Origin: Ramlibacter paludis
Lineage (GTDB): Bacteria > Pseudomonadota > Gammaproteobacteria > Burkholderiales > Burkholderiaceae_C
NCBI RefSeq assembly: GCF_022012305.1
Contig: NZ_JAKLTM010000002.1
Location: 1 to 64,000, forward strand
Reading direction: 5' to 3'
DNA: 64,000 nt
The notes under the pieces are model-generated. The model did not search any database. It was not told the DNA's origin and saw only the letters and a list, made by a program, of their open reading frames with translations. The position numbers and the translations under genes were made by a program. Numbering within the stretch: the stretch's first letter is position 1; the number at the start of each line of letters is the position of its first letter. Below, one piece after another: positions 1 to 64,000 of this stretch.

Positions 1-3000
1 AGGTGATCGCCTGGCCCGCATTGGCCGAAGCCTCGCCCGCGTTCGCCGCCGTGCCGCGCAGGGCCGTGCTCGTCACCGAGGACAGGTTCACGCTGTAGCT
101 CGCGCTCGTGCCGCCGGCCGTGCGGATGCTCACCGGCCCGAACACACCGTCGCTCAAGGGCACCGTCACCCGCACGTAGCCGTTGGGCACGTAGCCGTAG
201 AACGGGTCGCCTCGGCCGAACACGTCCGGACCGTCGTTCGGGCTGCCATCCAGCACCACCTCGCTGCCGAAGCGGTACTCGCTGGCAGCGCCGTCCACGA
301 AGCCGGTGCCTGCGATCAGCAGGGTCGCATTGGAGCCATCGCCCCACAGGGACTCCACCTGCAGGTCGGTGATGACCGGCAGCACCTGCAAGGGGAAGGT
401 GCCGTCGGCGAAGTCGGTGCGCGTGCCGCCCACCTGCGAGAAGACCGTCGCATCGCCGGTGATGGCGTCGATGGGCACGGTGAAGACGGCGACGCCGCGC
501 GCCGCGTCGAAGCGGGTGATGCCGACGACACGCGTGCCGACATTGCCATTGCCGTCGGAGACGGTGAACTGCGCGCGCGCGGTGGCCGGGTCGAACGGCA
601 CCGAAATGCCGATCTGCTGCCCCGGGTTGGCCGAAGGCGCCGTGAGGATCTCCGGCACGCCGAGCGCCGCCCGCACGTCGCTGGCGGGCCGGATGCTGAA
701 GCTGCGGACGATGTCGCCCACCAGCACGTTGCCGGCCCGGTCGCTCACTGCGCTGGCCGGGAGCGTGAAGCGGTACTCGCCGGGCGGCAGGTAGCCGTCG
801 ACGACGAAGCTCACCGACTGCCCGAAAGCCCGGGTGTCGAGCCGCACCGGCACCACGACGTCGTCGGCCGTCCCGAACGTGCCATCGGCGCCCGCTCGCA
901 GCAGGCTGCCGCCGGTCGCCGCCAGCCGCGCGGTGTCGAGGGGCTCGTCGAAAGTCAGTTCGACCGAGCGCAGGAAGAAGCGCCGCGCGCCCTCTTCCAG
1001 GTTGATGACCTGCAGCTGCGGCGGGAAGGTGTCGGGCACCACGGACACCGCCAGCACGTTGGAGAGTCCCACGTTCCCGCCGGTGTCGGTGGCCCGCACC
1101 TGCAAGGTCATCGTGGTACTGCCGCCGGCGACGAGAGGCGCCTGGGCGAACAGTTCCCAGGGGAAGGCGACGTCGCTGGACACCACCTGCCCGTTGACCA
1201 GCAGTTGCACGTTGCGGACCTGGACGTCGTCCGTGATCGTGGGCACCACGCGGATCGGTCGGCCTTCCAGGATCTGCACCCCGGGCGTCGCCGCATCGGC
1301 GTCGGCGCCGTCGGCGGTGATGGACAGGGTCGGCGGCACCCCGTTGGTATCGAAGGCCGCGTAGTTCACCACCTGCAGGCCGCCGGTGCCGTCGGCGACG
1401 AAGGCCAGGCCGTTGGCCAGCGCGAGGTCGCGCGGCACTTCCGGCAGGTTGATTCGCGTGACCAGGTTGCCGGTATTCGCCGGATCCGCCGCACTGAGCA
1501 CGTCGAGCGCCCGGAAGGCGCCGAACACGAAGCTGCTGCTGCCGACCCCGACCGCGAGCCCGGAGCCGTTGAGGGCCAGCGCGGTGCCGGCGACCGCGTT
1601 GTTGTCCACGCCGGACAGCAGCTGCAGGTGGTCCGGGTCGGCGATGTTCACCGTCACGAAGCCGGCGATGCCGCCGTTGCCGGCGCCGATGTAGGCGACG
1701 CCGCCGCCGACGAACACCTTGCCGCCCCAGGCCGGCAGCTGCAGCGCGTTGCGGATCGTCAGCGTGTTGCCGGTGATGGCGATGGAACGCAGGCTGCCGG
1801 TTCCGTCCACCGCATACAGGTTGCCGCCTTCCAGGTCGAGGTCGAGCACGCCGTTGGCGCTCGCGCCGAGTTCCAGCGTGGTCCGCACTTCGCCGGTGTT
1901 CAGGTCGATCATGGCAATGCTGTTGCCGGAGCTGGCGAAGGCCAGGCCGTCACGCGCCACCACGTGGGTGACCGGATGGGCCAGCGCCACGGTCTGCAGC
2001 AGCACCGGCGCAGCCGGATTGCTGATGTCGACGAGATGCAGCCCGGCTTCGTTGCCGGCCACCGCCGCGATGCCGCGTTGCGCATCCGCGGCCACGTCGG
2101 TGTTGGTGCCGGGCAGGTCGAGTTCCGCCAGGACGGCGGGCCGCGTCATGCGGGAGGCATCCACCACGGCCAGGCCATGGTTGTCGGTCGCCACCAGCGC
2201 CGTCACCACCGAGGGATCGCCGGTCGACCCGATCACGGCCACGGCGGCGGCCGACCCGCTGAGGCTGGCCGCGGAGACGACGCCCACCGGGATGCCCAAT
2301 CCGCCCAGGGGATCCAGCCCCTGCTGGATCTCGGTGAAGTCGTCCAGGCCGTCCTTGTCGGTGTCGCTGACGCCCGGCCCGGTGCCGATCGCGAACTCGA
2401 CGTCGTCGGGCAGGCCGTCGCCGTCGGAGTCCCGCTGCGTGCTGGCACCGAACACCATCGTGGCCGTCAAGTCGGTGCCGCCGCCCGAACGGGCGGTGGT
2501 TCCGTAGCTGTGGGTCACCAAGCCGGTGGCGGGGTCGAAGCCGGCGATGTGGTAATGCTGCTGCGCCGGCAGGAACATGCTGAAGTTGCCCGCGGCATCG
2601 CTGGTCGCGCGCAAGGCCGGGACGGAAGGCAGGTCCGGGTTGTTGATCGCGAAATAGTCGTTGCCCCACTGCACCGTGGGCAGGGACGTCGTCCCGGTGC
2701 CCACCAGGGACAGCCGCAGGTTCGGCTGCGCGGGATCGTTGGTCACGACGTTGACCAGGCCGCGCAGCAGGCCCAGCTGGTCGGCCGCGAAGGTCCCGCC
2801 GAAGGAGAAGCTCTCGCCGCGCGCAAGTGTGATGGGCGTGGTCGCCAGGTCCGCGGGGACGCCCAGCAGGCCGAAGGCGCCGGAGCCTTCGGTCATCGTG
2901 ATGCCGGAGATCACCAGCGGCATGCTGCCGTCGTTGGAGATGGAGAACACGTTGGCGCGCTGGTGCGCGGTCGCGCCGAGCGTCATGCCGCCGAAATTGT

Positions 3001-6000
3001 TCCCGCCCACGGCCACCCGCGCGAGCGGCGTGGCGCTGATGGCCGTGCCCGCCAGCGCGATGTGGAAGGACGGCACGGACGCGCCGTTGGTCGCGATGGT
3101 CAGGCCGTCTTCGGCCTGGCCCCGCACGGCGGGATCAAAGGCCAGCACCAGCGAGGTGGACTGGTCCTGCGCAAGCGTGCTGCCGGCAATCCCGGTGCTG
3201 ACGATGCGGAAGCCCCGGTCACCATGGTCCAGGCTGAGCGAGTCGAGGTCGAGCGTCTCGTAGCCGGTGTTGGTCAGCGTCAGGGTCAGCGTCGACTGCG
3301 CGCCGCCCAGGCCGTCGGCCGCCACTTCGCCGAAGGAAAGCGCCGTGTTGGGCAGCAGGTCCTGCGCCGCCAGCCGGATGCCCAGTTCGGGCATCGGCGA
3401 ACCCATCTGCGGGTCCCGCGCGCCGGCGGTGCTGCCCGGCAGGTTGATGTTGTTGCGGTACATCGCCAGTTCGGCGGTCAGCGGCGTGTCCCCGTCCGCC
3501 TGCAAGCCGAGCGCGGCGCGCAACAGGGCAATGTTCTGGGCGGCGAACGTGAGATCCGCGTCGGCTGCGCCACCGGCCCGCATGATGTCGTTGGGCGGGT
3601 TGATATTGCCGAACGGCGCCACGTTCAGGTAGGCATCGTTGAGGCCGAAGGTGTGGGCCAGTTCGTGGCTGACCGTGTTGGCCAGGTATTGCGCGAAAGT
3701 CGCGCCGCTCGTCCAGTTGATGTTGATGGCGACCGCGAACTTGCCGGCATTGGAGACGCTCGCGTTGAGCGACTCGACCAGCGCATATTCCAGCGCGGCC
3801 TGGCTCAGGGTCGGGGCGCCCGCCAGCGGACGCATCGCGAGGAAGCCCTTGAGGTAACTGTCGTTGCCCTGGGTGTCGTAGTTCGCCTCGCCGAACAAGC
3901 CCGAGCCGAGGTCGACCCACGTCATCTTCACGTCCGCGAGGAAGTTGCCGCTGACGACCTGGTAATCCGCCGAGACCGGCGAGTAGTCGGCCGCCACGGC
4001 ATCCTTCAGCGCCGTCGCCTCCGTGGCCAGCATGGCATCCATCTGGGCCTGCGTGTACGCCTGTCCCGGCAGGAAGTTCGCGAACTGCGCCAGGAACGGC
4101 GCCGCCGCGATGCGCAGCTTGGCCGCATTGGTGATCTGCTTGATCGCCACGTCGTCGGCCGTGCCCGGCAAGCCGTCGGCACCGGGGAGCGTGGCGTCGG
4201 TCAGGCCGCCGCCGTAATCGTAGACCACGCGGGTGACGTCGTCGGCGGTGCCCAGGGTCGCATCCGCGCCCGCGCTGACGGCCGATTGCAGGGCCCGGAT
4301 CACGCGCTCCAGTTCGGTCTTGTAGTCGCTTTCGTTGACGCTGATCGTGGTGGGATCCGTCGCCGTCCCCTTGGTGACGATCGTGCCCACGGTGATGTCG
4401 CCATCGGTCGGGTCCGTCACCACGATGCTGAAGCTGTCGGTGCGCGCCCCGGTCAGGAACGGGTCGAACTTCCAGACCGCCGTCTGGGTGCCGGAGAAAC
4501 TGCCGCTCAGGTCGAAGGGCGTGATCGCCGGGCCGTCGAACGTCGTCGGCGCCGATGCCAGGTGCAGGTCGACGTTCTTCTGGCGCGCGATCCCGTCGGT
4601 GTCGGCGCGCAGGAACGCCGCCGTGTTCCCGCTTAGCGTGGCGGCCACCGGCGCATCCACCACGTCGACCCAGCGGTCGACGTAGAAGGTGTCGATGGTC
4701 CGGATGCGGTCGCCGTTGCTCTTCTGCTCGATCGTCGTGATCTTGATCTTCGAGCCGTACAACTGGTCGCGGTTGAGGTTCGCGATGCCGTTGGCGCCGA
4801 ACATCTCCACGTAGCTCTTCGCGGCCACGGCGAAGGTCTTGGAGGGCCCGCCAGGCGACAGCGTGAACGACTGTCCCACGATGCCAAGGTCGCCGGTCTG
4901 CTTGGCGAAGTCCGCCAGCGGCCCATCGAGCTCGATCGTCACGTTGATGAACGGGTCCTGGTTGCTGCCGGGATGGTGCGGCGGCACGTCGCAATCCGGG
5001 ATCGGCGGCGGCGGCGGCTGGTTCGGCAGCGGCGGCGGCGCGTTCCACTGCCGGCTGAAGATGCTCTGGCCCGCGGCATCGCCGGTGATGAAGGCCAGCG
5101 CCTGCGCCGGATTCGTGATCACCTGCTCGCTCGGGTCCACCGGCGTGGGCTCCGGCGGCGGGCCGCCCGATCCGCCGCAGCCGCCGGGTGGCGTGAGGCC
5201 GTGCCAGCCCGGCGCGCGTATGCCGGAATCGTCGTCCGAGACGACAGTGAGCCCGTCTTCGGAAACAGTGCCGGTGCCGTTGATGACGAGCATCCCGGTG
5301 GTGTGGTCGAAGCTCAGGATGTTGAGCTTGGAACCCGGCGCGGCATTGAAGACGTTGGGCAGCGTGATCTTCACCGGCGTCGCGAACGTGGCCACGCCCG
5401 GCGCCTGGATGGTGATGTCGAAGGTGTGCTCCAGGACGCCCGGCGGCAGCATGTCGCGCACGAGGTCCGGCGGCACCGTGCTGATGCCGACCTTCACGTT
5501 GGTGAGGATTTCCCCCGATTCCCCGATGGCGGTGCCCGGCTGGATGGTCAGGGTCAGGGCCTGGCGTTCCTCCGCGGTCAGCTGGGGCGCGGAAGCGCCG
5601 TCGGTGACCGTCACCACGGTCGCCTGCGTGTCGCTCACGGACTGCAGCACGCTGGCTTGCACGCGCGGCAGGTAGACCTCCTGCCGGTCGGCATTCGCGT
5701 CCTGCTCGGCCTGCGCACCCATGCTGCCCATGACGGTGTTGGTGACCCCCGCATCGAGGTCGATGTGCATCACCATCTCGGGGAAGAAGACACCTGCCGG
5801 CGCGTTGGTCGCCGTGCGGCCGTCCACCGCCAGCTTGACCGCGCCCGCCGGGATGTTCTCCAGCGTGAACATCCCCTGCGCATCGGTGTACACGAACTCG
5901 CTTTCGCGCCCGAGGATGTAGACCTTGGCATGCGCGATGGGGTTCAGGAAGACGTCGTCGGGCGTGTGGATGATCCCGTCGGGGCCGCGGCGGATGTCGT

Positions 6001-9000
6001 CGAAAGTCATCGGCTGCAGGTCGGGGCCGGGATCGACGACGCGGCCGACCAGGCGGGTGCCGGCCAGCGTCGTGGTGCTGACGGTGGTGAAACTGGCGGT
6101 CCGGGTGCCGCCGGCCACGCCGTCGTTGTCGGCATCGAGGAAGATGCCGTCGGCGGCGCCGCGGATCAGCGAGCCTTCCAGGTGCACGGTCACCTGCGAG
6201 GAGCCAGGCATTGGCGTGTTGAAGAACAGCCAGGCATAGGTGCCGTCCAGCGCCGGGACGATGGTCGTCGCCAGCCGGCTGCCGTCCGGACCGGTGGCAT
6301 AGAAGGAGTCCGCGGTCAGCGTGGCGGCGTTCACGGCGCGCGAGAAGCGCACCTGGGGCCGGACCGTCACGCCGACCTCGGCCGCCCCCTCGGCCGGCGA
6401 CAGGTCGGTCACCACGAAGGGGGCCAGCGCGTCGACGACGAAGGTGCGCGTCAGGGTCGTCGCGTTGCCCGAGGCGTCGCGGGCGTTCACGCGCAGGACG
6501 TGTTCGCCGATGTCGACGCTGCCGTACGGCAGCACCTGGTCGAAGCTGCTCTGGGCGGCGTCGAAAGCGATGCTGCGCGCGGGCCCGCCGTCGATCGTGT
6601 AGTTCAGCAGGGTGAGGCCCGAAATGCCGCCGTCGGCGGTGCCGGCAAGGCGCGTGCCGGCCACCAGCGTTGCGTTGTCCGGCACGCTCGTGAGCGTGAC
6701 CACGGGGGCACTGGTATCGAGCACGAAGCTGCGTGTCAGGCCGGCACTGATGTTGCCGGCGGCGTCGCGGGCGATGAGCGTGACCGTGTGGGTGCCGTCC
6801 GCACTGCCGTCCAGCGCCAGGCTGGTGGTGATGGTGAAGCGGAAGTCGCTGCCCAGCGCGATGTCCTGCAGCGGGCCGCCGTCGACGCGGTACTGGGCGG
6901 CGGCAACCCCGGACAGGTTGTCCAGCACCTGCCCGCTGATCGCGATGTTGGCGTGGGCCGCAGCCGGCGTGTCCTGGAGCAGCACACTGGGCGCCTGCGT
7001 GTCCTGCGACTTGGCGAAGCGTTGCAGCACGGCGTCCGCCACCTCGCGTCCCAGGGCCTGCCCGCCTTCGTTGGAGAACTGGTAGTGGATGCCGCCGTAG
7101 ATGCGGCTGCGGCCGGCCTCGTCCACGGCCTGCGTGAAGGAAGTGAAGTTGCGGGTGACGCCGGGCAGGGTCACGCTGGTGGTGGAGAAGCTGGTGTTCT
7201 CGCCGAAGGTGGCTGCCAGGATGCTGGCGGCCGCCGCACTGAAGGTGGAGTGGCCGGAAACGTATTCGGGGTGCGGCGGCGTGAGCAGCAGCGGACGCCA
7301 CGCTTCGTCGGCGCTGGTGGCCGGGTTGTCGTCCAGGCCCGCGTTCGTGATGGCGGTTTCCGGGCGCCAGAGGTCCCAGGTGTACTTGGTGTCCCAGCAG
7401 GCAATGGCGGCGTCGGCCAGCGCGACGTTCAACTGAGCGAACAGCCGCGCGTTGGCGCTCAGGCTGTTGCCATGCGCCAGCGCGACTTCGGCGGCGATCT
7501 GGTTCCAATGGCCCGGCGGCGTGTAGCTGCCGCCGCCATCGGCCCAGAAATGGGCCTGCTGGGTCTGGTCGGCCGTGCGCACGCTGCCCGTGGCCGAACC
7601 GAGGGCCTTGGTTTCTTCCACGGCCGCGGCATAGGCCGCGGTGTCGAGCGCGGGCGGCGGCGGCAGCCGGAACTGCGAACCCGCGTCCAGCGCGAACGGC
7701 GTCACGTCCTTCCACTGCGGGTCCTGGGCCAGCATGAACATCGGTCCCACCGGACGCCACAGGCCGACGTCCTGGCTGCCGGGGAAGTCGACGAAGGCGT
7801 CGTAGCCGTCGTGCAGGCGCAGCTGCCAGATCGCGTCGGCCACCGCGCGGCCGAGCGCGATGCCGGTGTCCTTGGCCGCACCGTCGGCGATGGCACCGAG
7901 GCTGGACGCCAGGGCGGCATCCAGCGCCGGCTGCTGGCCGGGGAAGTGCAGCGTGAGGATGCGGTGGGCGGCGACGGCCGTTGCCGCTTGCGCCGAGACC
8001 GGTCCGGAGACGCTCAGGTGGACCATGTAGGCCGGGGTGCCTTCGATCGCGGCGAGCGTGTCGTAGACCGCCAGGCTTTCCATGGCCAGCAGGCGCGTGG
8101 CGATCGGGACGTCGGTGACGTCACGCTGGATCGCGCGCAGGGCGATGTTCGACCAGGTGAGCACCGCGTCGGAGCCGGTGGCGGCCACCCGCGTGATGGT
8201 GCGCGAGACCGGGGTGCTGTTGCCGGCGGCGTCCGTGAGGGTGAAGTCCAGTGCGTTGGCCCCGGGTGCCAGCGCCACGTCGGGCAGGACGACCACGCCC
8301 CCGGCGCCGGCGCGGGCCGTGAGGCCTTGCGAGGCCAGGCCCAGGTCCGCACCCTCCTCGATCGTGCCGCGCAGCTGCACGATCGCAGCCGCCGTCTGGT
8401 CGTCGAAACCGTCGAACGCGTCGGCCGCGGATACGCCGATGCTGGCGGCCGCCGGGCCCTGGGTGTCGAGCGTGAAGGTCACGTCGCGCACGCTGCTGTT
8501 GCCGGCCGCGTCGGTGGCGCGCAGGCGCAGGACGTGGGTCCCGTCCGCCAGCGTGCCGCCCGCCAGGGTGGCCAGCTGCGCGTGGGTGAAGGTGAAGGTG
8601 CCGTCGGCCTGCAGCTGCGCCATCGCGTCCGAGAACAGCGGCGCCGACCCAGGATCGAGCGCGACCTCGAAGGCGGTGACCGCCGTGTCGTCGCTGGCCC
8701 GGCCCGCGATGCCCGCGTCGCGCGTGACGCCGTCGCTTGCCGACCGGCCGGTGTCGGACTGCAGCGCCGCGGTCAGCACGGGTGCGGTGGCGTCGCCGAC
8801 CTGGCGGGTGAAGGTGTAAGCCTGGCTGGCACTGTTGCCGGCCGCGTCCGTGGCCCGCAGGTCCAGCGCATTGGCGCCGGCCTCCAGCGCGATGCCGCCG
8901 AAGCTGAAGCTGCCGTCGCCGGCCGCGGTGGTGAAGCCGAGCACGAGGGCGCCCCGCGTGAGGGTCAGCTGCGCGCCGGCTTCGGCGATACCCTGGAGCG

Positions 9001-12000
9001 TGACAGTGGACTGGCGCGTGCTGTGGTCGCCCGCCGGATCGGTGTCGGAGGCCGGGGCCAGGTCGAAGCTCGCCACCACCGGCGCCGACCGGTCGAGCGT
9101 GAACGTGACGTCGCCCGAGCTGCTGTTGCCGGCGCGGTCGGTGGCACGCATGCGCACCGTGTGGGTTCCGTCGGCCAGCGTGCCGCCAGCCAGCGCGGCC
9201 AGCTGCGCGGGCGACAGGACGAAGTCGCCGTGGCTGTCCAGCACGGAGCTGAAGTCCGTGAACACCGGCGTGCCCGCCGGATCGAGCGCTGCTTCCAGGC
9301 GCACCACCCCCGCGTTGTCCGAGACGCTGCCCGCCAGCGTGGGATCGGTGGTCAAGCCGTCGGACGCGGAGCTGCCCGTGTCGTTCCGCAAGGCGACTCT
9401 GCCTTCCGGCTGCACGCTGTCCCGCGTGAAGCTGAAGCTGCGCGTGCTGCTGTTGCCGGCGGCATCGAGCGCCGTCACGCTGAAGGCATTGCTTCCTTCG
9501 GCCAGGGCCACGCTGCTGAAGCTGAAGCTGCCGTCCGCGGCCGCCGTCGTGGTGCCCAGGAGGGTCGTGCCGCGCATCAGCGTCAGGCGCGCCGCCGCTT
9601 CGGCGACGCCGTTGACCGTGACGGCGGCCGCATTCGTCAGCTGGTCGCCGGGCGCGCCGCTGTCGGAGGCCGCGGCCAGGTCCAGGCTGGCGATCGCGGG
9701 CGCCACGCGGTCGAGGGTGAAGGCGAAGTCGCCCGCGCCGGTGTTGCCCGCGCCATCGGTGGCGCGCAGATGCAGCGTGTGCGTTCCGTCGGCAAGCGTG
9801 CCGCCGGCCAGCAGCGCCAGCTGCGCGGCGGTCAGCACGAAGCTGCCGTCGCCCTGCAGCGCGGAGCTGACGTCGCTGAAGACCGGCGCACCGGTCCCGT
9901 CGAGGGCGGCTTCGAACCGGACCAGGCCGCTGGCGTCGGTCAGGACGCCCGCAAAAGCCGGGTCGCTGGTGATGCCATCGGTCGCGGAGACGCCCGTATC
10001 GTTCTGCAGCGCGACCTCGCCTTCCGGCTCGTCGCTGTCACGGCTGAAACTGTAGCTGCGCGTGGCGCTGTTGCCGGCCGCATCGACGGCGACCAGCTGG
10101 AAGGCGTTGACGCCGGGCGCAAGGGCCACGCTGGCGAAGGCGAAACTGCCATCGCCGGCGGAGTTGGCCGTGCCGACCACCGTCGTTCCCTGCATCAAGG
10201 TGAGCGGCACCGACGCTTCGGTGCTCCCCTGCAAGGTCACGGTCGCGGCATTGGTCAGCCGGTCACCCGGCGTGCCGCTGTCCGAAGCCGGCGCCAGGCC
10301 GAAACTGCTCACCGGCGGCACGCCGGTGTCGAGCGTGAAGGTCACGTCCCGCGTGGTGCTGTTGCCAGCCGCATCGCTGGCGCGCAAGCGCAGGACGTGC
10401 GTTCCGTCGGCGAGCGACCCGCCAGCCAGCGCGCCGATCTGCACGGCCGGCAGCAGGAAGCTGCCATCGGGCTGCAGGCTGGCGGTGACGTTGGTGAACG
10501 CGGAGCCAGCGGCTGGATCCAGTGCGGCTTCCAGGCGGATGACGCCACGATCGTCCGCGACGCTGCCGACGATGGCGGCCTCGCGCGTCACGCCATCGCC
10601 GGGCGACACGCCAGTGTCGCTTTGCAGGGCGGCGTTCAGGGTCGGCGCGCTCGCGTCCCGCGTGAAGGTGAAGGAGCGGGTCGTGCTGTTGCCGGCGGCG
10701 TCCGTGCTGACCACGCCAAAGGTATTGGCGCCCGGCGCAAGCGCTACGGCATTGAACGTGAAGCTGCCGTCGCCCGCCGCATTCGTCACGGCCAGGGGCG
10801 TGGTCCCGCGCACCAGCGTCACCGTTGCCGCCGCTTCGCTGCGGCCGGTGAGGCTCACGGTGCTGGCATTGGTGACCTGGTCGCCCGCGGTTCCGCTGTC
10901 GGAGGCCGGCGCGAGGTCGAAGCTGGGGATGGCCGGCGCCACGCGGTCGAGCGTGAAGGCGACGTCCCGCGACGTGCTGTTGCCGGCGGCGTCGGTCGCG
11001 CGCAGCCGCAGGGTGTGCGCCCCGTCGGCGAGCGTGCCCCCGGCCAGGCCGGCCAGCTGCGACGCCGACAAGACGAAGGCCCCGCCGGACTGCAGGGAGG
11101 CGGTGACGTTGCTGAAGACGGACGTGGCGGACGGGTCCAGCATCGCTTCCAGCCGGGTGACCGCGACGTTGTCGGTGGCGGTGCCCGTCACCGCCGCCTC
11201 ACGCGTCACGCCATCGCTGGCCGACGCGCCGGTGTCGCTTTGCAATGCGGCGTTCAGGGTCGGCGCGGTGGCATCGCGCGTGAAGACGAAGGAGCGGGTC
11301 GTGCCGTTGCCGGCTGCATCCGTGCTGACCACGTCGAAGGCGTTGGCGCCCGGGGCCAGCGCCACGCCATTGAACGTGAAGCTGCCCTCGGCCGCCGCCG
11401 TCGTCGCAGCCAGGGTGGTGGTTCCGCGCACCAGCGTCACCGTTGCCGCCGCTTCGCTGCGGCCAGTGAGGCTCACGGCGCTCGCATTGGTGACTTGGTC
11501 GCCCGCGGTACCGCTGTCGGAGGCCGGCGCGAGGTCGAAGCTAGAGATGGCCGGCGCCACGCGGTCGAGCGTGAAAACGAGATCGCGAGACGTGCTGTTG
11601 CCGGCGGCGTCGGTCGCGCGCAACCGCAGGGTGTGGGCCCCATCGACGAGCGTGCCGCCGGCCAGGCCGGCCAGCTGCGACGCCGACAGCACGAAGGCCC
11701 CGCCGGACTGCAAGGACGCAGTGACGTTGCTGAAGACGGACGTGGGGGACGGGTCCAGCATGGCTTCGAGCCGGGTGACCGCCACGTTGTCGGTGGCGGT
11801 GCCCGTCACCGCCGCCTCACGCGTCACGCCATCGCTGGCCGACGCGCCGGTGTCCGCCTGCAGGGCAGCGGTCACTACTGGCGCGACCGCATCGGCGGCC
11901 GTGCGGGTGATCGCGAAGTCGCGGTCCAGGCGGTTGCCGGCGCGGTCGGTCAGCACCAGGACGAAGCCGTTGGCGCCCAGCACGGGCACGCTGACGCGGT

Positions 12001-13891
12001 CGAAGGAGAAGCTGCCATCGGCGGCGGTGCTCGTCGTTGCCAGCGCCGGGCCGTTGAGCGTGCGGCGCAAGGTGACGGCGAGGCCGGCTTCGGCGACTCC
12101 GATCACCTTGACGACGTCGGCCGTGGTGCTCAGGTCGGTGCCATTGGAAGCGTCGACGGCCAGCCGCGTCAGCACCGGCGGCGAGGTGTCCAGCGTAAAC
12201 TGGACACCCGCAGGATTCGACACGTTGCCGGGCTTGTCGGTGGCCCGGAACTCGAACGCAAGGCTGCCGTCCGGCAGCCTGCCGCCATTGAGGCGGTTCA
12301 ATATTTCGGCGGTGACCACATAGCGGTCCCCGTCCAGCTTCACGGGCACGATCGCCTGGAACGGTTGACCCGCGGCACGCCCCTCCACGGTCACCTTGCC
12401 GGCGTCGGTCACCGTCAGCGCGATGGAAGGATCGCTGGTGAGGCCATCGTCGGCGGCGACGCCGGTGTCGTTGCGCAGCTTGGCGCTCACCACCGGGGCG
12501 TGCTTTTCCGTCTTGGTGTTGTCCAGGGCGGCCTGGTTGTCGGGATCGAGGTTCTGGCCGCCGAAGTTCACGGTCGTCGGGAAGCCGGGCGCGACCAATC
12601 GCAGCTGCGGCTGGCCCGCGGTGGTGAAGACGATTTCCTGGACCCGCTGGACTGCCGTGCCGAGGTCGAGGTCGTCGCCGTTGCCGAACACGCCGTCGAC
12701 GGGGTCGATGCTGATGTAGACGCTGCTGTCGACGATCGCGCCGCCGACCCGCAGCCGCGCCAGACGGCCCGCGTCAAAGTGGTCGGCGTTGTCGCCGCTG
12801 CCGCCGAGCGCCGCGTCGCCGCCGAGATCGGCGCCCACATAGACGACCAGGTTGCGCATCGAGCCGCCGATGCTCAATTGCTGCACGCTCGCCATGGCCA
12901 TGCTGCCGGAGGCGTCGCCGGCCGTCGCGAACTCCAGCAGCGTGCCGCCGATGTTCATGCGCCACTCCGCCCCGGTGCTCTGCACGTTGATCGTGCGGCC
13001 CCGGCCTTCCACCGTCCACAGGCCGCGCGTGACCGCGCCCGCCACGTCGACGGTCCCGAGGGCGTCGCGCAGCCGGCTGCCGCCCAGGACGAACAGGTCG
13101 CCGCTCATCTGGCCCGCCAACCTCAGGCTGTCGAGGCCGGCAGCCCGGATGCTGGCGCCGCCGGCCGCATCCGCCGTGAAGCTGTCGGCGCTGATCGCCG
13201 CCACGGCGCCGGCCGCGTCGACGAAGCTGTTGTGCATGCGATGGGCCTGCAGGGAAAAGTCGCCGCTGCCCGCGACCTGGATCGTCGCCCCGACCACGTC
13301 GCCCAGTACCAGCGTCCCCACGCCGCCCGCGAGCCGCGCCGAGCCTTGCAGGTCGGCATTCGCCAGCGACAGCTGCCCGACCGCCGAGTCCGCCGTGATG
13401 CCCGTCAGCAGCACATGGCTGCCCGCCGTCCGCGGCTGCAGCGTCACGATGCTGTCCGCGTTGGTTCCCGTGAGCATCAGCCCCAGGCCGGCGCCCTGGT
13501 CGACCAGCTGCGCGCTGCCCGCGCCCGTCACCTGCACGGTGGCCGCTGCAACGTCCGCGGCCAGCAGCAGGTTGATGGCTGGGGGTTCGGCGAGTCGCTG
13601 GACCTGGTTCGGGCCCGCCGCCGCGCTGTCCGCCACGGCGGGTGCGAAGTCGCCGGACAGAAGCACCCGAGGCTCCAGGGCCTCGAATTCCATGTGGGTG
13701 CTCTGCTCCTGCGACCGGGCCTTGCGCCAGCGCTGGAAAGCCGCCCAACGCGCACCGAGCCAGCGGAACAGCTGGAAGGAGCACCGGTTGACCAGGACGA
13801 GCAGCAGATGGCTCGGGACGGCACGGGCCTGGCGCCGGCGCGCGGCGTTGGCGGCCAGGAAACCGGTGATCGACTTGGCAGAGTTGCGCAT
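1..13891 (-). CDS. Giant LEPR-XLL-type secreted repeat protein with haloperoxidase-like and metzincin-like modules (3' end outside window)
   Basis: One frame stays open from an ATG at 13891 to the window edge, giving 4630 visible codons and no stop. GAGGAGG lies 9 nt upstream of the ATG. The N-terminus has no classical signal peptide but carries LEPRVLLSGD at residues 72-81, the mark of the LEPR-XLL family of very large secreted proteins. An internal ATG just before it (13693) is an alternative start. Order as read: beta-helix-like region (about 90-450); tandem Ig/cadherin-like repeats (about 565-1890); a vanadium haloperoxidase/PAP2-like domain (about 1910-2290) with K2169-x6-RP, SGH (2212-2214) and SR-x5-H2269; further Ig-like and carboxypeptidase-regulatory-like segments; a metzincin-like motif HELAHTFGLND (3409-3419) with a Met-turn-like DIM at 3435-3437; two ASH/choice-of-anchor-like domains; a DSDGDGLPDD-type calcium repeat (near 3820); LVIVD-like propeller repeats; and SbsA-like and IPT-like Ig domains to the edge. 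Secretion, probably type I, is inferred. Enzyme activity is untested. Confidence 0.85.
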   Translation of the reverse strand, partial: MRNSAKSITGFLAANAARRRQARAVPSHLLLVLVNRCSFQLFRWLGARWAAFQRWRKARSQEQSTHMEFEALEPRVLLSGDFAPAVADSAAAGPNQVQRLAEPPAINLLLAADVAAATVQVTGAGSAQLVDQGAGLGLMLTGTNADSIVTLQPRTAGSHVLLTGITADSAVGQLSLANADLQGSARLAGGVGTLVLGDVVGATIQVAGSGDFSLQAHRMHNSFVDAAGAVAAISADSFTADAAGGASIRAAGLDSLRLAGQMSGDLFVLGGSRLRDALGTVDVAGAVTRGLWTVEGRGRTINVQSTGAEWRMNIGGTLLEFATAGDASGSMAMASVQQLSIGGSMRNLVVYVGADLGGDAALGGSGDNADHFDAGRLARLRVGGAIVDSSVYISIDPVDGVFGNGDDLDLGTAVQRVQEIVFTTAGQPQLRLVAPGFPTTVNFGGQNLDPDNQAALDNTKTEKHAPVVSAKLRNDTGVAADDGLTSDPSIALTVTDAGKVTVEGRAAGQPFQAIVPVKLDGDRYVVTAEILNRLNGGRLPDGSLAFEFRATDKPGNVSNPAGVQFTLDTSPPVLTRLAVDASNGTDLSTTADVVKVIGVAEAGLAVTLRRTLNGPALATTSTAADGSFSFDRVSVPVLGANGFVLVLTDRAGNRLDRDFAITRTAADAVAPVVTAALQADTGASASDGVTREAAVTGTATDNVAVTRLEAMLDPSPTSVFSNVTASLQSGGAFVLSASQLAGLAGGTLVDGAHTLRLRATDAAGNSTSRDLVFTLDRVAPAISSFDLAPASDSGTAGDQVTNASAVSLTGRSEAAATVTLVRGTTTLAATTAAAEGSFTFNGVALAPGANAFDVVSTDAAGNGTTRSFVFTRDATAPTLNAALQSDTGASASDGVTREAAVTGTATDNVAVTRLEAMLDPSATSVFSNVTASLQSGGAFVLSASQLAGLAGGTLADGAHTLRLRATDAAGNSTSRDVAFTLDRVAPAIPSFDLAPASDSGTAGDQVTNASTVSLTGRSEAAATVTLVRGTTPLAVTNAAGDGSFTFNAVALAPGANTFGVVSTDAAGNSTTRSFTFTRDASAPTLNAALQSDTGVSPGDGVTREAAIVGSVADDRGVIRLEAALDPAAGSAFTNVTASLQPDGSFLLPAVQIGALAGGSLADGTHVLRLRASDAAGNSTTRDVTFTLDTGVPPVSSFGLAPASDSGTPGDRLTNAATVTLQGSTEASVPLTLMQGTTVVGTANSAGDGSFAFASVALAPGVNAFQLVAVDAAGNSATRSYSFSRDSDEPEGEVALQNDTGVSATDGITSDPAFAGVLTDASGLVRFEAALDGTGAPVFSDVSSALQGDGSFVLTAAQLALLAGGTLADGTHTLHLRATDGAGNTGAGDFAFTLDRVAPAIASLDLAAASDSGAPGDQLTNAAAVTVNGVAEAAARLTLMRGTTLLGTTTAAADGSFSFSSVALAEGSNAFSVTALDAAGNSSTRSFSFTRDSVQPEGRVALRNDTGSSASDGLTTDPTLAGSVSDNAGVVRLEAALDPAGTPVFTDFSSVLDSHGDFVLSPAQLAALAGGTLADGTHTVRMRATDRAGNSSSGDVTFTLDRSAPVVASFDLAPASDTDPAGDHSTRQSTVTLQGIAEAGAQLTLTRGALVLGFTTAAGDGSFSFGGIALEAGANALDLRATDAAGNSASQAYTFTRQVGDATAPVLTAALQSDTGRSASDGVTRDAGIAGRASDDTAVTAFEVALDPGSAPLFSDAMAQLQADGTFTFTHAQLATLAGGTLADGTHVLRLRATDAAGNSSVRDVTFTLDTQGPAAASIGVSAADAFDGFDDQTAAAIVQLRGTIEEGADLGLASQGLTARAGAGGVVVLPDVALAPGANALDFTLTDAAGNSTPVSRTITRVAATGSDAVLTWSNIALRAIQRDVTDVPIATRLLAMESLAVYDTLAAIEGTPAYMVHLSVSGPVSAQAATAVAAHRILTLHFPGQQPALDAALASSLGAIADGAAKDTGIALGRAVADAIWQLRLHDGYDAFVDFPGSQDVGLWRPVGPMFMLAQDPQWKDVTPFALDAGSQFRLPPPPALDTAAYAAAVEETKALGSATGSVRTADQTQQAHFWADGGGSYTPPGHWNQIAAEVALAHGNSLSANARLFAQLNVALADAAIACWDTKYTWDLWRPETAITNAGLDDNPATSADEAWRPLLLTPPHPEYVSGHSTFSAAAASILAATFGENTSFSTTSVTLPGVTRNFTSFTQAVDEAGRSRIYGGIHYQFSNEGGQALGREVADAVLQRFAKSQDTQAPSVLLQDTPAAAHANIAISGQVLDNLSGVAAAQYRVDGGPLQDIALGSDFRFTITTSLALDGSADGTHTVTLIARDAAGNISAGLTRSFVLDTSAPVVTLTSVPDNATLVAGTRLAGTADGGISGLTLLNYTIDGGPARSIAFDAAQSSFDQVLPYGSVDIGEHVLRVNARDASGNATTLTRTFVVDALAPFVVTDLSPAEGAAEVGVTVRPQVRFSRAVNAATLTADSFYATGPDGSRLATTIVPALDGTYAWLFFNTPMPGSSQVTVHLEGSLIRGAADGIFLDADNDGVAGGTRTASFTTVSTTTLAGTRLVGRVVDPGPDLQPMTFDDIRRGPDGIIHTPDDVFLNPIAHAKVYILGRESEFVYTDAQGMFTLENIPAGAVKLAVDGRTATNAPAGVFFPEMVMHIDLDAGVTNTVMGSMGAQAEQDANADRQEVYLPRVQASVLQSVSDTQATVVTVTDGASAPQLTAEERQALTLTIQPGTAIGESGEILTNVKVGISTVPPDLVRDMLPPGVLEHTFDITIQAPGVATFATPVKITLPNVFNAAPGSKLNILSFDHTTGMLVINGTGTVSEDGLTVVSDDDSGIRAPGWHGLTPPGGCGGSGGPPPEPTPVDPSEQVITNPAQALAFITGDAAGQSIFSRQWNAPPPLPNQPPPPPIPDCDVPPHHPGSNQDPFINVTIELDGPLADFAKQTGDLGIVGQSFTLSPGGPSKTFAVAAKSYVEMFGANGIANLNRDQLYGSKIKITTIEQKSNGDRIRTIDTFYVDRWVDVVDAPVAATLSGNTAAFLRADTDGIARQKNVDLHLASAPTTFDGPAITPFDLSGSFSGTQTAVWKFDPFLTGARTDSFSIVVTDPTDGDITVGTIVTKGTATDPTTISVNESDYKTELERVIRALQSAVSAGADATLGTADDVTRVVYDYGGGLTDATLPGADGLPGTADDVAIKQITNAAKLRIAAAPFLAQFANFLPGQAYTQAQMDAMLATEATALKDAVAADYSPVSADYQVVSGNFLADVKMTWVDLGSGLFGEANYDTQGNDSYLKGFLAMRPLAGAPTLSQAALEYALVESLNASVSNAGKFAVAININWTSGATFAQYLANTVSHELAHTFGLNDAYLNVAPFGNINPPNDIMRAGGAADADLTFAAQNIALLRAALGLQADGDTPLTAELAMYRNNINLPGSTAGARDPQMGSPMPELGIRLAAQDLLPNTALSFGEVAADGLGGAQSTLTLTLTNTGYETLDLDSLSLDHGDRGFRIVSTGIAGSTLAQDQSTSLVLAFDPAVRGQAEDGLTIATNGASVPSFHIALAGTAISATPLARVAVGGNNFGGMTLGATAHQRANVFSISNDGSMPLVISGITMTEGSGAFGLLGVPADLATTPITLARGESFSFGGTFAADQLGLLRGLVNVVTNDPAQPNLRLSLVGTGTTSLPTVQWGNDYFAINNPDLPSVPALRATSDAAGNFSMFLPAQQHYHIAGFDPATGLVTHSYGTTARSGGGTDLTATMVFGASTQRDSDGDGLPDDVEFAIGTGPGVSDTDKDGLDDFTEIQQGLDPLGGLGIPVGVVSAASLSGSAAAVAVIGSTGDPSVVTALVATDNHGLAVVDASRMTRPAVLAELDLPGTNTDVAADAQRGIAAVAGNEAGLHLVDISNPAAPVLLQTVALAHPVTHVVARDGLAFASSGNSIAMIDLNTGEVRTTLELGASANGVLDLDLEGGNLYAVDGTGSLRSIAITGNTLTIRNALQLPAWGGKVFVGGGVAYIGAGNGGIAGFVTVNIADPDHLQLLSGVDNNAVAGTALALNGSGLAVGVGSSSFVFGAFRALDVLSAADPANTGNLVTRINLPEVPRDLALANGLAFVADGTGGLQVVNYAAFDTNGVPPTLSITADGADADAATPGVQILEGRPIRVVPTITDDVQVRNVQLLVNGQVVSSDVAFPWELFAQAPLVAGGSTTMTLQVRATDTGGNVGLSNVLAVSVVPDTFPPQLQVINLEEGARRFFLRSVELTFDEPLDTARLAATGGSLLRAGADGTFGTADDVVVPVRLDTRAFGQSVSFVVDGYLPPGEYRFTLPASAVSDRAGNVLVGDIVRSFSIRPASDVRAALGVPEILTAPSANPGQQIGISVPFDPATARAQFTVSDGNGNVGTRVVGITRFDAARGVAVFTVPIDAITGDATVFSQVGGTRTDFADGTFPLQVLPVITDLQVESLWGDGSNATLLIAGTGFVDGAASEYRFGSEVVLDGSPNDGPDVFGRGDPFYGYVPNGYVRVTVPLSDGVFGPVSIRTAGGTSASYSVNLSSVTSTALRGTAANAGEASANAGQAIT
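8460..12195 (-). repeat. Tandem 618-bp coding repeats (206-residue Ig-like pairs)
   Basis: Six composite units lie inside the giant gene. The recurring plus-strand anchor TCGAGCGTGAA, or a close variant, occurs at 8466, 9093, 9711, 10329, 10947, 11565 and 12189. Four consecutive spacings are exactly 618 bp and the outer ones are 624-627 bp. Each unit encodes two different Ig-like folds in alternation. One carries DAAGN near its end, the other DGTHTLHLRATD followed by AGN. The two copies 10631-11248 and 11249-11866 are nearly identical over long stretches, which suggests recent duplication or gene conversion. These are protein repeats, not a CRISPR or a mobile element. Confidence 0.9.
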
Positions 13892-14198
13892 GGCGCGCCT
13901 CCTCAGAACCTGCGTGCTCCGCCACCACGGAACGCGCCCCCTGAAGTGCCTAACGTCGGAGGTGAGCCGACTCCCGGTTAGGGCAAAGACCTCGCGGATG
14001 ACTATCCCCGCCGAGCCATCCTAAGCCAGCGCCCTAAGGGCACATCGCATCAATTGGTTACGGCCGTTGGATGGCGGAAATGTTTCGCAACACCACTGCC
14101 GAGCAGAAAACAGCTTCGACGAGCCTGCTCGGGTCATGGGTATCAAGTGACGCCGCCGGCTGCGGCCTATGCTGGCACCGTAGCCAAGGAGGACGGCC
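13892..14198. other. Divergent intergenic region with a nested inverted repeat
   Basis: This 307-bp stretch separates the giant gene (minus) from the gene at 14199 (plus) and should hold both promoters and both leaders. The clear structure is an inverted repeat at 13949-13982: outer arms CCTAAC and GTTAGG enclose inner arms GTCGG and CCGAC. On the minus strand it would form a hairpin in the giant gene's 5' leader, about 58-91 nt before its ATG. I could not match the region to a known riboswitch, and no convincing sigma70 hexamer pair stands out. I see no ORF worth calling. Confidence 0.5.
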
Positions 14199-14606
14199 AT
14201 GCGCACTTTCCATCTCGAGCCGGGAATGACCACCCTGGGAGGCGTGTTCTATCCCACCGGCCACATGGTCCTGATGTTTCCCACCGAGCACGACGCGCGC
14301 GACGCGGCGCGGCGCCTGGACGAAGTCGGCCTCGACGAGGAAGCGATCTGCCACGCCAGCCCGGAGGAATTCCTGCGCGAGGTGCTGGGCATCGACGGCG
14401 ACGACGACGAGGACCACATGCCGTCGGCGGGGACCGAAGGAGACACCGCGCATCGTTTCAGCCAACTGGCGCGCGAAGGTCACCATGCGCTGCTGGTCTA
14501 CGCGCCGTCGGCGCGGCAATCGACGCACGTGATGGAAGTGCTGAAGGAAGCCCGGATCTCCTACGGGCAGAAGTACCGGCACCTCATCATCGAAGACCTG
14601 ACGTAA
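14199..14606 (+). CDS. Conserved hypothetical protein, 135 aa
   Basis: The gene begins with an ATG preceded by AGGAGG at good spacing. The product is small, acidic and cytoplasmic-looking, with no signal peptide or membrane segment. It reads as an alpha/beta protein: an N-terminal strand-helix unit (FYPTGHMVLMFPTEHDARDA), an Asp-rich loop (GIDGDDDEDH, about residues 66-75), and a second strand-helix unit (HHALLVYAPSA...HVMEVLKEA). This gives two ferredoxin-like halves, somewhat like stress proteins that sense or bind small ligands. I do not recognise a named family. It is single and ends at a strong hairpin shared with phaB. The opposing minus-strand frame across this region is Arg-rich and looks like a shadow. 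Confidence 0.8.
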   Translation: MRTFHLEPGMTTLGGVFYPTGHMVLMFPTEHDARDAARRLDEVGLDEEAICHASPEEFLREVLGIDGDDDEDHMPSAGTEGDTAHRFSQLAREGHHALLVYAPSARQSTHVMEVLKEARISYGQKYRHLIIEDLT

Positions 14607-14628
14607 CAAAGCCCGTGCAACGGACAAA

Positions 14629-14654
14629 ACAAAGCCCGCCGAGGCGGGCTTTGT
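14629..14654. terminator. Bidirectional intrinsic terminator between the 135-aa gene and phaB
   Basis: ACAAAGCCCGCC and GGCGGGCTTTGT form an almost perfect hairpin. The A-rich and T-rich flanks serve both directions. It lies 23 nt after the plus-strand stop and 20 nt after the phaB stop, so it can end both convergent transcripts. Confidence 0.85.
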
Positions 14655-14673
14655 CCTTGAGGGGCTGCGCCCG

Positions 14674-15414
14674 TCAGCCCATATGCAGGCCGCCGTTCAC
14701 GGAGAAATCCGCGCCGGTGGTGTAGCCGCTTTCATCGCCGGCCAGCCAGGCGATGATGGACGCGATCTCGCTCGGTTCGCCCAGGCGCTTGACCGGGATC
14801 GTGCCGACGATCTTGTCCAGCACGTCCTGGCGGATCGCCTTGACCATGTCGGTGCCGATGTAGCCGGGACTGACGGTGTTGACCGTCACGCCCTTGTTCG
14901 CCAGTTCCTGCGCCAGCGCCATCGAGAAGCCGTGCATGCCGGCCTTGGCGGCGGAGTAGTTGGTCTGCCCGGCCTGGCCCTTCTCGCCGTTCACCGACGA
15001 GATGTTGATGATGCGGCCCCAGCCCTTTTCCACCATGTCGCCCACCACCTGCTTGGTGACGTTGAACATGGAGTTGAGGTTGGTCTCGATCACCGCGTCC
15101 CAGTCCTCGCGCGTCATCTTCAGGAACATGCGGTCGCGCGTGATGCCGGCGTTGTTCACCAGCACGTCGATGCTGCCGTGTTCCTGCTTGGCGGCCGCGA
15201 AGGCGGCGACGGTCGAATCCCAGTCGCCGACGTTGCCGACCGATGCGTAGAACGTGAAGCCCTGCGCCTTCTGCTCGCCGAGCCACTTGGCGTGGTCGCG
15301 CGTCGGCCCGCAGCCGGCGATGACCTTGAAGCCTTCCTTGTGCAGGCGCTGGCAGATCGCGGTGCCGATGCCGCCCATGCCGCCGGTCACGTATGCCACC
15401 TTGTCCTGGGCCAT
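14674..15414 (-). CDS. phaB: Acetoacetyl-CoA reductase (NADPH), polyhydroxybutyrate synthesis
   Basis: This 246-residue short-chain dehydrogenase reduces acetoacetyl-CoA to (R)-3-hydroxybutyryl-CoA, the second step of polyhydroxybutyrate synthesis. It shows the Rossmann motif TGGMGGIG near the N-terminus, NNAG, and the catalytic set Ser (NISSVNG) with Tyr-x3-Lys (YSAAK). It ends with the typical VNGGLHMG. The ATG at 15414 follows AGGGG and gives the usual family length. A longer in-frame extension upstream would overlap phaA in another frame and is not credible. It lies 44 nt after the thiolase gene in the phaC-phaA-phaB order, so all three are probably co-transcribed from the phaC side. The transcript ends at the hairpin at 14629-14654. 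Confidence 0.97.
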   Translation of the reverse strand: MAQDKVAYVTGGMGGIGTAICQRLHKEGFKVIAGCGPTRDHAKWLGEQKAQGFTFYASVGNVGDWDSTVAAFAAAKQEHGSIDVLVNNAGITRDRMFLKMTREDWDAVIETNLNSMFNVTKQVVGDMVEKGWGRIINISSVNGEKGQAGQTNYSAAKAGMHGFSMALAQELANKGVTVNTVSPGYIGTDMVKAIRQDVLDKIVGTIPVKRLGEPSEIASIIAWLAGDESGYTTGADFSVNGGLHMG

Positions 15415-15458
15415 GTTCTTTCCCCTTTGTCTCGTTAGGTCCGGATGATTCTGCGCGC

Positions 15459-16640
15459 TCAGGCGCGTTCCACGGCGAGGGAAACCCCCATGCCGCCGCC
15501 AATGCAGAGCGCAGCCACGCCCTTCTTCGCGTCCTGCCGCTGCATCTCGTGCAGTAGCGTCACCAGAATGCGCGCGCCGGACGCACCGATCGGGTGCCCG
15601 ATGGCGATCGCGCCGCCGTTGACGTTGACCTTGGCCGGGTCGATGTCCAGCGCCTTGTTGACGGCGCAGGCCTGGGCCGCGAAGGCTTCGTTGAGCTCGA
15701 ACAGGTCGACGTCGCTCGCCTTCCAGCCCGCGCGCTGCAGCGCCTTCTTGGTGGCCGACACCGGGCCCATGCCCATCACCTTGGGGTCGAGGCCGGTGGT
15801 GCCGAAAGCCTTGATGGTGGCCAGCGGCTTCAGGCCCAGTTCCTTGGCCTTCTTCGCGCTCATCACCACCACGGCGGCCGCGCCGTCGTTCAGGCCGGAA
15901 GCATTGCCCGCGGTCACCGAGCCGGCTTTGTCGAAGGCGGGACGCAGGCCGGCCAGCGCTTCGGCATTGGTCTTCTTGTTGATGAACTCGTCGCTGTCGA
16001 AGCTGACCGGGTCGCCCTTCTTCTGCGGAATGGACACGGCGACGATTTCGTCCTTGAACTTGCCGGCTTCCTGCGCCTTGGCGGCCTTCTGCTGGCTGCC
16101 CAGCGCCAGCGCATCCTGCGCGGCGCGGTCGATGTTGTGCTCCTTGGCCACGTTCTCGGCGGTCACGCCCATGTGGTACTGGTTGTAGACGTCCCACAGG
16201 CCGTCGACGATCATGGTGTCCTGCATCTTCCAGTCGCCCATGCGCTGGCCGTCGCGCGAACCCATCAGCACGTGCGGCGCGGCGCTCATGTTTTCCTGGC
16301 CGCCGGCCACCACGATCTCGGCATCGCCCCAGGCCACGGCCTGCGCCGCCAGCATCACGGCCTTGAGGCCGGAGCCGCAGACGGCGTTGATCGTCAGGCC
16401 CGGTACTTCCTTGGGCAGGCCCGCTTTCAGCAGTGCCTGGCGTGCCGGGTTCTGGCCGGCGCCGGCGGCCAGGACCTGGCCCATGATCACTTCGCTCACC
16501 TGCGACGGATCGATCTTGGCGCGCGCAAGCGCTTCCTTGATGACGGTGGCGCCCAGTTCGGTGGCGGGCACCTTGGCGAGCGAGCCGCCGAACTTGCCGA
16601 CGGCGGTGCGGACGGCGGAAACGATGACGATGTCTTCCAT
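15459..16640 (-). CDS. phaA: Acetyl-CoA C-acetyltransferase (beta-ketothiolase)
   Basis: This 393-residue biosynthetic-type thiolase condenses two acetyl-CoA into acetoacetyl-CoA. The nucleophilic Cys sits in [11 protein letters not shown] (about residue 88), the active-site His in [14 protein letters not shown], and the C-terminal Cys in CIGGGMG. The start [19 protein letters not shown] matches the family. The reading frame continues 81 codons upstream through a palindromic intergenic repeat, so I chose the ATG at 16640. It lies between phaC and phaB and supplies the polymer pathway. A BktB-like broader substrate range cannot be excluded from sequence alone. Confidence 0.95.
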
Positions 16641-16668
16641 TTGTCTCTCCAGTGAATTCACTCGATGG

Positions 16669-16688
16669 GTCCCCGCCTGCGCGGGGAC
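16669..16688. repeat. REP-like intergenic palindrome
   Basis: GTCCCCGC and GCGGGGAC flank a short CTGC centre in the phaC-phaA intergenic space. The wider context (TGGG before, GACGAA after) resembles REP-type palindromes scattered between genes in many Comamonadaceae. It could form an mRNA hairpin between phaC and phaA and so affect relative expression. Only one copy was noticed in this window. Confidence 0.6.
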
Positions 16689-16714
16689 GAAAGCCTGCGG
16701 ACGCTGCGCGCCCT

Positions 16715-18400
16715 TCAGGCTTTCGCCTTTACATAGCGTCCAGGCGCCGGCTCGATCGCCTTGTACTTTGCGCCTTTGCCGTAGGTTTTGGGAGCCGGGA
16801 CCTGCTTGCCCGCATGGGGTTTGAGCCATTGCGACCAGTCGGTCCACCAGCTGCCCGGATGCTCCTTGGCGCCCGCCTGCCACTGCTCGAAGGTGGCGGG
16901 CAGCTTGTCGTTGGTCCAGTAGGAACGCTTGTTCTTGCTCGGCGGGTTGATCACGCCGGCGATGTGGCCCGACGCGCCCATCACGAAGCGCTTCTTGCCC
17001 GGCAGGTGCTTCACCGAGGCGTAGGCGCCGGCGATCGGGACGATGTGGTCCTCGCGCGAACCGTAGAGGTAGACCGGGATGTCGACCTTGGACAGGTCCA
17101 CCTTCTCACCCGCCACCACCGCCTTGCCCGGCTTCACCAGGTTGTTCTCCAGGTAGGTGTTGCGCAGGTACCAGGTGTACATCGGCCCCGGCAGGTTCGT
17201 GGAGTCGCTGTTCCAGTACAGCAGGTCGAAGGGTGGCGGCGTCTCGCCCTTGAGGTAGTTGCCCACCACGTAGTTCCACACCAGGTCGTTGGGGCGCAGG
17301 AAGCTGAAGGTGGAGGCCAGCTCCTGGCCCTTCAGCAGGCCGCCCTTGCCCAGCTGCATCTCGCGGAAGTTGACGAAGGCGTCGTCGACGAAGACGTCGA
17401 GGATGCCGGTGTCGGAGAAGTCGAGGAAGGTCGTCAGCAGCGTCGCCGAGGCCAGCGGCTTCTCGCCGCGCGCGGCGGCCACCGCCAGCGCGGTGCCGAG
17501 GATGGTGCCGCCCACGCAGAAGCCCAGCGCGTTGATCTGCTTGGCGCCGGCGATCTCCTTCGTCACCGAGATCGCCTTGAGCGCGCCGTCCTCGATGTAG
17601 TCGTCCCAGGTCTTGTCCTGCAGCGAGGCATCCGGATTGCGCCAGCTGACGACGAAGGTGCGGTGGCCCTGTTCGACCAGGTAGCGGATCAGCGAGTTCT
17701 CCGGCTGCAGGTCGAGGATGTAGAACTTGTTGATGCAGGGCGGCACCACGAGATAGGGCCGCTCGTACACCGTCTTCGTGAGCGGCTTGTACTCGACCAG
17801 CTGGAACAGCTCGTTCTCGAACACCACCGCGCCTTCGGTCGTGGCCACGTTGCGGCCGACCTCGAAGGCGCTCTCGTCGGTCATGGAGACGTGGCCCTGC
17901 TGCAGGTCGGCCAGCAGGTTCTGCATGCCGCGGGCAATGCTCTCGCCCTTGGTCTCCAGCGCCTTCTGCTGCGCCTCGGCATTGAGCGCCATGAAGTTGC
18001 TGGGCGCGGAGGCGGCCATCCACTGTTCGACGGCGAAGCGCAGCTTGGCCTTGGTCTTGGGATCGGCGTCGGCGGCTTCGGCCAGGCCGAGCAGCGTGCG
18101 CGCGTTCAGTAGGTAGACGGCGGCGGTGAAGGCAGCCACCGGGTTGCGCGACCAGGCATCGCCTGCAAAGCGCTTGTCCTTGACGGCCGGGCCGGCCAAG
18201 CCGTTGTTCCACAGCTCGGTCGCCTCGCGCACGTAGGCTTCCTGCAGCGTGCGCAGCTTGTCGGGAGAGAACTGGAGGGACGGGATGGCGCCGACGGCAG
18301 GCGTGGCGTCCTGGAAGGACTGGAGCGCCTTGCCCCAGTACTGGCCCAGCTGCTGCTGGAATTGCTGGGCGGCCGCAGCCCAGTTGGCTTCAGAATTCAT
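16715..18400 (-). CDS. phaC: Class I poly(3-hydroxyalkanoate) synthase
   Basis: This 561-residue enzyme polymerises (R)-3-hydroxyacyl-CoA on the granule surface. The PhaC N-terminal domain (about residues 60-240) is followed by the alpha/beta-hydrolase core. The catalytic triad is visible: Cys in the lipase-like box GFCVGG (about residue 298), Asp in SREDHIVP, and His in [13 protein letters not shown]. The Trp-rich C-terminus ([12 protein letters not shown]) is typical. Length and single-subunit form fit class I, which prefers short-chain monomers. It is first in the phaC-phaA-phaB operon. A 23-bp palindrome resembling a PhaR site lies 48-70 nt upstream of its ATG. Confidence 0.97.
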
Positions 18401-18447
18401 GCATGTCTCCTGCCGTCTTGTTCGGGCTTTCCCGAAGTATCACATCA

Positions 18448-18470
18448 AAAATGTTGCGCTGCAACATTTT
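18448..18470. promoter_or_regulatory. Perfect 10-3-10 palindrome, candidate PhaR operator
   Basis: AAAATGTTGC and GCAACATTTT are exact inverted arms around GCT, in the short divergent region between phaC (minus) and the small membrane gene at 18483 (plus). Its core TTGC-N3-GCAA agrees with the TGC/GCA-type sites of PhaR repressors that tune granule proteins and synthase. It is only 13 nt before the ATG of the plus-strand gene, so bound protein would probably affect both sides. The regulator identity is inference. Confidence 0.6.
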
Positions 18471-18482
18471 CTTGGGAGGTCC

Positions 18483-18758
18483 ATGGTTCTGCTCCTGACG
18501 GTCATCGGCTGGCTCTATGTCGCCCTGCTCATGGCGGTGGCCGAAGCGAACCATCCGAATGGCAGCCTGCTCGGCGCCATCTTCACCTTTTTTCTGTACG
18601 GCGTGGGGCCCATCGCGCTCGTGGTTTACCTGATGGGGAGATCGGCGCGGCGTGCTGCGCGCGAACGGCGCGAACAGGCGGCGGCTGCCTCAGGCGAGCC
18701 AGACGCTGGCGGCGAAACGCCCGCTGACCCGGTCGCGCCGGTGCGAAAAGAACCTTGA
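18483..18758 (+). CDS. Small two-helix inner-membrane protein, 91 aa
   Basis: The ATG follows GGGAGGT at ideal spacing and lies immediately after the phaC-side palindrome. Two hydrophobic segments, VLLLTVIGWLYVALLMAVA (residues 2-20) and LLGAIFTFFLYGVGPIALVVYLMG (about 29-52), are followed by an Arg-rich cytoplasmic stretch (SARRAARERREQ) and an Ala/Pro/Asp tail. I recognise no functional family. The last 69 bp overlap the 3' end of pgeF on the other strand, so the two transcripts are convergent and antisense over that stretch. Its divergent arrangement with phaC may mean shared regulation. Confidence 0.75.
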   Translation: MVLLLTVIGWLYVALLMAVAEANHPNGSLLGAIFTFFLYGVGPIALVVYLMGRSARRAARERREQAAAASGEPDAGGETPADPVAPVRKEP

Positions 18759-19442
18759 GGGGTTGCTGACCGTGCACCACGCGGTGCTGCCGTCGTTGCC
18801 GTCGACGGCGTGGATGCCCAGGGCGCGCAGGCGGCGCCGCGCGAGGCCCTGCAGGTCGGCGTAGAACTTGCCGGATTCCGCAGCGGGCCGAAAGCTGGCT
18901 GCGGCGCCGGCATCGGAGGCCACGAATGCGTCGCGCACTTCGGCGCCCACCGCGAAGGCGTCGGGACCGATGCAAGGGCCCAGCCAGGCCAGGACCTGGT
19001 CGCCCTCGTTCGCCATCGCCGGCCCCATGGCCGTCCACAGGGACTCCAGCACGCCGCCCGCGAGTCCGCGCCAGCCGCAATGCGCCGCGCCGGCCACCCG
19101 TCCCTGGCGATCGGCCAGCAGCACCGGCAGGCAATCGGCCACCATCATCGTGCAGGCGACGCCCGGCTCGGTGGTGAAGCAGGCATCCGCCTCGGCGCCG
19201 TCGCGGCTCGCGGCCGTGAGCCGCTCCACGCCCCATCCGTGCACCTGCTTCAGGAACACCGGCTGCGCGCCCAGCATGCGGCCGTAGCGCACGCGGTTCT
19301 CGGCGACGGCGCGCGGGTCGTCGCCGACATGGTCGCCGAGGTTCAGCGATGCATACGAGGGCGACACCGACACGCCGTCGTCGTCGCGCGTGCTGCAGGC
19401 GGCGCGCACCGCGGCGGGCGCGGGCCAGTCGGGCTTCAGCAT
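18690..19442 (-). CDS. pgeF: Peptidoglycan editing factor PgeF (YfiH/laccase-like family)
   Basis: This 250-residue protein belongs to the Cu-oxidase_4/YfiH family, whose members in bacteria correct peptidoglycan precursors by removing misincorporated L-Ser in place of L-Ala; some show polyphenol oxidase or purine nucleoside activity. The conserved metal-site residues are present: His in KQVHGWGV, Cys in ADCLPVLLAD, and His in AHCGWRGLAGGV, plus the C-terminal FFSHRRD. It lies 4 nt downstream of the GST-like gene and is probably co-transcribed with it. Its 3' end overlaps the small membrane gene convergently. Confidence 0.92.
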   Translation of the reverse strand: MLKPDWPAPAAVRAACSTRDDDGVSVSPSYASLNLGDHVGDDPRAVAENRVRYGRMLGAQPVFLKQVHGWGVERLTAASRDGAEADACFTTEPGVACTMMVADCLPVLLADRQGRVAGAAHCGWRGLAGGVLESLWTAMGPAMANEGDQVLAWLGPCIGPDAFAVGAEVRDAFVASDAGAAASFRPAAESGKFYADLQGLARRRLRALGIHAVDGNDGSTAWCTVSNPSRFFSHRRDRVSGRFAASVWLA

Positions 19443-19446
19443 GGGC

Positions 19447-20088
19447 TCAGGCCTCGTTGTCCGGGCAGTTCGAGGGCTGCGCGTTCAGGAAGGCCGGATG
19501 CAGCATGCAGACCTCGAAGGCCGCCATCGTGCGCGGCAGGCCGCTGAAGTCGACGCTGAAGCGCTGGCCGTTGAAGATCTGCGGCACCAGGCAGCAGTCG
19601 GCCAGCGTCGGCGTGTTGCCGAAGCTGTAGCGGCCGGCAGGCAGGCGCTGCAACTCCTGCTCGTACTTCTCGAGGCCGTCGCGCACCCAGTGCCGGTACC
19701 AGGCGTTCTTCGCTTCCTCCTCCACCTTGAGGTCGCGCACCAGGTACTTCAGCACCCGCAGGTTGTTCAGCGGATGGATCTCGCAGGCGATCAGCTGCGC
19801 CAGCGCCCGCACCTGAGCCCGCGCCACCGCGTCGCCGGGCAGCAGCGGCGGCTGCGGATGCGTCTCGTCGAGGTATTCGATGATGGCCATCGACTGCGAC
19901 AGGATGCGGCCGTCATCGAGCTCCAGCGCAGGCACCAGGCCCGAGGCCGAGACCGCGGCGTACTTCTCCTGCTTGTGCTCGCCCTTCACCAGGTGCACGG
20001 GCACGTAGTCGTAGGGGAGGCCCTTCAAGGCCAGCGCGATACGCACCCGGAACGAAGCGGAGGAGCGGAAGTAGTTGAACAGCTTCAT
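19447..20088 (-). CDS. maiA: Zeta-class GST isomerase (maleylacetoacetate / maleylpyruvate isomerase)
   Basis: This 213-residue glutathione transferase begins MKLFNYFRSSASFRVRIALALKGL. The SSxSxRVRIAL motif holds the zeta-class glutathione site. Later motifs such as LSQSMAIIEYLDE and TLADCCLVPQIFN are standard. Such enzymes isomerise maleylacetoacetate in tyrosine breakdown or maleylpyruvate in gentisate breakdown, with glutathione as cofactor. Gentisate dioxygenase and fumarylpyruvate hydrolase lie 6 kb away and no homogentisate genes are present, so maleylpyruvate is the likelier substrate here; that choice is inference from context. The ATG at 20088 was chosen because it starts the domain; the frame extends upstream into the divergent hydrolase region. 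Confidence 0.88.
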   Translation of the reverse strand: MKLFNYFRSSASFRVRIALALKGLPYDYVPVHLVKGEHKQEKYAAVSASGLVPALELDDGRILSQSMAIIEYLDETHPQPPLLPGDAVARAQVRALAQLIACEIHPLNNLRVLKYLVRDLKVEEEAKNAWYRHWVRDGLEKYEQELQRLPAGRYSFGNTPTLADCCLVPQIFNGQRFSVDFSGLPRTMAAFEVCMLHPAFLNAQPSNCPDNEA

Positions 20089-20137
20089 GCCTTCAAGCAT
20101 AAACCCTACACTCGCGAAAACAGCGGAGACAAGCGAC

Positions 20138-21064
20138 ATGCTGCACCCCCAGGCCCAGGCCTTGCTGCGACTGATCGAAGAGAAAGGCGTGCCACCGACG
20201 CATACGCTCACGCCGGCCCAGGCCCGCGCCTGGTACCGCGAGCGGCGCACCTTCACGCAGCCCGATCCGCCCGAGATCGGCGCCGTGCGCGACCTCGAGG
20301 CGCGGGGCATCCCGCTGCGCAGCTATCGCCCGCTGGGCAGCGCCGCCGCCGACGTCCTGCCGGTGCTCGTCTACTACCACGGCGGCGGCTGGGTGATCGG
20401 CGATCTCGACACCCACGACACGCTGTGCCGCCAGCTCTGCAACCAGTCCGGCTGCGCCGTCATCGCGGTGGACTACCGCATGGGACCGGAGCATCGCTTC
20501 CCGGCCGCCGTCGACGACGCCATCGCGGCTGCGCGCTGGGTGCGCGCCAACGCGGCGGCGCTGAAGGTTGACGCGAGCCGCATGGCGGTGGGCGGCGACA
20601 GCGCCGGCGGCAACCTGGCCGCGGTCGTCGCCATCGCGGCGCGCGACGCGGGCGACCTGCCGCTCGCCTTCCAGCTGCTGATCTACCCGGCGACCGACCA
20701 GCGCCGCCGCTGGCCCTCGCACACCAGCAACGGCCAGGGCTACCTGCTGACCCAGGACACCATGGATTACTTCCATGACCACTACATCCCCGACAAGGCG
20801 CAGGACCTCGACTGGCGCGCCTCGCCGCTGCTGCAGCCCGATCTCTCGCGCCTGCCGCCCGCCTTCGTGCTGACCGCCGGCTACGACCCCTTGCGCGACG
20901 AAGGCCTGCAATATGCGCACGCGCTGTCCGCGGCGGGCACGCGCTCCACGCTGGTGAACTTCGAGCGGCAGATCCACGGCTTCATCACCATGGGCCGGGT
21001 CCTCGACGAAGCCAACGCCGCCGTGCAACTCTGCGCGTCGCAGCTGCGGCAAGCCCTGGCATGA
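20138..21064 (+). CDS. Alpha/beta hydrolase, hormone-sensitive-lipase family
   Basis: This 308-residue esterase shows the oxyanion-hole motif HGGGW (about residue 80), the nucleophile elbow GDSAGG (about 153), the acid Asp in GYDPLRDEG and the catalytic His in RQIHGFITM. It hydrolyses carboxylic esters in the cytoplasm; the substrate is unknown. The ATG at 20138 follows GGAGA and starts a normal N-terminal cap (MLHPQAQALL). An earlier ATG at 20075 would overlap the divergent isomerase gene. It overlaps the Rieske gene by ATGA and heads a four-gene operon, so it may release an aromatic acid or amide for the oxygenase. Confidence 0.9.
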   Translation: MLHPQAQALLRLIEEKGVPPTHTLTPAQARAWYRERRTFTQPDPPEIGAVRDLEARGIPLRSYRPLGSAAADVLPVLVYYHGGGWVIGDLDTHDTLCRQLCNQSGCAVIAVDYRMGPEHRFPAAVDDAIAAARWVRANAAALKVDASRMAVGGDSAGGNLAAVVAIAARDAGDLPLAFQLLIYPATDQRRRWPSHTSNGQGYLLTQDTMDYFHDHYIPDKAQDLDWRASPLLQPDLSRLPPAFVLTAGYDPLRDEGLQYAHALSAAGTRSTLVNFERQIHGFITMGRVLDEANAAVQLCASQLRQALA

Positions 21065-22443
21065 GGGCCGACCATAGCGAGCTGATGACCCGCATCGGCC
21101 CGGGCACGGGCTGCGGCGCGGTGCTGCGCCGCTACTGGCAGCCGGTCGCGCTGGTCGATGAATTCGACGCGCGCCTGGACCCACGCATGGCGCAGCGAGC
21201 GGTGAAGGCGCTGCGCGTGCTGGGCCAGGACTTGGTTCTCTTCAAGGATGCCGAAGGCCGCTGGGGCTTGCTGGATCGCGCCTGCCCGCACCGCGGCGCC
21301 GACCTCGCCTTCGGCCGCCACGAAGGCGACGGCCTGCGCTGCCCTTTCCACGGATGGAAGTTCGACGCCACCGGCCGCTGCCTGGAAACGCCGGCGGAAC
21401 CCGTGGGCAGCAAGCTGTGCGAACGCATCCGGCAGCGCAACTACCCGGTGCTGGAGCGCAGCGGCATCCTGTTCGCGTGGTTCGGCGAGGAAGGCCAGGC
21501 ACCGCCGCCCTTCCCTGCCTTCGACTGCTTCACCGCCCCGGCGACGCACACCTTTGCCTTCAAGGGCCTGTGGAACTGCAACTGGCTGCAGGCCTTCGAG
21601 GTCGGCATCGATCCGGCGCATCCGTCCTTCCTGCACCGCTTCCTCAATGACGCGCCGCTCGACGCGATCGGCGACAACGCAGCCGGCCGCCAGTTTCGCA
21701 GCGCCAGCGCCGGCGCCTTCGAGGGCGAGAAGTGGCCGATGACGCGGATCATGCGCGAGTTCCACCGCCCCGAGATCTCCTTCGAATCCCGGCCCTGGGG
21801 CCTGCAGCTCACCGCGCTGCGCCCGATGACCGACGCGCTCACGCACGTGCGCATCACGCAGGCGATCTTTCCGCACACCTTCGTCATCCCGCTTTCGGAG
21901 ACGCTGACCATCACGCAGATGCACGTGCCGGTCGACGACACGCGCACCTACTGGTACTCGGTCTTCACCAGCTTCGCCGGGCCGGTCGACAAGGAAGCGA
22001 TGCGGCAGCAGCGGCTGCAGTTCATTTCGCTGCCGGACTACGTGCCGAAGTCCGGCCGCCACGACAACTGGGGCTTCGATCCCGCGGAGCAGCGCACGCA
22101 GACCTACCTGGGCATGGGCGAGGAAGACATCAACGTGCACGACCAGTGGGCGGTGGAAAGCATGGGCCCGATCCAGGACCGCACGCGCGAGCACCTGGGC
22201 ACCAGCGACAAGGTGATCGTCGCCAACCGGCGCATGCTGCTGAAGGCGATCGAGACCGTGCAGGCGGGCGGTGCCGCGCCCGGCGCGGCCGACCCTTCGC
22301 TAGCCGACCGGATGCGCGGCCCCGACACCGTGGACGGCATCGCGCCCGCCGGCACCTGGGGCACGTGGTGGCAGGAACGCGTGCAGGCCAAGCGGGCCGG
22401 CGCGCCCTGGCTGGCGCAGCCCGAGAAGGCGGAAACCGCGTGA
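21061..22443 (+). CDS. Rieske non-haem iron oxygenase, phthalate-dioxygenase-like alpha subunit
   Basis: This 460-residue oxygenase has a Rieske [2Fe-2S] site, CPHRGAD followed 17 residues later by CPFHGWKF (about residues 75-99). Its mononuclear iron site is seen in FEVGIDPAHPSFLHR, which supplies the D-x2-H-x4-H pattern. The architecture matches phthalate/phenoxybenzoate-type oxygenases that work as alpha-only oligomers and hydroxylate or demethylate aromatic acids. No ferredoxin or reductase gene is in the window, so electrons must come from a partner encoded elsewhere. It is translationally coupled to the hydrolase upstream (ATGA) and the glutamine-synthetase-like gene downstream (GTGA). 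Confidence 0.92.
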   Translation: MRADHSELMTRIGPGTGCGAVLRRYWQPVALVDEFDARLDPRMAQRAVKALRVLGQDLVLFKDAEGRWGLLDRACPHRGADLAFGRHEGDGLRCPFHGWKFDATGRCLETPAEPVGSKLCERIRQRNYPVLERSGILFAWFGEEGQAPPPFPAFDCFTAPATHTFAFKGLWNCNWLQAFEVGIDPAHPSFLHRFLNDAPLDAIGDNAAGRQFRSASAGAFEGEKWPMTRIMREFHRPEISFESRPWGLQLTALRPMTDALTHVRITQAIFPHTFVIPLSETLTITQMHVPVDDTRTYWYSVFTSFAGPVDKEAMRQQRLQFISLPDYVPKSGRHDNWGFDPAEQRTQTYLGMGEEDINVHDQWAVESMGPIQDRTREHLGTSDKVIVANRRMLLKAIETVQAGGAAPGAADPSLADRMRGPDTVDGIAPAGTWGTWWQERVQAKRAGAPWLAQPEKAETA

Positions 22444-23915
22444 GTTTCGCCGCGCGCTGCGGCCTGCACGACGCCGCCCGCGAACAGGCGCTGCAGCATG
22501 CGAGCCACCTGCTGGCCTCCAGCGGCATCGAGCTGGTGCGCTTTGCCTGGTGTGACCTGCACGGCGTACTGCGCGGCAAGACGCTGGTCGCATCTGCTTT
22601 CGAGAAGGCGCTGCACGAGGGCGTGGGACTCGTCAGCACGCTGCTGTTGAAGGACACCTCGGACCGCACGGCCTGGAAAGTCTTCGAGCCGGGTGGCACC
22701 GCCGGCCTGCCCGGCTTCGGCTTTGCCAACAACCTGCTGCTGCTGGCCGACCCGGCGAGCTTCCGGCAACTTCCCTGGGCCGCGGCCACTGGCTGGGTGC
22801 AAGGGCAACCCTGGTTCCAGGACGGCACGCCGGTGGAACTGGACACCCGGCGCGTCCTGCAGCGCGCGCTGGCCAGGCTGGCGGACGCCGGCTTCGCGAT
22901 GCAATGCGGCCTGGAGGTCGAGTTCCACATCTACCGCATCGAGGACACACAGGCGCAGCTCGACCCGCAACTGGCCGACTGGCCCGGCGCCCCGCCGCGC
23001 GTGAGCCTCGTCCATCCCGGCTACAACCTGCTGGCCGAAGGCTGGGCCGACCTCGCCGAGGAGCCGCTGCGCATCGTGCAGCGCACCGCGCAGGCGCTCG
23101 GCCTGCCCTTGCTGTCGCTGGAGATCGAGCTGGGTCCCAGCCAGGTGGAAGCGGTGTTCGACGTGACCGACGCGCTCACGGCCGCCGACAACATGGTGCT
23201 GTTCCGCAGCGCCGTGAAGCAGGCCCTGCGCCGCGCCGGCTACCACGCCACCTTCATGTGCCGGCCGCCCTTTCCCAACATCATGTCCAGCGGCTGGCAC
23301 CTGCACCAGTCGCTGGTGGATGCGCGCACGGGCCGCAACGCCTTCCTGCGCGACGCGCCCGCGCCGGGCAGCACGCCGGCGCGGGCGGACCACACGCTGT
23401 CGGAGACCGGCGAGCGCTATCTCGCCGGCCTGTTGGCGCATGCGCGCGGCATGGCGGCTTTCTGCACGCCGACGGCCAATGGGTACGGCCGCTTCCGCCC
23501 CAACGCGCTCGCGCCGCAAGCGGTGCTGTGGGGCCGCGACAACCGCGGCGCCATGCTGCGCGTGATCGGCGAATGCGGCGACCGCGGCACGCGCATCGAG
23601 AACCGCATCGGCGAACCGGCTGCCAATCCGTATCTCTATCTCGCCTCGCAGGTCCATGCGGGCCTGGACGGCATCGCGCGCGGGCTGCGGGCGCCGGCCG
23701 CCACCGATGCGCCTTATGGCAGCGCCGGCGAGCGGCTGCCGACCAGCCTGGGCGAGGCGCTTCAGGCCCTGCGCGCGGATCCCGGCCTCTGCACCGCCTT
23801 CGGCGCCTCCTTCGTCGATTACTTCGTGCGCATCAAGGAGAGCGAACAACGGCGCTTCGAGGAGGCCGCCGATCCCGACGAGTTCCAGCGGCGCGAGTAT
23901 TTCTCCCGCATCTAG
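22440..23915 (+). CDS. Glutamine-synthetase-like gamma-glutamyl ligase
   Basis: The GTG start overlaps the Rieske stop (GTGA) and yields 491 residues. Family motifs are visible: GLEVEFH (metal-binding Glu), SGWHLHQS (ammonia/amine site region), NGYGRFRPN, and GECGDRGTRIENRIGEPAANPYLYLA near the C-terminus. It belongs to the type of glutamine synthetase relatives that ligate glutamate to amines, such as PuuA, IpuC and the first enzyme of aniline pathways. Nitrogen-assimilation adenylylation and PII features are not evident. Tight coupling to a Rieske oxygenase recalls aniline dioxygenase systems, in which gamma-glutamylation precedes ring oxidation, but the matching amidotransferase gene is absent. 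The substrate is unknown. Confidence 0.85.
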   Translation: MSFAARCGLHDAAREQALQHASHLLASSGIELVRFAWCDLHGVLRGKTLVASAFEKALHEGVGLVSTLLLKDTSDRTAWKVFEPGGTAGLPGFGFANNLLLLADPASFRQLPWAAATGWVQGQPWFQDGTPVELDTRRVLQRALARLADAGFAMQCGLEVEFHIYRIEDTQAQLDPQLADWPGAPPRVSLVHPGYNLLAEGWADLAEEPLRIVQRTAQALGLPLLSLEIELGPSQVEAVFDVTDALTAADNMVLFRSAVKQALRRAGYHATFMCRPPFPNIMSSGWHLHQSLVDARTGRNAFLRDAPAPGSTPARADHTLSETGERYLAGLLAHARGMAAFCTPTANGYGRFRPNALAPQAVLWGRDNRGAMLRVIGECGDRGTRIENRIGEPAANPYLYLASQVHAGLDGIARGLRAPAATDAPYGSAGERLPTSLGEALQALRADPGLCTAFGASFVDYFVRIKESEQRRFEEAADPDEFQRREYFSRI

Positions 23916-23968
23916 CTCCGCGCACAATCGGTACCCGGAACCACAACAATTTCCCGGAGCAGGAACCC

Positions 23969-24277
23969 ATGATTCTCGAGATCGCCGACATCCGCATCCA
24001 GCCCGGCCGCCAGGCCGAATTCGAGGAGGCCATCACCCGCGCGCTGCGCACCGTGGCCTCGCGCGCCAAGGGCATGCAGGGCTACAAGGTCAACAAGTGC
24101 ATCGAGACGCCCGAGCGCTTCGTGCTGCAGATCTTCTGGGACACGCTGGAGGACCACACGGTGGGCTTCCGCCAGGGCCCCTTGTTCACCGAGTGGCGCG
24201 CGATCATCGGCCCTTTCTTCGCCCAGCCACCGCTGGTGGAGCATTTCGAGCTGGTGACGAAGTCGGACGGCGCCTGA
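23969..24277 (+). CDS. Antibiotic biosynthesis monooxygenase (ABM) domain protein, 102 aa
   Basis: This is a small dimeric ferredoxin-like alpha+beta barrel protein: MILEIADIRIQPGRQAEFEEAI, then a second strand-helix half with FVLQIFWDTLEDH and a conserved HFELV end. ABM proteins include quinol monooxygenases and haem-degrading enzymes, but many in catabolic operons are of unknown role. The ATG follows GGAGC after a 53-nt gap from the ligase gene. Its stop directly abuts the stop of the convergent marR gene (TGATCA). It may act on a hydroxylated ring product made by the Rieske enzyme; that is inference. Confidence 0.85.
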   Translation: MILEIADIRIQPGRQAEFEEAITRALRTVASRAKGMQGYKVNKCIETPERFVLQIFWDTLEDHTVGFRQGPLFTEWRAIIGPFFAQPPLVEHFELVTKSDGA

Positions 24278-24730
24278 TCAGACTTCCGGCGCGGCCGCAT
24301 CCTGGTGGCCGGCCACCAGGCGCGACAACAGCGCCAGCAGCTGCTCGCGCTCCGCGCCTTCCAGCGGCCCCAGGATCCGCTGCTGCACCTTGCCGACCGC
24401 GCGCCGCGTCTGCTGCGCCACCTCGGCGCCCTCCTTCGTCACCGACAGCAGCTTGCGCCGGCGATCGACCGCGTCGGGCTCGCGCCGCACCCAGCCGCGC
24501 GCTTCCAGCCGCGTGATCACCGAGCCGAAGGTGGCCGGATCGAAGGCCACCTTGCGCGCCAGCGTCACCTGGTCCTCGCCCGGGTCCTCGATCAGCGCGT
24601 TGAGGATGGCGAACTGCACGGGCGTGATGTCGTAAGCCGCGGTCTCCTCCATGAAGATCGCCACCGACACCTGGTGCGCGCGCCGGATCAGGTGCCCCGG
24701 CGCCTGCCGGAAATCGAAGCCTTTCGCCAT
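24278..24730 (-). CDS. MarR-family transcriptional regulator
   Basis: This 150-residue winged-helix repressor contains ITPVQFAILNALIEDPGEDQVTLARKVAFDPATFGSVITRLEARGWVRRE, with the recognition helix around DPATFGSVITRL and the wing RRKLLSVTKEG. MarR proteins usually bind aromatic acids and repress a neighbouring operon. It is divergent from the FAD oxidoreductase-gentisate-TRAP operon across only 69 bp and convergent with the upstream Rieske operon. Control of the divergent promoter, and perhaps of itself, by an aromatic ligand is the natural reading. Confidence 0.93.
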   Translation of the reverse strand: MAKGFDFRQAPGHLIRRAHQVSVAIFMEETAAYDITPVQFAILNALIEDPGEDQVTLARKVAFDPATFGSVITRLEARGWVRREPDAVDRRRKLLSVTKEGAEVAQQTRRAVGKVQQRILGPLEGAEREQLLALLSRLVAGHQDAAAPEV

Positions 24731-24758
24731 GCGCGGCAGTGTAGCCGCGCCGTCCGGC

Positions 24759-24787
24759 TTGCAGGCGGGCTCATTCGTATGTATGCT
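24759..24787 (+). promoter_or_regulatory. Sigma70-type promoter for the gentisate/TRAP operon
   Basis: TTGCAG (24759-24764) and TATGCT (24782-24787) are separated by 17 bp. Transcription would start near 24794-24796, only a few bases before the ATG at 24800, so the first mRNA may be almost leaderless. The promoter is in the divergent gap with marR, where the repressor would be expected to bind. Confidence 0.6.
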
Positions 24788-24799
24788 TATCAATTGCCC

Positions 24800-26143
24800 A
24801 TGAACCCGCAGCACATCACCGAACCCGCCCGCCAGACGCCCGTGTATGGCCAATACGAAGTCGTCGTCCTGGGCGGCGGCCCGGCCGGCATGGCCGCCGC
24901 CGTGGCTGCGGCCCGCAGCGGCCGCAAGACCCTGCTGGTCGAACGCTACGGCTTCCTCGGCGGCATGGGCACGGCCGCCGGCGTCACCAATTTCTGCGGC
25001 CTGCACGCCAACGTGGAAGGCGACATCCGCCAGGTGGTGCACGGCGTGGCCGACCAGTTGCTGGAACGCATCGCCAGGCTGGGCGGCCTGAACGCGCCGC
25101 ACAACCTGTTCGGCAGGACCGTGGCCCAGGCCTACGACACCGCGGCCTACAAGATCGCCGCCGACGACCTGCTGCTGTCGGCCGGCGTCGACATCCTGTT
25201 CCACGCGCTGGGCGCGGGCGTCGTCATGGATGGTGCGCGCCGAGTGCAGGGCCTGCTGGTCGAGACCAAGTCGGGCCGGCAGGCGGTGCTGGGCCAGGCC
25301 TTCATCGACGCCTCCGGCGACGGCGACCTCGCCGCCTGGGCCGGCGCGCCCTACGACAAGGGCGACGGCCACGGCAACATGCTGTACCCCTCGACCATGT
25401 TCCGGCTCAACGGCATCGACCCGGCGCGCGCCGGCAAGGCCTGGGAAGTGATCCCGCAGCTGATGCTGGAAGCCGAGGCGCAGCATCGCTACAAATTCCC
25501 GCGCAAGACGCCGATCGTGCGGCCGCAGAAAAGCGGCATCGAGTGGCGCGTGAACCTCACGCAGCTGGCCAACCGCGACGGCAACGCCATGGACGGCACC
25601 GATGCGCGCGAGCTGAGCGAGGCCGAAGTCCTCGGGCGGCGCCAGATCGCCAACGTGTCGGGCTTCCTGCGGGAAGTGCCGGGCTTCGAGAACAGCTACA
25701 TCGTCGACATCGCCCCGCAGGTGGGCATTCGCGAGACGCGGCGCGTGCGCGGCCTCTACCAGCTGACCGAGCGCGACGTGCTCGATTGCGCCGATTTCGC
25801 CGACACCATCGGCGTCAACGGCTGGCCGCTGGAGCTGCACCTGAAGGGCGACGTCGAATTCCGCTGGACCGCGCCCGGCAGCCGCGGCTTCAACCAGCTG
25901 CCCTACCGCATGACGGTGCCCGAGGGCCTGGACAACGTCTGGGTGGCGGGCCGCTGCGCCTCGATGAGCCACGAAGCGCAATCCGCTGCCCGCGTCACCG
26001 GCGCCTGTTTCGTCATGGGGGAGGCCGCCGGCGTCGCCGCAGACCTGGCCCTGAAGGCGAAGGCCAGCGCCGCGGCCGTCGACGTCGCCGCCCTGCAATC
26101 GCAGCTGGAAAAGAACGGCGCCTACCTCGGCCGCAGCTGGTAA
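24800..26143 (+). CDS. FAD-dependent oxidoreductase
   Basis: This 447-residue protein has an N-terminal dinucleotide fold VVVLGGGPAGMAAAVAAARSG (about residues 22-42) followed by LLVERYGFLGGMGTAA, typical of the FAD_oxidored family. The C-terminal FAD-contact region is VWVAGRCASMSHEAQSAARVTGACFVMGEAAGVAA. It lies 10 nt before gentisate dioxygenase, first in the operon, so it probably forms or processes the ring-cleavage substrate or a related acid; the precise reaction is unknown. An in-frame ATG at 24779 would add seven residues but lies upstream of and overlaps the likely -10 element, so 24800 is preferred. Confidence 0.85.
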   Translation: MNPQHITEPARQTPVYGQYEVVVLGGGPAGMAAAVAAARSGRKTLLVERYGFLGGMGTAAGVTNFCGLHANVEGDIRQVVHGVADQLLERIARLGGLNAPHNLFGRTVAQAYDTAAYKIAADDLLLSAGVDILFHALGAGVVMDGARRVQGLLVETKSGRQAVLGQAFIDASGDGDLAAWAGAPYDKGDGHGNMLYPSTMFRLNGIDPARAGKAWEVIPQLMLEAEAQHRYKFPRKTPIVRPQKSGIEWRVNLTQLANRDGNAMDGTDARELSEAEVLGRRQIANVSGFLREVPGFENSYIVDIAPQVGIRETRRVRGLYQLTERDVLDCADFADTIGVNGWPLELHLKGDVEFRWTAPGSRGFNQLPYRMTVPEGLDNVWVAGRCASMSHEAQSAARVTGACFVMGEAAGVAADLALKAKASAAAVDVAALQSQLEKNGAYLGRSW

Positions 26144-26153
26144 GGAGACAAGC

Positions 26154-27209
26154 ATGAACGCCCCGGATCGCACGGCGCAGACGCGCCAGCAGCTGTACCG
26201 CGACATGAGCCCGCACGACCTCACGCCGCTGTGGGAGGTGCTGCATGCGCTGGTGCCGCAGAAACCGGCGACGCCCTGCGCCCCGGCGCTGTGGAAGTAC
26301 GACGAGGTGCGGCCCTTCCTGATGCGCGCCGGCGAGGCGATCACGGCGGAGGAAGCGGTGCGCCGCGTGCTGATCCTCGAGAATCCCAAGCTACGCGGGC
26401 AGTCGGCGGTGACGCAATCGCTCTACGCGGGCCTGCAGCTGATCCTGCCCGGCGAGATCGCGCCCAGCCACCGCCACACGCAAAGCGCGCTGCGCTTCAT
26501 CGTCGAGGGCAGCGGCGCCTGGACAGCGGTCGACGGCGAGCGCACGACGATGCGCCCGGGCGACTTCATCATCACGCCGAGCTGGACCTGGCACGACCAC
26601 GGCAGCGAAGCCGACGGCCCGGTGGTGTGGCTCGACGGCCTGGACATCCCGATGGTCCGCTTCTTCGATGCCGGCTTTGCCGAGAACAACGCCGACCGCT
26701 CGCAGCAGGTGAACCGCCCCGAAGGCACCAGCTTCGCGCGCTTCGGCCACAACATGGCGCCGGTGCGGCACGAATCGCCGTACGGTGCGACCTCGCCGAT
26801 CTTCAGCTATCCCTACGAGCGCAGCCGCGAGGCCCTCGACCAGCTGGAACGCAGCGCCCCCGTCGACGCCTGGGACGGCGTCAAGCTGCGCTACGTCAAC
26901 CCGCTCACCGGCGGCTGGCCCATGCCCACCATAGCCACCTTCATGCAGCGGCTGCCGGCCGGCTTCGCCGGCAAGGCGTGGCGCCAGACCGATGGCGCGG
27001 TGTACAGCGTCGTCGAAGGCAGCGGCGAAATCGTGGTCGGGCAAGGGGAAAGCGAAGTGCGCTACGCCTTCGGCCCGCGCGATCACTTCGTGGTGCCGTC
27101 GTGGCACACTGCCCGCCTCTCCTCGGGCAGCGGCTGCGTGCTGTTCAGTTTTTCAGACCGCCCGGTGCACCAGGCCCTGGGCATTCACAGAGAAGAAAGG
27201 TTGTCATGA
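26154..27209 (+). CDS. gtdA: Gentisate 1,2-dioxygenase (bicupin ring-cleaving enzyme)
   Basis: This 351-residue bicupin protein opens the gentisate ring to maleylpyruvate with Fe(II) and O2. The first cupin holds the iron ligands in SHRHTQSALRFIVEG (about residues 103-117) and WTWHDHG. The second cupin (about 255-345) shows YSVVEGSGEIVVG and VVPSWHTARLSSGS. Start MNAPDRT follows AAGGAGA. It overlaps the next gene by ATGA. Relatives of this family also cleave salicylate, 5-aminosalicylate and 1-hydroxy-2-naphthoate, so given the amine-ligase operon next door a substituted substrate is possible. Confidence 0.93.
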   Translation: MNAPDRTAQTRQQLYRDMSPHDLTPLWEVLHALVPQKPATPCAPALWKYDEVRPFLMRAGEAITAEEAVRRVLILENPKLRGQSAVTQSLYAGLQLILPGEIAPSHRHTQSALRFIVEGSGAWTAVDGERTTMRPGDFIITPSWTWHDHGSEADGPVVWLDGLDIPMVRFFDAGFAENNADRSQQVNRPEGTSFARFGHNMAPVRHESPYGATSPIFSYPYERSREALDQLERSAPVDAWDGVKLRYVNPLTGGWPMPTIATFMQRLPAGFAGKAWRQTDGAVYSVVEGSGEIVVGQGESEVRYAFGPRDHFVVPSWHTARLSSGSGCVLFSFSDRPVHQALGIHREERLS

Positions 27210-27901
27210 GCTACGTCTTCAACCCCGCGCCGGCCGCCAGCGTGCCGGTGGTCGGCCGCGCCGAGCGCTTTCCCGCGCGCCGCATCTACTGCGTGGGCCG
27301 CAACTACGTGGAGCATGCCAAGGAGATGGGATTCACCGGCCGCGAGCCGCCCTTCTTCTTCCTGAAGCCGAACGACGCGCTGGTGGTGGTGCCCGCGGGC
27401 GAGACCGGCACCATGGCCTACCCGCCGCTGACCAAGGACCTGCACCACGAGATCGAACTGGTGGTGGCCATCGGCAAGGGCGGCAAGAACATCAAGGCGG
27501 CCGACGCCAAGCAGCACATCTTCGGCTACGCCGTCGGCCTCGACATGACGCGCCGCGACCTGCAGGGCGAGATGAAGAAGCAGGGCCGCCCCTGGTGCAT
27601 CGGCAAGGCCTTCGACCAGTCGGCGCCCATCGGCCCGATCGTCGAGGCCGCCAAGGCGGGCGACGTGGAAAACGCGGAGATCTGGCTGCAGGTGAACGGC
27701 AAGGACCGCCAGCGCAGCAACGTCAACAAGTTGATCTGGAACATCGGCGAAACCATCGAGCACCTCTCCGCCGCCTGGGAGCTGCAGCCGGGCGACCTGA
27801 TCTACTCCGGCACGCCCGAAGGCGTTGCCGCGGTCGTGGCCGGCGATACGCTGGTCGGCGGCGTGACGGGGGTCGGGGAACTGCGCATCAGGATTGCCTG
27901 A
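27206..27901 (+). CDS. Fumarylpyruvate hydrolase (FAH family)
   Basis: This 231-residue FAH-fold enzyme would split fumarylpyruvate into fumarate and pyruvate, the last step of the gentisate pathway. Motifs include RIYCVGRNYVEHAKEMG, FFLKPNDALV, the metal ligands in LHHEIELVVAIG and GLDMTRRDLQ, and the C-terminal GDLIYSGTPEGVAAV. The ATGA overlap with gentisate dioxygenase indicates translational coupling. With the zeta-class isomerase at 19447-20088 the window encodes all three lower-pathway steps. Confidence 0.95.
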   Translation: MSYVFNPAPAASVPVVGRAERFPARRIYCVGRNYVEHAKEMGFTGREPPFFFLKPNDALVVVPAGETGTMAYPPLTKDLHHEIELVVAIGKGGKNIKAADAKQHIFGYAVGLDMTRRDLQGEMKKQGRPWCIGKAFDQSAPIGPIVEAAKAGDVENAEIWLQVNGKDRQRSNVNKLIWNIGETIEHLSAAWELQPGDLIYSGTPEGVAAVVAGDTLVGGVTGVGELRIRIA

Positions 27902-27944
27902 CGCGCCCGCATAATCCGCGCAAACGAAAACGACGGAGGTCCGT

Positions 27945-28418
27945 TTGCGCGTTCTGGAACGACTGGCGAAGTTCTGCGCCATCCTGGCCGGCTTCCTGCT
28001 CACCGGCATCACCCTCATGACCTGCGCCAGCCTGGTGGGGCGCAACACCACCGGCACCACGCTGGTGGGTGATTTCGAACTGACGGGGGTGGTCGCCGGC
28101 GCAGCCATTGCCCTCTTCCTGCCCTGGTGCCAGGTCCGGCGCGGCAACATCATCGTGGACTTCTTCACCGCGCGCGTCGGCGCCCGCGCCAATGCGGCGC
28201 TGGACCGCTTCGGCGCCCTGCTCCTGGGCCTGTCGCTGGCCTTGCTGGCCTGGCGCGCGGGCTACGGTGGAATGAGCGCCTGGCGGGCGCAGTCCACCAG
28301 CATGATGCTCGGCTTCCCCGAATGGATCGTGTACGCCGCCATGGTGCCGCCGCTGGTGCTCACGGCGCTCATCGGCATCTGGCAGGCCTGCTTCGGTTTC
28401 CCCGAGGTGGAGGAATGA
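27945..28418 (+). CDS. TRAP transporter small permease (DctQ-like)
   Basis: The start is TTG at 27945, preceded by GGAGGT at 27934-27939; no better start is present. The 157 residues form four hydrophobic helices: FCAILAGFLLTGITLMTCASLVG, ELTGVVAGAAIALFLPWCQV, ALLLGLSLALLAWRAGYG and WIVYAAMVPPLVLTALIGIW. The pattern around VRRGNIIVDFF is typical of DctQ. It pairs with the large permease, overlapping it by ATGA, in sodium-driven uptake of an organic or aromatic acid. Confidence 0.93.
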   Translation: MRVLERLAKFCAILAGFLLTGITLMTCASLVGRNTTGTTLVGDFELTGVVAGAAIALFLPWCQVRRGNIIVDFFTARVGARANAALDRFGALLLGLSLALLAWRAGYGGMSAWRAQSTSMMLGFPEWIVYAAMVPPLVLTALIGIWQACFGFPEVEE

Positions 28419-29731
28419 GCCCGCTCGCCCTGACCGGGCTGATCTTCGGCGTGATGCTGCTGCTGATGGCGATCCGCACGCCGATCGCCATCTCCATGTT
28501 CATCGCGGGCTGCATCGGCTACGTGCTGCAGTCCGGGCTGGCGCCGCTGGAAAGCTTCCTCAACACCCAGGCCTTCGCGCGCTTCGCCAGCTACGACCTG
28601 TCGGTGATCCCGCTGTTCATCCTGATGGGGCATTTCGCCACCCAGGGCGGCATTTCCAAGGCGCTGTTCGAGTTCGCCAGCGCGGTGATGTCGCGCTTCC
28701 GCGGCGGCCTCGCCATGGCGGCCGTGATGGCCTGCGCGGCCTTCGGCGCCATCTGCGGGTCCTCGGTGGCCACGGCGGCGACGATCACTTCGGTGGCGCT
28801 GCCGGAGATGAAGCGGCACGGTTACTCCGGGCGGCTCGCGACCGGCACGCTGGCTGCCGGCGGCACGCTGGGCATCCTGATCCCGCCTTCGGTGCCGCTC
28901 GTGATCTATGCCATCCTGGCGGAGCAGAACATCGCCAAGCTGTTCGCCGCGGCCATGATCCCCGGGCTGATCGCGATGGTCGGCTACATGATCGCCATCG
29001 CCATCTACGTGCGCGTTGTGCCGGGCCACGCGCCCGAGCGGGAGGAAGCCACGCGCATGACGCTGAACGCGCTGAGCGGCGTGATTCCCATCGCCCTGAT
29101 CTTCGGGCTGGTCTTCGGCGGCATCTACGGCGGCCTCTTCACGCCCACCGAAGGCGCGGCCGTGGGCGCGGCCTCGACCTTCATCGCCGCGCTCCTCAAG
29201 CGCGAGATGACGTGGCAGAAGTTCAAGCACTGCTTCTACGCCACCGCCGAAGGCTCGGCGATGATCTTCATGATCTTCATCGGCGCCGACGTGATGAACG
29301 CCGCGCTGGCCCTGACCCAGGTGCCGGGCCAGCTGGCCGCGGTGGTGGGCAGCTGGGGCCTGTCGCCGGTGATGGTGGTGGCCGCCATCCTGCTGTTCTA
29401 CGTGGTGCTCGGCGCGGTGATGGACGAGTTGTCCATGATCCTGCTGACCATCCCGATCTTCTTCCCCATGGTGATGTCGCTCGACTTCGGCATGTCCAGG
29501 GAATACACGGCGATCTGGTTCGGCATCATGGTGCTGATGACGGTGGGCTTCGGCCTGCTCGCGCCGCCCGTGGGCCTGAACGTCTACGTGGTCAACGGCA
29601 TGGCCAAGGGCGTGCCCATCTGGGAAAGCTACCTCGGCGTGATGCCCTTCCTGGTGAGCGACACCATCCGCACCATCGTGCTGCTGCTCTTCCCGCCGAT
29701 CTCGCTCTGGCTGGTGAAGTACATAGGCTGA
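28415..29731 (+). CDS. TRAP transporter large permease (DctM-like)
   Basis: This 438-residue integral membrane protein has about 12 hydrophobic segments. Family motifs include the early MAIRTPIAISMFIAGCIGY, GAICGSSVATAATITSVALPEMKRHGYSGRLATGTLAAGGTLGILIPPSVPLVIYAILAE, and GLFTPTEGAAVGA. It forms the translocation channel with the small permease. Position directly after ring-cleavage genes implies import of gentisate or its precursor. A weak CCCC/GGGG hairpin at 29739-29752 lies between it and the binding-protein gene and could uncouple expression. Confidence 0.95.
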   Translation: MSPLALTGLIFGVMLLLMAIRTPIAISMFIAGCIGYVLQSGLAPLESFLNTQAFARFASYDLSVIPLFILMGHFATQGGISKALFEFASAVMSRFRGGLAMAAVMACAAFGAICGSSVATAATITSVALPEMKRHGYSGRLATGTLAAGGTLGILIPPSVPLVIYAILAEQNIAKLFAAAMIPGLIAMVGYMIAIAIYVRVVPGHAPEREEATRMTLNALSGVIPIALIFGLVFGGIYGGLFTPTEGAAVGAASTFIAALLKREMTWQKFKHCFYATAEGSAMIFMIFIGADVMNAALALTQVPGQLAAVVGSWGLSPVMVVAAILLFYVVLGAVMDELSMILLTIPIFFPMVMSLDFGMSREYTAIWFGIMVLMTVGFGLLAPPVGLNVYVVNGMAKGVPIWESYLGVMPFLVSDTIRTIVLLLFPPISLWLVKYIG

Positions 29732-29795
29732 GGGTTGGCCCCAAGGCTGGGGACGGCGGCGCTGCGTTAAGTTCCTGCATTCCCTGGAGAACACC

Positions 29796-30878
29796 ATGAT
29801 GCAGAGACGTACCCTCCTGAAATCCGGCGCGGCCACGGCCCTGGGCGGCGCGGCGCTGGCCGGCTTCGCGCAGCAGGCTGTCACCCTCAAGTTCCACACC
29901 TTCATGGCGCCCACGTCCAACGTGTGGCTGAACATGCACAAGGCCTGGATGGACAAGGTGAGCAAGGATTCGGGCGGCCGCATCAAGTTCGAGGCCTATC
30001 CCGCCATGCAGCTGGGAGGCACGCCGGTGCAGCTGTACGACCAGGCGCGCGACGGCGTGGTCGACATCGTCTGGACCCTGCCCGGCAACACCGCCGGCCG
30101 CTTCCCGCGCGTGGAGGTGTTCGAGCTGCCCTTCATCATGAACAACGCCGAGGCCACGTCCAAGGCGTACTGGGAATACGTGCAGACGCTGGCGCCGGAC
30201 GAGTTCAAGGACACGCAGGTGATCGCCCTGCACGTGCACGGCCCGGGCGTGATCCACACCGCCGACAAGCCGGTGCATTCGGTCAACGACATGCGCGGCC
30301 TGAAGGTGCGCGCGCCCACGCGCCAGGTGACCAAGCTGGTGGGCGCCCTGGGCGCCACGCCGGTGGGCATGCCGCTGCCGCAGATCCCCGACGCGCTCTC
30401 CAAGGGCACCATCAACGGCTGCGTGATCCCCTGGGAGGTGGTGCCTTCGGTGAAGGTGCACGAACTCACCAAGTACCACGCGGAATTCGACCCCGCCGGC
30501 GGCTCGCTCTACACCACCACCTTCGTGATGGCGATGAACAAGCCCAAGTACGAAAGCCTGCCGCCCGACCTGAAGAAGGTGATCGACGCCAACTCGGGCT
30601 CGGCCACCTCCGGCTGGCTGGGCAAGGTGCAGCAGGGCGGCGACGCCGCCGGGCGCAAGGCGGCCACCGACCGCGGCAACACCATCTTCACCGTCAGCGC
30701 CGCCGAGGCCCAGGAATTCCGCCGCCGCTCGCGGCAGATCGAGGTGGAGTGGGTGGAGGACATGAACAAGCGCGGCCACGACGGGCGCAAGTTGCTGGAG
30801 ACCGCCCGCGCGCTGATCGAGAAGCACGGCAAGACGAGCGCCGCGCCGGCCGCCCTGGCGCCCGCGAAGAAAGCCTGA
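29796..30878 (+). CDS. TRAP transporter substrate-binding protein (DctP-like)
   Basis: This 360-residue periplasmic protein starts MMQRRTLLKSGAATALGGAALAGF, a Tat-type or Sec-type leader with twin Arg. The mature part follows the DctP fold: VTLKFHTFMAP, the ligand-contact segment VRAPTRQVTKLVGALGATPVGMPLPQIPDALSKGTINGCVIPWE with the key Arg near residue 169, and a long C-terminal helix. It captures the acid and hands it to the membrane pair upstream. A long perfect inverted repeat begins 22 nt after its stop. Confidence 0.93.
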   Translation: MMQRRTLLKSGAATALGGAALAGFAQQAVTLKFHTFMAPTSNVWLNMHKAWMDKVSKDSGGRIKFEAYPAMQLGGTPVQLYDQARDGVVDIVWTLPGNTAGRFPRVEVFELPFIMNNAEATSKAYWEYVQTLAPDEFKDTQVIALHVHGPGVIHTADKPVHSVNDMRGLKVRAPTRQVTKLVGALGATPVGMPLPQIPDALSKGTINGCVIPWEVVPSVKVHELTKYHAEFDPAGGSLYTTTFVMAMNKPKYESLPPDLKKVIDANSGSATSGWLGKVQQGGDAAGRKAATDRGNTIFTVSAAEAQEFRRRSRQIEVEWVEDMNKRGHDGRKLLETARALIEKHGKTSAAPAALAPAKKA

Positions 30879-30900
30879 TAATCGATCGCAGCGCCTCAAG

Positions 30901-30927
30901 GACGAGGGCCCCGTCGGGGCCCTCGTC
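30901..30927. terminator. Strong 13-bp inverted repeat between dctP and the Nudix gene
   Basis: GACGAGGGCCCCG and CGGGGCCCTCGTC are exact inverted arms around a single T. As RNA it would form a very stable hairpin. It lacks a T-tract on either strand, so termination would be atypical; it may instead protect the TRAP mRNA 3' end. It stops just 7 nt before the ATG of the next gene. Confidence 0.55.
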
Positions 30928-30934
30928 GTGTCCG

Positions 30935-31485
30935 ATGTCCATTCCCATCCGAAGCCCCATCAAGCATTGCCGCAACTGCGGCACCGCCGTCGTGTACCGC
31001 ATTCCCGACGACGGCGACACGCACGAGCGCGCCGTCTGCCCGGCCTGCGACACCATCCACTACGAGAACCCTTTGAACGTGGTGGGCACCGTGCCCTACC
31101 TGGGCGACAAGGTGCTGCTGTGCAAGCGCAACATCGAGCCGCGCTGGGGCAAGTGGACCTTGCCGGCGGGCTTCATGGAGCTGAACGAGACCACCGAGCA
31201 GGGCGCGGCGCGCGAGACCCATGAAGAGGCCGGCGCGCAGATCGAGATGGAAGGCTTGTTCACGGTGCTGAGCGTGCCGCGCGTGGGCCAGGTCCACCTG
31301 TTCTACCGCGCCCGGCTGCTGAGCGACGTGTTCGATCCCGGCTACGAAACCATCGAGGCGCGACTGTTCACCGAGGAAGAGATCCCCTGGGAGGAGATCG
31401 CCTTCCGCACGGTGAGGGAAACGCTGGAGCAGTTCTTCCGCGATCGCGCCGCCGGCCACTTCGGCGTGCACACGCTGGACATCGT

Positions 31486-31489
<4 letters not shown>
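30935..31489 (+). CDS. Nudix hydrolase with N-terminal zinc ribbon
   Basis: This 184-residue protein has a zinc ribbon (CRNCG and CPACD, about residues 12-41) followed by a Nudix domain. The Nudix box is GFMELNETTEQGAARETHEEAG, fitting G-x5-E-x7-RE-x2-EE-x-G. Related proteins hydrolyse nucleoside diphosphates linked to other moieties, such as NADH or ADP-ribose-type substrates. The ATG at 30935 was chosen by domain start; there is no clear Shine-Dalgarno sequence because the inverted repeat lies immediately upstream. Its stop overlaps the stop of the convergent kinase gene in CTAG. Confidence 0.88.
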
Positions 31490-33648
<2,159 letters not shown>

Positions 33649-33717
33649 TTCTGCGCGTGCCGTGTGGGTAACAAAGGAAACCTATTCTAGCCCTGCCCCT
33701 GCGCGCGCCCCCTTAAG

Positions 33718-34803
33718 TCATCCACGCGGGGGCCCCCCGGTGTGGCGTTTGACACGCAGCAGGGCCTGGGCATAGGCCGGGGCGAAGTGCCGGTCCAGGA
33801 GGACGCGGATCCAGGCCTCGCGCATGGCGGCGTGCTCCGCATAGTCCTTCGCATAGGCGTCCCAGGCCCGCGCCGACTCGAACAGCTTGCTGCCGCCGGC
33901 AAGCAGGCGCGCCTTGAGCGCGTCCGGCGCGAACTCCTCGAGCACGCCGGCCAGCGCTTCCTGCAGCGCCTCGCCCATGGCGCGCTCGTGCGCCATCAGC
34001 TGGTCGACCAGCTCGCCGACGGCGCGGTCCGGCGCGATGCAGCCGGCGGCCGCGGCCTGGCCGCCGAACAGGTACCAGAGCTTGCTTTCCAGCGGCGTCT
34101 CCATCCGCAAGGGATTCACCGCCGGGGCTTCCAGCGTCGTGCGGTCGTCGGCCCCGGCCGGCTGGCGGCTCGCGGAGGCCGCCTGCACGGCTTGCAGCAG
34201 TCCCTGCAGCGCGGTGCGCGTGAGCCGCCCCATGGCTTCGAGCTCGGCGCGCGTGAGGTCTTCGGCCTTGGCGCCCGGGAGCCCCAGGCCGTTGAAGAAG
34301 GAGGCCAGGCCGCCCTGGGCCAGGCCGCCCGCGTCGAGCGCGCCCATCGGCGTGCCCGGGGCGAAGGTGCTCTGGAAGCCCCATTCGCCGAACGGGTCCT
34401 CCTCCAGCGGCTGGGTCGCCGAAACCGAGGCCACCAGCTGCGCGGCTTCCTTCTCGAAGTCCGCCCAGGGGTCGGGCGGCGTGACCACCGTGTCGGGCTC
34501 GAAGGAAACGCTGATGCGGTAGTCGCCCAGCACGAGGACCTGGCCGGGCGCCAGGCTGCCGCTCGCGCCGGGGGGATAGGCTGCGCCGTCGACCTCGATG
34601 CCGGCGGTCGCGGACAGCACCTCGAAGTGCAGCGTGTTGTCCTCGTTCCAGACGCCCAGGTGGCGGCGCGAGATGTTCTTCTGCGGCGCGGGCAGGCAGA
34701 CCGGGCAGTCGGCGTCGCGCCCGAGCACCAGCGCGGGTTCGCCCGGCGCCAGCGCGCAGCGGGCATCCAGGCCGGGACCCGAAACGGACAGCTCCAGCGG
34801 CAC
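33718..34803 (-). CDS. FHA-domain protein with TagH-like C-terminus
   Basis: The start is GTG at 34803, which overlaps the stop of the cyclase gene by one base (TAGTG) and suggests coupled translation; 361 residues result. The N-terminal FHA domain (about 1-95) shows LVLGRDADC...NISRRHLGVWNEDNTLHFEV, where R and S/R-H are the phosphothreonine-binding residues. The C-terminal 180 residues, with KLWYLFGG and AWDAYAKDYAEHAAMREAWIRVLLDRHFAPAYAQAL, resemble the C-terminal domain of type VI secretion FHA proteins (TagH). It ends 69 nt before the kinase gene. It may be a substrate or scaffold of that kinase; the type VI link is uncertain. Confidence 0.85.
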   Translation of the reverse strand: MPLELSVSGPGLDARCALAPGEPALVLGRDADCPVCLPAPQKNISRRHLGVWNEDNTLHFEVLSATAGIEVDGAAYPPGASGSLAPGQVLVLGDYRISVSFEPDTVVTPPDPWADFEKEAAQLVASVSATQPLEEDPFGEWGFQSTFAPGTPMGALDAGGLAQGGLASFFNGLGLPGAKAEDLTRAELEAMGRLTRTALQGLLQAVQAASASRQPAGADDRTTLEAPAVNPLRMETPLESKLWYLFGGQAAAAGCIAPDRAVGELVDQLMAHERAMGEALQEALAGVLEEFAPDALKARLLAGGSKLFESARAWDAYAKDYAEHAAMREAWIRVLLDRHFAPAYAQALLRVKRHTGGPPRG

Positions 34804-35693
34804 TACGCGGTGACGGCGAAGCTGGCGAGCGGCGCCGCTTCCGCGTTGCGGTCGCAGCCCAGGGCGATCTGGCCGTTGCCGACCAGGTAGCACTCGGTGC
34901 GGCGCAGGACGACCGGCTCGGTCTGGTTGCCGAAGTAGACCCAGGTGCCGAAGCTGGAGACGTCGTTCAGGATGAAGTGCCCGCCCTTCCACTCCAGCGT
35001 GGCGTGGATGCGCGAGACGCGGCCATCGTTGATGGCCAGGTTGGCGGTGGTGCCGCGGCCCATCGTCAGGCGCTCGCCGTGCGGCAGCAGCGTGAGGGTC
35101 TGGCCGTTGGCGGTGACGTGCAGCGCCGCTTCGGCGGAGGATTTGAACATCGAGACGCCCATCACGGTGGCCTCGACGTCGCGCTGCGGCTGCCAGTCGA
35201 CGCGGAAGATCTCGGTCACTTCCTGCTTGCCGCGCAGGTACATGGGGCCCAGGCTGCGCAGCTTGCGCTGCTGCTCGGGTGCGAGCGCGTCGCGCACGCG
35301 CTGCGAGGTGAGGATCTGGTCGGCGCCGGCCAGGTCGGCCAGGCGGGCGGCGCTGTTGACGGCGTCGCCGTAGCAGTCGCCTTCGATCTCCACCACTTCG
35401 CCGGACTCGATCCCCATCTGCATCTGCACGGGCTGGCCCATGCCGCCGGGGTAGACCGGCTTCTGCTGCAGCCTTTCCTGGATGGCGATGCAGGCCGTGA
35501 CGGCCTCGCCTTCGTGCGGAAAGACCACGAACAGGCCGTCGCCCAGCAGCTTGACCACCCGGCCGTTGTGCTGTTCGAAGATCTTGGCAAGTGCTGTTGT
35601 CAACTGGGTGACGAAGCGGCCGGCGGTCTCGTCTCCGAGCCGCTCGAAGATGCCGGTGCTTCCGACCAGGTCAGCGAATACGACGGAGGCCAT
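34803..35693 (-). CDS. Class III adenylate/guanylate cyclase with C-terminal FHA domain
   Basis: The 296 residues start MASVVFADLVGSTGIFERLGDE, the usual beginning of a class III cyclase catalytic domain, with the first metal Asp in FADLVGS. The second metal Asp is in LLGDGLFVVFP and the transition-state Asn/Arg pair lies in AVNSAARLADL. The FHA domain (about 195-285) contains LTMGRGTTANLAINDGRVSRIHATLEW and SSFGTWV. A longer upstream frame overlaps tRNA-Pro and is rejected. It joins phosphothreonine binding to cyclic nucleotide synthesis and is in the same operon as an FHA protein and the kinase. Whether it makes cAMP or cGMP is not clear. Confidence 0.9.
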   Translation of the reverse strand: MASVVFADLVGSTGIFERLGDETAGRFVTQLTTALAKIFEQHNGRVVKLLGDGLFVVFPHEGEAVTACIAIQERLQQKPVYPGGMGQPVQMQMGIESGEVVEIEGDCYGDAVNSAARLADLAGADQILTSQRVRDALAPEQQRKLRSLGPMYLRGKQEVTEIFRVDWQPQRDVEATVMGVSMFKSSAEAALHVTANGQTLTLLPHGERLTMGRGTTANLAINDGRVSRIHATLEWKGGHFILNDVSSFGTWVYFGNQTEPVVLRRTECYLVGNGQIALGCDRNAEAAPLASFAVTA

Positions 35694-35773
35694 GCCCGGC
35701 CATTGTATGCGGGAGGCATCGCGAATGGAGCAAGCTGCGGTGCCGCGGCACGTGCGGCAACGCACATGCGGCA

Positions 35774-35810
35774 ACGAAAAAGCCCGGCCTCCTTGCGGAA
35801 ACCGGGCTTT
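35774..35810 (-). terminator. Intrinsic terminator after tRNA-Pro
   Basis: On the minus strand AAAGCCCGG, an 15-base loop and CCGGGCTTT are followed by a T-rich run (TTTTTCG). It lies just past the 3' end of the tRNA and before the cyclase gene, so it ends the tRNA transcript and isolates the kinase cluster. Confidence 0.85.
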
Positions 35811-35818
35811 CGTGGCTT

Positions 35819-35895
35819 TGGTCGGCGTGGCGGGATTCGAACTCGCGACCCCTTGCACCCCATGCAAGTGCGCTACCAGGCTGCGCTACACGCCG
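35819..35895 (-). tRNA. tRNA-Pro (anticodon GGG)
   Basis: The 77-nt cloverleaf has acceptor arms CGGCGTG and CACGCCG, discriminator A and an encoded CCA. The D arm contains AGCGCAGCCTGGTAGCGC, the anticodon stem CTTGC/GCAAG encloses a 7-base loop ATGGGGT with anticodon GGG, and the T arm contains GGTTCGAATCC-type sequence (GAGTTCGAATCCC). It reads CCC and CCU. It lies just downstream of merR. Confidence 0.97.
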
Positions 35896-35916
35896 AAGCC
35901 CTCGATTATAACCGCC

Positions 35917-36378
35917 TTAATGCACGGTACTGAGCAGGTCGCGGATTTCGAACAGTTCGCGCTTCAACAGCTGCAGCTTCTGGGTCATCGCGTCGCGCTC
36001 GCTTTCCTCCAGCATCATCGAATCGCCGAAGGTGCTGTCCATCAAGGTGGAGTCCTCCACCTCGATCACGTCCACGCCATCGAGCATCACCTCGCCGGCG
36101 CGGCGCTTGTCGCGCTCCACCTGCACGATCTCCTGCAGCTTGTTGCGCGCGCCGCTGATCGTGAAGCCCTGGTCGTACAGCAGGTCCCGGATGCGCCGGA
36201 TCATCAGCACCTCGTGGTGCTGGTAATAGCGCCGGTTGCCGCGCCGCTTCATGGGCCGCAGCTGGGTGAACTCCTGCTCCCAATACCGTAGCACGTGGGG
36301 CTTGACGCCACACAGCTCGCTGACCTCACCGATGGTGAAGTAGCGCTTGGCGGGGATTGCCGGGAGGGCTTTCTCCAT
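35917..36378 (-). CDS. MerR-family transcriptional regulator
   Basis: This 153-residue protein carries an N-terminal MerR helix-turn-helix and wing: YFTIGEVSELCGVKPHVLRYWEQEFTQLRPMKRRGNRRYY (about 14-53), followed by a dimerisation helix and an acidic stretch. The gene is regularly found after ihfA in Betaproteobacteria and Gammaproteobacteria. The C-terminus lacks Cys or other metal ligands, so it is not a metal sensor; the effector is unknown. The ATG at 36378 gives the standard N-terminus; a TTG three codons upstream is less likely. The 132 nt to ihfA contain no evident terminator, so co-transcription is possible. Confidence 0.93.
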   Translation of the reverse strand: MEKALPAIPAKRYFTIGEVSELCGVKPHVLRYWEQEFTQLRPMKRRGNRRYYQHHEVLMIRRIRDLLYDQGFTISGARNKLQEIVQVERDKRRAGEVMLDGVDVIEVEDSTLMDSTFGDSMMLEESERDAMTQKLQLLKRELFEIRDLLSTVH

Positions 36379-36510
36379 TGAAATCAATCTACTAGGAGAG
36401 AAAGCTCGAAGGTTACTCTAACTGGCGGAAGCTGCAAAGCCGGGCAGTGGCCCGTCCCCGGGAGGCGTTGCTTTTTGTTGCGTCCGGCGATCAGCGGCCG
36501 GCCGCGGCCG

Positions 36511-36849
36511 TCAGGCGGCGTCGCCCGCGCCGCCGCCGTTGCCCTGGATCTGCTCCTTGAGCTTGTGGCTGGCGTGGAAGGTGACCACGCGCCGGGCATC
36601 GATCGGGATGGCTTCGCCGGTGCGAGGGTTGCGGCCCGGGCGCGGCGCCTTGGTGCGGATCTGGAAGTTGCCGAAGCCGGAGATCTTCACGTCCGCGCCG
36701 TCGACCAGGCTGCCGGCGATGAGGTCGAAGAAGGCGTCGATCATGTCCTTCGACTCGCGCTTGTTCAGCCCGATCTGCTCGAACAGCAGCTCCGCCAGCT
36801 GGGCCTTGGTCAACGCGGGCGTCTCCAGGCTCTCGACGGCAAACTCCAT
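36511..36849 (-). CDS. ihfA: Integration host factor alpha subunit
   Basis: This 112-residue DNA-bending protein forms a heterodimer with IhfB. It has [33 protein letters not shown], the beta-arm segment [34 protein letters not shown] (with the intercalating Pro in GRNPRTGE), and [11 protein letters not shown]. The C-terminal Gly/Ala tail is an addition. The ATG at 36849 follows AGAGGA and is preferred to a GTG 15 codons upstream. Position directly after pheT is the classic arrangement, linking it to the translation operon. Confidence 0.97.
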
Positions 36850-36898
36850 GGTGTCCTCTTCCTTCGGCAATCTTGTTGTTGTCAGGTCCGCCACAGGC

Positions 36899-39316
36899 TC
36901 ATCCCCTCAGGCGCCCACCGAGCCGGGAAGCGATGCGCTCCACCACCGCCCGCACGGCGGCCTCGATCTGGTCGTCGGTCAGTGTGGCGTCGGCGCTGGC
37001 GAGCGTCAAGCGCACGGCCAGGCTTTTCTCGCCCGCGGCCATGCCGGCCGTGGCTTGCTGCGGCTTGTAGACGTCGAACAGCAACGCATCGCGCAGCAGG
37101 CCGCCGGTGTCGGCACTGCGGATGGCCTCCATCAGCGCGCCGTGCGTCACCTGGTCGCCGACGATGATCGCCAGGTCGCGCTCGGCCGGCTGGAACTTGG
37201 GCACCGGTTCGAATTCGGGCACCCGGCGCGCGGCGACCGCGTCCAGGTCGATCTCGAACAGCAGCGGCGTGTGCGGCAGCTCCCACTGCTGGCGCCAGCG
37301 CGGGTGCAGTTCACCCAGCACGCCGACCTGCCGGCCGCCGACTCGGATGGCGGCGCAGCGGCCGGGGTGCAGCGCCGGATGTTCCGCCGCCACGAACTCT
37401 GCCTGCAAGGGCGCCAGCAGCGCCTCGACGTCGCCCTTGAGATCGTAGAAATCGACCTGCCGGCCCTTGTGGCCCCACTGCAGGCCATCGGGGTCGCCAT
37501 AGGCCAGGCCGGCGACCTTCATCGGCTGGCGCACGCCGCGCACCGTGGTGTCGGTGGTCTGCACCGAGGCATCGCGCGCGAACACGCGGCCGACCTCGAA
37601 CACGCGCACCCGTTCGGCCTTGCGGTCGACGTTGTGCTTCAGCACCTGCAGCAGCGAGCCGAACAGCGAGGAGCGCATCACGCTCATCTGGCTGGCCATC
37701 GGGTTCAGCAGCGCAATCGGGTCGGCGTTGCCGGCCAGTTCCTGCTCCCAGCGCTTGTCGACGAAGCTGAAGTTGATGGTTTCCTGGTAGCCCAGGCCGG
37801 CCAGCAGGCGGCGCACCGCGAAGCGGCTGCGGCGGTTCTCCGGCGGCAGCTTGGCCGTGATGGGCGCCCGCGGCGGCGTGGTCGGCAGCTTTTGGTAGCC
37901 GACGACGCGCACCACTTCCTCGATCAGGTCTTCCTCGATCGCGATGTCGAAGCGGTACAGCGGCGGCGCGACCGTGATCACGCCGTTCTTGCCCGCGGCG
38001 GGCAGGCCCAGCCGCTGGAAGGCATCCAGGCACTGCGCTTCGGTGATGGGCATGCCGATCACCTTGGCGGCGCGCGCCACCCGCAACTGCACCGGCTCGC
38101 GCTGCGGCAGCTGCGCGACCTGGTCGTCCATCGGGCCGGCCTCGCCGCCGCAGATGTCGAGGACCAGGCGCGTGATGTGCTCGATGTGGTCGACGGTCTG
38201 GCTCGGGTCGACGCCGCGCTCGAAGCGGTGGCCGGCGTCGGTGGAGAAGTTGAAGCGGCGCGAACGGCCCTGCACGGCCTCGGGCCACCAGAACGCGGCC
38301 TCGACGTAGACGTTCTTCGTGGCGTCGCTCACGGCCGTGGCGTCGCCGCCCATGATGCCGGCCAGCGACTCGACTTCGCGGTCGTCGGCAATCACGCCGA
38401 CCTTCTCGTCGACGCTGATGGTGGTGCCGTTCAGCAGCTTCAGCTGCTCGCCGGGGCGGCCCCAGCGCACGTCCAGGCCGCCGTGGATCTTGTCGTAGTC
38501 GAAGATGTGCGAGGGCCGGCCGAACTCGAACATCACGTAGTTGGAGATGTCGACCAGCGCGGTCACGCTGCGCTGGCCGCAGCCGGCCAGGCGCTCGACC
38601 ATCCACTGCGGCGTCTTCGCCTGGGTGTTCACGTTGCGGATCACCCGGCCCGAGAAACGGCCGCAGAGGTCGGGCGCGCTCACCTTGACCTTCAACTTGC
38701 CGTCGTGCGTGGGCTGCACCGGCGGGAAGCTCGGCTCCTGCAGCGGCGCGCCGGTCAGCGCCGACAGCTCGCGCGCCACGCCGTACACCGACAGCGCATG
38801 CGCCAGGTTGGGCGTGAGCTTGAGCGTGAAGACGTGGTCGTCGAGGTTCAGCACCTGGCGCACGTCCTGGCCGAGGGGCGCATCGGCTGCCAGTTCCAGC
38901 AGGCCGCCGTGGTCCTCACTCAGCTTCAGCTCGCGCGCCGAGCACAGCATGCCCTGGCTCTCGACGCCGCGCAGCTTGCCCAGCTTGATCGCGAAAGGCT
39001 TGCCGTCTTCGCCCGGCGGCAGCTCGGCGCCGACCAGCGCGGTCGGCACGCGGATGCCGACGCGGGCGTTCGGCGCGCCGCAGACGATATTGAGCAACGC
39101 GCCCTGCCCCACGTCCACCTGGCACACGCGCAGGCGGTCGGCATTCGGGTGCTGCACGGCTTCCTTGATCTCGCCCACCACCACCTTGCTGAAGGGCGGC
39201 GCGAGCGGCCGCAGCTCTTCGACCTCCAGCCCGCCCATGGTCAGGGTGTCGGCGATTTCTTGGGTGGACAGCGGCGGGTTGCAGAACGCGCGCAGCCAGG
39301 ACTCGGGGAATTGCAT
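36899..39316 (-). CDS. pheT: Phenylalanine-tRNA ligase beta subunit
   Basis: The 805 residues give the expected full length. Domains in order: N-terminal part, EMAP/OB tRNA-binding domain (about 40-150, with [27 protein letters not shown]), B3/B4 editing domain (about 200-370), B5 domain (about 400-470), the catalytic-like core, and a C-terminal ferredoxin-fold anticodon-binding domain beginning at [21 protein letters not shown]. It forms the alpha2-beta2 synthetase with PheS. It starts 3 nt after the pheS stop. Confidence 0.98.
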
Positions 39317-39319
39317 GTC

Positions 39320-40378
39320 TTAACGGAATTGCTTCAGGAAACGGATGTCGCCTTCGAAGAACAGGCGCAGGTCGTTGACGCCGTAGCGCAGCATGGTCAG
39401 CCGGTCCGGGCCCATGCCGAACGCGAAGCCGATGTGCTTCTCCGGGTCCAGCCCCATGTTGCGCACCACGTTCGGGTGCACCTGGCCGGAGCCGGCCACC
39501 TCCAGCCACTTGCCGGCCAGCGGCCCGCTCTGGAACTGGATGTCGATCTCGGCGCTCGGCTCCGTGAAGGGGAAGAAGCTCGGACGGAAGCGCAGCGCGA
39601 GGTCGTCGCTTTCGAAGAAGGTGCGGCAGAAGTCGGTGAAGACGACCTTCAGGTCCTTGAAGCTCACGTTCTCGCCCAGCCACAGGCCTTCGCACTGGTG
39701 GAACATGGGCGAATGGGTGGCGTCGCTGTCGACGCGGTAGGTGCGGCCCGGGGCGATCACGCGGATCTCGGGCATCGGCTCGCCGCGCTGCACGGCTTCC
39801 GCGTACTTCTTGATGTGCTGGTGGGCAAAGCGCACCTGCATCGGGCTGGTGTGCGGCCGCAGGTTGTAGGGAATGCCGTCGTCGCCGTCGATGTCGACGT
39901 AGAAGGTGTCCTGCATCGACCGCGCCGGATGGTTCGGCGGGTTGTTGAGCGACGTGAAGCTGTGCCAGTCGCTCTCGACCTCGGGACCGTCGGCCACGTC
40001 GAAGCCCATGCTGGCGAAGATCTGCTCGATGCGCTCCAGCGTCAGCGACACCGGGTGCAGGCCGCCCGGCTCGCGCACGCGGCCCGGCAGCGAGACGTCC
40101 AGCGCCTCGGCCTTCAGCTGCGTTTGCAGTTCCGCGTCGGCCAGCGCCTGGCGCCGCTCGTTCAGCGCGGCCTCGATCGCCTGCTTGGCGACGTTGATGG
40201 CGGCACCGCGCGACTTCTTCTCGTCCACGGGCAGCGCGGCCAGGCCCTTCATCAGCTCGGTGATGCGGCCGGACTTGCCGACGTACTGCGCCTTGGCGTT
40301 TTCCAGGTCGGCCGGCGTCCGGGCCTCCGTGAAGGCGGCCTGGGCGGAGGCGACGATGGCGTCGAATTCTTGGGTCAT
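39320..40378 (-). CDS. pheS: Phenylalanine-tRNA ligase alpha subunit
   Basis: This 352-residue catalytic subunit has the N-terminal coiled-coil ([17 protein letters not shown]) and class II motifs: motif 1 region [21 protein letters not shown], motif 2 in [35 protein letters not shown], and motif 3 in [35 protein letters not shown]. The ATG at 40378 is the only sensible start. A strong terminator-like hairpin with five T residues lies 10-43 nt upstream, so expression from the ribosomal protein genes must read through it or begin at a local promoter. Confidence 0.98.
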
Positions 40379-40387
40379 GGGAAAACG

Positions 40388-40421
40388 AAAAAGGGACCAG
40401 TGCTTGCAAGCCCTGGCCCCT
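40388..40421 (-). terminator. Terminator-like hairpin before pheS
   Basis: On the minus strand AGGGGCCAG pairs with CTGGTCCCT (nine pairs including one G-U) around a palindromic loop GCTTGCAAGC, and TTTTT follows. It lies only 9 nt before the pheS ATG. It should attenuate transcription from rplT into pheST. I looked for a Phe-rich leader ORF as in the enteric pheM system and did not find one. Confidence 0.75.
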
Positions 40422-40444
40422 GAAGATTGCCTTGTTGGTCGGCC

Positions 40445-40464
40445 GGGCGGCGCGAACGCCGCCC
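40445..40464 (-). other. GC-rich hairpin directly after rplT
   Basis: GGGCGGCG and CGCCGCCC are perfect arms around a 4-base loop, 9 nt past the rplT stop. No T-run follows, so it is probably an mRNA-stabilising or pausing hairpin and not a terminator by itself. It sits in series with the terminator-like hairpin before pheS. Confidence 0.6.
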
Positions 40465-40473
40465 GTCGTGAAC

Positions 40474-40833
40474 TCAAGCAGCCAGCTTGGCCTTGACTTG
40501 CTCCACGATGCCGGCAAACGCCGCGGGGTCGTGATAGGCGATATCGGCCAGGACCTTGCGATCGATGTCGATGCCGGCCTTGCGGATCCCGTTGGCGAAC
40601 TGGCTGTAGGTCAGGCCGTTCGAACGCGCGGCGGCGTTGATACGGGCGATCCACAGCTGGCGGAAGACGCGCTTCTTGGCGCGGCGGTCGCGGTAGGCGT
40701 ACTGGCCCGCCTTCATCACCGCTTCTTTGGCGATGCGATAGACGTTGCCGCGGCGGCCGCGGAAGCCCTTGGCGAGGGCGAGGACCTTCTTGTGACGGGC
40801 GCGTGCCGTTACACCACGTTTGACGCGAGGCAT
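40474..40833 (-). CDS. rplT: 50S ribosomal protein L20
   Basis: The 119 residues begin [68 protein letters not shown], the canonical basic L20 sequence. It binds 23S rRNA early in assembly and in other bacteria represses its own operon by binding mRNA. It lies 24 nt after rpmI. Confidence 0.98.
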
Positions 40834-40857
40834 GTGTGTTCTCCTAGTCTTGGTGGT

Positions 40858-41061
40858 TTACAGGCCCGCGAACGGCAGCATCTGCGCCATGTGACCCATG
40901 TTGGTCTCATGCACAGCGACTGCACCCCGCAGGTGGCGCTTGTTCTTGGTGGTCTTCTTGGTCAGGATGTGACGCTTGAAGGCTTGGCCGCGCTTGACCG
41001 TCCCGCCGGGACGAACGCGGAAGCGCTTCTTGGCGCCGCTCTTGGTCTTCATCTTGGGCAT
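40858..41061 (-). CDS. rpmI: 50S ribosomal protein L35
   Basis: The 67 residues [46 protein letters not shown] are the standard L35 N-terminus. The start is preceded by AGAAGGAG at ideal spacing. It lies between infC and rplT as in most bacteria. Confidence 0.98.
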
Positions 41062-41220
41062 GTGAATGCTCCTTCTACTTTTGTGCTCGTGAGGCGTCGC
41101 GGGATGAATCCCGCTCCTTGATGGCCCCGAGCCACTTGTGAAACCCTAAGGTTTCGCGGAAAGCCCAAAGGCTCTCCCATCACCGCCACCGCGGCGACCA
41201 ACCGTGATGGCTTTGAATTC
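41062..41220 (-). promoter_or_regulatory. infC-rpmI intergenic leader with hairpins
   Basis: The 159-nt gap has a clean hairpin with GCGGGAT and ATCCCGC arms at 41099-41114, and further short inverted elements (AAACC/GGTTT) nearer infC. Operons of this type are autoregulated by L20 through structures in this position, so a regulatory leader is plausible. I could not identify an L20-binding mimic from sequence alone. Confidence 0.35.
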
Positions 41221-41832
41221 CTACTGCGCCGTCGTCGCGCCGGCGGGGGCCGGTGCGGCTTCGGTCGCCGGCTTGGCAGGCGCCGGCTTCTTCTTGCCCG
41301 GCGCGATCATCATGATCATCTGCCGGCCTTCCAGCTTGGGGAACTGCTCCACCAGGATGGTGTCCCCGAGGTCGTCGCGCAGGCGGTTCAACAGCGCCAT
41401 GCCGATTTCCTGGTGCGTGATCTCGCGGCCGCGGAAGCGCAGCGTGATCTTGCACTTGTCGCCTTCCGCCAGGAAACGCCGGATATTGCGCAACTTGATG
41501 TTGTAGTCGCCGTCATCCGTTCCGGGGCGGAACTTGATTTCCTTGATTTCGATGACCGTCTGCTTGGCTTTCGCTTCGGCCGCCTTCTTCTGTTCCTGGT
41601 ACTTGAACTTGCCGTAGTCCATCAGCCGGCACACGGGCGGGCTGGCGGTCGCGGCGATTTCGACCAGGTCCACATCGAGCTCACCGGCCATGCGCAGGGC
41701 TTCCGCCAGGCTGACGATTCCCAGGGGCTCGTTGTTCGGTCCGCTCAGGCGGACTTCCGGGGCCATGATTTCCCGGTTCAGGCGGTGCTTGCGTTCCTCG
41801 CGTTGGCGGCGGTCACGAAATTCAGTAGCGAT
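41221..41832 (-). CDS. infC: Translation initiation factor IF-3, ATC start
   Basis: Translation from an ATC codon at 41832 gives 203 residues beginning (I)[28 protein letters not shown]. The segment before the first ATG (41766) is in frame, conserved in kind (basic, with RLN.EI leading into the IF-3 N-domain), and follows AGGAT. Use of a rare start codon is the well-known autoregulatory device of infC. Other marks: [29 protein letters not shown] and a C-domain with [27 protein letters not shown]. An Ala/Pro/Lys tail follows. It starts 37 nt after thrS. Confidence 0.93.
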
Positions 41833-41869
41833 GGTCTTCTATCCTGTTCAAAAATGAAGCAACCCGTCG

Positions 41870-43777
<1,908 letters not shown>

Positions 43778-43801
43778 GGTGGAAAGCGAAGAACGGACAA
43801 C

Positions 43802-43829
43802 AAAAAAGCGCGGGGGCAGCCGCGCTTTT
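43802..43829 (-). terminator. Intrinsic terminator in the thrS leader
   Basis: AAAAGCGCGG (43829-43820), loop CTGCCC and CCGCGCTTTT (43813-43804) followed by TT form a textbook terminator 24 nt before the thrS ATG. It does not sit after a neighbouring gene of normal length, and its 5' arm is also able to pair with an upstream segment, as expected for an attenuator. Confidence 0.85.
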
Positions 43830-43871
43830 CGTTGGGTTGGAGCAACTCAGTGCACGCGACTACGCGGCCGC
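43816..43871 (-). promoter_or_regulatory. Candidate antiterminator helix in the thrS leader
   Basis: Bases 43871-43862 (GCGGCCGCGT on the minus strand) can pair with 43825-43816 (GCGCGGCTGC) in a 10-bp helix with two G-U pairs. The second segment is the 5' arm and loop of the terminator, so the two structures exclude each other. The first segment begins at the last base of the leader-peptide stop codon. A ribosome at that stop would cover it and let the terminator form; a ribosome stalled at Thr codons would leave it free. Confidence 0.65.
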
Positions 43872-43912
43872 TAGCGGGCCGTGGACCTTTCGAAAGTAGT
43901 TCGCGGTGTCAT
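43871..43912 (-). CDS. Candidate thrS leader peptide MTPRTTFERSTAR
   Basis: The ORF has 14 codons including the TAG stop. Four of 13 residues are Thr (ACA, ACT, ACT, ACG). An AAAGG lies about 10 nt before the ATG. It is followed by the antiterminator segment and the terminator before thrS. This is the arrangement of a ribosome-mediated attenuator that senses charged tRNA-Thr. No other evidence of translation is available; its reality rests on the coding bias for Thr and the RNA structure. An unrelated longer frame overlapping it on the same strand continues from the zinc-ribbon gene region and looks like a shadow. Confidence 0.6.
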   Translation of the reverse strand: MTPRTTFERSTAR

Positions 43913-43960
43913 AACCGGGTTGCCTTTCTCGCTCTTGTTGCTCAGGAGATACGTTCCATT

Positions 43961-44158
43961 CTAACTCGCCTTGACGTATCCCGTGCCGCCGCAGCGAGGG
44001 CACTCGGTGATGACGGTCTGCTTTTCCACCTCGAAGTTCTCGTTGATGTTCTCGCTGTCGAAGTGCAGCTGGCCGCTGCCGCCGCAGTCGGGACAGCGGT
44101 TCTGCTGCAGCGCGCTGGCGTCGAAGGCGCCCGTCGTTTCTTCCGTCGAATCGCTCAT
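43961..44158 (-). CDS. Small zinc-ribbon protein, 65 aa
   Basis: The ATG follows GAGGGAG at good spacing. Two CxxCGGxG motifs, CPDCGGSGQ (about residue 22) and CPRCGGTGY (about 53), resemble half of the DnaJ Cys-rich zinc domain and would bind one zinc. The start is acidic and unstructured (MSDSTEETTGAFDAS). It is separated from thrS by the leader region, so it is likely a monocistronic gene, or the thrS transcript could begin upstream of it. The function is unknown; related short proteins are annotated only as zinc-finger hypothetical proteins. Confidence 0.8.
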   Translation of the reverse strand: MSDSTEETTGAFDASALQQNRCPDCGGSGQLHFDSENINENFEVEKQTVITECPRCGGTGYVKAS

Positions 44159-44218
44159 GCTGGACTCCCTCCATGGCAGTTAGCCCAACTGTACGGAGGG
44201 CGGCGGAAAAGGCAAGGC

Positions 44219-44246
44219 GAAAAAAAGCCCCGCAAGCGGGGCTTTT
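44219..44246 (-). terminator. Intrinsic terminator of aceA
   Basis: On the minus strand AAAAGCCCCGC and GCGGGGCTTTT surround a TT loop and are followed by a run of T. It begins 16 nt after the isocitrate lyase stop. Confidence 0.92.
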
Positions 44247-44261
44247 CCGGAAAACGGCCGA

Positions 44262-45590
<1,329 letters not shown>

Positions 45591-45642
45591 TGCTCTTCTC
45601 CAGGGTTGATGTCGAATCGTTTGGCCTGGAGTGAATTCTGCA

Positions 45643-45687
45643 GTCTTGTAGAAGACTTTTGCAGCTCTTATGTCTTATACAAGACAT
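45643..45687. promoter_or_regulatory. Two operator-like palindromes upstream of aceA
   Basis: GTCTTGTAGAAGAC (45643-45656) and ATGTCTTATACAAGACAT (45670-45687) share the half-site GTCTT/AAGAC, with centres 29 bp apart. The region is markedly AT-richer than its surroundings. The arrangement suggests cooperative binding by a dimeric regulator that controls isocitrate lyase. I cannot name the regulator. Confidence 0.65.
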
Positions 45688-45810
45688 ATTTTTATTTCAT
45701 TTGAAATCAACGGCTTACGATCTTCTTTCCGCAATGCGGAAACCTGTTTCTTGTATCGAGAAAAAATGCGGCGGCGCACCATCAAGGAATCTCACGATGC
45801 GAAACGCTGG

Positions 45811-46212
45811 TCACATCCGGTGAAACAGGATCCAGTCGCCGTGCCCGATTGGCGTGCGGCCCATGACGCGCTTCGCATTGATCTCGTACAGCAGGCAGCT
45901 GCGCGTGCCGCCCTCCACCAGCACGTCGACCTCGCGCTTGAAGTACTCGCTGTCGTTGCCCGGCACGATCTGCTCGATGCGATCGAGCACGGCCTCGAGC
46001 TCCGGCGTGATGCGGTAGACCTCGCCGACCACGGTCACCGCTTCTTCGCCGCCCAAGGTGAGGCCCGGGTACCAGTCGAAGTGGTAGAGCCGGCCGCGCA
46101 CCTCGCCCATGCCGACGTAGCCGGGCGCCGGCTGCAGGCGGTTGATGTCGTTGCGCCCGCCGCGGCGCAGGGTGCCGTAGACGAAGACGAGGCGCTCGGG
46201 GGCTTCAGGCAT
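45811..46212 (-). CDS. Gamma-glutamylcyclotransferase-like (AIG2/GGCT) protein
   Basis: This 133-residue protein starts MPEAPERLVFVYGTLRRGGRND; the VYGTLRRG motif is the ligand loop of the AIG2/GGCT fold. A Glu candidate for catalysis lies in ALDRIEQIVPGNDSEYFKREV. Relatives release 5-oxoproline from gamma-glutamyl amino acids or amines, though many are uncharacterised. It is divergent from the EamA gene at 46247. A gamma-glutamyl ligase is encoded 22 kb away; a link would be speculative. Confidence 0.85.
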   Translation of the reverse strand: MPEAPERLVFVYGTLRRGGRNDINRLQPAPGYVGMGEVRGRLYHFDWYPGLTLGGEEAVTVVGEVYRITPELEAVLDRIEQIVPGNDSEYFKREVDVLVEGGTRSCLLYEINAKRVMGRTPIGHGDWILFHRM

Positions 46213-46246
46213 GATGCGGCGGACTTTTCTGCTGGCGCCATTGTCG

Positions 46247-47152
46247 ATGAGCCTCGTTCCCAGCCGCCCCGCGGCCTATGCCTGCCTCGCGCTCAGCATG
46301 GCGCTGGTGGGCAGCTACGTGGCGCTGTCCAAGCCGCTGGTGGCAGCCATCCCCGTGTTCCTGCTGGCGTGGCTGCGCTTCGGCATCGGCGCGCTGGCGA
46401 TGCTGCCCTGGTTGCGCAAGCCGGCGAACGAGCCGCCGCTGACGCCGCGCACGCGCGGCCTGCTGTTCCTCGAATCCTTCCTCGGCAACTTCCTGTTCTC
46501 CATCTGCATGCTGTTCGGCGTGAGCATGACCAGCGCGGTGTCGGCCGGCGTGATCATGGCGGCGATCCCGGCCGTCGTCGCGCTCCTCAGCTGGGCTTTC
46601 CTGCGCGAGCCGATTTCGGGCCGCATCTGGACGGCGATCGCCTGCGCCGCCGCCGGCATCGGCCTGCTGGCCGTCGCCAGTCCGCACGCGGCGGGCTCTG
46701 CCCGGGAAGTGCAGCTGGCCTGGCTGGGCAACCTGCTGGTGTTCGCGGCGGTGGTGTGCGAGGCCTCGTATGCCGTGATCGGCAAGGCGCTGACCGGCGC
46801 GCTCGGGCCCAAGCGCATCACCTCGCTGATCAACCTGTGGGGCCTGGCGCTGGTGACGCCGATGGGGCTGTGGGGCGCCCTGCACTTCGATTTCGGCGCG
46901 GTCGCGCCGGGCACCTGGCTGCTGCTGCTGTTCTACGGCCTGGCGGCCAGCGTGTGGACCGTGTGGCTGTGGATGACCGGCCTGAAGGTCGTGCCGGCCG
47001 CGCAGGCCGGCGTGTTCACGGTGATGCTGCCGGTGAGCGCGGCGGTGGTGGGGGTGGTGTTCCTGGGTGAAAAGCTGGGCGGCTTGCAGCTGGTGGCTTT
47101 CCTGGCGGCGCTGGCGGGGGTGCTCCTGGCGACCGCGCCGGTGCGGCGCTAG
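46247..47152 (+). CDS. EamA/DMT-family transporter (10 TM)
   Basis: Two EamA repeats of five helices each are visible in 301 residues, beginning YACLALSMALVGSYVALSKPLVAAIPVFLLAWLRFG, with the usual GVSMTSAVSAGVIMAAIPAVVALLSWAFLRE in repeat one and AAQAGVFTVMLPVSAAVVGVVFLGEKL in repeat two. Such proteins export amino acids or metabolites. An ATG at 46211 is in frame but overlaps the start of the divergent gene; 46247 places the first helix normally. The convergent Lrp gene ends 4 nt after its stop. Confidence 0.9.
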   Translation: MSLVPSRPAAYACLALSMALVGSYVALSKPLVAAIPVFLLAWLRFGIGALAMLPWLRKPANEPPLTPRTRGLLFLESFLGNFLFSICMLFGVSMTSAVSAGVIMAAIPAVVALLSWAFLREPISGRIWTAIACAAAGIGLLAVASPHAAGSAREVQLAWLGNLLVFAAVVCEASYAVIGKALTGALGPKRITSLINLWGLALVTPMGLWGALHFDFGAVAPGTWLLLLFYGLAASVWTVWLWMTGLKVVPAAQAGVFTVMLPVSAAVVGVVFLGEKLGGLQLVAFLAALAGVLLATAPVRR

Positions 47153-47156
47153 CGCC

Positions 47157-47651
47157 CTACCGCCCGGTCACCTTCTTCAACACCGGCTTGATGTCCTCCC
47201 GCTTCGCCGGCAACACCTTCGCATTCTCCCGCGGCACGTTCAACACGATCGCCGTCGACGTCTCGGTCAGCAGGCAGAACTTCGTCACCACCGCATCCAG
47301 GTGCTCGACGTCGATCACCGCGATTTCCAGGATCCAGCTGTCCTCCCCGGTGACGTTGAAGGCATTGACCACCTCCGGCGTCTGCTCGATCAGCTTGACC
47401 ACCCGCGCGTACTCGGCACGCCCGACCCGCACCAGCGCGCGGATGCCGTAGCCCAGGCGCTGGTAGTCCACCACCGCCCGGTAGCCCTTGATGTAGCCGG
47501 CCATCTCGAGCTTGCGCACCCGCTCGGTCACCGCCGGCTGCGACAGGTGGACCTTGCGTCCCAGTTCCGCCATGGAGATCCGCGCATCGCGCTGCAGCTC
47601 GTCCAGGATGCGGGCGTCATAGGCGTCCAGTTCGGGAACTTCGGTGGCCAT
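47157..47651 (-). CDS. Lrp/AsnC-family transcriptional regulator
   Basis: This 164-residue protein has an N-terminal helix-turn-helix (LDAYDARILDELQRDARISMAELGRKVHLSQPAVTERVRKLEMAGYIKGY) and a C-terminal RAM ligand domain (about 75-150). It is likely to sense an amino acid and to control the adjacent EamA exporters: it is divergent from the second (47744) and convergent with the first (46247). The ATG at 47651 gives a standard N-terminus; a TTG three codons upstream is less likely. Confidence 0.94.
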   Translation of the reverse strand: MATEVPELDAYDARILDELQRDARISMAELGRKVHLSQPAVTERVRKLEMAGYIKGYRAVVDYQRLGYGIRALVRVGRAEYARVVKLIEQTPEVVNAFNVTGEDSWILEIAVIDVEHLDAVVTKFCLLTETSTAIVLNVPRENAKVLPAKREDIKPVLKKVTGR

Positions 47652-47743
47652 GGGCTTCAACCTTCAAAAACAAGGCGACATGCTACTGCAGACCTTGAAT
47701 GATGCATGGCCGGGGCGGCACGGTCCCCCTACGATCACCGCCC

Positions 47744-48661
47744 ATGACGACCGCCGCCACCCCGTTCCCCTCCGCCGGCCGCGCTCCGGCCGCCCCGCCG
47801 CTGCTGCTGCCCGCCCTGCTCGCCTGCTACCTGGTCTGGGGCTCGACCTACCTGGCGATCCGCTACGCGCTGGACAGCTTCCCGCCCTTCTTCCAGATGG
47901 GAACCCGCTTCCTCACGGCGGGCGGCCTGCTGATGGGCCTGATGCTGTGGCGCCGCGCCCCGCTGCCCACCGCCAGGCAATGGCGCAACGCGCTGGTGGT
48001 CGGCGCGCTGATGCTGGGAGGCGGCATGGGCCTCACGGCGAGCGCCGAAGTGCACATCGGTTCGGGCCTGGTCGCCGCCTTCATCGCCGTCATCCCGATC
48101 CTCACCTGCGGCTGGGGCCTGCTGTTCGGCCGCCGGCCGCACCGCCTGGAATTCGCGGGCATGGCCGTGGGCCTGGCCGGCGTGCTGTGGCTCGTGCGCG
48201 GCGCGAGTTTTTCCGCGGCGCCGGCGGGCCTCGCCTGCATCGCGGGCGCGGCGCTCGCCTGGTCGCTCGGCTCCGTGCTCGCCACGACGAAGCTGCCGCT
48301 GGCCCCCGGCCCCATGGGCTTCGCGAGCGAAATGTCGTGTGGCGGCGCGGTGTTGATGCTCGTTTCTCTCGCGATGGGTGAGCAGTTCGCGTGGCCCGCG
48401 CAGCCGGCGGCACTCGCGGCGTGGGCGTATCTCGTGGTGTTCGGCTCGCTCGTCGCCTTCAGCGCGTACCTCTACCTGCTGGCGAATGCGAGTGCCGCGG
48501 TGGCCACGAGCTACGCGTTCGTGAACCCCGTGATCGCGCTCGCGCTCGGTGTTTTCATTGGGAAAGAAGCCGTTTCCAGAGGGGAATGGCTCGCCTGCGG
48601 CGTGATCTTCATTGGCGTTTTCCTGATCCTCAGAGGGAAAACGGCCTCCGCGCCTCGCTGA
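47744..48661 (+). CDS. EamA-family permease (YedA/RhtA type)
   Basis: The 305 residues contain ten hydrophobic helices and the family start LLLPALLACYLVWGSTYLAIRYALDSFPPFFQMGTRFL. Repeat two contains AYLVVFGSLVAFSAYLYLLANASAAVATSYAFVNPVIALALGVFIGKEAV. The divergent position relative to the Lrp regulator suggests control of amino acid or metabolite efflux. The ATG at 47744 is preferred to one 15 codons upstream by domain position. An AT-rich palindrome (AAAAACGCGTTTTT, 48683-48696) lies just after the gene and may aid termination. Confidence 0.9.
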   Translation: MTTAATPFPSAGRAPAAPPLLLPALLACYLVWGSTYLAIRYALDSFPPFFQMGTRFLTAGGLLMGLMLWRRAPLPTARQWRNALVVGALMLGGGMGLTASAEVHIGSGLVAAFIAVIPILTCGWGLLFGRRPHRLEFAGMAVGLAGVLWLVRGASFSAAPAGLACIAGAALAWSLGSVLATTKLPLAPGPMGFASEMSCGGAVLMLVSLAMGEQFAWPAQPAALAAWAYLVVFGSLVAFSAYLYLLANASAAVATSYAFVNPVIALALGVFIGKEAVSRGEWLACGVIFIGVFLILRGKTASAPR

Positions 48662-48790
48662 AAAAGCAACATTTCCCAATGAAAAAACGCGTTTTTCGCT
48701 TTTACGGCGCCGCGTTCTCCATTAGCATCCGCAGTGCCAGTGGAGTGCAGTTCCATTGGTGGTTCTTAAACTTCTAGAAGGAAACAGATC

Positions 48791-49246
48791 ATGGCAACTG
48801 CGAAGAAGACGGCGGCGAAGAAGGCGCCGGCGAAGAAGGCGGCTCCGGCGAAGAAGGCCGCTGCCAAGAAGGCTCCGGCGAAGAAGGCGCCGGCGGCCAA
48901 GAAGGCTCCCGCGAAGAAGGCGGCTCCGGCGAAGAAGGCCGCTGCCAAGAAGGCCCCGGCGAAGAAGGCGGCTGCGAAGAAGGCCCCGGCCAAGAAGCGC
49001 ACCCCGAACGCGGCGTTCATGAAGCCCCTGACCCCGGACGCAGCGCTGGCCGCCGTCGTGGGCTCGGCTCCCCTGCCCCGCACGGAAATCGTCAGCAAGC
49101 TCTGGGCCTACATCAAGAAGAACAAGCTGCAGGACAACGTCAACAAGCGCATGGTGAACGGCGATGCCAAGCTGAAGGAACTCTTCGGCAAGGCGCAGGT
49201 TTCCATGTTCGAGATGGCTGGCCTGATCGGCAAGCACGTCAAGTAA
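48791..49246 (+). CDS. Histone H1-like Lys/Ala repeat protein with SWIB/MDM2 domain
   Basis: The first 68 residues are a repetitive basic tail of (A)AKKAP/AAKKA units, resembling eukaryotic H1 tails and bacterial AlgP/HctB-like proteins. Residues about 72-150 form a SWIB domain (PNAAFMKPLTPDAALAAVVGSAPLPRTEIVSKLWAYIKKNKLQD...MFEMAGLIGKHVK). The fusion is common in Burkholderiales and chlamydiae and is thought to be a nucleoid-associated protein; its target is not known. GAAGGA precedes the ATG. The repeat codons (AAG GCx CCG) are themselves an imperfect tandem DNA repeat, prone to length change. Confidence 0.92.
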   Translation: MATAKKTAAKKAPAKKAAPAKKAAAKKAPAKKAPAAKKAPAKKAAPAKKAAAKKAPAKKAAAKKAPAKKRTPNAAFMKPLTPDAALAAVVGSAPLPRTEIVSKLWAYIKKNKLQDNVNKRMVNGDAKLKELFGKAQVSMFEMAGLIGKHVK

Positions 49247-49269
49247 GCCAGGCTTCGCCTCGCTTCTCG

Positions 49270-49294
49270 AAGGGCCGGTGCGAACCGGCCCTTT
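49270..49294 (+). terminator. Intrinsic terminator of the SWIB gene
   Basis: AAGGGCCGGT and ACCGGCCCTTT surround GCGA, followed by a pyrimidine-rich stretch (CTCGTTTC). It lies 23 nt after the stop and 22 nt before the TldD-like gene. Confidence 0.85.
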
Positions 49295-49315
49295 CTCGTT
49301 TCAGGACCCTGACCG

Positions 49316-50770
49316 ATGAATCATCTCGAACGGATCGCCAAGGACGCCGCCCCCGCCGCCGAGGCCTGGTCGGTGCGCTTCGTCAGCGAACAGGCCGAGC
49401 AGCTGACCGTGCGCCGCGACGCGCCGGAAGCGCCCTGGCGCCAGCGCGACGCCGGCGCCATGGTGAGCGTCTGCGCCGGCGGCGGCCAGGCCTTTGCCGC
49501 CACCAGCGACCTCAGCGCCGCCGGCCTGCGCGCCGCCTTTGCGCAGGCCAAGGAACTCGCCCTGGCCTGCGCACCGCACAGCCTGGTCGACGGCCGCGAA
49601 GCGCTGGCGCAGGCCGCCGAAGGCCGCTACGCGTCGCCGACGCAGCGCCCGGTGGAGACGCTGGGCCTGGCCGAGAAGTACGAGCTGCTGGGCGCCGTGT
49701 GCGCCGGCGCCAACCTGGGTGCCGCCATCGTGGACCGCAGCGCGTCGCTGTGGACCACCCGCACCGAGCAGCTGTTCCTCACCGGCGACGGCGGCCGCGT
49801 CGAGCAGCACTGGGACTTCGTGGTGCCGGGCCTCACGGTCGTGGCCAGCGAAGGCGGCGAGACCCAGACCCGCTCCGCCGCCGGCCAGTACAACGGCTTC
49901 TGCCAGCAAGGCGGCCTGGAAGTGCTGGAGCGCGCCCGTTTTGCCGGGGACGGCCCGCGCGTCGCGCGCGAGGCGCTCGAGCTGCTGAAGGCACCCAATT
50001 GCCCCAGCGGCGAGATGGACCTGCTCCTGATGCCCGACCAGATGATGCTGCAGATCCACGAGAGCATCGGCCACCCGCTGGAGCTGGACCGCATCCTCGG
50101 CGACGAGCGCAACTTCGCCGGCACCAGCTTCGTCACGCTCGACATGTTCGGCCACTACCGCTACGGCAGCGAGCTGCTGAACGTGAGCTTCGCGCCCGAC
50201 GTCAGCGCGCAGTTCGCCAGCTACGCCTTCGACGACGACGGCACGCCGGCGCGGCGCGAATGGATCATCCGCAACGGCATCCTGCAGCGGCCGCTGGGTG
50301 GCACGCTGTCGCAGGCCCGCGCGCGGGCCCTGCGGTCCGACATCGCCGGCGTCGCCAACTCCCGCTCCAGCAGCTGGAACCGCGCGCCGATCGACCGCAT
50401 GGCCAACCTCAACGTCGAGCCCGGCGACTCCACCCTGGAGCAGATGATCGCCAGCATCGACGACGGCGTGCTGATGCGCACCAACGCTTCCTGGAGCATC
50501 GACGACTCGCGCAACAAGTTCCAGTTCGGCTGCGAGTACGGCCAGCGCATCCGCAAGGGCCAGTTGGCGGAGGTGGTCAAGCGGCCCAACTACCGCGGCA
50601 TCTCGGCCAGCTTCTGGCGCTCCCTGGCCATGGTGGGCGATGCGAGCACCTTCCAGGTCATGGGCACGCCGTACTGCGGCAAGGGCGAGCCCAACCAGGT
50701 GATCCGCGTCGGCCATGCTGCGCCGGCCTGCAAGTTCGAGCGCGTGTCCGTGTTCGGGGGAGCCGCCTGA
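49316..50770 (+). CDS. TldD/PmbA-family metalloprotease subunit, TldD-like
   Basis: This 484-residue protein contains HESIGHPLELDRILGDE (about residue 246), the HExxxH zinc site that marks the catalytic TldD subunit. The flanking RFNKA-like N-domain and C-terminal barrel follow family order. TldD pairs with TldE to cleave small peptides and to mature RiPPs such as microcin B17. It overlaps the following gene by TGATG, indicating coupled synthesis. It looks like a divergent paralogue and not the housekeeping tldD, because of its direct pairing with a partner. No precursor peptide was noticed. Confidence 0.85.
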   Translation: MNHLERIAKDAAPAAEAWSVRFVSEQAEQLTVRRDAPEAPWRQRDAGAMVSVCAGGGQAFAATSDLSAAGLRAAFAQAKELALACAPHSLVDGREALAQAAEGRYASPTQRPVETLGLAEKYELLGAVCAGANLGAAIVDRSASLWTTRTEQLFLTGDGGRVEQHWDFVVPGLTVVASEGGETQTRSAAGQYNGFCQQGGLEVLERARFAGDGPRVAREALELLKAPNCPSGEMDLLLMPDQMMLQIHESIGHPLELDRILGDERNFAGTSFVTLDMFGHYRYGSELLNVSFAPDVSAQFASYAFDDDGTPARREWIIRNGILQRPLGGTLSQARARALRSDIAGVANSRSSSWNRAPIDRMANLNVEPGDSTLEQMIASIDDGVLMRTNASWSIDDSRNKFQFGCEYGQRIRKGQLAEVVKRPNYRGISASFWRSLAMVGDASTFQVMGTPYCGKGEPNQVIRVGHAAPACKFERVSVFGGAA

Positions 50771-52089
50771 TGCGTGACTACTTCGAACGACTGGCCGCCG
50801 GCGTCTGCACGCTGCCGGCGGGGCTGGATCGCACCAGCCTCTCCTTCTCGGCGGAAGACTCGGACTTCCTGCGCTTCAACAAGGCACTGGTGCGCCAGGC
50901 GACGCACGTGCAGCAGCGCTATGGCACCGTCAGCGTGGTGGCCGGTTCGCGCCGCGCCAGTTCCACCTGCGCGCTTTCGGGCGATGCCGACGCGGACCTG
51001 AAGCTGCTGCTGGCCGAGCGGGACCAGCTGGCGCGGCAGTTGCCGCTGGTGCCGGAAGACCCTTTCTTGCTGCTGCCGGACACGGTGCACTCGACCGAGC
51101 GCGTGGCAACCGGCAGCCTGCCCACGCCGGCGGAACTGATCGCGGAAGTGACGCGCCTCGGCGCCGGCACCGACCTCGTCGGCTTTTACGCTGCCGGGCC
51201 CATGGTGCGCGGCTACGCCGACAGCCGCGGCCAGCGCAACTGGCATGCGGTGGAAAGCTTCCACTTCGAGTGGTGCCTGTACCGCGAGGCCGACCTGGCC
51301 GTGAAGTCCTCCTACGCCGGCGCCGCCTTCAGCGCGCGCGAGCTGGCGGCGCGGATGGAGCGGGCGCGGGCGCAGCTGGAAGTGCTGGGCCGCCCGCGCA
51401 AGACGCTGGCGCCGGGCGCGTACCGCGTCTGCTTCAGCCCGGTGGCGGTGGCGGACCTGCTGGCCACGCTGTCCTGGGGCGGCTTCGGCGAGCGCGCGGC
51501 CCGCACCGGCGTCAGCACCCTGGTGCAGCTGCAGCGCGGGCTGCAGCAGTTCCATCCCGCCGTCCGGCTCACGGAAGACATCGCCAACGGCCTGGCGCCT
51601 GCGTTCCAGGACGACGGCTTCGTCAAGCCCGCGCAGGTCGCGCTGGTCGCCGAGGGCCGCATGGCCGGCACGCTGGTGTCGCCGCGCAGCGCCCGCGAGT
51701 ACGGCCTGGCCAGCAACGGCAACGCGGAGGAAGGCCCGGAGGCGCTGGCGATGGCGCCGGGATCGCTGCCCGCCGCCGATGCGCTGAAGGTGCTGGGCAC
51801 CGGCGTCTACCTCAGCGACCTGCACTACCTGAACTACAGCGACCGCCAGGCTTGCCGCATGACGGGCATGACGCGCTTTGCCTGCCTGTGGGTGGAAGAC
51901 GGCGTGCCGGTCGCGCCGATCTCGGTGATGCGCTTCGACGATTCGCTGCTGCGCATGTTCGGCAGCGGGCTGGTGGCGCTGACGGACCGGGCGGAGCTGG
52001 TGCCGGACAACGCGACCTACGGATCGCGGCACCTGCGCAGCGTTTCGGCGCCAGGGGCGGTCGTCGACGGGTTCGTGTTTACGTTGTAG
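50770..52089 (+). CDS. TldD/PmbA-family protein, TldE-like partner
   Basis: The 439 residues begin with a family-type N-domain (SLSFSAEDSDFLRFNKALVRQATHVQQ) and contain no HExxxH, as expected for the non-catalytic partner. The C-terminal part has GTGVYLSDLHYLNYSDRQACRMTGMTRFACLWVEDG, which corresponds to the conserved barrel core. It would form a heterodimer with the upstream product. A large inverted repeat follows 9 nt after its stop. Confidence 0.85.
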   Translation: MRDYFERLAAGVCTLPAGLDRTSLSFSAEDSDFLRFNKALVRQATHVQQRYGTVSVVAGSRRASSTCALSGDADADLKLLLAERDQLARQLPLVPEDPFLLLPDTVHSTERVATGSLPTPAELIAEVTRLGAGTDLVGFYAAGPMVRGYADSRGQRNWHAVESFHFEWCLYREADLAVKSSYAGAAFSARELAARMERARAQLEVLGRPRKTLAPGAYRVCFSPVAVADLLATLSWGGFGERAARTGVSTLVQLQRGLQQFHPAVRLTEDIANGLAPAFQDDGFVKPAQVALVAEGRMAGTLVSPRSAREYGLASNGNAEEGPEALAMAPGSLPAADALKVLGTGVYLSDLHYLNYSDRQACRMTGMTRFACLWVEDGVPVAPISVMRFDDSLLRMFGSGLVALTDRAELVPDNATYGSRHLRSVSAPGAVVDGFVFTL

Positions 52090-52097
52090 GGCGGGCA

Positions 52098-52223
52098 GCC
52101 GCGGTTCGTTCCTCACCACGGCCTACGAGGCACCATAGTGGGATTCCGTAGGCCGGGGTGGCAACCCCGGCTTGCGCGTTCGAACCCACCGTAGGCCGTG
52201 GTGAGCCGCAGGCGAACCGCGGC
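52098..52223. repeat. 126-bp inverted-repeat element
   Basis: The left arm (GCCGCGGTTCG then CTCACCACGGCCTACG, 52098-52126) and the right arm (CGTAGGCCGTGGTGAG then CGAACCGCGGC, 52190-52223) are reverse complements apart from a short spacer of different length. A second copy of the CGTAGGCC motif leads an internal GC-rich stem (CCGGGGT/ACCCCGG, 52152-52169). It fills the whole space between the TldE-like stop and the TPP-enzyme stop. It may act as a bidirectional terminator and resembles a MITE or compound REP element. Confidence 0.75.
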
Positions 52224-52224
52224 T

Positions 52225-53925
52225 TCACCCCTTCTTCTTCAGGGCCGCTTCCGTGATCCCGCTCAGCGTCCCGCGCGTCGTGATCACCTCCGCATCCAGC
52301 ATCACTTCGATCAGCGTGCCCTGCTGGCGCTCGATCGCCGCCAGCAGCGCTGGCTCGAACTCCGCGGTCTTCGTGATGCGCTGGCCGTGGTAGCCGTAGG
52401 CCTTCGCCAAGCCGACGAAATCCGGATTCGCCAGCGCCGTGCCGTGCACCCGCTTCGGATACTCGCGCTCCTGGTGCATGCGGATCGTCCCGTAGGTGCC
52501 GTTGTTCAAGAGCACGATGATCGAGCGCGCGCCATGCTGCGCCGCCGTCGCCAGCTCCTGCCCGTTCATCAGGAAGTCGCCGTCGCCCGCCATCGTCAGG
52601 GCGATGCGGCCGGTCAGCAGGTTGGCCGCGATGCCCGCCGGCACGCCGTAGCCCATCGCGCCATTGGTGGGGGCCAGCTGGGTCTTGTGGCCCTTGGCCA
52701 GGCCATGGTGCTTGAAGAAGCGGTGCGTCCACGACGCGAAGTTGCCCGCGCCATTGGTCAGCACCGCGTCTTCGGGCAGGTGCTTCTGCAGCAGCGCCAC
52801 GATCGCCGGCATGTCGATGTCGCCCGGCAGCTTCTGCGGCACCAGGTTGCCCTGGTAATCCGCGTTGGCCGCGGCGGTCCAGTCGGCCCAGGGCAATTCC
52901 GGTGGCGCGCTCAGCACCTCGAGGGAGCGCGCGGCGGCGTTCATCGTGGCGTTGATCGCCAGGTCGGCCTGGTAGACGCGATGGAGCTCCTCGGCGCTGG
53001 CATGGATGTGCACCAGCTTCTGCTGGGCCTTCGGCGGCTTCAGCAGCGTGTAGCCCCCGGTGGTCATCTCCCCCAGGCGCGGGCCGATCGCGAGGATGAG
53101 GTCGCTGTCCTTCACCCGTGCGGCCAGCTTCGGATTGATGCCGATGCCGACGTCGCCCGCGTACTGCGGGTGGTGGTTGTCGAAGCAGTCCTGGAAGCGG
53201 AAGGCGTTGCCCACCGGCAGCTTCCAGTTCTCGGCAAAGCGCTGCAGCGCCTGCGCCGCCTGCGGCGTCCAGCCGCCGCCGCCGGCGATCACGAAGGGCT
53301 TCTTCGCCGCCAGCAGCATCTCGCGCAAGGTGCGCAGTGCGCCGGGATCGCTCCAGGCCTCGACGGCTTCCACGCGCGGCAGCGGACGCGCCGCCGTTTC
53401 CTTCGTCAGCATGTCTTCCGGCAGCACCAGAACCACCGGCCCCGGCCGCCCGTTCATGGCGGTGGCGAAGGCGCGGCTCACGTACTCGGGAATGCGGTCG
53501 GGGTCGTCGATGCGCTCCACCCGCTTGGCCATGCCCTTGGTGCTGGGGCCCAGGAACACGCCGTAATCGACTTCCTGGAAGGCTTCGCGGTCGCGCTGGT
53601 CGCTGGCGACGTCGCCGACGAACAGCACCATCGGCGTCGAGTCCTGGAAGGCCGTGTGCACGCCGATCGAGGCGTTGGTGGCGCCCGGCCCCCGCGTCAC
53701 GAAGCAGACGCCCGGCCGGTTCGACAACTTGCCCGCCGCCTCGGCCATGTAGGCTGCGCCGCCTTCCTGCCGGTTGATCACGAAGCGGATCTTGTCGCGA
53801 TACTGGTGGAAGCCATCGAGCACGGCCAGGTAGCTCTCGCCCGGAACGCCGAACACGTGGCTCACCCCCTGTGCAACGAGACACTCGACAATCAGGTGGC
53901 CGGCGAGCTGTGTGGACGGGTTCAT
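52225..53925 (-). CDS. Thiamine-diphosphate-dependent enzyme, acetolactate-synthase-like
   Basis: The 566 residues have the three domains of the family: Pyr domain with the activating Glu in RQEGGAAYMAEA (about residue 54), central domain, and PP domain with the ThDP motif GDGDFLMNGQELATA...VLLNNGTYG. The closest functions are acetolactate synthase catalytic subunits or related 2-oxoacid decarboxylases/ligases; several key acetolactate synthase features are not decisive here. It is divergent from the tetR gene at 53965 across 39 bp with an operator between them, so it probably belongs to the same catabolic regulon and not to branched-chain synthesis. Confidence 0.85.
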   Translation of the reverse strand: MNPSTQLAGHLIVECLVAQGVSHVFGVPGESYLAVLDGFHQYRDKIRFVINRQEGGAAYMAEAAGKLSNRPGVCFVTRGPGATNASIGVHTAFQDSTPMVLFVGDVASDQRDREAFQEVDYGVFLGPSTKGMAKRVERIDDPDRIPEYVSRAFATAMNGRPGPVVLVLPEDMLTKETAARPLPRVEAVEAWSDPGALRTLREMLLAAKKPFVIAGGGGWTPQAAQALQRFAENWKLPVGNAFRFQDCFDNHHPQYAGDVGIGINPKLAARVKDSDLILAIGPRLGEMTTGGYTLLKPPKAQQKLVHIHASAEELHRVYQADLAINATMNAAARSLEVLSAPPELPWADWTAAANADYQGNLVPQKLPGDIDMPAIVALLQKHLPEDAVLTNGAGNFASWTHRFFKHHGLAKGHKTQLAPTNGAMGYGVPAGIAANLLTGRIALTMAGDGDFLMNGQELATAAQHGARSIIVLLNNGTYGTIRMHQEREYPKRVHGTALANPDFVGLAKAYGYHGQRITKTAEFEPALLAAIERQQGTLIEVMLDAEVITTRGTLSGITEAALKKKG

Positions 53926-53936
53926 GCGCTTGACTC

Positions 53937-53956
53937 GATTAACTGATTAGTGAATT
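53937..53956. promoter_or_regulatory. TetR operator copy 1 (8-4-8)
   Basis: GATTAACT-GATT-AGTGAATT is an imperfect inverted repeat in the divergent gap. Its right half AGTGAATT and its 8-4-8 layout match the site upstream of the Bug operon, so the same TetR protein is expected to bind both. Position between the two starts would let it control the TPP enzyme and itself. Confidence 0.65.
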
Positions 53957-53964
53957 ATCTGGAC

Positions 53965-54615
53965 ATGGCTCGAGACCCCAGCCCCGCCACCGAAGAGCGC
54001 ACGCGCGATGCGGACCGCTCCCAGAGCACCATCCTAGCAGCGGCCCGGGACGAATTCGCCGAGCACGGCCTGGGCGGCGCGCGGGTGGACCGCATCGCCG
54101 AACGGGCCGGCCTGAACAAGCGCCTCATCTACTACTACTTCGAGGACAAGGAGAAGCTGTTCCAGGCGGTGCTGGAGCAGGCCTACCGCGACATCCGCGA
54201 GCAGGAGGCGCAGCTGCACCTGCTGGACCTGGAACCGGCGCAGGCGGTGCGCCGCCTGATCGAGTTCACCTGGAACTACTACCTGGCGCACCCGGAGTTC
54301 ATGACGCTCCTGAACAGCGCCAACCTGCACCGGGCGCGCCACCTCGAAGGCTCGCAGAAGGCGCGCGAGCTCAACTCGCCGCTGGTGGACACGCTGGCGG
54401 CGGTGCTGGAACGCGGACGCCGCGACGGCACCTTCCGCGGCGGCGTTGACCCGGTGCAGCTCTACGTGTCGATCGCCGGCATCGCCTACTTCTACCTCTC
54501 GAACACGCACACCCTGTCGGCCATCTTCGGGCGCGACCTGATGACGCCCAAGGCGAGAAGCGAGCGGCTGTCGCACATGACGGACGTGATCCTGGGCTAC
54601 CTGCTGCGCAGCTAA
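53965..54615 (+). CDS. TetR-family transcriptional regulator
   Basis: This 216-residue repressor has an N-terminal helix-turn-helix: STILAAARDEFAEHGLGGARVDRIAERAGLNKRLIYYYFEDKEKLFQAVLEQAY (about 22-75). The C-terminal region (TetR_C, RutR-like, with LIEFTWNYYLAHPEFMTLLNSANLHRARHL) forms the ligand pocket. The ATG at 53965 starts the normal N-terminus; an upstream GTG at 53950 lies inside the operator. Matching operators at 53937-53956 and 54664-54683 indicate control of the divergent TPP gene and the downstream seven-gene operon. Confidence 0.93.
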   Translation: MARDPSPATEERTRDADRSQSTILAAARDEFAEHGLGGARVDRIAERAGLNKRLIYYYFEDKEKLFQAVLEQAYRDIREQEAQLHLLDLEPAQAVRRLIEFTWNYYLAHPEFMTLLNSANLHRARHLEGSQKARELNSPLVDTLAAVLERGRRDGTFRGGVDPVQLYVSIAGIAYFYLSNTHTLSAIFGRDLMTPKARSERLSHMTDVILGYLLRS

Positions 54616-54637
54616 TTCCCGACCCCGCCCGCGGGGC

Positions 54638-54683
54638 TTGCATGCGTCAAAGCTCCGCCCCATAATTCACCAAACAGTGAATT
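54638..54683 (+). promoter_or_regulatory. Promoter of the Bug operon with TetR operator copy 2
   Basis: TTGCAT (54638-54643), a 17-bp spacer and CATAAT (54661-54666) form a good sigma70 promoter. The inverted repeat AATTCACC-AAAC-AGTGAATT (54664-54683) overlaps the -10 element and the expected start point near 54673, an ideal place for repression. AGGAG follows 54688 for the first gene. Confidence 0.8.
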
Positions 54684-54702
54684 AACCCAGGAGACAAGAC
54701 CG

Positions 54703-55674
54703 ATGAAGCTTTCCCGCCGTGCGCTTGCAGCCGCCGCTTTCGCCCTGCCGCTCGCCGCCTTTGCCCAGTCCGGCTATCCCAGCAAGCCGATCCGCGTGAT
54801 CGTGCCCTTTGCCGCCGGCAGCACCACCGACATCATTGCCCGCGCCATCGGCGACAAGATGGGCCAGAGCATGGGCACCACGCTCGTGATCGAGAACAAG
54901 GGCGGCGCCAGCGGCACCATCGGCCAGGCCGCGGTCGCGACGGCCGCGCCGGACGGCTACACGCTGATGATCCACTCGTCCTCGCACACGGTCAGCCCGC
55001 ACACCTTCGCCAAGCTGCCCTTCGACACGGTGGCCGACTTCGCGCCCGTCACGCCGATCTCCTCGACGCCCAACGTGCTGGTGATCGCGCCCTCGAAGAA
55101 CATCAAGTCGCTCAAGGAGCTGCTGGCCGCCGCGCGCGCCAAGCCGGGCAGCATGAACTTCGCCTCCGCCGGCCAGGGCAGCGCCACCCACCTGAACGCC
55201 GAGAAGTTCAAGCTGGCCGCGAAGATCGACGCGCAGAACATTCCCTTCAAGGGCTCCGCCGAAGCCGTGACCGAAGTGGCCGCCGGCCGCGTCGACTACT
55301 ACTTCTCGCCCATCGCACCGGTGATCGGCCAGATCAAGACCGGCCAGCTGGTGCCGCTGGCCGTCGGCTCGCCCAAGCGCGCCGCCGCCCTGCCCGACGT
55401 GCCGACCACCGCCGAAGCGGGCGTGCCCGGCTCCGAGTTCAACTTCTGGATCGGCATGTTCGCGCCGGCCAGGACGCCCAAGGACATCGTCGACCGCCTC
55501 CAGGCCGAAGTGGTCAAGGCGCTGGCCACGCCGGAGGTCAAGGAACGCTTCGCCGCCCTGGGCGCCGACGCCTGGACGCTCAAGCCCGCCGAGTTCGACG
55601 CCTACCTGCGCGAAGAGATCAAGACCAACGCCGCACTGGTCAAGGCCGCCGGCCTCGAAGTGCACAAGCAATAA
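54703..55674 (+). CDS. Bug-family (TctC) periplasmic solute-binding protein
   Basis: The 323 residues start with a signal peptide (MKLSRRALAAAAFALPLAAFA, cleaved after AFA-Q) and the typical YPSKPIRVIVPFAAGSTTDIIARAI. Further family blocks are NKGGASGTIG, APDGYTLM and GVPGSEFNFWIGMFAPA. Bug proteins bind carboxylates or other small polar compounds; Betaproteobacteria encode hundreds, mostly without adjacent TctAB membrane genes, as here. It is the first gene of the TetR-controlled operon and probably captures its substrate. Confidence 0.95.
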   Translation: MKLSRRALAAAAFALPLAAFAQSGYPSKPIRVIVPFAAGSTTDIIARAIGDKMGQSMGTTLVIENKGGASGTIGQAAVATAAPDGYTLMIHSSSHTVSPHTFAKLPFDTVADFAPVTPISSTPNVLVIAPSKNIKSLKELLAAARAKPGSMNFASAGQGSATHLNAEKFKLAAKIDAQNIPFKGSAEAVTEVAAGRVDYYFSPIAPVIGQIKTGQLVPLAVGSPKRAAALPDVPTTAEAGVPGSEFNFWIGMFAPARTPKDIVDRLQAEVVKALATPEVKERFAALGADAWTLKPAEFDAYLREEIKTNAALVKAAGLEVHKQ

Positions 55675-55697
55675 CCGCCAGCCAGCAAGGAGCAGCC

Positions 55698-56861
55698 ATG
55701 CCCACCCAACGTCTCGGAATCATCATGCACGGCGTCACCGGACGCATGGGCATGAACCAGCACCTGATCCGCTCCATCGTCGCCATCCGCAACCAGGGCG
55801 GCGTGACGCTCTCCAACGGCGACAAGGTCATGCCCGACCCGATCCTGATCGGCCGCAACGCCGAGAAGATCGAGGCGCTGGCCAAGGCGCACGGCATCGC
55901 GCGCTGGGGCACCGACCTCGATGCGGCGCTCGCGAACCAGGACGACACCGTCTTCTTCGACGCCGGCACCACGCAGATGCGCCCCAAGCTGCTGGCCAAG
56001 GCGCTGCGCGCGCGCAAGCACGTCTACTGCGAGAAGCCGATCGCCACCACGCTGGGCGAGGCGGTGGAGATCGCCAAGCTGGCCGAGAAGTCGGGCCTCA
56101 AGCACGGCGCCGTGCAGGACAAGCTGTTCCTGCCCGGCCTGCGCAAGCTGGACATGCTGCGCCGCGCCGGCTTCTTCGGCCGCATGCTGTCGCTGCGGCT
56201 GGAGTTCGGCTACTGGGTGTTCGAAGGCGACCTGCAGCCGATCCAGCGCCCGAGCTGGAACTACCGGGCCGAAGACGGCGGCGGGATGATCCTGGACATG
56301 ATGTGCCACTGGCGCTACGTGCTGGACAACCTGTTCGGCGAAGTGAAGTCCATCTCCTGCCTGGGCGCCACCCACATCCCGACGCGCTGGGACGAGGACG
56401 GCAAGCCTTACACCGCCACCGCCGACGACGCCGCCTACGCCATCGCCGAACTGGTGGGCCACAACGGCGAGCCGGTGATCGCGCAGCTGAACATGTCCTG
56501 GGCCACCCGCGTCAACCGCGAGGACCTGGTGACCTTCCACGTCGACGGCACGCACGGCTCCGCCGTCGCCACCCTCACGTCGTGCAAGGCGCAAAGCCGC
56601 GTGAACACGCCGCGCCCGGTGTGGAACCCGGACGTGAAGAACACCATGAACTTCAGCGAGCAGTGGCAGGACGTGCCGGACACGCAGGTGTACGACAACG
56701 GCTTCAAGATCCAGTGGGAAGCCTTCATCCGCCACGTGGTGGAAGACGCGCCCTACAAGTGGACACTTCCCGAAGGCGCCAAGGGCGTGCAGCTGGTGGA
56801 AGCCGCGCTGCAAAGCTGGAAGGAACGCCGCTTCGTCGACGTGCCCGCCCTGCAGTTCTGA
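55698..56861 (+). CDS. Gfo/Idh/MocA-family NAD(P)-dependent oxidoreductase
   Basis: The 387 residues begin with a variant Rossmann start, LGIIMHGVTGRMGMNQHLIRSI, and include the family motif YCEKPIATTLGEAVEIAKLAEKSGLKHGAVQDKLFLPG, where EKP holds the catalytic Lys. DMMCHWRYVLDNLFG supplies the conserved His region. Such enzymes oxidise sugars, inositols or related polyols. AAGGAG precedes its ATG, 23 nt after the first Bug gene. The substrate is unknown. Confidence 0.92.
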   Translation: MPTQRLGIIMHGVTGRMGMNQHLIRSIVAIRNQGGVTLSNGDKVMPDPILIGRNAEKIEALAKAHGIARWGTDLDAALANQDDTVFFDAGTTQMRPKLLAKALRARKHVYCEKPIATTLGEAVEIAKLAEKSGLKHGAVQDKLFLPGLRKLDMLRRAGFFGRMLSLRLEFGYWVFEGDLQPIQRPSWNYRAEDGGGMILDMMCHWRYVLDNLFGEVKSISCLGATHIPTRWDEDGKPYTATADDAAYAIAELVGHNGEPVIAQLNMSWATRVNREDLVTFHVDGTHGSAVATLTSCKAQSRVNTPRPVWNPDVKNTMNFSEQWQDVPDTQVYDNGFKIQWEAFIRHVVEDAPYKWTLPEGAKGVQLVEAALQSWKERRFVDVPALQF

Positions 56862-56872
56862 GGACGCGCGCC

Positions 56873-58057
56873 ATGGCCTCGACCCTGCAACTGCCCACGC
56901 CGGCCGGCGCGCTGGAGAACTACACGCTGCGCGGCTCCACCCCGGTGCAGCCCGCCCAGGGCGTGAAGTTCAACCGCATCGCCTACTCCGCCGCCCACGT
57001 GGTGGCCAACCCGCTGGCCGCCGTCGATCCCTGGCTGCAGGCCGCGGTCGACTGGGACGCGACCATCGCCTACCGGCAGCGCCTGTGGTCGCTGGGCCTG
57101 GGCGTGGCCGAAGCCATGGACACGGCGCAGCGCGGCATGGGCCTGGACTGGCCGACCTCGCTGGAACTGATCCGCCGCTCGCTGGACGCGGCGCGCGACG
57201 TCCCCGGTGCGCTGGTTGCCTCGGGCTGCGGCACCGACCACCTCGCGCCCGAAGACGCGAAGAACGTCGACGACGTGATCCGCGCCTACGAGCAGCAGAT
57301 GGAAGCCATCGAGAAGCTGGACGGCAAGCTGATAGTGATGGCCTCGCGCGCGCTGGCCCGCGTGGCGAAGTCGCCCGCGGACTACGAGAAGGTCTACGGC
57401 CGCATCCTGTCGCAGGCGAAGCAGCCCGTGGTGCTGCACTGGCTGGGCGACATGTTCGACCCGGCGCTGGCGGGTTACTGGGGCAGCAAGGATGTCGATG
57501 CCGCGATGGACACCGCGATCGGCATCATCGCCGCGCACGCCAGCAAGGTGGACGGCATCAAGATCTCGCTGCTGGACAAGGACAAGGAGATCGCGATGCG
57601 CCGGCGCCTGCCGCCGGGCGTGCGCATGTACACGGGCGACGACTTCAACTACGCGGAGCTGATCGCCGGCGACGGCTGGGGCCAGGAACCCACGCACGGC
57701 AAGAGCGACGCGCTGCTGGGCATCTTCGACGCCATCGCGCCGGCGGCCAGCGCCGCGCTGGGCGAACTGGCGCGCGGCAACATCGAGAAGTTCCACGCGA
57801 TCCTCGGCCCCACGGTGCCGCTGTCGCGCCACATCTTCGCGGCGCCCACGCGCTTCTACAAGACCGGCGTCGTCTTCATGGCCTGGCTCAATGGCCACCA
57901 GAAGCACTTCGCCATGGTGGGCGGCCAGCAAAGCACGCGCAGCCTGCCGCACTTCGCCGAGCTGTTCCGCCTGGCCGATGCGGCCAACCTGCTGGAACAA
58001 CCGGAGCTGGCCACGAAGCGCATGAAGATGCTGCTGGCCCTGCACGGCGTCGAGTGA
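56873..58057 (+). CDS. DUF993-family protein (dihydrodipicolinate-synthase-like TIM barrel)
   Basis: The 394 residues match the DUF993 type in character: VKFNRIAYSAAHVVANPLA near the start, GCGTDHLAPE, VVLHWLGDMFDPALAGYWGS and KVDGIKISLLDKDKE, where the Lys in GIKISLLD is in the position of a Schiff-base aldolase lysine. Its function is not established. It is found next to Gfo/Idh/MocA oxidoreductases and sugar isomerases, as here, which suggests an aldolase or dehydratase acting on an oxidised sugar-like acid. It lies 11 nt after the oxidoreductase gene. Confidence 0.85.
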   Translation: MASTLQLPTPAGALENYTLRGSTPVQPAQGVKFNRIAYSAAHVVANPLAAVDPWLQAAVDWDATIAYRQRLWSLGLGVAEAMDTAQRGMGLDWPTSLELIRRSLDAARDVPGALVASGCGTDHLAPEDAKNVDDVIRAYEQQMEAIEKLDGKLIVMASRALARVAKSPADYEKVYGRILSQAKQPVVLHWLGDMFDPALAGYWGSKDVDAAMDTAIGIIAAHASKVDGIKISLLDKDKEIAMRRRLPPGVRMYTGDDFNYAELIAGDGWGQEPTHGKSDALLGIFDAIAPAASAALGELARGNIEKFHAILGPTVPLSRHIFAAPTRFYKTGVVFMAWLNGHQKHFAMVGGQQSTRSLPHFAELFRLADAANLLEQPELATKRMKMLLALHGVE

Positions 58058-58080
58058 TCCGAACCCCGAGGAGACCAACC

Positions 58081-59037
58081 ATGTGGAAGACGAAGTTCGC
58101 TTTAGGTGCCGTGCTGGCCGCCGCCAGCCTCGCCGTTGCCGCCCAATCCTGGCCTGCGCGCCCGGTCAAGGTGATCATCCCCTTCCCGCCCGGCGGCACG
58201 CTGGACGCAGTAGGCCGCCAGCTGGCGCAGAAGCTGGGCGACCAGCTGGGCCAGCCCTTCGTCGTCGACAACAAGCCGGGCGGCAACGGCACCATAGGCG
58301 CGGACCTGGTGTCCAAGGCGCCGGCGGATGGCTACACGCTGCTGTTCAACGCCTCGACCTTCGTCAGCGCGCCCATGACGATGAAGTCGGTGGCGTATTC
58401 GGTCACCAAGGACTTCCAGCCGATCGCGCTGGTGGCCAAGGCGCCGCTCTCGGTGGCGATCAACAAGAACCTGCCGGTCACCGACATCAAGTCGCTGCTG
58501 GCCTACGCCAAGGCCAACCCCGGCAAGATGACCTTCGCGGTCGGCTCGATCGGCTCGGCCGGCCACCTGTCGACCGAACTCCTCAAGCGCAGCGGCAACA
58601 TCAACTACATGGTGGTGCCGTACAAGGGCACGGCGCCCGCCTTCCAGGACCTGATCGGCGGCCAGATCGATGGTTTCATCGATCCCATCCTCGGCTCGCT
58701 GCAGTACCACAAGAGCGGGCTGCTGCGCGTGGTGGCGGTGACGTCCAGCGCACGCGTGCCCAACCTGCCGGATGTGCCGACCGTGGCCGAAACGATTCCC
58801 GGCTACGAGTTCTACAGCTGGTACGGCCTGTGGGGCCCGGCGAAGCTGCCGGCGGACATCACGCAGCGCCTCAATGCCGAAGTGAACAAGGCGCTGGCGG
58901 GCGAGATGCACGACAAGCTGGCGCAGCAGGGCCTGCTGCTCACGCCCGGCTCGGTCGACGACTTCGTGAAGTTCCAGACCGCCGACATGGCGCGCGCGCA
59001 GAAGATCATCACGGAAGGCAACATCCGTGTCGAGTGA
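58081..59037 (+). CDS. Second Bug-family (TctC) solute-binding protein
   Basis: The 318 residues have a signal peptide (MWKTKFALGAVLAAASLAVAAQ) and the family beginning WPARPVKVIIPFPPGGTLDAVGRQLAQKL, with NKPGGNGTIGADLVSKAPADGYTLLFN. It differs clearly from the first Bug protein in the ligand loop, so the operon encodes two receptors, perhaps for related compounds. GAGGAG precedes the ATG. Its 3' end overlaps the SDR gene by 11 bp. Confidence 0.94.
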   Translation: MWKTKFALGAVLAAASLAVAAQSWPARPVKVIIPFPPGGTLDAVGRQLAQKLGDQLGQPFVVDNKPGGNGTIGADLVSKAPADGYTLLFNASTFVSAPMTMKSVAYSVTKDFQPIALVAKAPLSVAINKNLPVTDIKSLLAYAKANPGKMTFAVGSIGSAGHLSTELLKRSGNINYMVVPYKGTAPAFQDLIGGQIDGFIDPILGSLQYHKSGLLRVVAVTSSARVPNLPDVPTVAETIPGYEFYSWYGLWGPAKLPADITQRLNAEVNKALAGEMHDKLAQQGLLLTPGSVDDFVKFQTADMARAQKIITEGNIRVE

Positions 59038-59725
59038 AGCCGGCCGCGCGCTGGTGACGGGCAGCAGCTCGGGCATCGGCCTGGCCGTGGCGCGTCGCCT
59101 GCTCGCGGACGGCTGGCAGGTGCTGGGCTTCGACGTCGCTCCCCCCGCCATGGAGGATGCGCGCTTCGAGCCGGTGACCGTCGACCTCACGGACACCGCG
59201 GCCGTCGCACGCCGGGCCGAAACGCTGGGCCCCCTCGGCGCCGTCGTCCATGCCGCGGGCATCCTGCGCCCTGCTTCCCTCGGCGCGCTCGATCCCGCCC
59301 ACGGCGAGGCGATGTGGCGCCTGCACGTGGAAGCCGCAACCGCGCTCGCCAACACCGTGCTGCCGCAGATGGCGAAGCGCGGCCACGGCCGCATGGTGTT
59401 GATCGGCAGCCGCGTCGCCCGCGGCGTGGCGGGCCGCAGCCAGTACGCGGCGACCAAGGCGGCTATCGCCTCGCTCGCGCGCAGCTGGGCCGCCGAAGTG
59501 GTGGCCCAGGGCGTGACGGTGAACGTGGTGGCGCCCGCCGCGACGCAGACCGGCATGCTCGCCGATCCGGCGCGCCAGGGCACGCCCTCGCGCGTCCCGC
59601 CCATCGGCCGCCTGATCCAGCCGGAGGAAGTGGCGGCGCTGGTCGCCTTCCTGCTCTCGCCGGACGCTGCCGCCATCACCGGGCAGGAGATCCAGATCTG
59701 CGGCGGGTCCTCGCTCGTGCCATGA
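59027..59725 (+). CDS. Short-chain dehydrogenase/reductase
   Basis: The start is GTG at 59027, inside the end of the Bug gene; no ATG gives a full N-terminus. The 232 residues show TGSSSGIG (cofactor), VHAAG (variant NNAG), catalytic Ser in IGSRVARG and Tyr-x3-Lys in YAATK. The acidic residue after beta-2 (GFDVAPP) suggests NAD preference. Probably oxidises a hydroxyl group of the operon's substrate. It overlaps the next gene by ATGA. Confidence 0.92.
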   Translation: MSSEAGRALVTGSSSGIGLAVARRLLADGWQVLGFDVAPPAMEDARFEPVTVDLTDTAAVARRAETLGPLGAVVHAAGILRPASLGALDPAHGEAMWRLHVEAATALANTVLPQMAKRGHGRMVLIGSRVARGVAGRSQYAATKAAIASLARSWAAEVVAQGVTVNVVAPAATQTGMLADPARQGTPSRVPPIGRLIQPEEVAALVAFLLSPDAAAITGQEIQICGGSSLVP

Positions 59726-60594
59726 AGGACGTCGGACTGGTCGGGCTCGGGCTGGTGGGGCAGGCGCTGGCGCAGCGGCTGCTGGCGGCCGGGTTCCGCG
59801 TGCAGGGATTCGACCTGCGGGAAGAGGCACGCAAGGCACTCGCGACGGTCGGTGGACAGGCGGCGACGGTGGCGGAGATCGCGGCGCGGTGCGAATGCGT
59901 GGTCCTGGCCGTGTTCGATACACGGGATGTCATGGGCGTGGTGGGGTCGCTGCGCGAACCCACCCCAAGGAAGACCCGGACCATCGTCGATTGTTCGACC
60001 GGCGATCCGGAGGCCCTGCGCGAGCTGGCGGCGCAACTGCGCGATGAAGGCATCGCGTTCATCGAAGGACCGCTGTCCGGCTCCAGCCAGCAGATTGCCG
60101 CGGGCGAAGCCACCCAGCTTCTCGGCGGCGAGGCGGAAGACATCGCGCGCAACAGCGAGGTGCTGGACGCGATCGCGCACAAGCGCGTGCACGTCGGCCC
60201 GGCCGGCATGGCGGCGAAGGCCAAGCTCGCCACCAACCTCGTGCTGGGCCTGAACCGTGCCGTGCTGGCCGAAGGGATGGCGTTCGCCGAGAGCCTCGGC
60301 ATCGCGCCCGAAACCTTCCTCGCCCTGGTGCTGGCGACGCCGGCGCGCTCCGCCGCGGCGGAGGTCAAGGGCCCCCTGATGGCCAGCGGCAATTTCGAGC
60401 CCCAGTCCCGCATCCGCCAGCACCTGAAGGACGTGGGCCTGATGCTGGAGGCGGCGCGCGCGGCCGGCCAGCCCCTGCCGCTTTCCGAAGCCCATGCCCA
60501 GCTGATGCGCGCGGCCATCGCCGCCGGCGACGGCGACCTCGACAACGCCGCGATCATCCGCCAGTGGCGGCGCGGCCGAACCCCAACGAACTGA
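59722..60594 (+). CDS. NAD(P)-dependent beta-hydroxyacid dehydrogenase (3-HIBDH family)
   Basis: The 290 residues begin MKDVGLVGLGLVGQALAQRLLAAGF, a Rossmann GxGxxG. The substrate motif is in FIEGPLSGSSQQIAAGEATQLLGG, and the catalytic Lys lies in GMAAKAKLATNLVLGLNRAVLAEGMAFAE. The family includes tartronate semialdehyde reductase and 3-hydroxyisobutyrate dehydrogenase. It may work on a C3-C4 hydroxyacid produced by the DUF993 aldolase candidate. Start overlaps the SDR stop (ATGA). Confidence 0.92.
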   Translation: MKDVGLVGLGLVGQALAQRLLAAGFRVQGFDLREEARKALATVGGQAATVAEIAARCECVVLAVFDTRDVMGVVGSLREPTPRKTRTIVDCSTGDPEALRELAAQLRDEGIAFIEGPLSGSSQQIAAGEATQLLGGEAEDIARNSEVLDAIAHKRVHVGPAGMAAKAKLATNLVLGLNRAVLAEGMAFAESLGIAPETFLALVLATPARSAAAEVKGPLMASGNFEPQSRIRQHLKDVGLMLEAARAAGQPLPLSEAHAQLMRAAIAAGDGDLDNAAIIRQWRRGRTPTN

Positions 60595-60600
60595 ACTCCC

Positions 60601-61479
60601 ATGCGCGACTTTTCGCAAGACCATCGCTGGCTGTCGATCAACACCGCCACCATCCGCAAGAGCCAGGGCGCGGACCTGCCGCTGCCGCAGATCATCGAAG
60701 CCTGCGTGCGCAAGGGCATCCGCGCGATCTCGCCCTGGCGCGACCAGGTCGCGGCCGCCGGCCTGCCCGTCATCTCGCGGCTGGTGCGCGAGCACGGCCT
60801 TGCCCTTTCCGGTTACTGCCGGGGCGGCATGTTTCCCGCCGCCGATGCGGCCGGGTTGCACGCAGCGCGCGACGACAACCGGCGCGCGGTCGACGAAGCC
60901 GCCGAACTGGGCGCGCCCTGCCTCGTGCTGGTGGTGGGCGGGCTACCGGGCGCGCTGCAAGGCGAGGCGGCGCACAAGGACATCGCCCTGGCACGCAGCC
61001 AGGTGCGCGACGGCATCGCCGAACTGCTGGACTACGCGAAGCAGGCGCGGATGCCGCTCGCCATCGAGCCGCTGCATCCGATGTATGCGGCCGATCGCGC
61101 CTGCATCAACACGATGGAGCAGGCGCTGGACGTCTGCGACGAGCTCGACCCGGGACGCACCGGTTCCCTGGGCATCGCCGTCGACGTCTACCACGTGTGG
61201 TGGGACCCCAAGCTGCAGCAGCAGATCGCCCGCGCCGGGAAGGAAAGGCTGCTGGCCTTCCACGTCTGCGACTGGATGACGCCGACGACCGACCTCTTGA
61301 ACGACCGCGGCATGATGGGCGACGGAGTGATCGACATCCCGCGCATCCGCGGCTGGGTCGAGGCGCAGGGCTTCGCCGGCTACAGCGAGGTGGAGATCTT
61401 CTCCACCGGCAACTGGTGGCGCAAGCCGCACGAGGAGACGCTGGACACCTGCATCGCCAGGCATCGCAGCGCCGTTTGA
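60601..61479 (+). CDS. Sugar phosphate isomerase/epimerase-like TIM barrel protein
   Basis: The 292 residues belong to the AP-endonuclease-2/xylose-isomerase-like family. Metal ligands are expected in AIEPLHPMYAADRAC (Glu and His), IAVDVYHVWWDP (Asp and His), FHVCDW and SEVEIFS (Glu). Members isomerise sugars or dehydrate inosose (IolE-like). It is the last gene of the operon, 6 nt after the dehydrogenase, and ends 4 nt before the stop of the convergent bactofilin gene. Confidence 0.9.
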   Translation: MRDFSQDHRWLSINTATIRKSQGADLPLPQIIEACVRKGIRAISPWRDQVAAAGLPVISRLVREHGLALSGYCRGGMFPAADAAGLHAARDDNRRAVDEAAELGAPCLVLVVGGLPGALQGEAAHKDIALARSQVRDGIAELLDYAKQARMPLAIEPLHPMYAADRACINTMEQALDVCDELDPGRTGSLGIAVDVYHVWWDPKLQQQIARAGKERLLAFHVCDWMTPTTDLLNDRGMMGDGVIDIPRIRGWVEAQGFAGYSEVEIFSTGNWWRKPHEETLDTCIARHRSAV

Positions 61480-61483
61480 ACGA

Positions 61484-62032
61484 TTACTGCACTTGCTGCA
61501 AGGGTCGCACCGCCGGCGCCGCCGTGCGGGCGGCCGTGCCCGACTCGACGTCGCCGGAGAGCTGGCCGCCCTCCTCGATGACCACCTTGCCGTAGCGGAC
61601 ATGGCCGGTGACCTTGCCGGTCGAGTAGATCACGAGCTTCTGCCGCACCGTCAGGTTGCCGTCGAACACGCCGCGGATCTCGGCGACGTCGATGTCGGCG
61701 GAGCCCTTGAAGGCGCCGCGCTCGGAGATCTGGATCACGCGCGAGTCCATCGTCGCTTCGACCGAGCCTTCGACCACCAGCGTGTCGCAGTCGGTGATCT
61801 CCACGCCCTTGAGCTTGATGTTGGGACCGACGGTGAGCTTGCTTTCGCCTTCCTTCGTCAGGCTCGCGGCGGCGGCGGCGGCCGGTGCGGCGGGCGCGGC
61901 AGCGGCGGCAGCAGCGGCAGCGGCAGCGGCGGCGGCGGCGGCCGCGGCGTTCGGGCTGCTCACGCCCGGGCGCGCATAAGGGTCGTTCTCGCGCTTGCCG
62001 GCGTTGTTGAAGAAGGGGGATTGCAATGCCAT
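61484..62032 (-). CDS. Bactofilin-family polymer-forming cytoskeletal protein
   Basis: The 182 residues contain a short N-terminus with SPFFNNAGKRENDPYARPG, an unusual Ala-rich tract, and a bactofilin domain (about 63-165): SKLTVGPNIKLKGVEITDCDTLVVEGSVEATMDSRVIQISERGAFKGSADIDVAEIRGVFDGNLTVRQKLVIYSTGKVTGHVRYGKVVIEEGG. The repeated beta-helix turns form filaments used in cell shape, stalk or polar functions. The ATG at 62032 gives the standard short tail; a longer frame begins 21 codons upstream. The C-terminus is variable. Confidence 0.93.
   Translation of the reverse strand: MALQSPFFNNAGKRENDPYARPGVSSPNAAAAAAAAAAAAAAAAAAPAAPAAAAAASLTKEGESKLTVGPNIKLKGVEITDCDTLVVEGSVEATMDSRVIQISERGAFKGSADIDVAEIRGVFDGNLTVRQKLVIYSTGKVTGHVRYGKVVIEEGGQLSGDVESGTAARTAAPAVRPLQQVQ
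61866..61949 (-). repeat. Poly-alanine trinucleotide tract
   Basis: Twenty-eight consecutive codons, written with GCC, GCG and GCT, encode 18 Ala, Pro, two Ala, Pro and six Ala between the bactofilin N-terminal tail and domain. Such tracts change length by slippage and can modulate the flexible linker of the protein. Confidence 0.9.
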
Positions 62033-62241
62033 GGAAGCTACCTCTGTGTGGAATGAACTGCGAAGGTCTGCACTATGCAACGCAGGTGGGTTCACATTTC
62101 GGCCCCATGCGCAAGAAGGGTAACGAATGGCGTTGCATGGGACCTACGTCCACTGGCACTAATGGTCACGAGGCGCCAGCATTCCGTTGCGCACGCCGGG
62201 TCTCCGGCGCACGATTGCGCAAAAGAGGACGGAGGATAGCG

Positions 62242-62949
62242 ATGGACACGAGGCTGATGCGACGCGCCGGAGCGTCGCTGCTGTTGCTGGCGGCCCTGGC
62301 CGGCGCGCGCGCGTCGACGCCGGACAACGACGACAACTTCGACATGAGCGCCGCCAACCTGCTGGTGGTGCTGCGCGAGTCGCCCGGCGCGAACAAGCAG
62401 GACGAGACGCTGGAGCCGATCGGCAAGATCTCCGCGCGGCTGCCCGATGGCCGCGTCGTCGAATTCGAGGCCAGCTGGTTCCAGTACCTGGGCGACATGC
62501 ACCTGCGGCTGGTGTTCGACGGCCTGAGCAAGGTGCAGAGCGCGCTGCCCGGCGACCTGCAGAAACTGAAGCTGTCGCCGCAGGAAGCGCTGGAGCGCGC
62601 CATCGACAACCTGCGCGCGCGCTACGGCATTCCGGTGGTCGAACCCTGGACCGGCGGGCTGATGACGGTGCACGGCAACGCGCCGGAACTGGACAGCAGC
62701 TACTTCCTGGATCGCCAGTTCTGGCTGGACACCGCACGCGACTATCCGGAAGGCATCGTCGCCGCGGTTCCGCGCTCCGGCGGCCTGGTCTTTGCGCGCG
62801 CCGACGACGAAGAGGCCCTGACCAGCCTGCGCTTCAGCGCCGCGGCGCTCTACGCCGCCAACGAGCGCGTGCGCGTCTCGTCGGCGCTGTACCTGTTCAA
62901 GGATGGGCGCTGGTCGGTGTTCCAGCCGGCGCAGCAGCCGGCGGACTGA
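62242..62949 (+). CDS. Secreted protein of unknown function, 235 aa
   Basis: The ATG follows GGAGGA. A signal peptide (MDTRLMRRAGASLLLLAALAGARA) leads to a soluble domain with NLLVVLRESPGANKQDETLEPIGKISARLPDGRVVEFEASWFQYLGDMHLRLVFDGL, two helices (DLQKLKLSPQEALERAIDNLRARYG) and a C-terminal RVRVSSALYLFKDGRWSVFQP. No Cys, lipobox or catalytic motif is seen. I do not recognise the family. It is convergent with gspB and divergent from the bactofilin gene across 209 bp that should contain both promoters. Confidence 0.8.
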   Translation: MDTRLMRRAGASLLLLAALAGARASTPDNDDNFDMSAANLLVVLRESPGANKQDETLEPIGKISARLPDGRVVEFEASWFQYLGDMHLRLVFDGLSKVQSALPGDLQKLKLSPQEALERAIDNLRARYGIPVVEPWTGGLMTVHGNAPELDSSYFLDRQFWLDTARDYPEGIVAAVPRSGGLVFARADDEEALTSLRFSAAALYAANERVRVSSALYLFKDGRWSVFQPAQQPAD

Positions 62950-62965
62950 CGCCGCGCGGCGTCAG
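62946..62965. terminator. Perfect palindrome spanning two convergent stop codons
   Basis: CTGACGCCGCGCGGCGTCAG is a perfect 20-bp palindrome. It contains the TGA of the secreted-protein gene (62947-62949) and, on the other strand, the TGA of gspB (62962-62964), placed symmetrically. It has no T-tract, so termination would rely on the hairpin or on Rho. Confidence 0.65.
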
Positions 62966-63594
62966 TAGATGACGCTGTACTTGTAGCCGCGAAAGCGGAG
63001 CACCGCGTTGCGCGGCCCGATCTGGTCCAGCACCAGGCCGGGCGCCAGTTCCTTGCCTTCGCTCACGACCTGGCCGCCGACGACCAGCATGCGCTGCGCC
63101 ACGTTGTCCGAAAACACGCCGCCCGAGATCGCGAGCTTGGGCAGCGCCTGCTGCACGTCCTGCGGCAGTTCGGTCTGCGCATAGATGCGTTCGGGCGCCG
63201 CGGCGGCCGGCTTCGCCTCCGCCGCGACCGGTTTCGCATCCGCCGGCGCCTTGATCACGGCCTTCGCCACCACCGGCACCTTGACCGGTTCCGGCATGGG
63301 CGGCGGCGCCGGCTGGACGGCGGTGGCCACCGTCATCACCTTCGGCGGCGCAACGGCCGGCATGGGGTCGGACGGCGCCGCGACGGGCAGCCGGAGGGAC
63401 GATGGCGCGGGACTGCGCTGCGACCAGGCATAGCCGGCCAGCGCCGCCGCAACCAGGGCCACGGCAGCCCAGGGCGCGTAGGACGCGCGTTGCGGCGCGG
63501 GCTGCGCCGCCATCGGCTGCGCGTGGATGCCACGGGCGGGATCGCGTTCGCGTTCGGCGTCGGCCTTGCGCAGGGCATCGAGGATGTACGACAT
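62962..63594 (-). CDS. gspB: General secretion pathway protein GspB-like
   Basis: The 210 residues begin MSYILDALRKADAERERDPARGIH, the usual GspB/ExeB N-terminus. One membrane helix (APWAAVALVAAALAGYAW, about 45-62) is followed by a Pro/Ala-rich periplasmic linker and a C-terminal domain (LPKLAISGGVFSDNVAQRMLVVGGQVVSEGKELAPGLVLDQIGPRNAVLRFRGYKYSVIY) of the GspB/PulB type. With GspA it helps build the type II secretin in the cell wall. Start lies 8 nt after the upstream gene's stop. Confidence 0.9.
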   Translation of the reverse strand: MSYILDALRKADAERERDPARGIHAQPMAAQPAPQRASYAPWAAVALVAAALAGYAWSQRSPAPSSLRLPVAAPSDPMPAVAPPKVMTVATAVQPAPPPMPEPVKVPVVAKAVIKAPADAKPVAAEAKPAAAAPERIYAQTELPQDVQQALPKLAISGGVFSDNVAQRMLVVGGQVVSEGKELAPGLVLDQIGPRNAVLRFRGYKYSVIY

Positions 63595-63602
63595 GGGGGA
63601 CC

Positions 63603-64000
63603 TCAAGGCTCCGTGCGCAGGCGGGGTTCGTCCACGCCGCTCACGCGGTTCAATTGCATGTAGGTCAGCGGTCCCGGGCGGCCGTCGGGCGGCAGGCCCT
63701 GGGCCAGCTGGAAGGACTTCACTTCGGCGCGCAAGGCGGGATCGAGCACGGGCGGGGCCTTGGGCGCGGGCGCGCCCTTGATCGCCGCCAGGTGCGTCGC
63801 CACCCAGCTCACCGCGGGGCCGCCCTGCCCGTCGGCAATGCGGCCCGCGTAGCCTTCGGGCGCGCGCCACAGGGTGCCGAAGTCGCCCTGCCAGCGCTGC
63901 GCCAGCGCGGCCAGCGTGACGGTCTGTTCGGTGCCGCCCGCGCGCAAGGTGGCCGTCTGGTCGTTCAAGGCCCACAAGACCGCATAGGAGGGGCGGCCGG
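63603..64000 (-). CDS. GspA/ExeA-like AAA+ protein, C-terminal part (5' end outside window)
   Basis: The frame is open from the window edge to a stop at 63603. It reads RPSYAVLWALNDQTATLRAGGTEQTVTLAALAQRWQGDFGTLWRAPEGYAG and a C-terminal peptidoglycan-binding domain with LRAEVKSFQLAQGLPPDGRPGPLTYMQLNRVSG. This matches the periplasmic C-terminus of GspA/ExeA, whose N-terminal ATPase domain would lie beyond the edge. It couples energy and peptidoglycan binding to secretin assembly, in partnership with GspB. Confidence 0.88.
   Translation of the reverse strand, partial: GRPSYAVLWALNDQTATLRAGGTEQTVTLAALAQRWQGDFGTLWRAPEGYAGRIADGQGGPAVSWVATHLAAIKGAPAPKAPPVLDPALRAEVKSFQLAQGLPPDGRPGPLTYMQLNRVSGVDEPRLRTEP

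Follow-up and report, generated by a model that had tools for sequence, protein, structure and literature searches.

Organization of the thrS upstream region

The window, that is, the whole stretch of 64,000 nucleotides that was analyzed, carries on its minus strand, in this order, an isocitrate-lyase-like gene, a small ORF with cysteine pairs, a leader ORF, a spacer, a terminator, and thrS. All features with coordinates below lie on this strand, and gene names such as thrS are presumed assignments to the respective families. The thrS gene (41870–43777), presumably encoding threonyl-tRNA synthetase (ThrRS) and the candidate for the controlled gene, has matches in the same-genus genomes. It is followed by infC (41221–41832), a match to which was found at 61 of the 63 leader loci described below. 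The apparent start codon of infC is the rare ATC at 41832, 37 bases past the thrS stop codon.

The leader ORF MTPRTTFERSTAR comprises 13 codons (43912–43871, including the stop codon TAG at 43873–43871), four of which, codons 2, 5, 6, and 11, specify threonine. It was recognized from the sequence, the same-genus comparison, and the enrichment of Thr codons. The intrinsic terminator GAAAAGCGCGG-CTGCCC-CCGCGCTTTTT lies at 43830–43803 and has an extra T at 43802; with this base included, the element reads GAAAAGCGCGG(CTGCCC)CCGCGCTTTTTT (43802–43830). The gap between the terminator and the thrS start codon (ATG at 43777) is 25 bases. The initial annotation of this DNA had placed a threonine leader ORF and a terminator ahead of thrS, and both were confirmed in the sequence at the coordinates given there.

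Upstream of the leader ORF, a Shine-Dalgarno-like motif, GAGAAAGG (43923–43930), was found that is common to most leaders. One of the tetramers AGGA, GGAG, GAGG, or AAGG is present at positions −22 to −4 of all 30 same-genus leaders and of 30 of 33 others (60/63 in total). Further 5′, the −10-like element TAGAAT (43958–43963; TTAGAAT at 43964–43958) marks a possible promoter; no good −35 element was found beside it, and a consensus scan gave no match there. By eye, a TA(G/A/C)AAT box was seen at the same-genus leaders and at many others, and it is absent from the leaders that come after a tRNA. GAGAAAGGCA and a TAGAAT-like box were likewise seen, by eye, to recur upstream of many leaders. At thrS itself (43797–43778), an AGGA, GGAG, or GAGG motif at −20 to −4 is missing in 25 of the 30 same-genus loci and present in 22 of the 33 other leader loci.

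Conservation of the leader in related genomes

A ThrRS search yielded matches in 59 of 59 same-genus genomes, near-full-length in most of them, with a few incomplete genomes matched only by a fragment or a distant synthetase. From these 59 genomes, 30 loci were examined, the window's own included, and the leader beginning with MTPRT was present in all 30, starting 159 to 125 bases upstream of thrS. The wider set consisted of the best 80 of at least 583 thrS loci of relatives (labeled L033, L105, and so on). In this set, leader and terminator were found together at 33 of 80 loci, seven of these leaders (L066, L067, L070–L073, and L077) having been placed by eye. The 30 same-genus and 33 other leaders were combined to a set of 63, from which L033 was left out because its leader is kept but the finder saw no terminator. 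Leaders with the same plan and other sequences include MFKRTTTTRISR in Vogesella, RTTTTR in Aquitalea, and RTTTR in Achromobacter.

Of 150 genomes of the family, 113, representing 98 of 126 genera, contain an exact copy of the first 14 bases of the leader, compared with 2 of 150 for a reversed-pattern control. Exact occurrences were found in 43 of 300 genomes of the order (reversed control 3) and in 7 of 184 genomes of the class, the own genome and one family genome counted (reversed control 2). In its own genome the 14-mer occurs once, even with one mismatch allowed. The presence of the MTPRT leader at 30 of 30 same-genus loci and of a 14-mer that is single in the genome and widespread in the family shows that the observation is more than chance.

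A covariance model of the leader (R1) gave tallies of 261 of 299 for the family and 191 of 300 for the order, and its strong matches are leaders. Because many weak order-level matches look terminator-only, the exact 14-mer rather than the R1 tallies was taken as the measure of prevalence. Among 40 stretches, which were chosen from the better R1 matches and are no independent sample, a leader-like ORF was found by pattern in 33, with a thrS-like start downstream in 29 of the 33; one stretch, L143, probably contains no leader.

Threonine codons and the fixed opening of the leader

Past codon five, the 30 same-genus leaders have threonine at 67 of 238 positions compared with 8.8% expected from base shuffles, and 26 other MTPRT-type leaders (the 33 minus the seven placed by eye) have it at 47 of 206 compared with 7.9%, an approximately threefold enrichment in counts that come from related sequences and are not independent events. 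Arginine was not enriched past codon five in the same leader sets. The mean number of Thr codons per leader is 4.2 in the same genus and 3.8 in the others, and some leaders among the R1-matching stretches, e.g., MTPRTFLLKR, carry just the two fixed Thr codons.

The leader opens with ACA-CCG-CGA-ACT after its start codon. In five genes of the window, only 3 of the 103 Thr codons are ACA or ACT, and a single one of the 148 Arg codons is CGA. At leader positions 2 and 5 of the same-genus set, in contrast to these genes, ACA or ACT occupies 57 of 60 sites. The first 14–18 bases of the leader are constant even at synonymous sites, and a nearly invariant 18-base block, GGTTATGACACCGCGAAC (43899–43916), spans the start codon. 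Among the 75 distinct leaders beginning ATGACACCGCG, GTT precedes the ATG in 74, and positions −4 to −2 read GGU in 67 and CGU in 8; both triplets are tRNA-Thr anticodons. The start codon can be enclosed as a loop by a 4-bp stem, YGGU-UAUGAC-ACCG, which can form in full in 64 of the 75; in eight leaders with GCGTT, a shifted GCG-CGC hairpin at the start codon is possible instead. In Aquitalea (L071), a start-codon hairpin CCAG-CTGG was seen by eye. The comparison indicates that the invariant opening is under a tighter constraint than the Thr count would require.

Terminator and competing helices

Two alignments drawn from the 63 leaders were used to assess the structures, one of 31 leaders (30 same-genus and L101) aligned by sequence only, and one of 28 leaders chosen for diversity, 11 of them from the same genus. 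In the 31 leaders, 99.4% of the terminator cells are paired, as are 92.8% of those of a small hairpin at the leader stop codon (43865–43881, with arms at 43881–43877 and 43869–43865), two pairs of which show changes on both sides. The alignments also point to three segments that could pair in alternative ways. Segment 1, CGCGAACTAC (43896–43905), lies within the leader ORF and can pair with segment 2, GTAGTCGCGT (43854–43863), which can also pair with segment 3, GCGCGGCTGC (43816–43825). As segment 3 consists of the 5′ arm of the terminator and part of its loop, the predicted 2:3 helix, the antiterminator, and the terminator exclude each other through their common bases.

In the 31 leaders, the antiterminator (43863–43854 with 43825–43816) is paired in 92.8% of the cells. 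None of 500 shuffles per test reached its percentage of paired cells, its covariation score, or its number of pair types, and 284 of 500 had at least as many pairs with changes on both sides. On related sequences, such counts are no probabilities, and related rows may beat shuffles without any structure. In the 28 diverse leaders, 83.6% of the cells are paired compared with 76.3% after shuffling, 25 cells are changed on both sides compared with 12.1, and the covariation score is 0.274 compared with 0.172, values that none of 500 shuffles reached in any of the three cases; 399 of 500 shuffles had at least as many pairs with changes on both sides, and 40 had at least as many pair types. Sliding the antiterminator by one to three columns left at most 46.4% of the cells paired in this alignment. 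A duplex test between spacer and terminator arm gave p ≤ 0.05 in 30 of the 63 leaders, the fraction being 20/30, 6/16, and 4/17 with falling relatedness.

The helix between segments 1 and 2 (43905–43896 with 43863–43855) is paired in 93.9% of the cells of the 31 leaders. In the 28 diverse leaders it showed no covariation, with 75.0% of the cells paired compared with 75.7% after shuffling, and its duplex test was weak, with p ≤ 0.05 in 7 of the 63 leaders.

The initial annotation had proposed 43871–43862 as the antiterminator strand. The complementarity of this strand to 43825–43816 over 10 bases, two G-U pairs among them, is present in the window, and in the window as well as in L002, L006, and L029 this strand gives the best duplex that the terminator arm can form in isolation. 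Neither alignment gave a comparative signal for it: in the 31 leaders it is paired in 82.2% of the cells and is indistinct from shuffles on all five measures, and in the 28 diverse leaders in 65.0% compared with 64.6%. When the stop-codon hairpin was permitted in the folding, the leader of the window paired via 43863–43854. The comparison favours this latter strand, 8 bases downstream of the proposed one, although the helix at 43871–43862 can form in the window and would serve the same job.

Folded alone, the leader has an unremarkable energy (z −1.45). In Rfam, no family (Thr_leader, T-box, or other) reached the gathering score on the leader; the best weak match had an E value of 0.19 and placed an unrelated family on the opposite strand. 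Judged from the alignments, the terminator and the Thr leader are firm, and the antiterminator is well supported, although in its exact register more so for one strand than for the other; the 1:2 helix is only compatible with the scheme.

Loci lacking the leader

Eighteen loci that might speak against a general occurrence were inspected, namely, L033 and 17 loci that lack the MTPRT leader. At 13 of the 17 (L034, L035, L044, L050, L057, L058, L060, L061, L062, L083, L093, L099, and L108), the finder detected a terminator-like hairpin with a T-run. This combination, a terminator kept and the Thr leader absent, is what the initial annotation had named as evidence against its proposal, but several of these hairpins come after a tRNA gene and may be the tRNA's own terminator. 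L034 has a decayed leader, in which the start codon ATG and also the fifth (Thr) codon are lost and the Shine-Dalgarno-like box and the hairpin are kept; in L044, an ORF ends with VRTPRTR. The leaderless loci with a hairpin are read as lineage loss, yet they count against universality. No MTPRT-type leader was found in the Methylophilaceae and in most gammaproteobacterial loci of the set.

Some loci have other elements ahead of thrS. In six Lysobacterales-type loci (L078, L085, L086, L087, L095, and L100), a common GTGYGAC motif is followed by a short ORF of another type, with Thr codons near its start; the ORFs include MSTTTAHR, MDTTRAHR, MATTRFHC, MSTTSSQR, and MSTTPI, and that of L078 has a single Thr. 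A terminator-like hairpin was detected by the finder at five of the six and by eye in L095, and ORF and hairpin possibly form a separate thrS attenuator. L105 and L109 contain, directly before thrS, the hairpin GTGATCC-CTGGTAT-GGATCAC and its like, with GGU in a 7-base loop, which we take to resemble the E. coli thrS operator. A scan of 110 loci for such an E. coli-type operator hairpin showed that it is not conserved along with the leader.

A probable ribosome-mediated attenuator of thrS and alternative explanations

We consider it likely, with good confidence, that leader, terminator, and antiterminator constitute a leader-peptide attenuator of thrS transcription that works through the ribosome and senses charged tRNA-Thr. 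The core of the initial annotation, a Thr leader peptide with a terminator and a competing antiterminator, holds in that this arrangement is kept across many genera. We infer that the leader ORF is translated and that, during transcription of the leader, a ribosome follows RNA polymerase on its 13 codons. With ample charged tRNA-Thr, the ribosome would get to the stop codon, which is seven bases from segment 2, and would cover segment 2 or free it to pair with segment 1; with segment 2 occupied, the terminator would form, and transcription would end upstream of thrS. With scarce charged tRNA-Thr, the ribosome would stall at Thr codons 2, 5, or 6, and the free segment 2 would pair with segment 3, so that transcription would continue into thrS-infC-rpmI-rplT.

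The nearly invariant block GGTTATGACACCGCGAAC, with its constancy at synonymous sites, and the GGU or CGU triplet in front of the start codon would also fit a leader RNA that binds ThrRS or uncharged tRNA-Thr directly, like the E. coli thrS operator, the short ORF being secondary. This is very unlikely because a hairpin of 5 bp whose 7-base loop carries a Thr anticodon was found at only 3 of the 63 leader loci (L037, L038, and L055), two of which, L037 and L038, are close relatives with different triplets, whereas a clear anticodon hairpin stands just before thrS in L105 and L109 instead; moreover, Thr codon bias and antiterminator would need no protein ligand. The rarity of the codons that open the leader raises the question whether an attenuator might sense general translation, or the slow decoding of ACA and CGA, and not threonine itself. 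However, the enrichment past codon five includes the common Thr codons ACG and ACC and does not extend to Arg, and distant leaders retain Thr runs in other sequence, which makes this explanation highly improbable. Intrinsic terminators are common between genes, and the hairpins at the 13 leaderless loci would agree with a partial terminator of the ordinary kind that separates two transcription units and has a chance ORF in front of it; leader, Thr bias, and antiterminator are nevertheless maintained across many genera, and we regard this as extremely improbable.

The attenuator might be overlaid by a second sensor located in the block GGTTATGACACCGCGAAC, in which initiation on the leader, or stalling there, would be gated either by the start-codon hairpin together with three rare codons or by ThrRS bound to an anticodon-like triplet. 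We consider this addition unlikely. If it were true, thrS would sense both tRNA charging and the synthetase level via one 18-base element that is kept across several betaproteobacterial families. The unusually constant opening codons make a case for asking why attenuators pick rare codons.

Reach along the operon

The initial annotation had assumed threonine control of the whole block from thrS to ihfA. A direct reach over thrS-infC-rpmI-rplT is the more likely case, and it is doubtful whether pheST and ihfA are under threonine control, because a second terminator-like hairpin with a T-run, GGGGCCAG...CTGGTCCCTTTTT (40388–40420), stands between rplT and pheS, just before the latter. By eye, counterparts of this hairpin were seen in 18 of the relatives inspected and not in L051 and L053; most others end before that point. 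The consensus scan, which allows loops of 3–8 bases only and missed the thrS terminator as well, found no terminator on the minus strand from thrS to ihfA. At the matching place, E. coli has the pheM attenuator; a Phe-rich leader ORF is not obvious by eye at the hairpin of the window.

Relation to known systems

In E. coli, leader-peptide attenuators are known for thr, his, trp, leu, ilv, pheA, and pheST. As in the amino-acid attenuators of Proteobacteria, the leader of the window combines a short ORF, in which the regulatory codon is frequent, with an antiterminator that competes with an intrinsic terminator through a common middle segment. In contrast to them, it would control thrS and the genes behind it and not threonine biosynthesis, its five opening codons are nearly fixed as DNA, and its 1:2 helix is without covariation support. 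E. coli thrS is the textbook case of a synthetase gene regulating its own translation, with ThrRS binding to a tRNA-like hairpin in the operator. The gene and a feedback tied to threonine charging are thus the same in both systems, but in E. coli control is translational, and the tRNA-like hairpin bound by the protein is not conserved at the leader loci. In Firmicutes, thrS is controlled by a T-box riboswitch, which binds tRNA directly and has no leader ORF; transcription antitermination of thrS by uncharged tRNA-Thr would be common to both, and the leader of the window has no T-box match in Rfam.

Leader-peptide attenuators are treated in general in PMC2965389 and PMC8079986. The former covers attenuation widely and names ThrRS of E. 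coli as an RNA-binding protein that regulates itself, and the word thrS is absent from its main text; the consulted passages of PMC2330054 contain nothing on a thrS leader. The initial annotation had regarded leader-peptide control of thrS as undescribed. This has to be corrected, as PMC8079986 (Table 4) proposes the thrL leader peptide of thrS as an attenuator in Streptomyces lividans TK24. There, too, a leader peptide with Thr codons lies ahead of thrS, but according to that source, the peptide MKRVRPFLETTPGFVPAR has two Thr, the transcript is leaderless, the one hairpin is without a U-run, and the organism belongs to the Actinobacteria; informally compared, the two leaders have no evident sequence likeness. 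Searches of an open literature library showed no thrS leader peptide in Proteobacteria, a result that does not prove that none has been described.

Taken together, the sequence comparisons suggest that, in this bacterium as in many relatives, a shortage of charged tRNA-Thr very probably turns thrS up. The same gene would have two control solutions, with an operator-like hairpin in L105 and L109 and a leader-peptide attenuator here. An attenuator that the Rfam search missed appears to run thrS, initiation factor 3, and two ribosomal proteins in many relatives.
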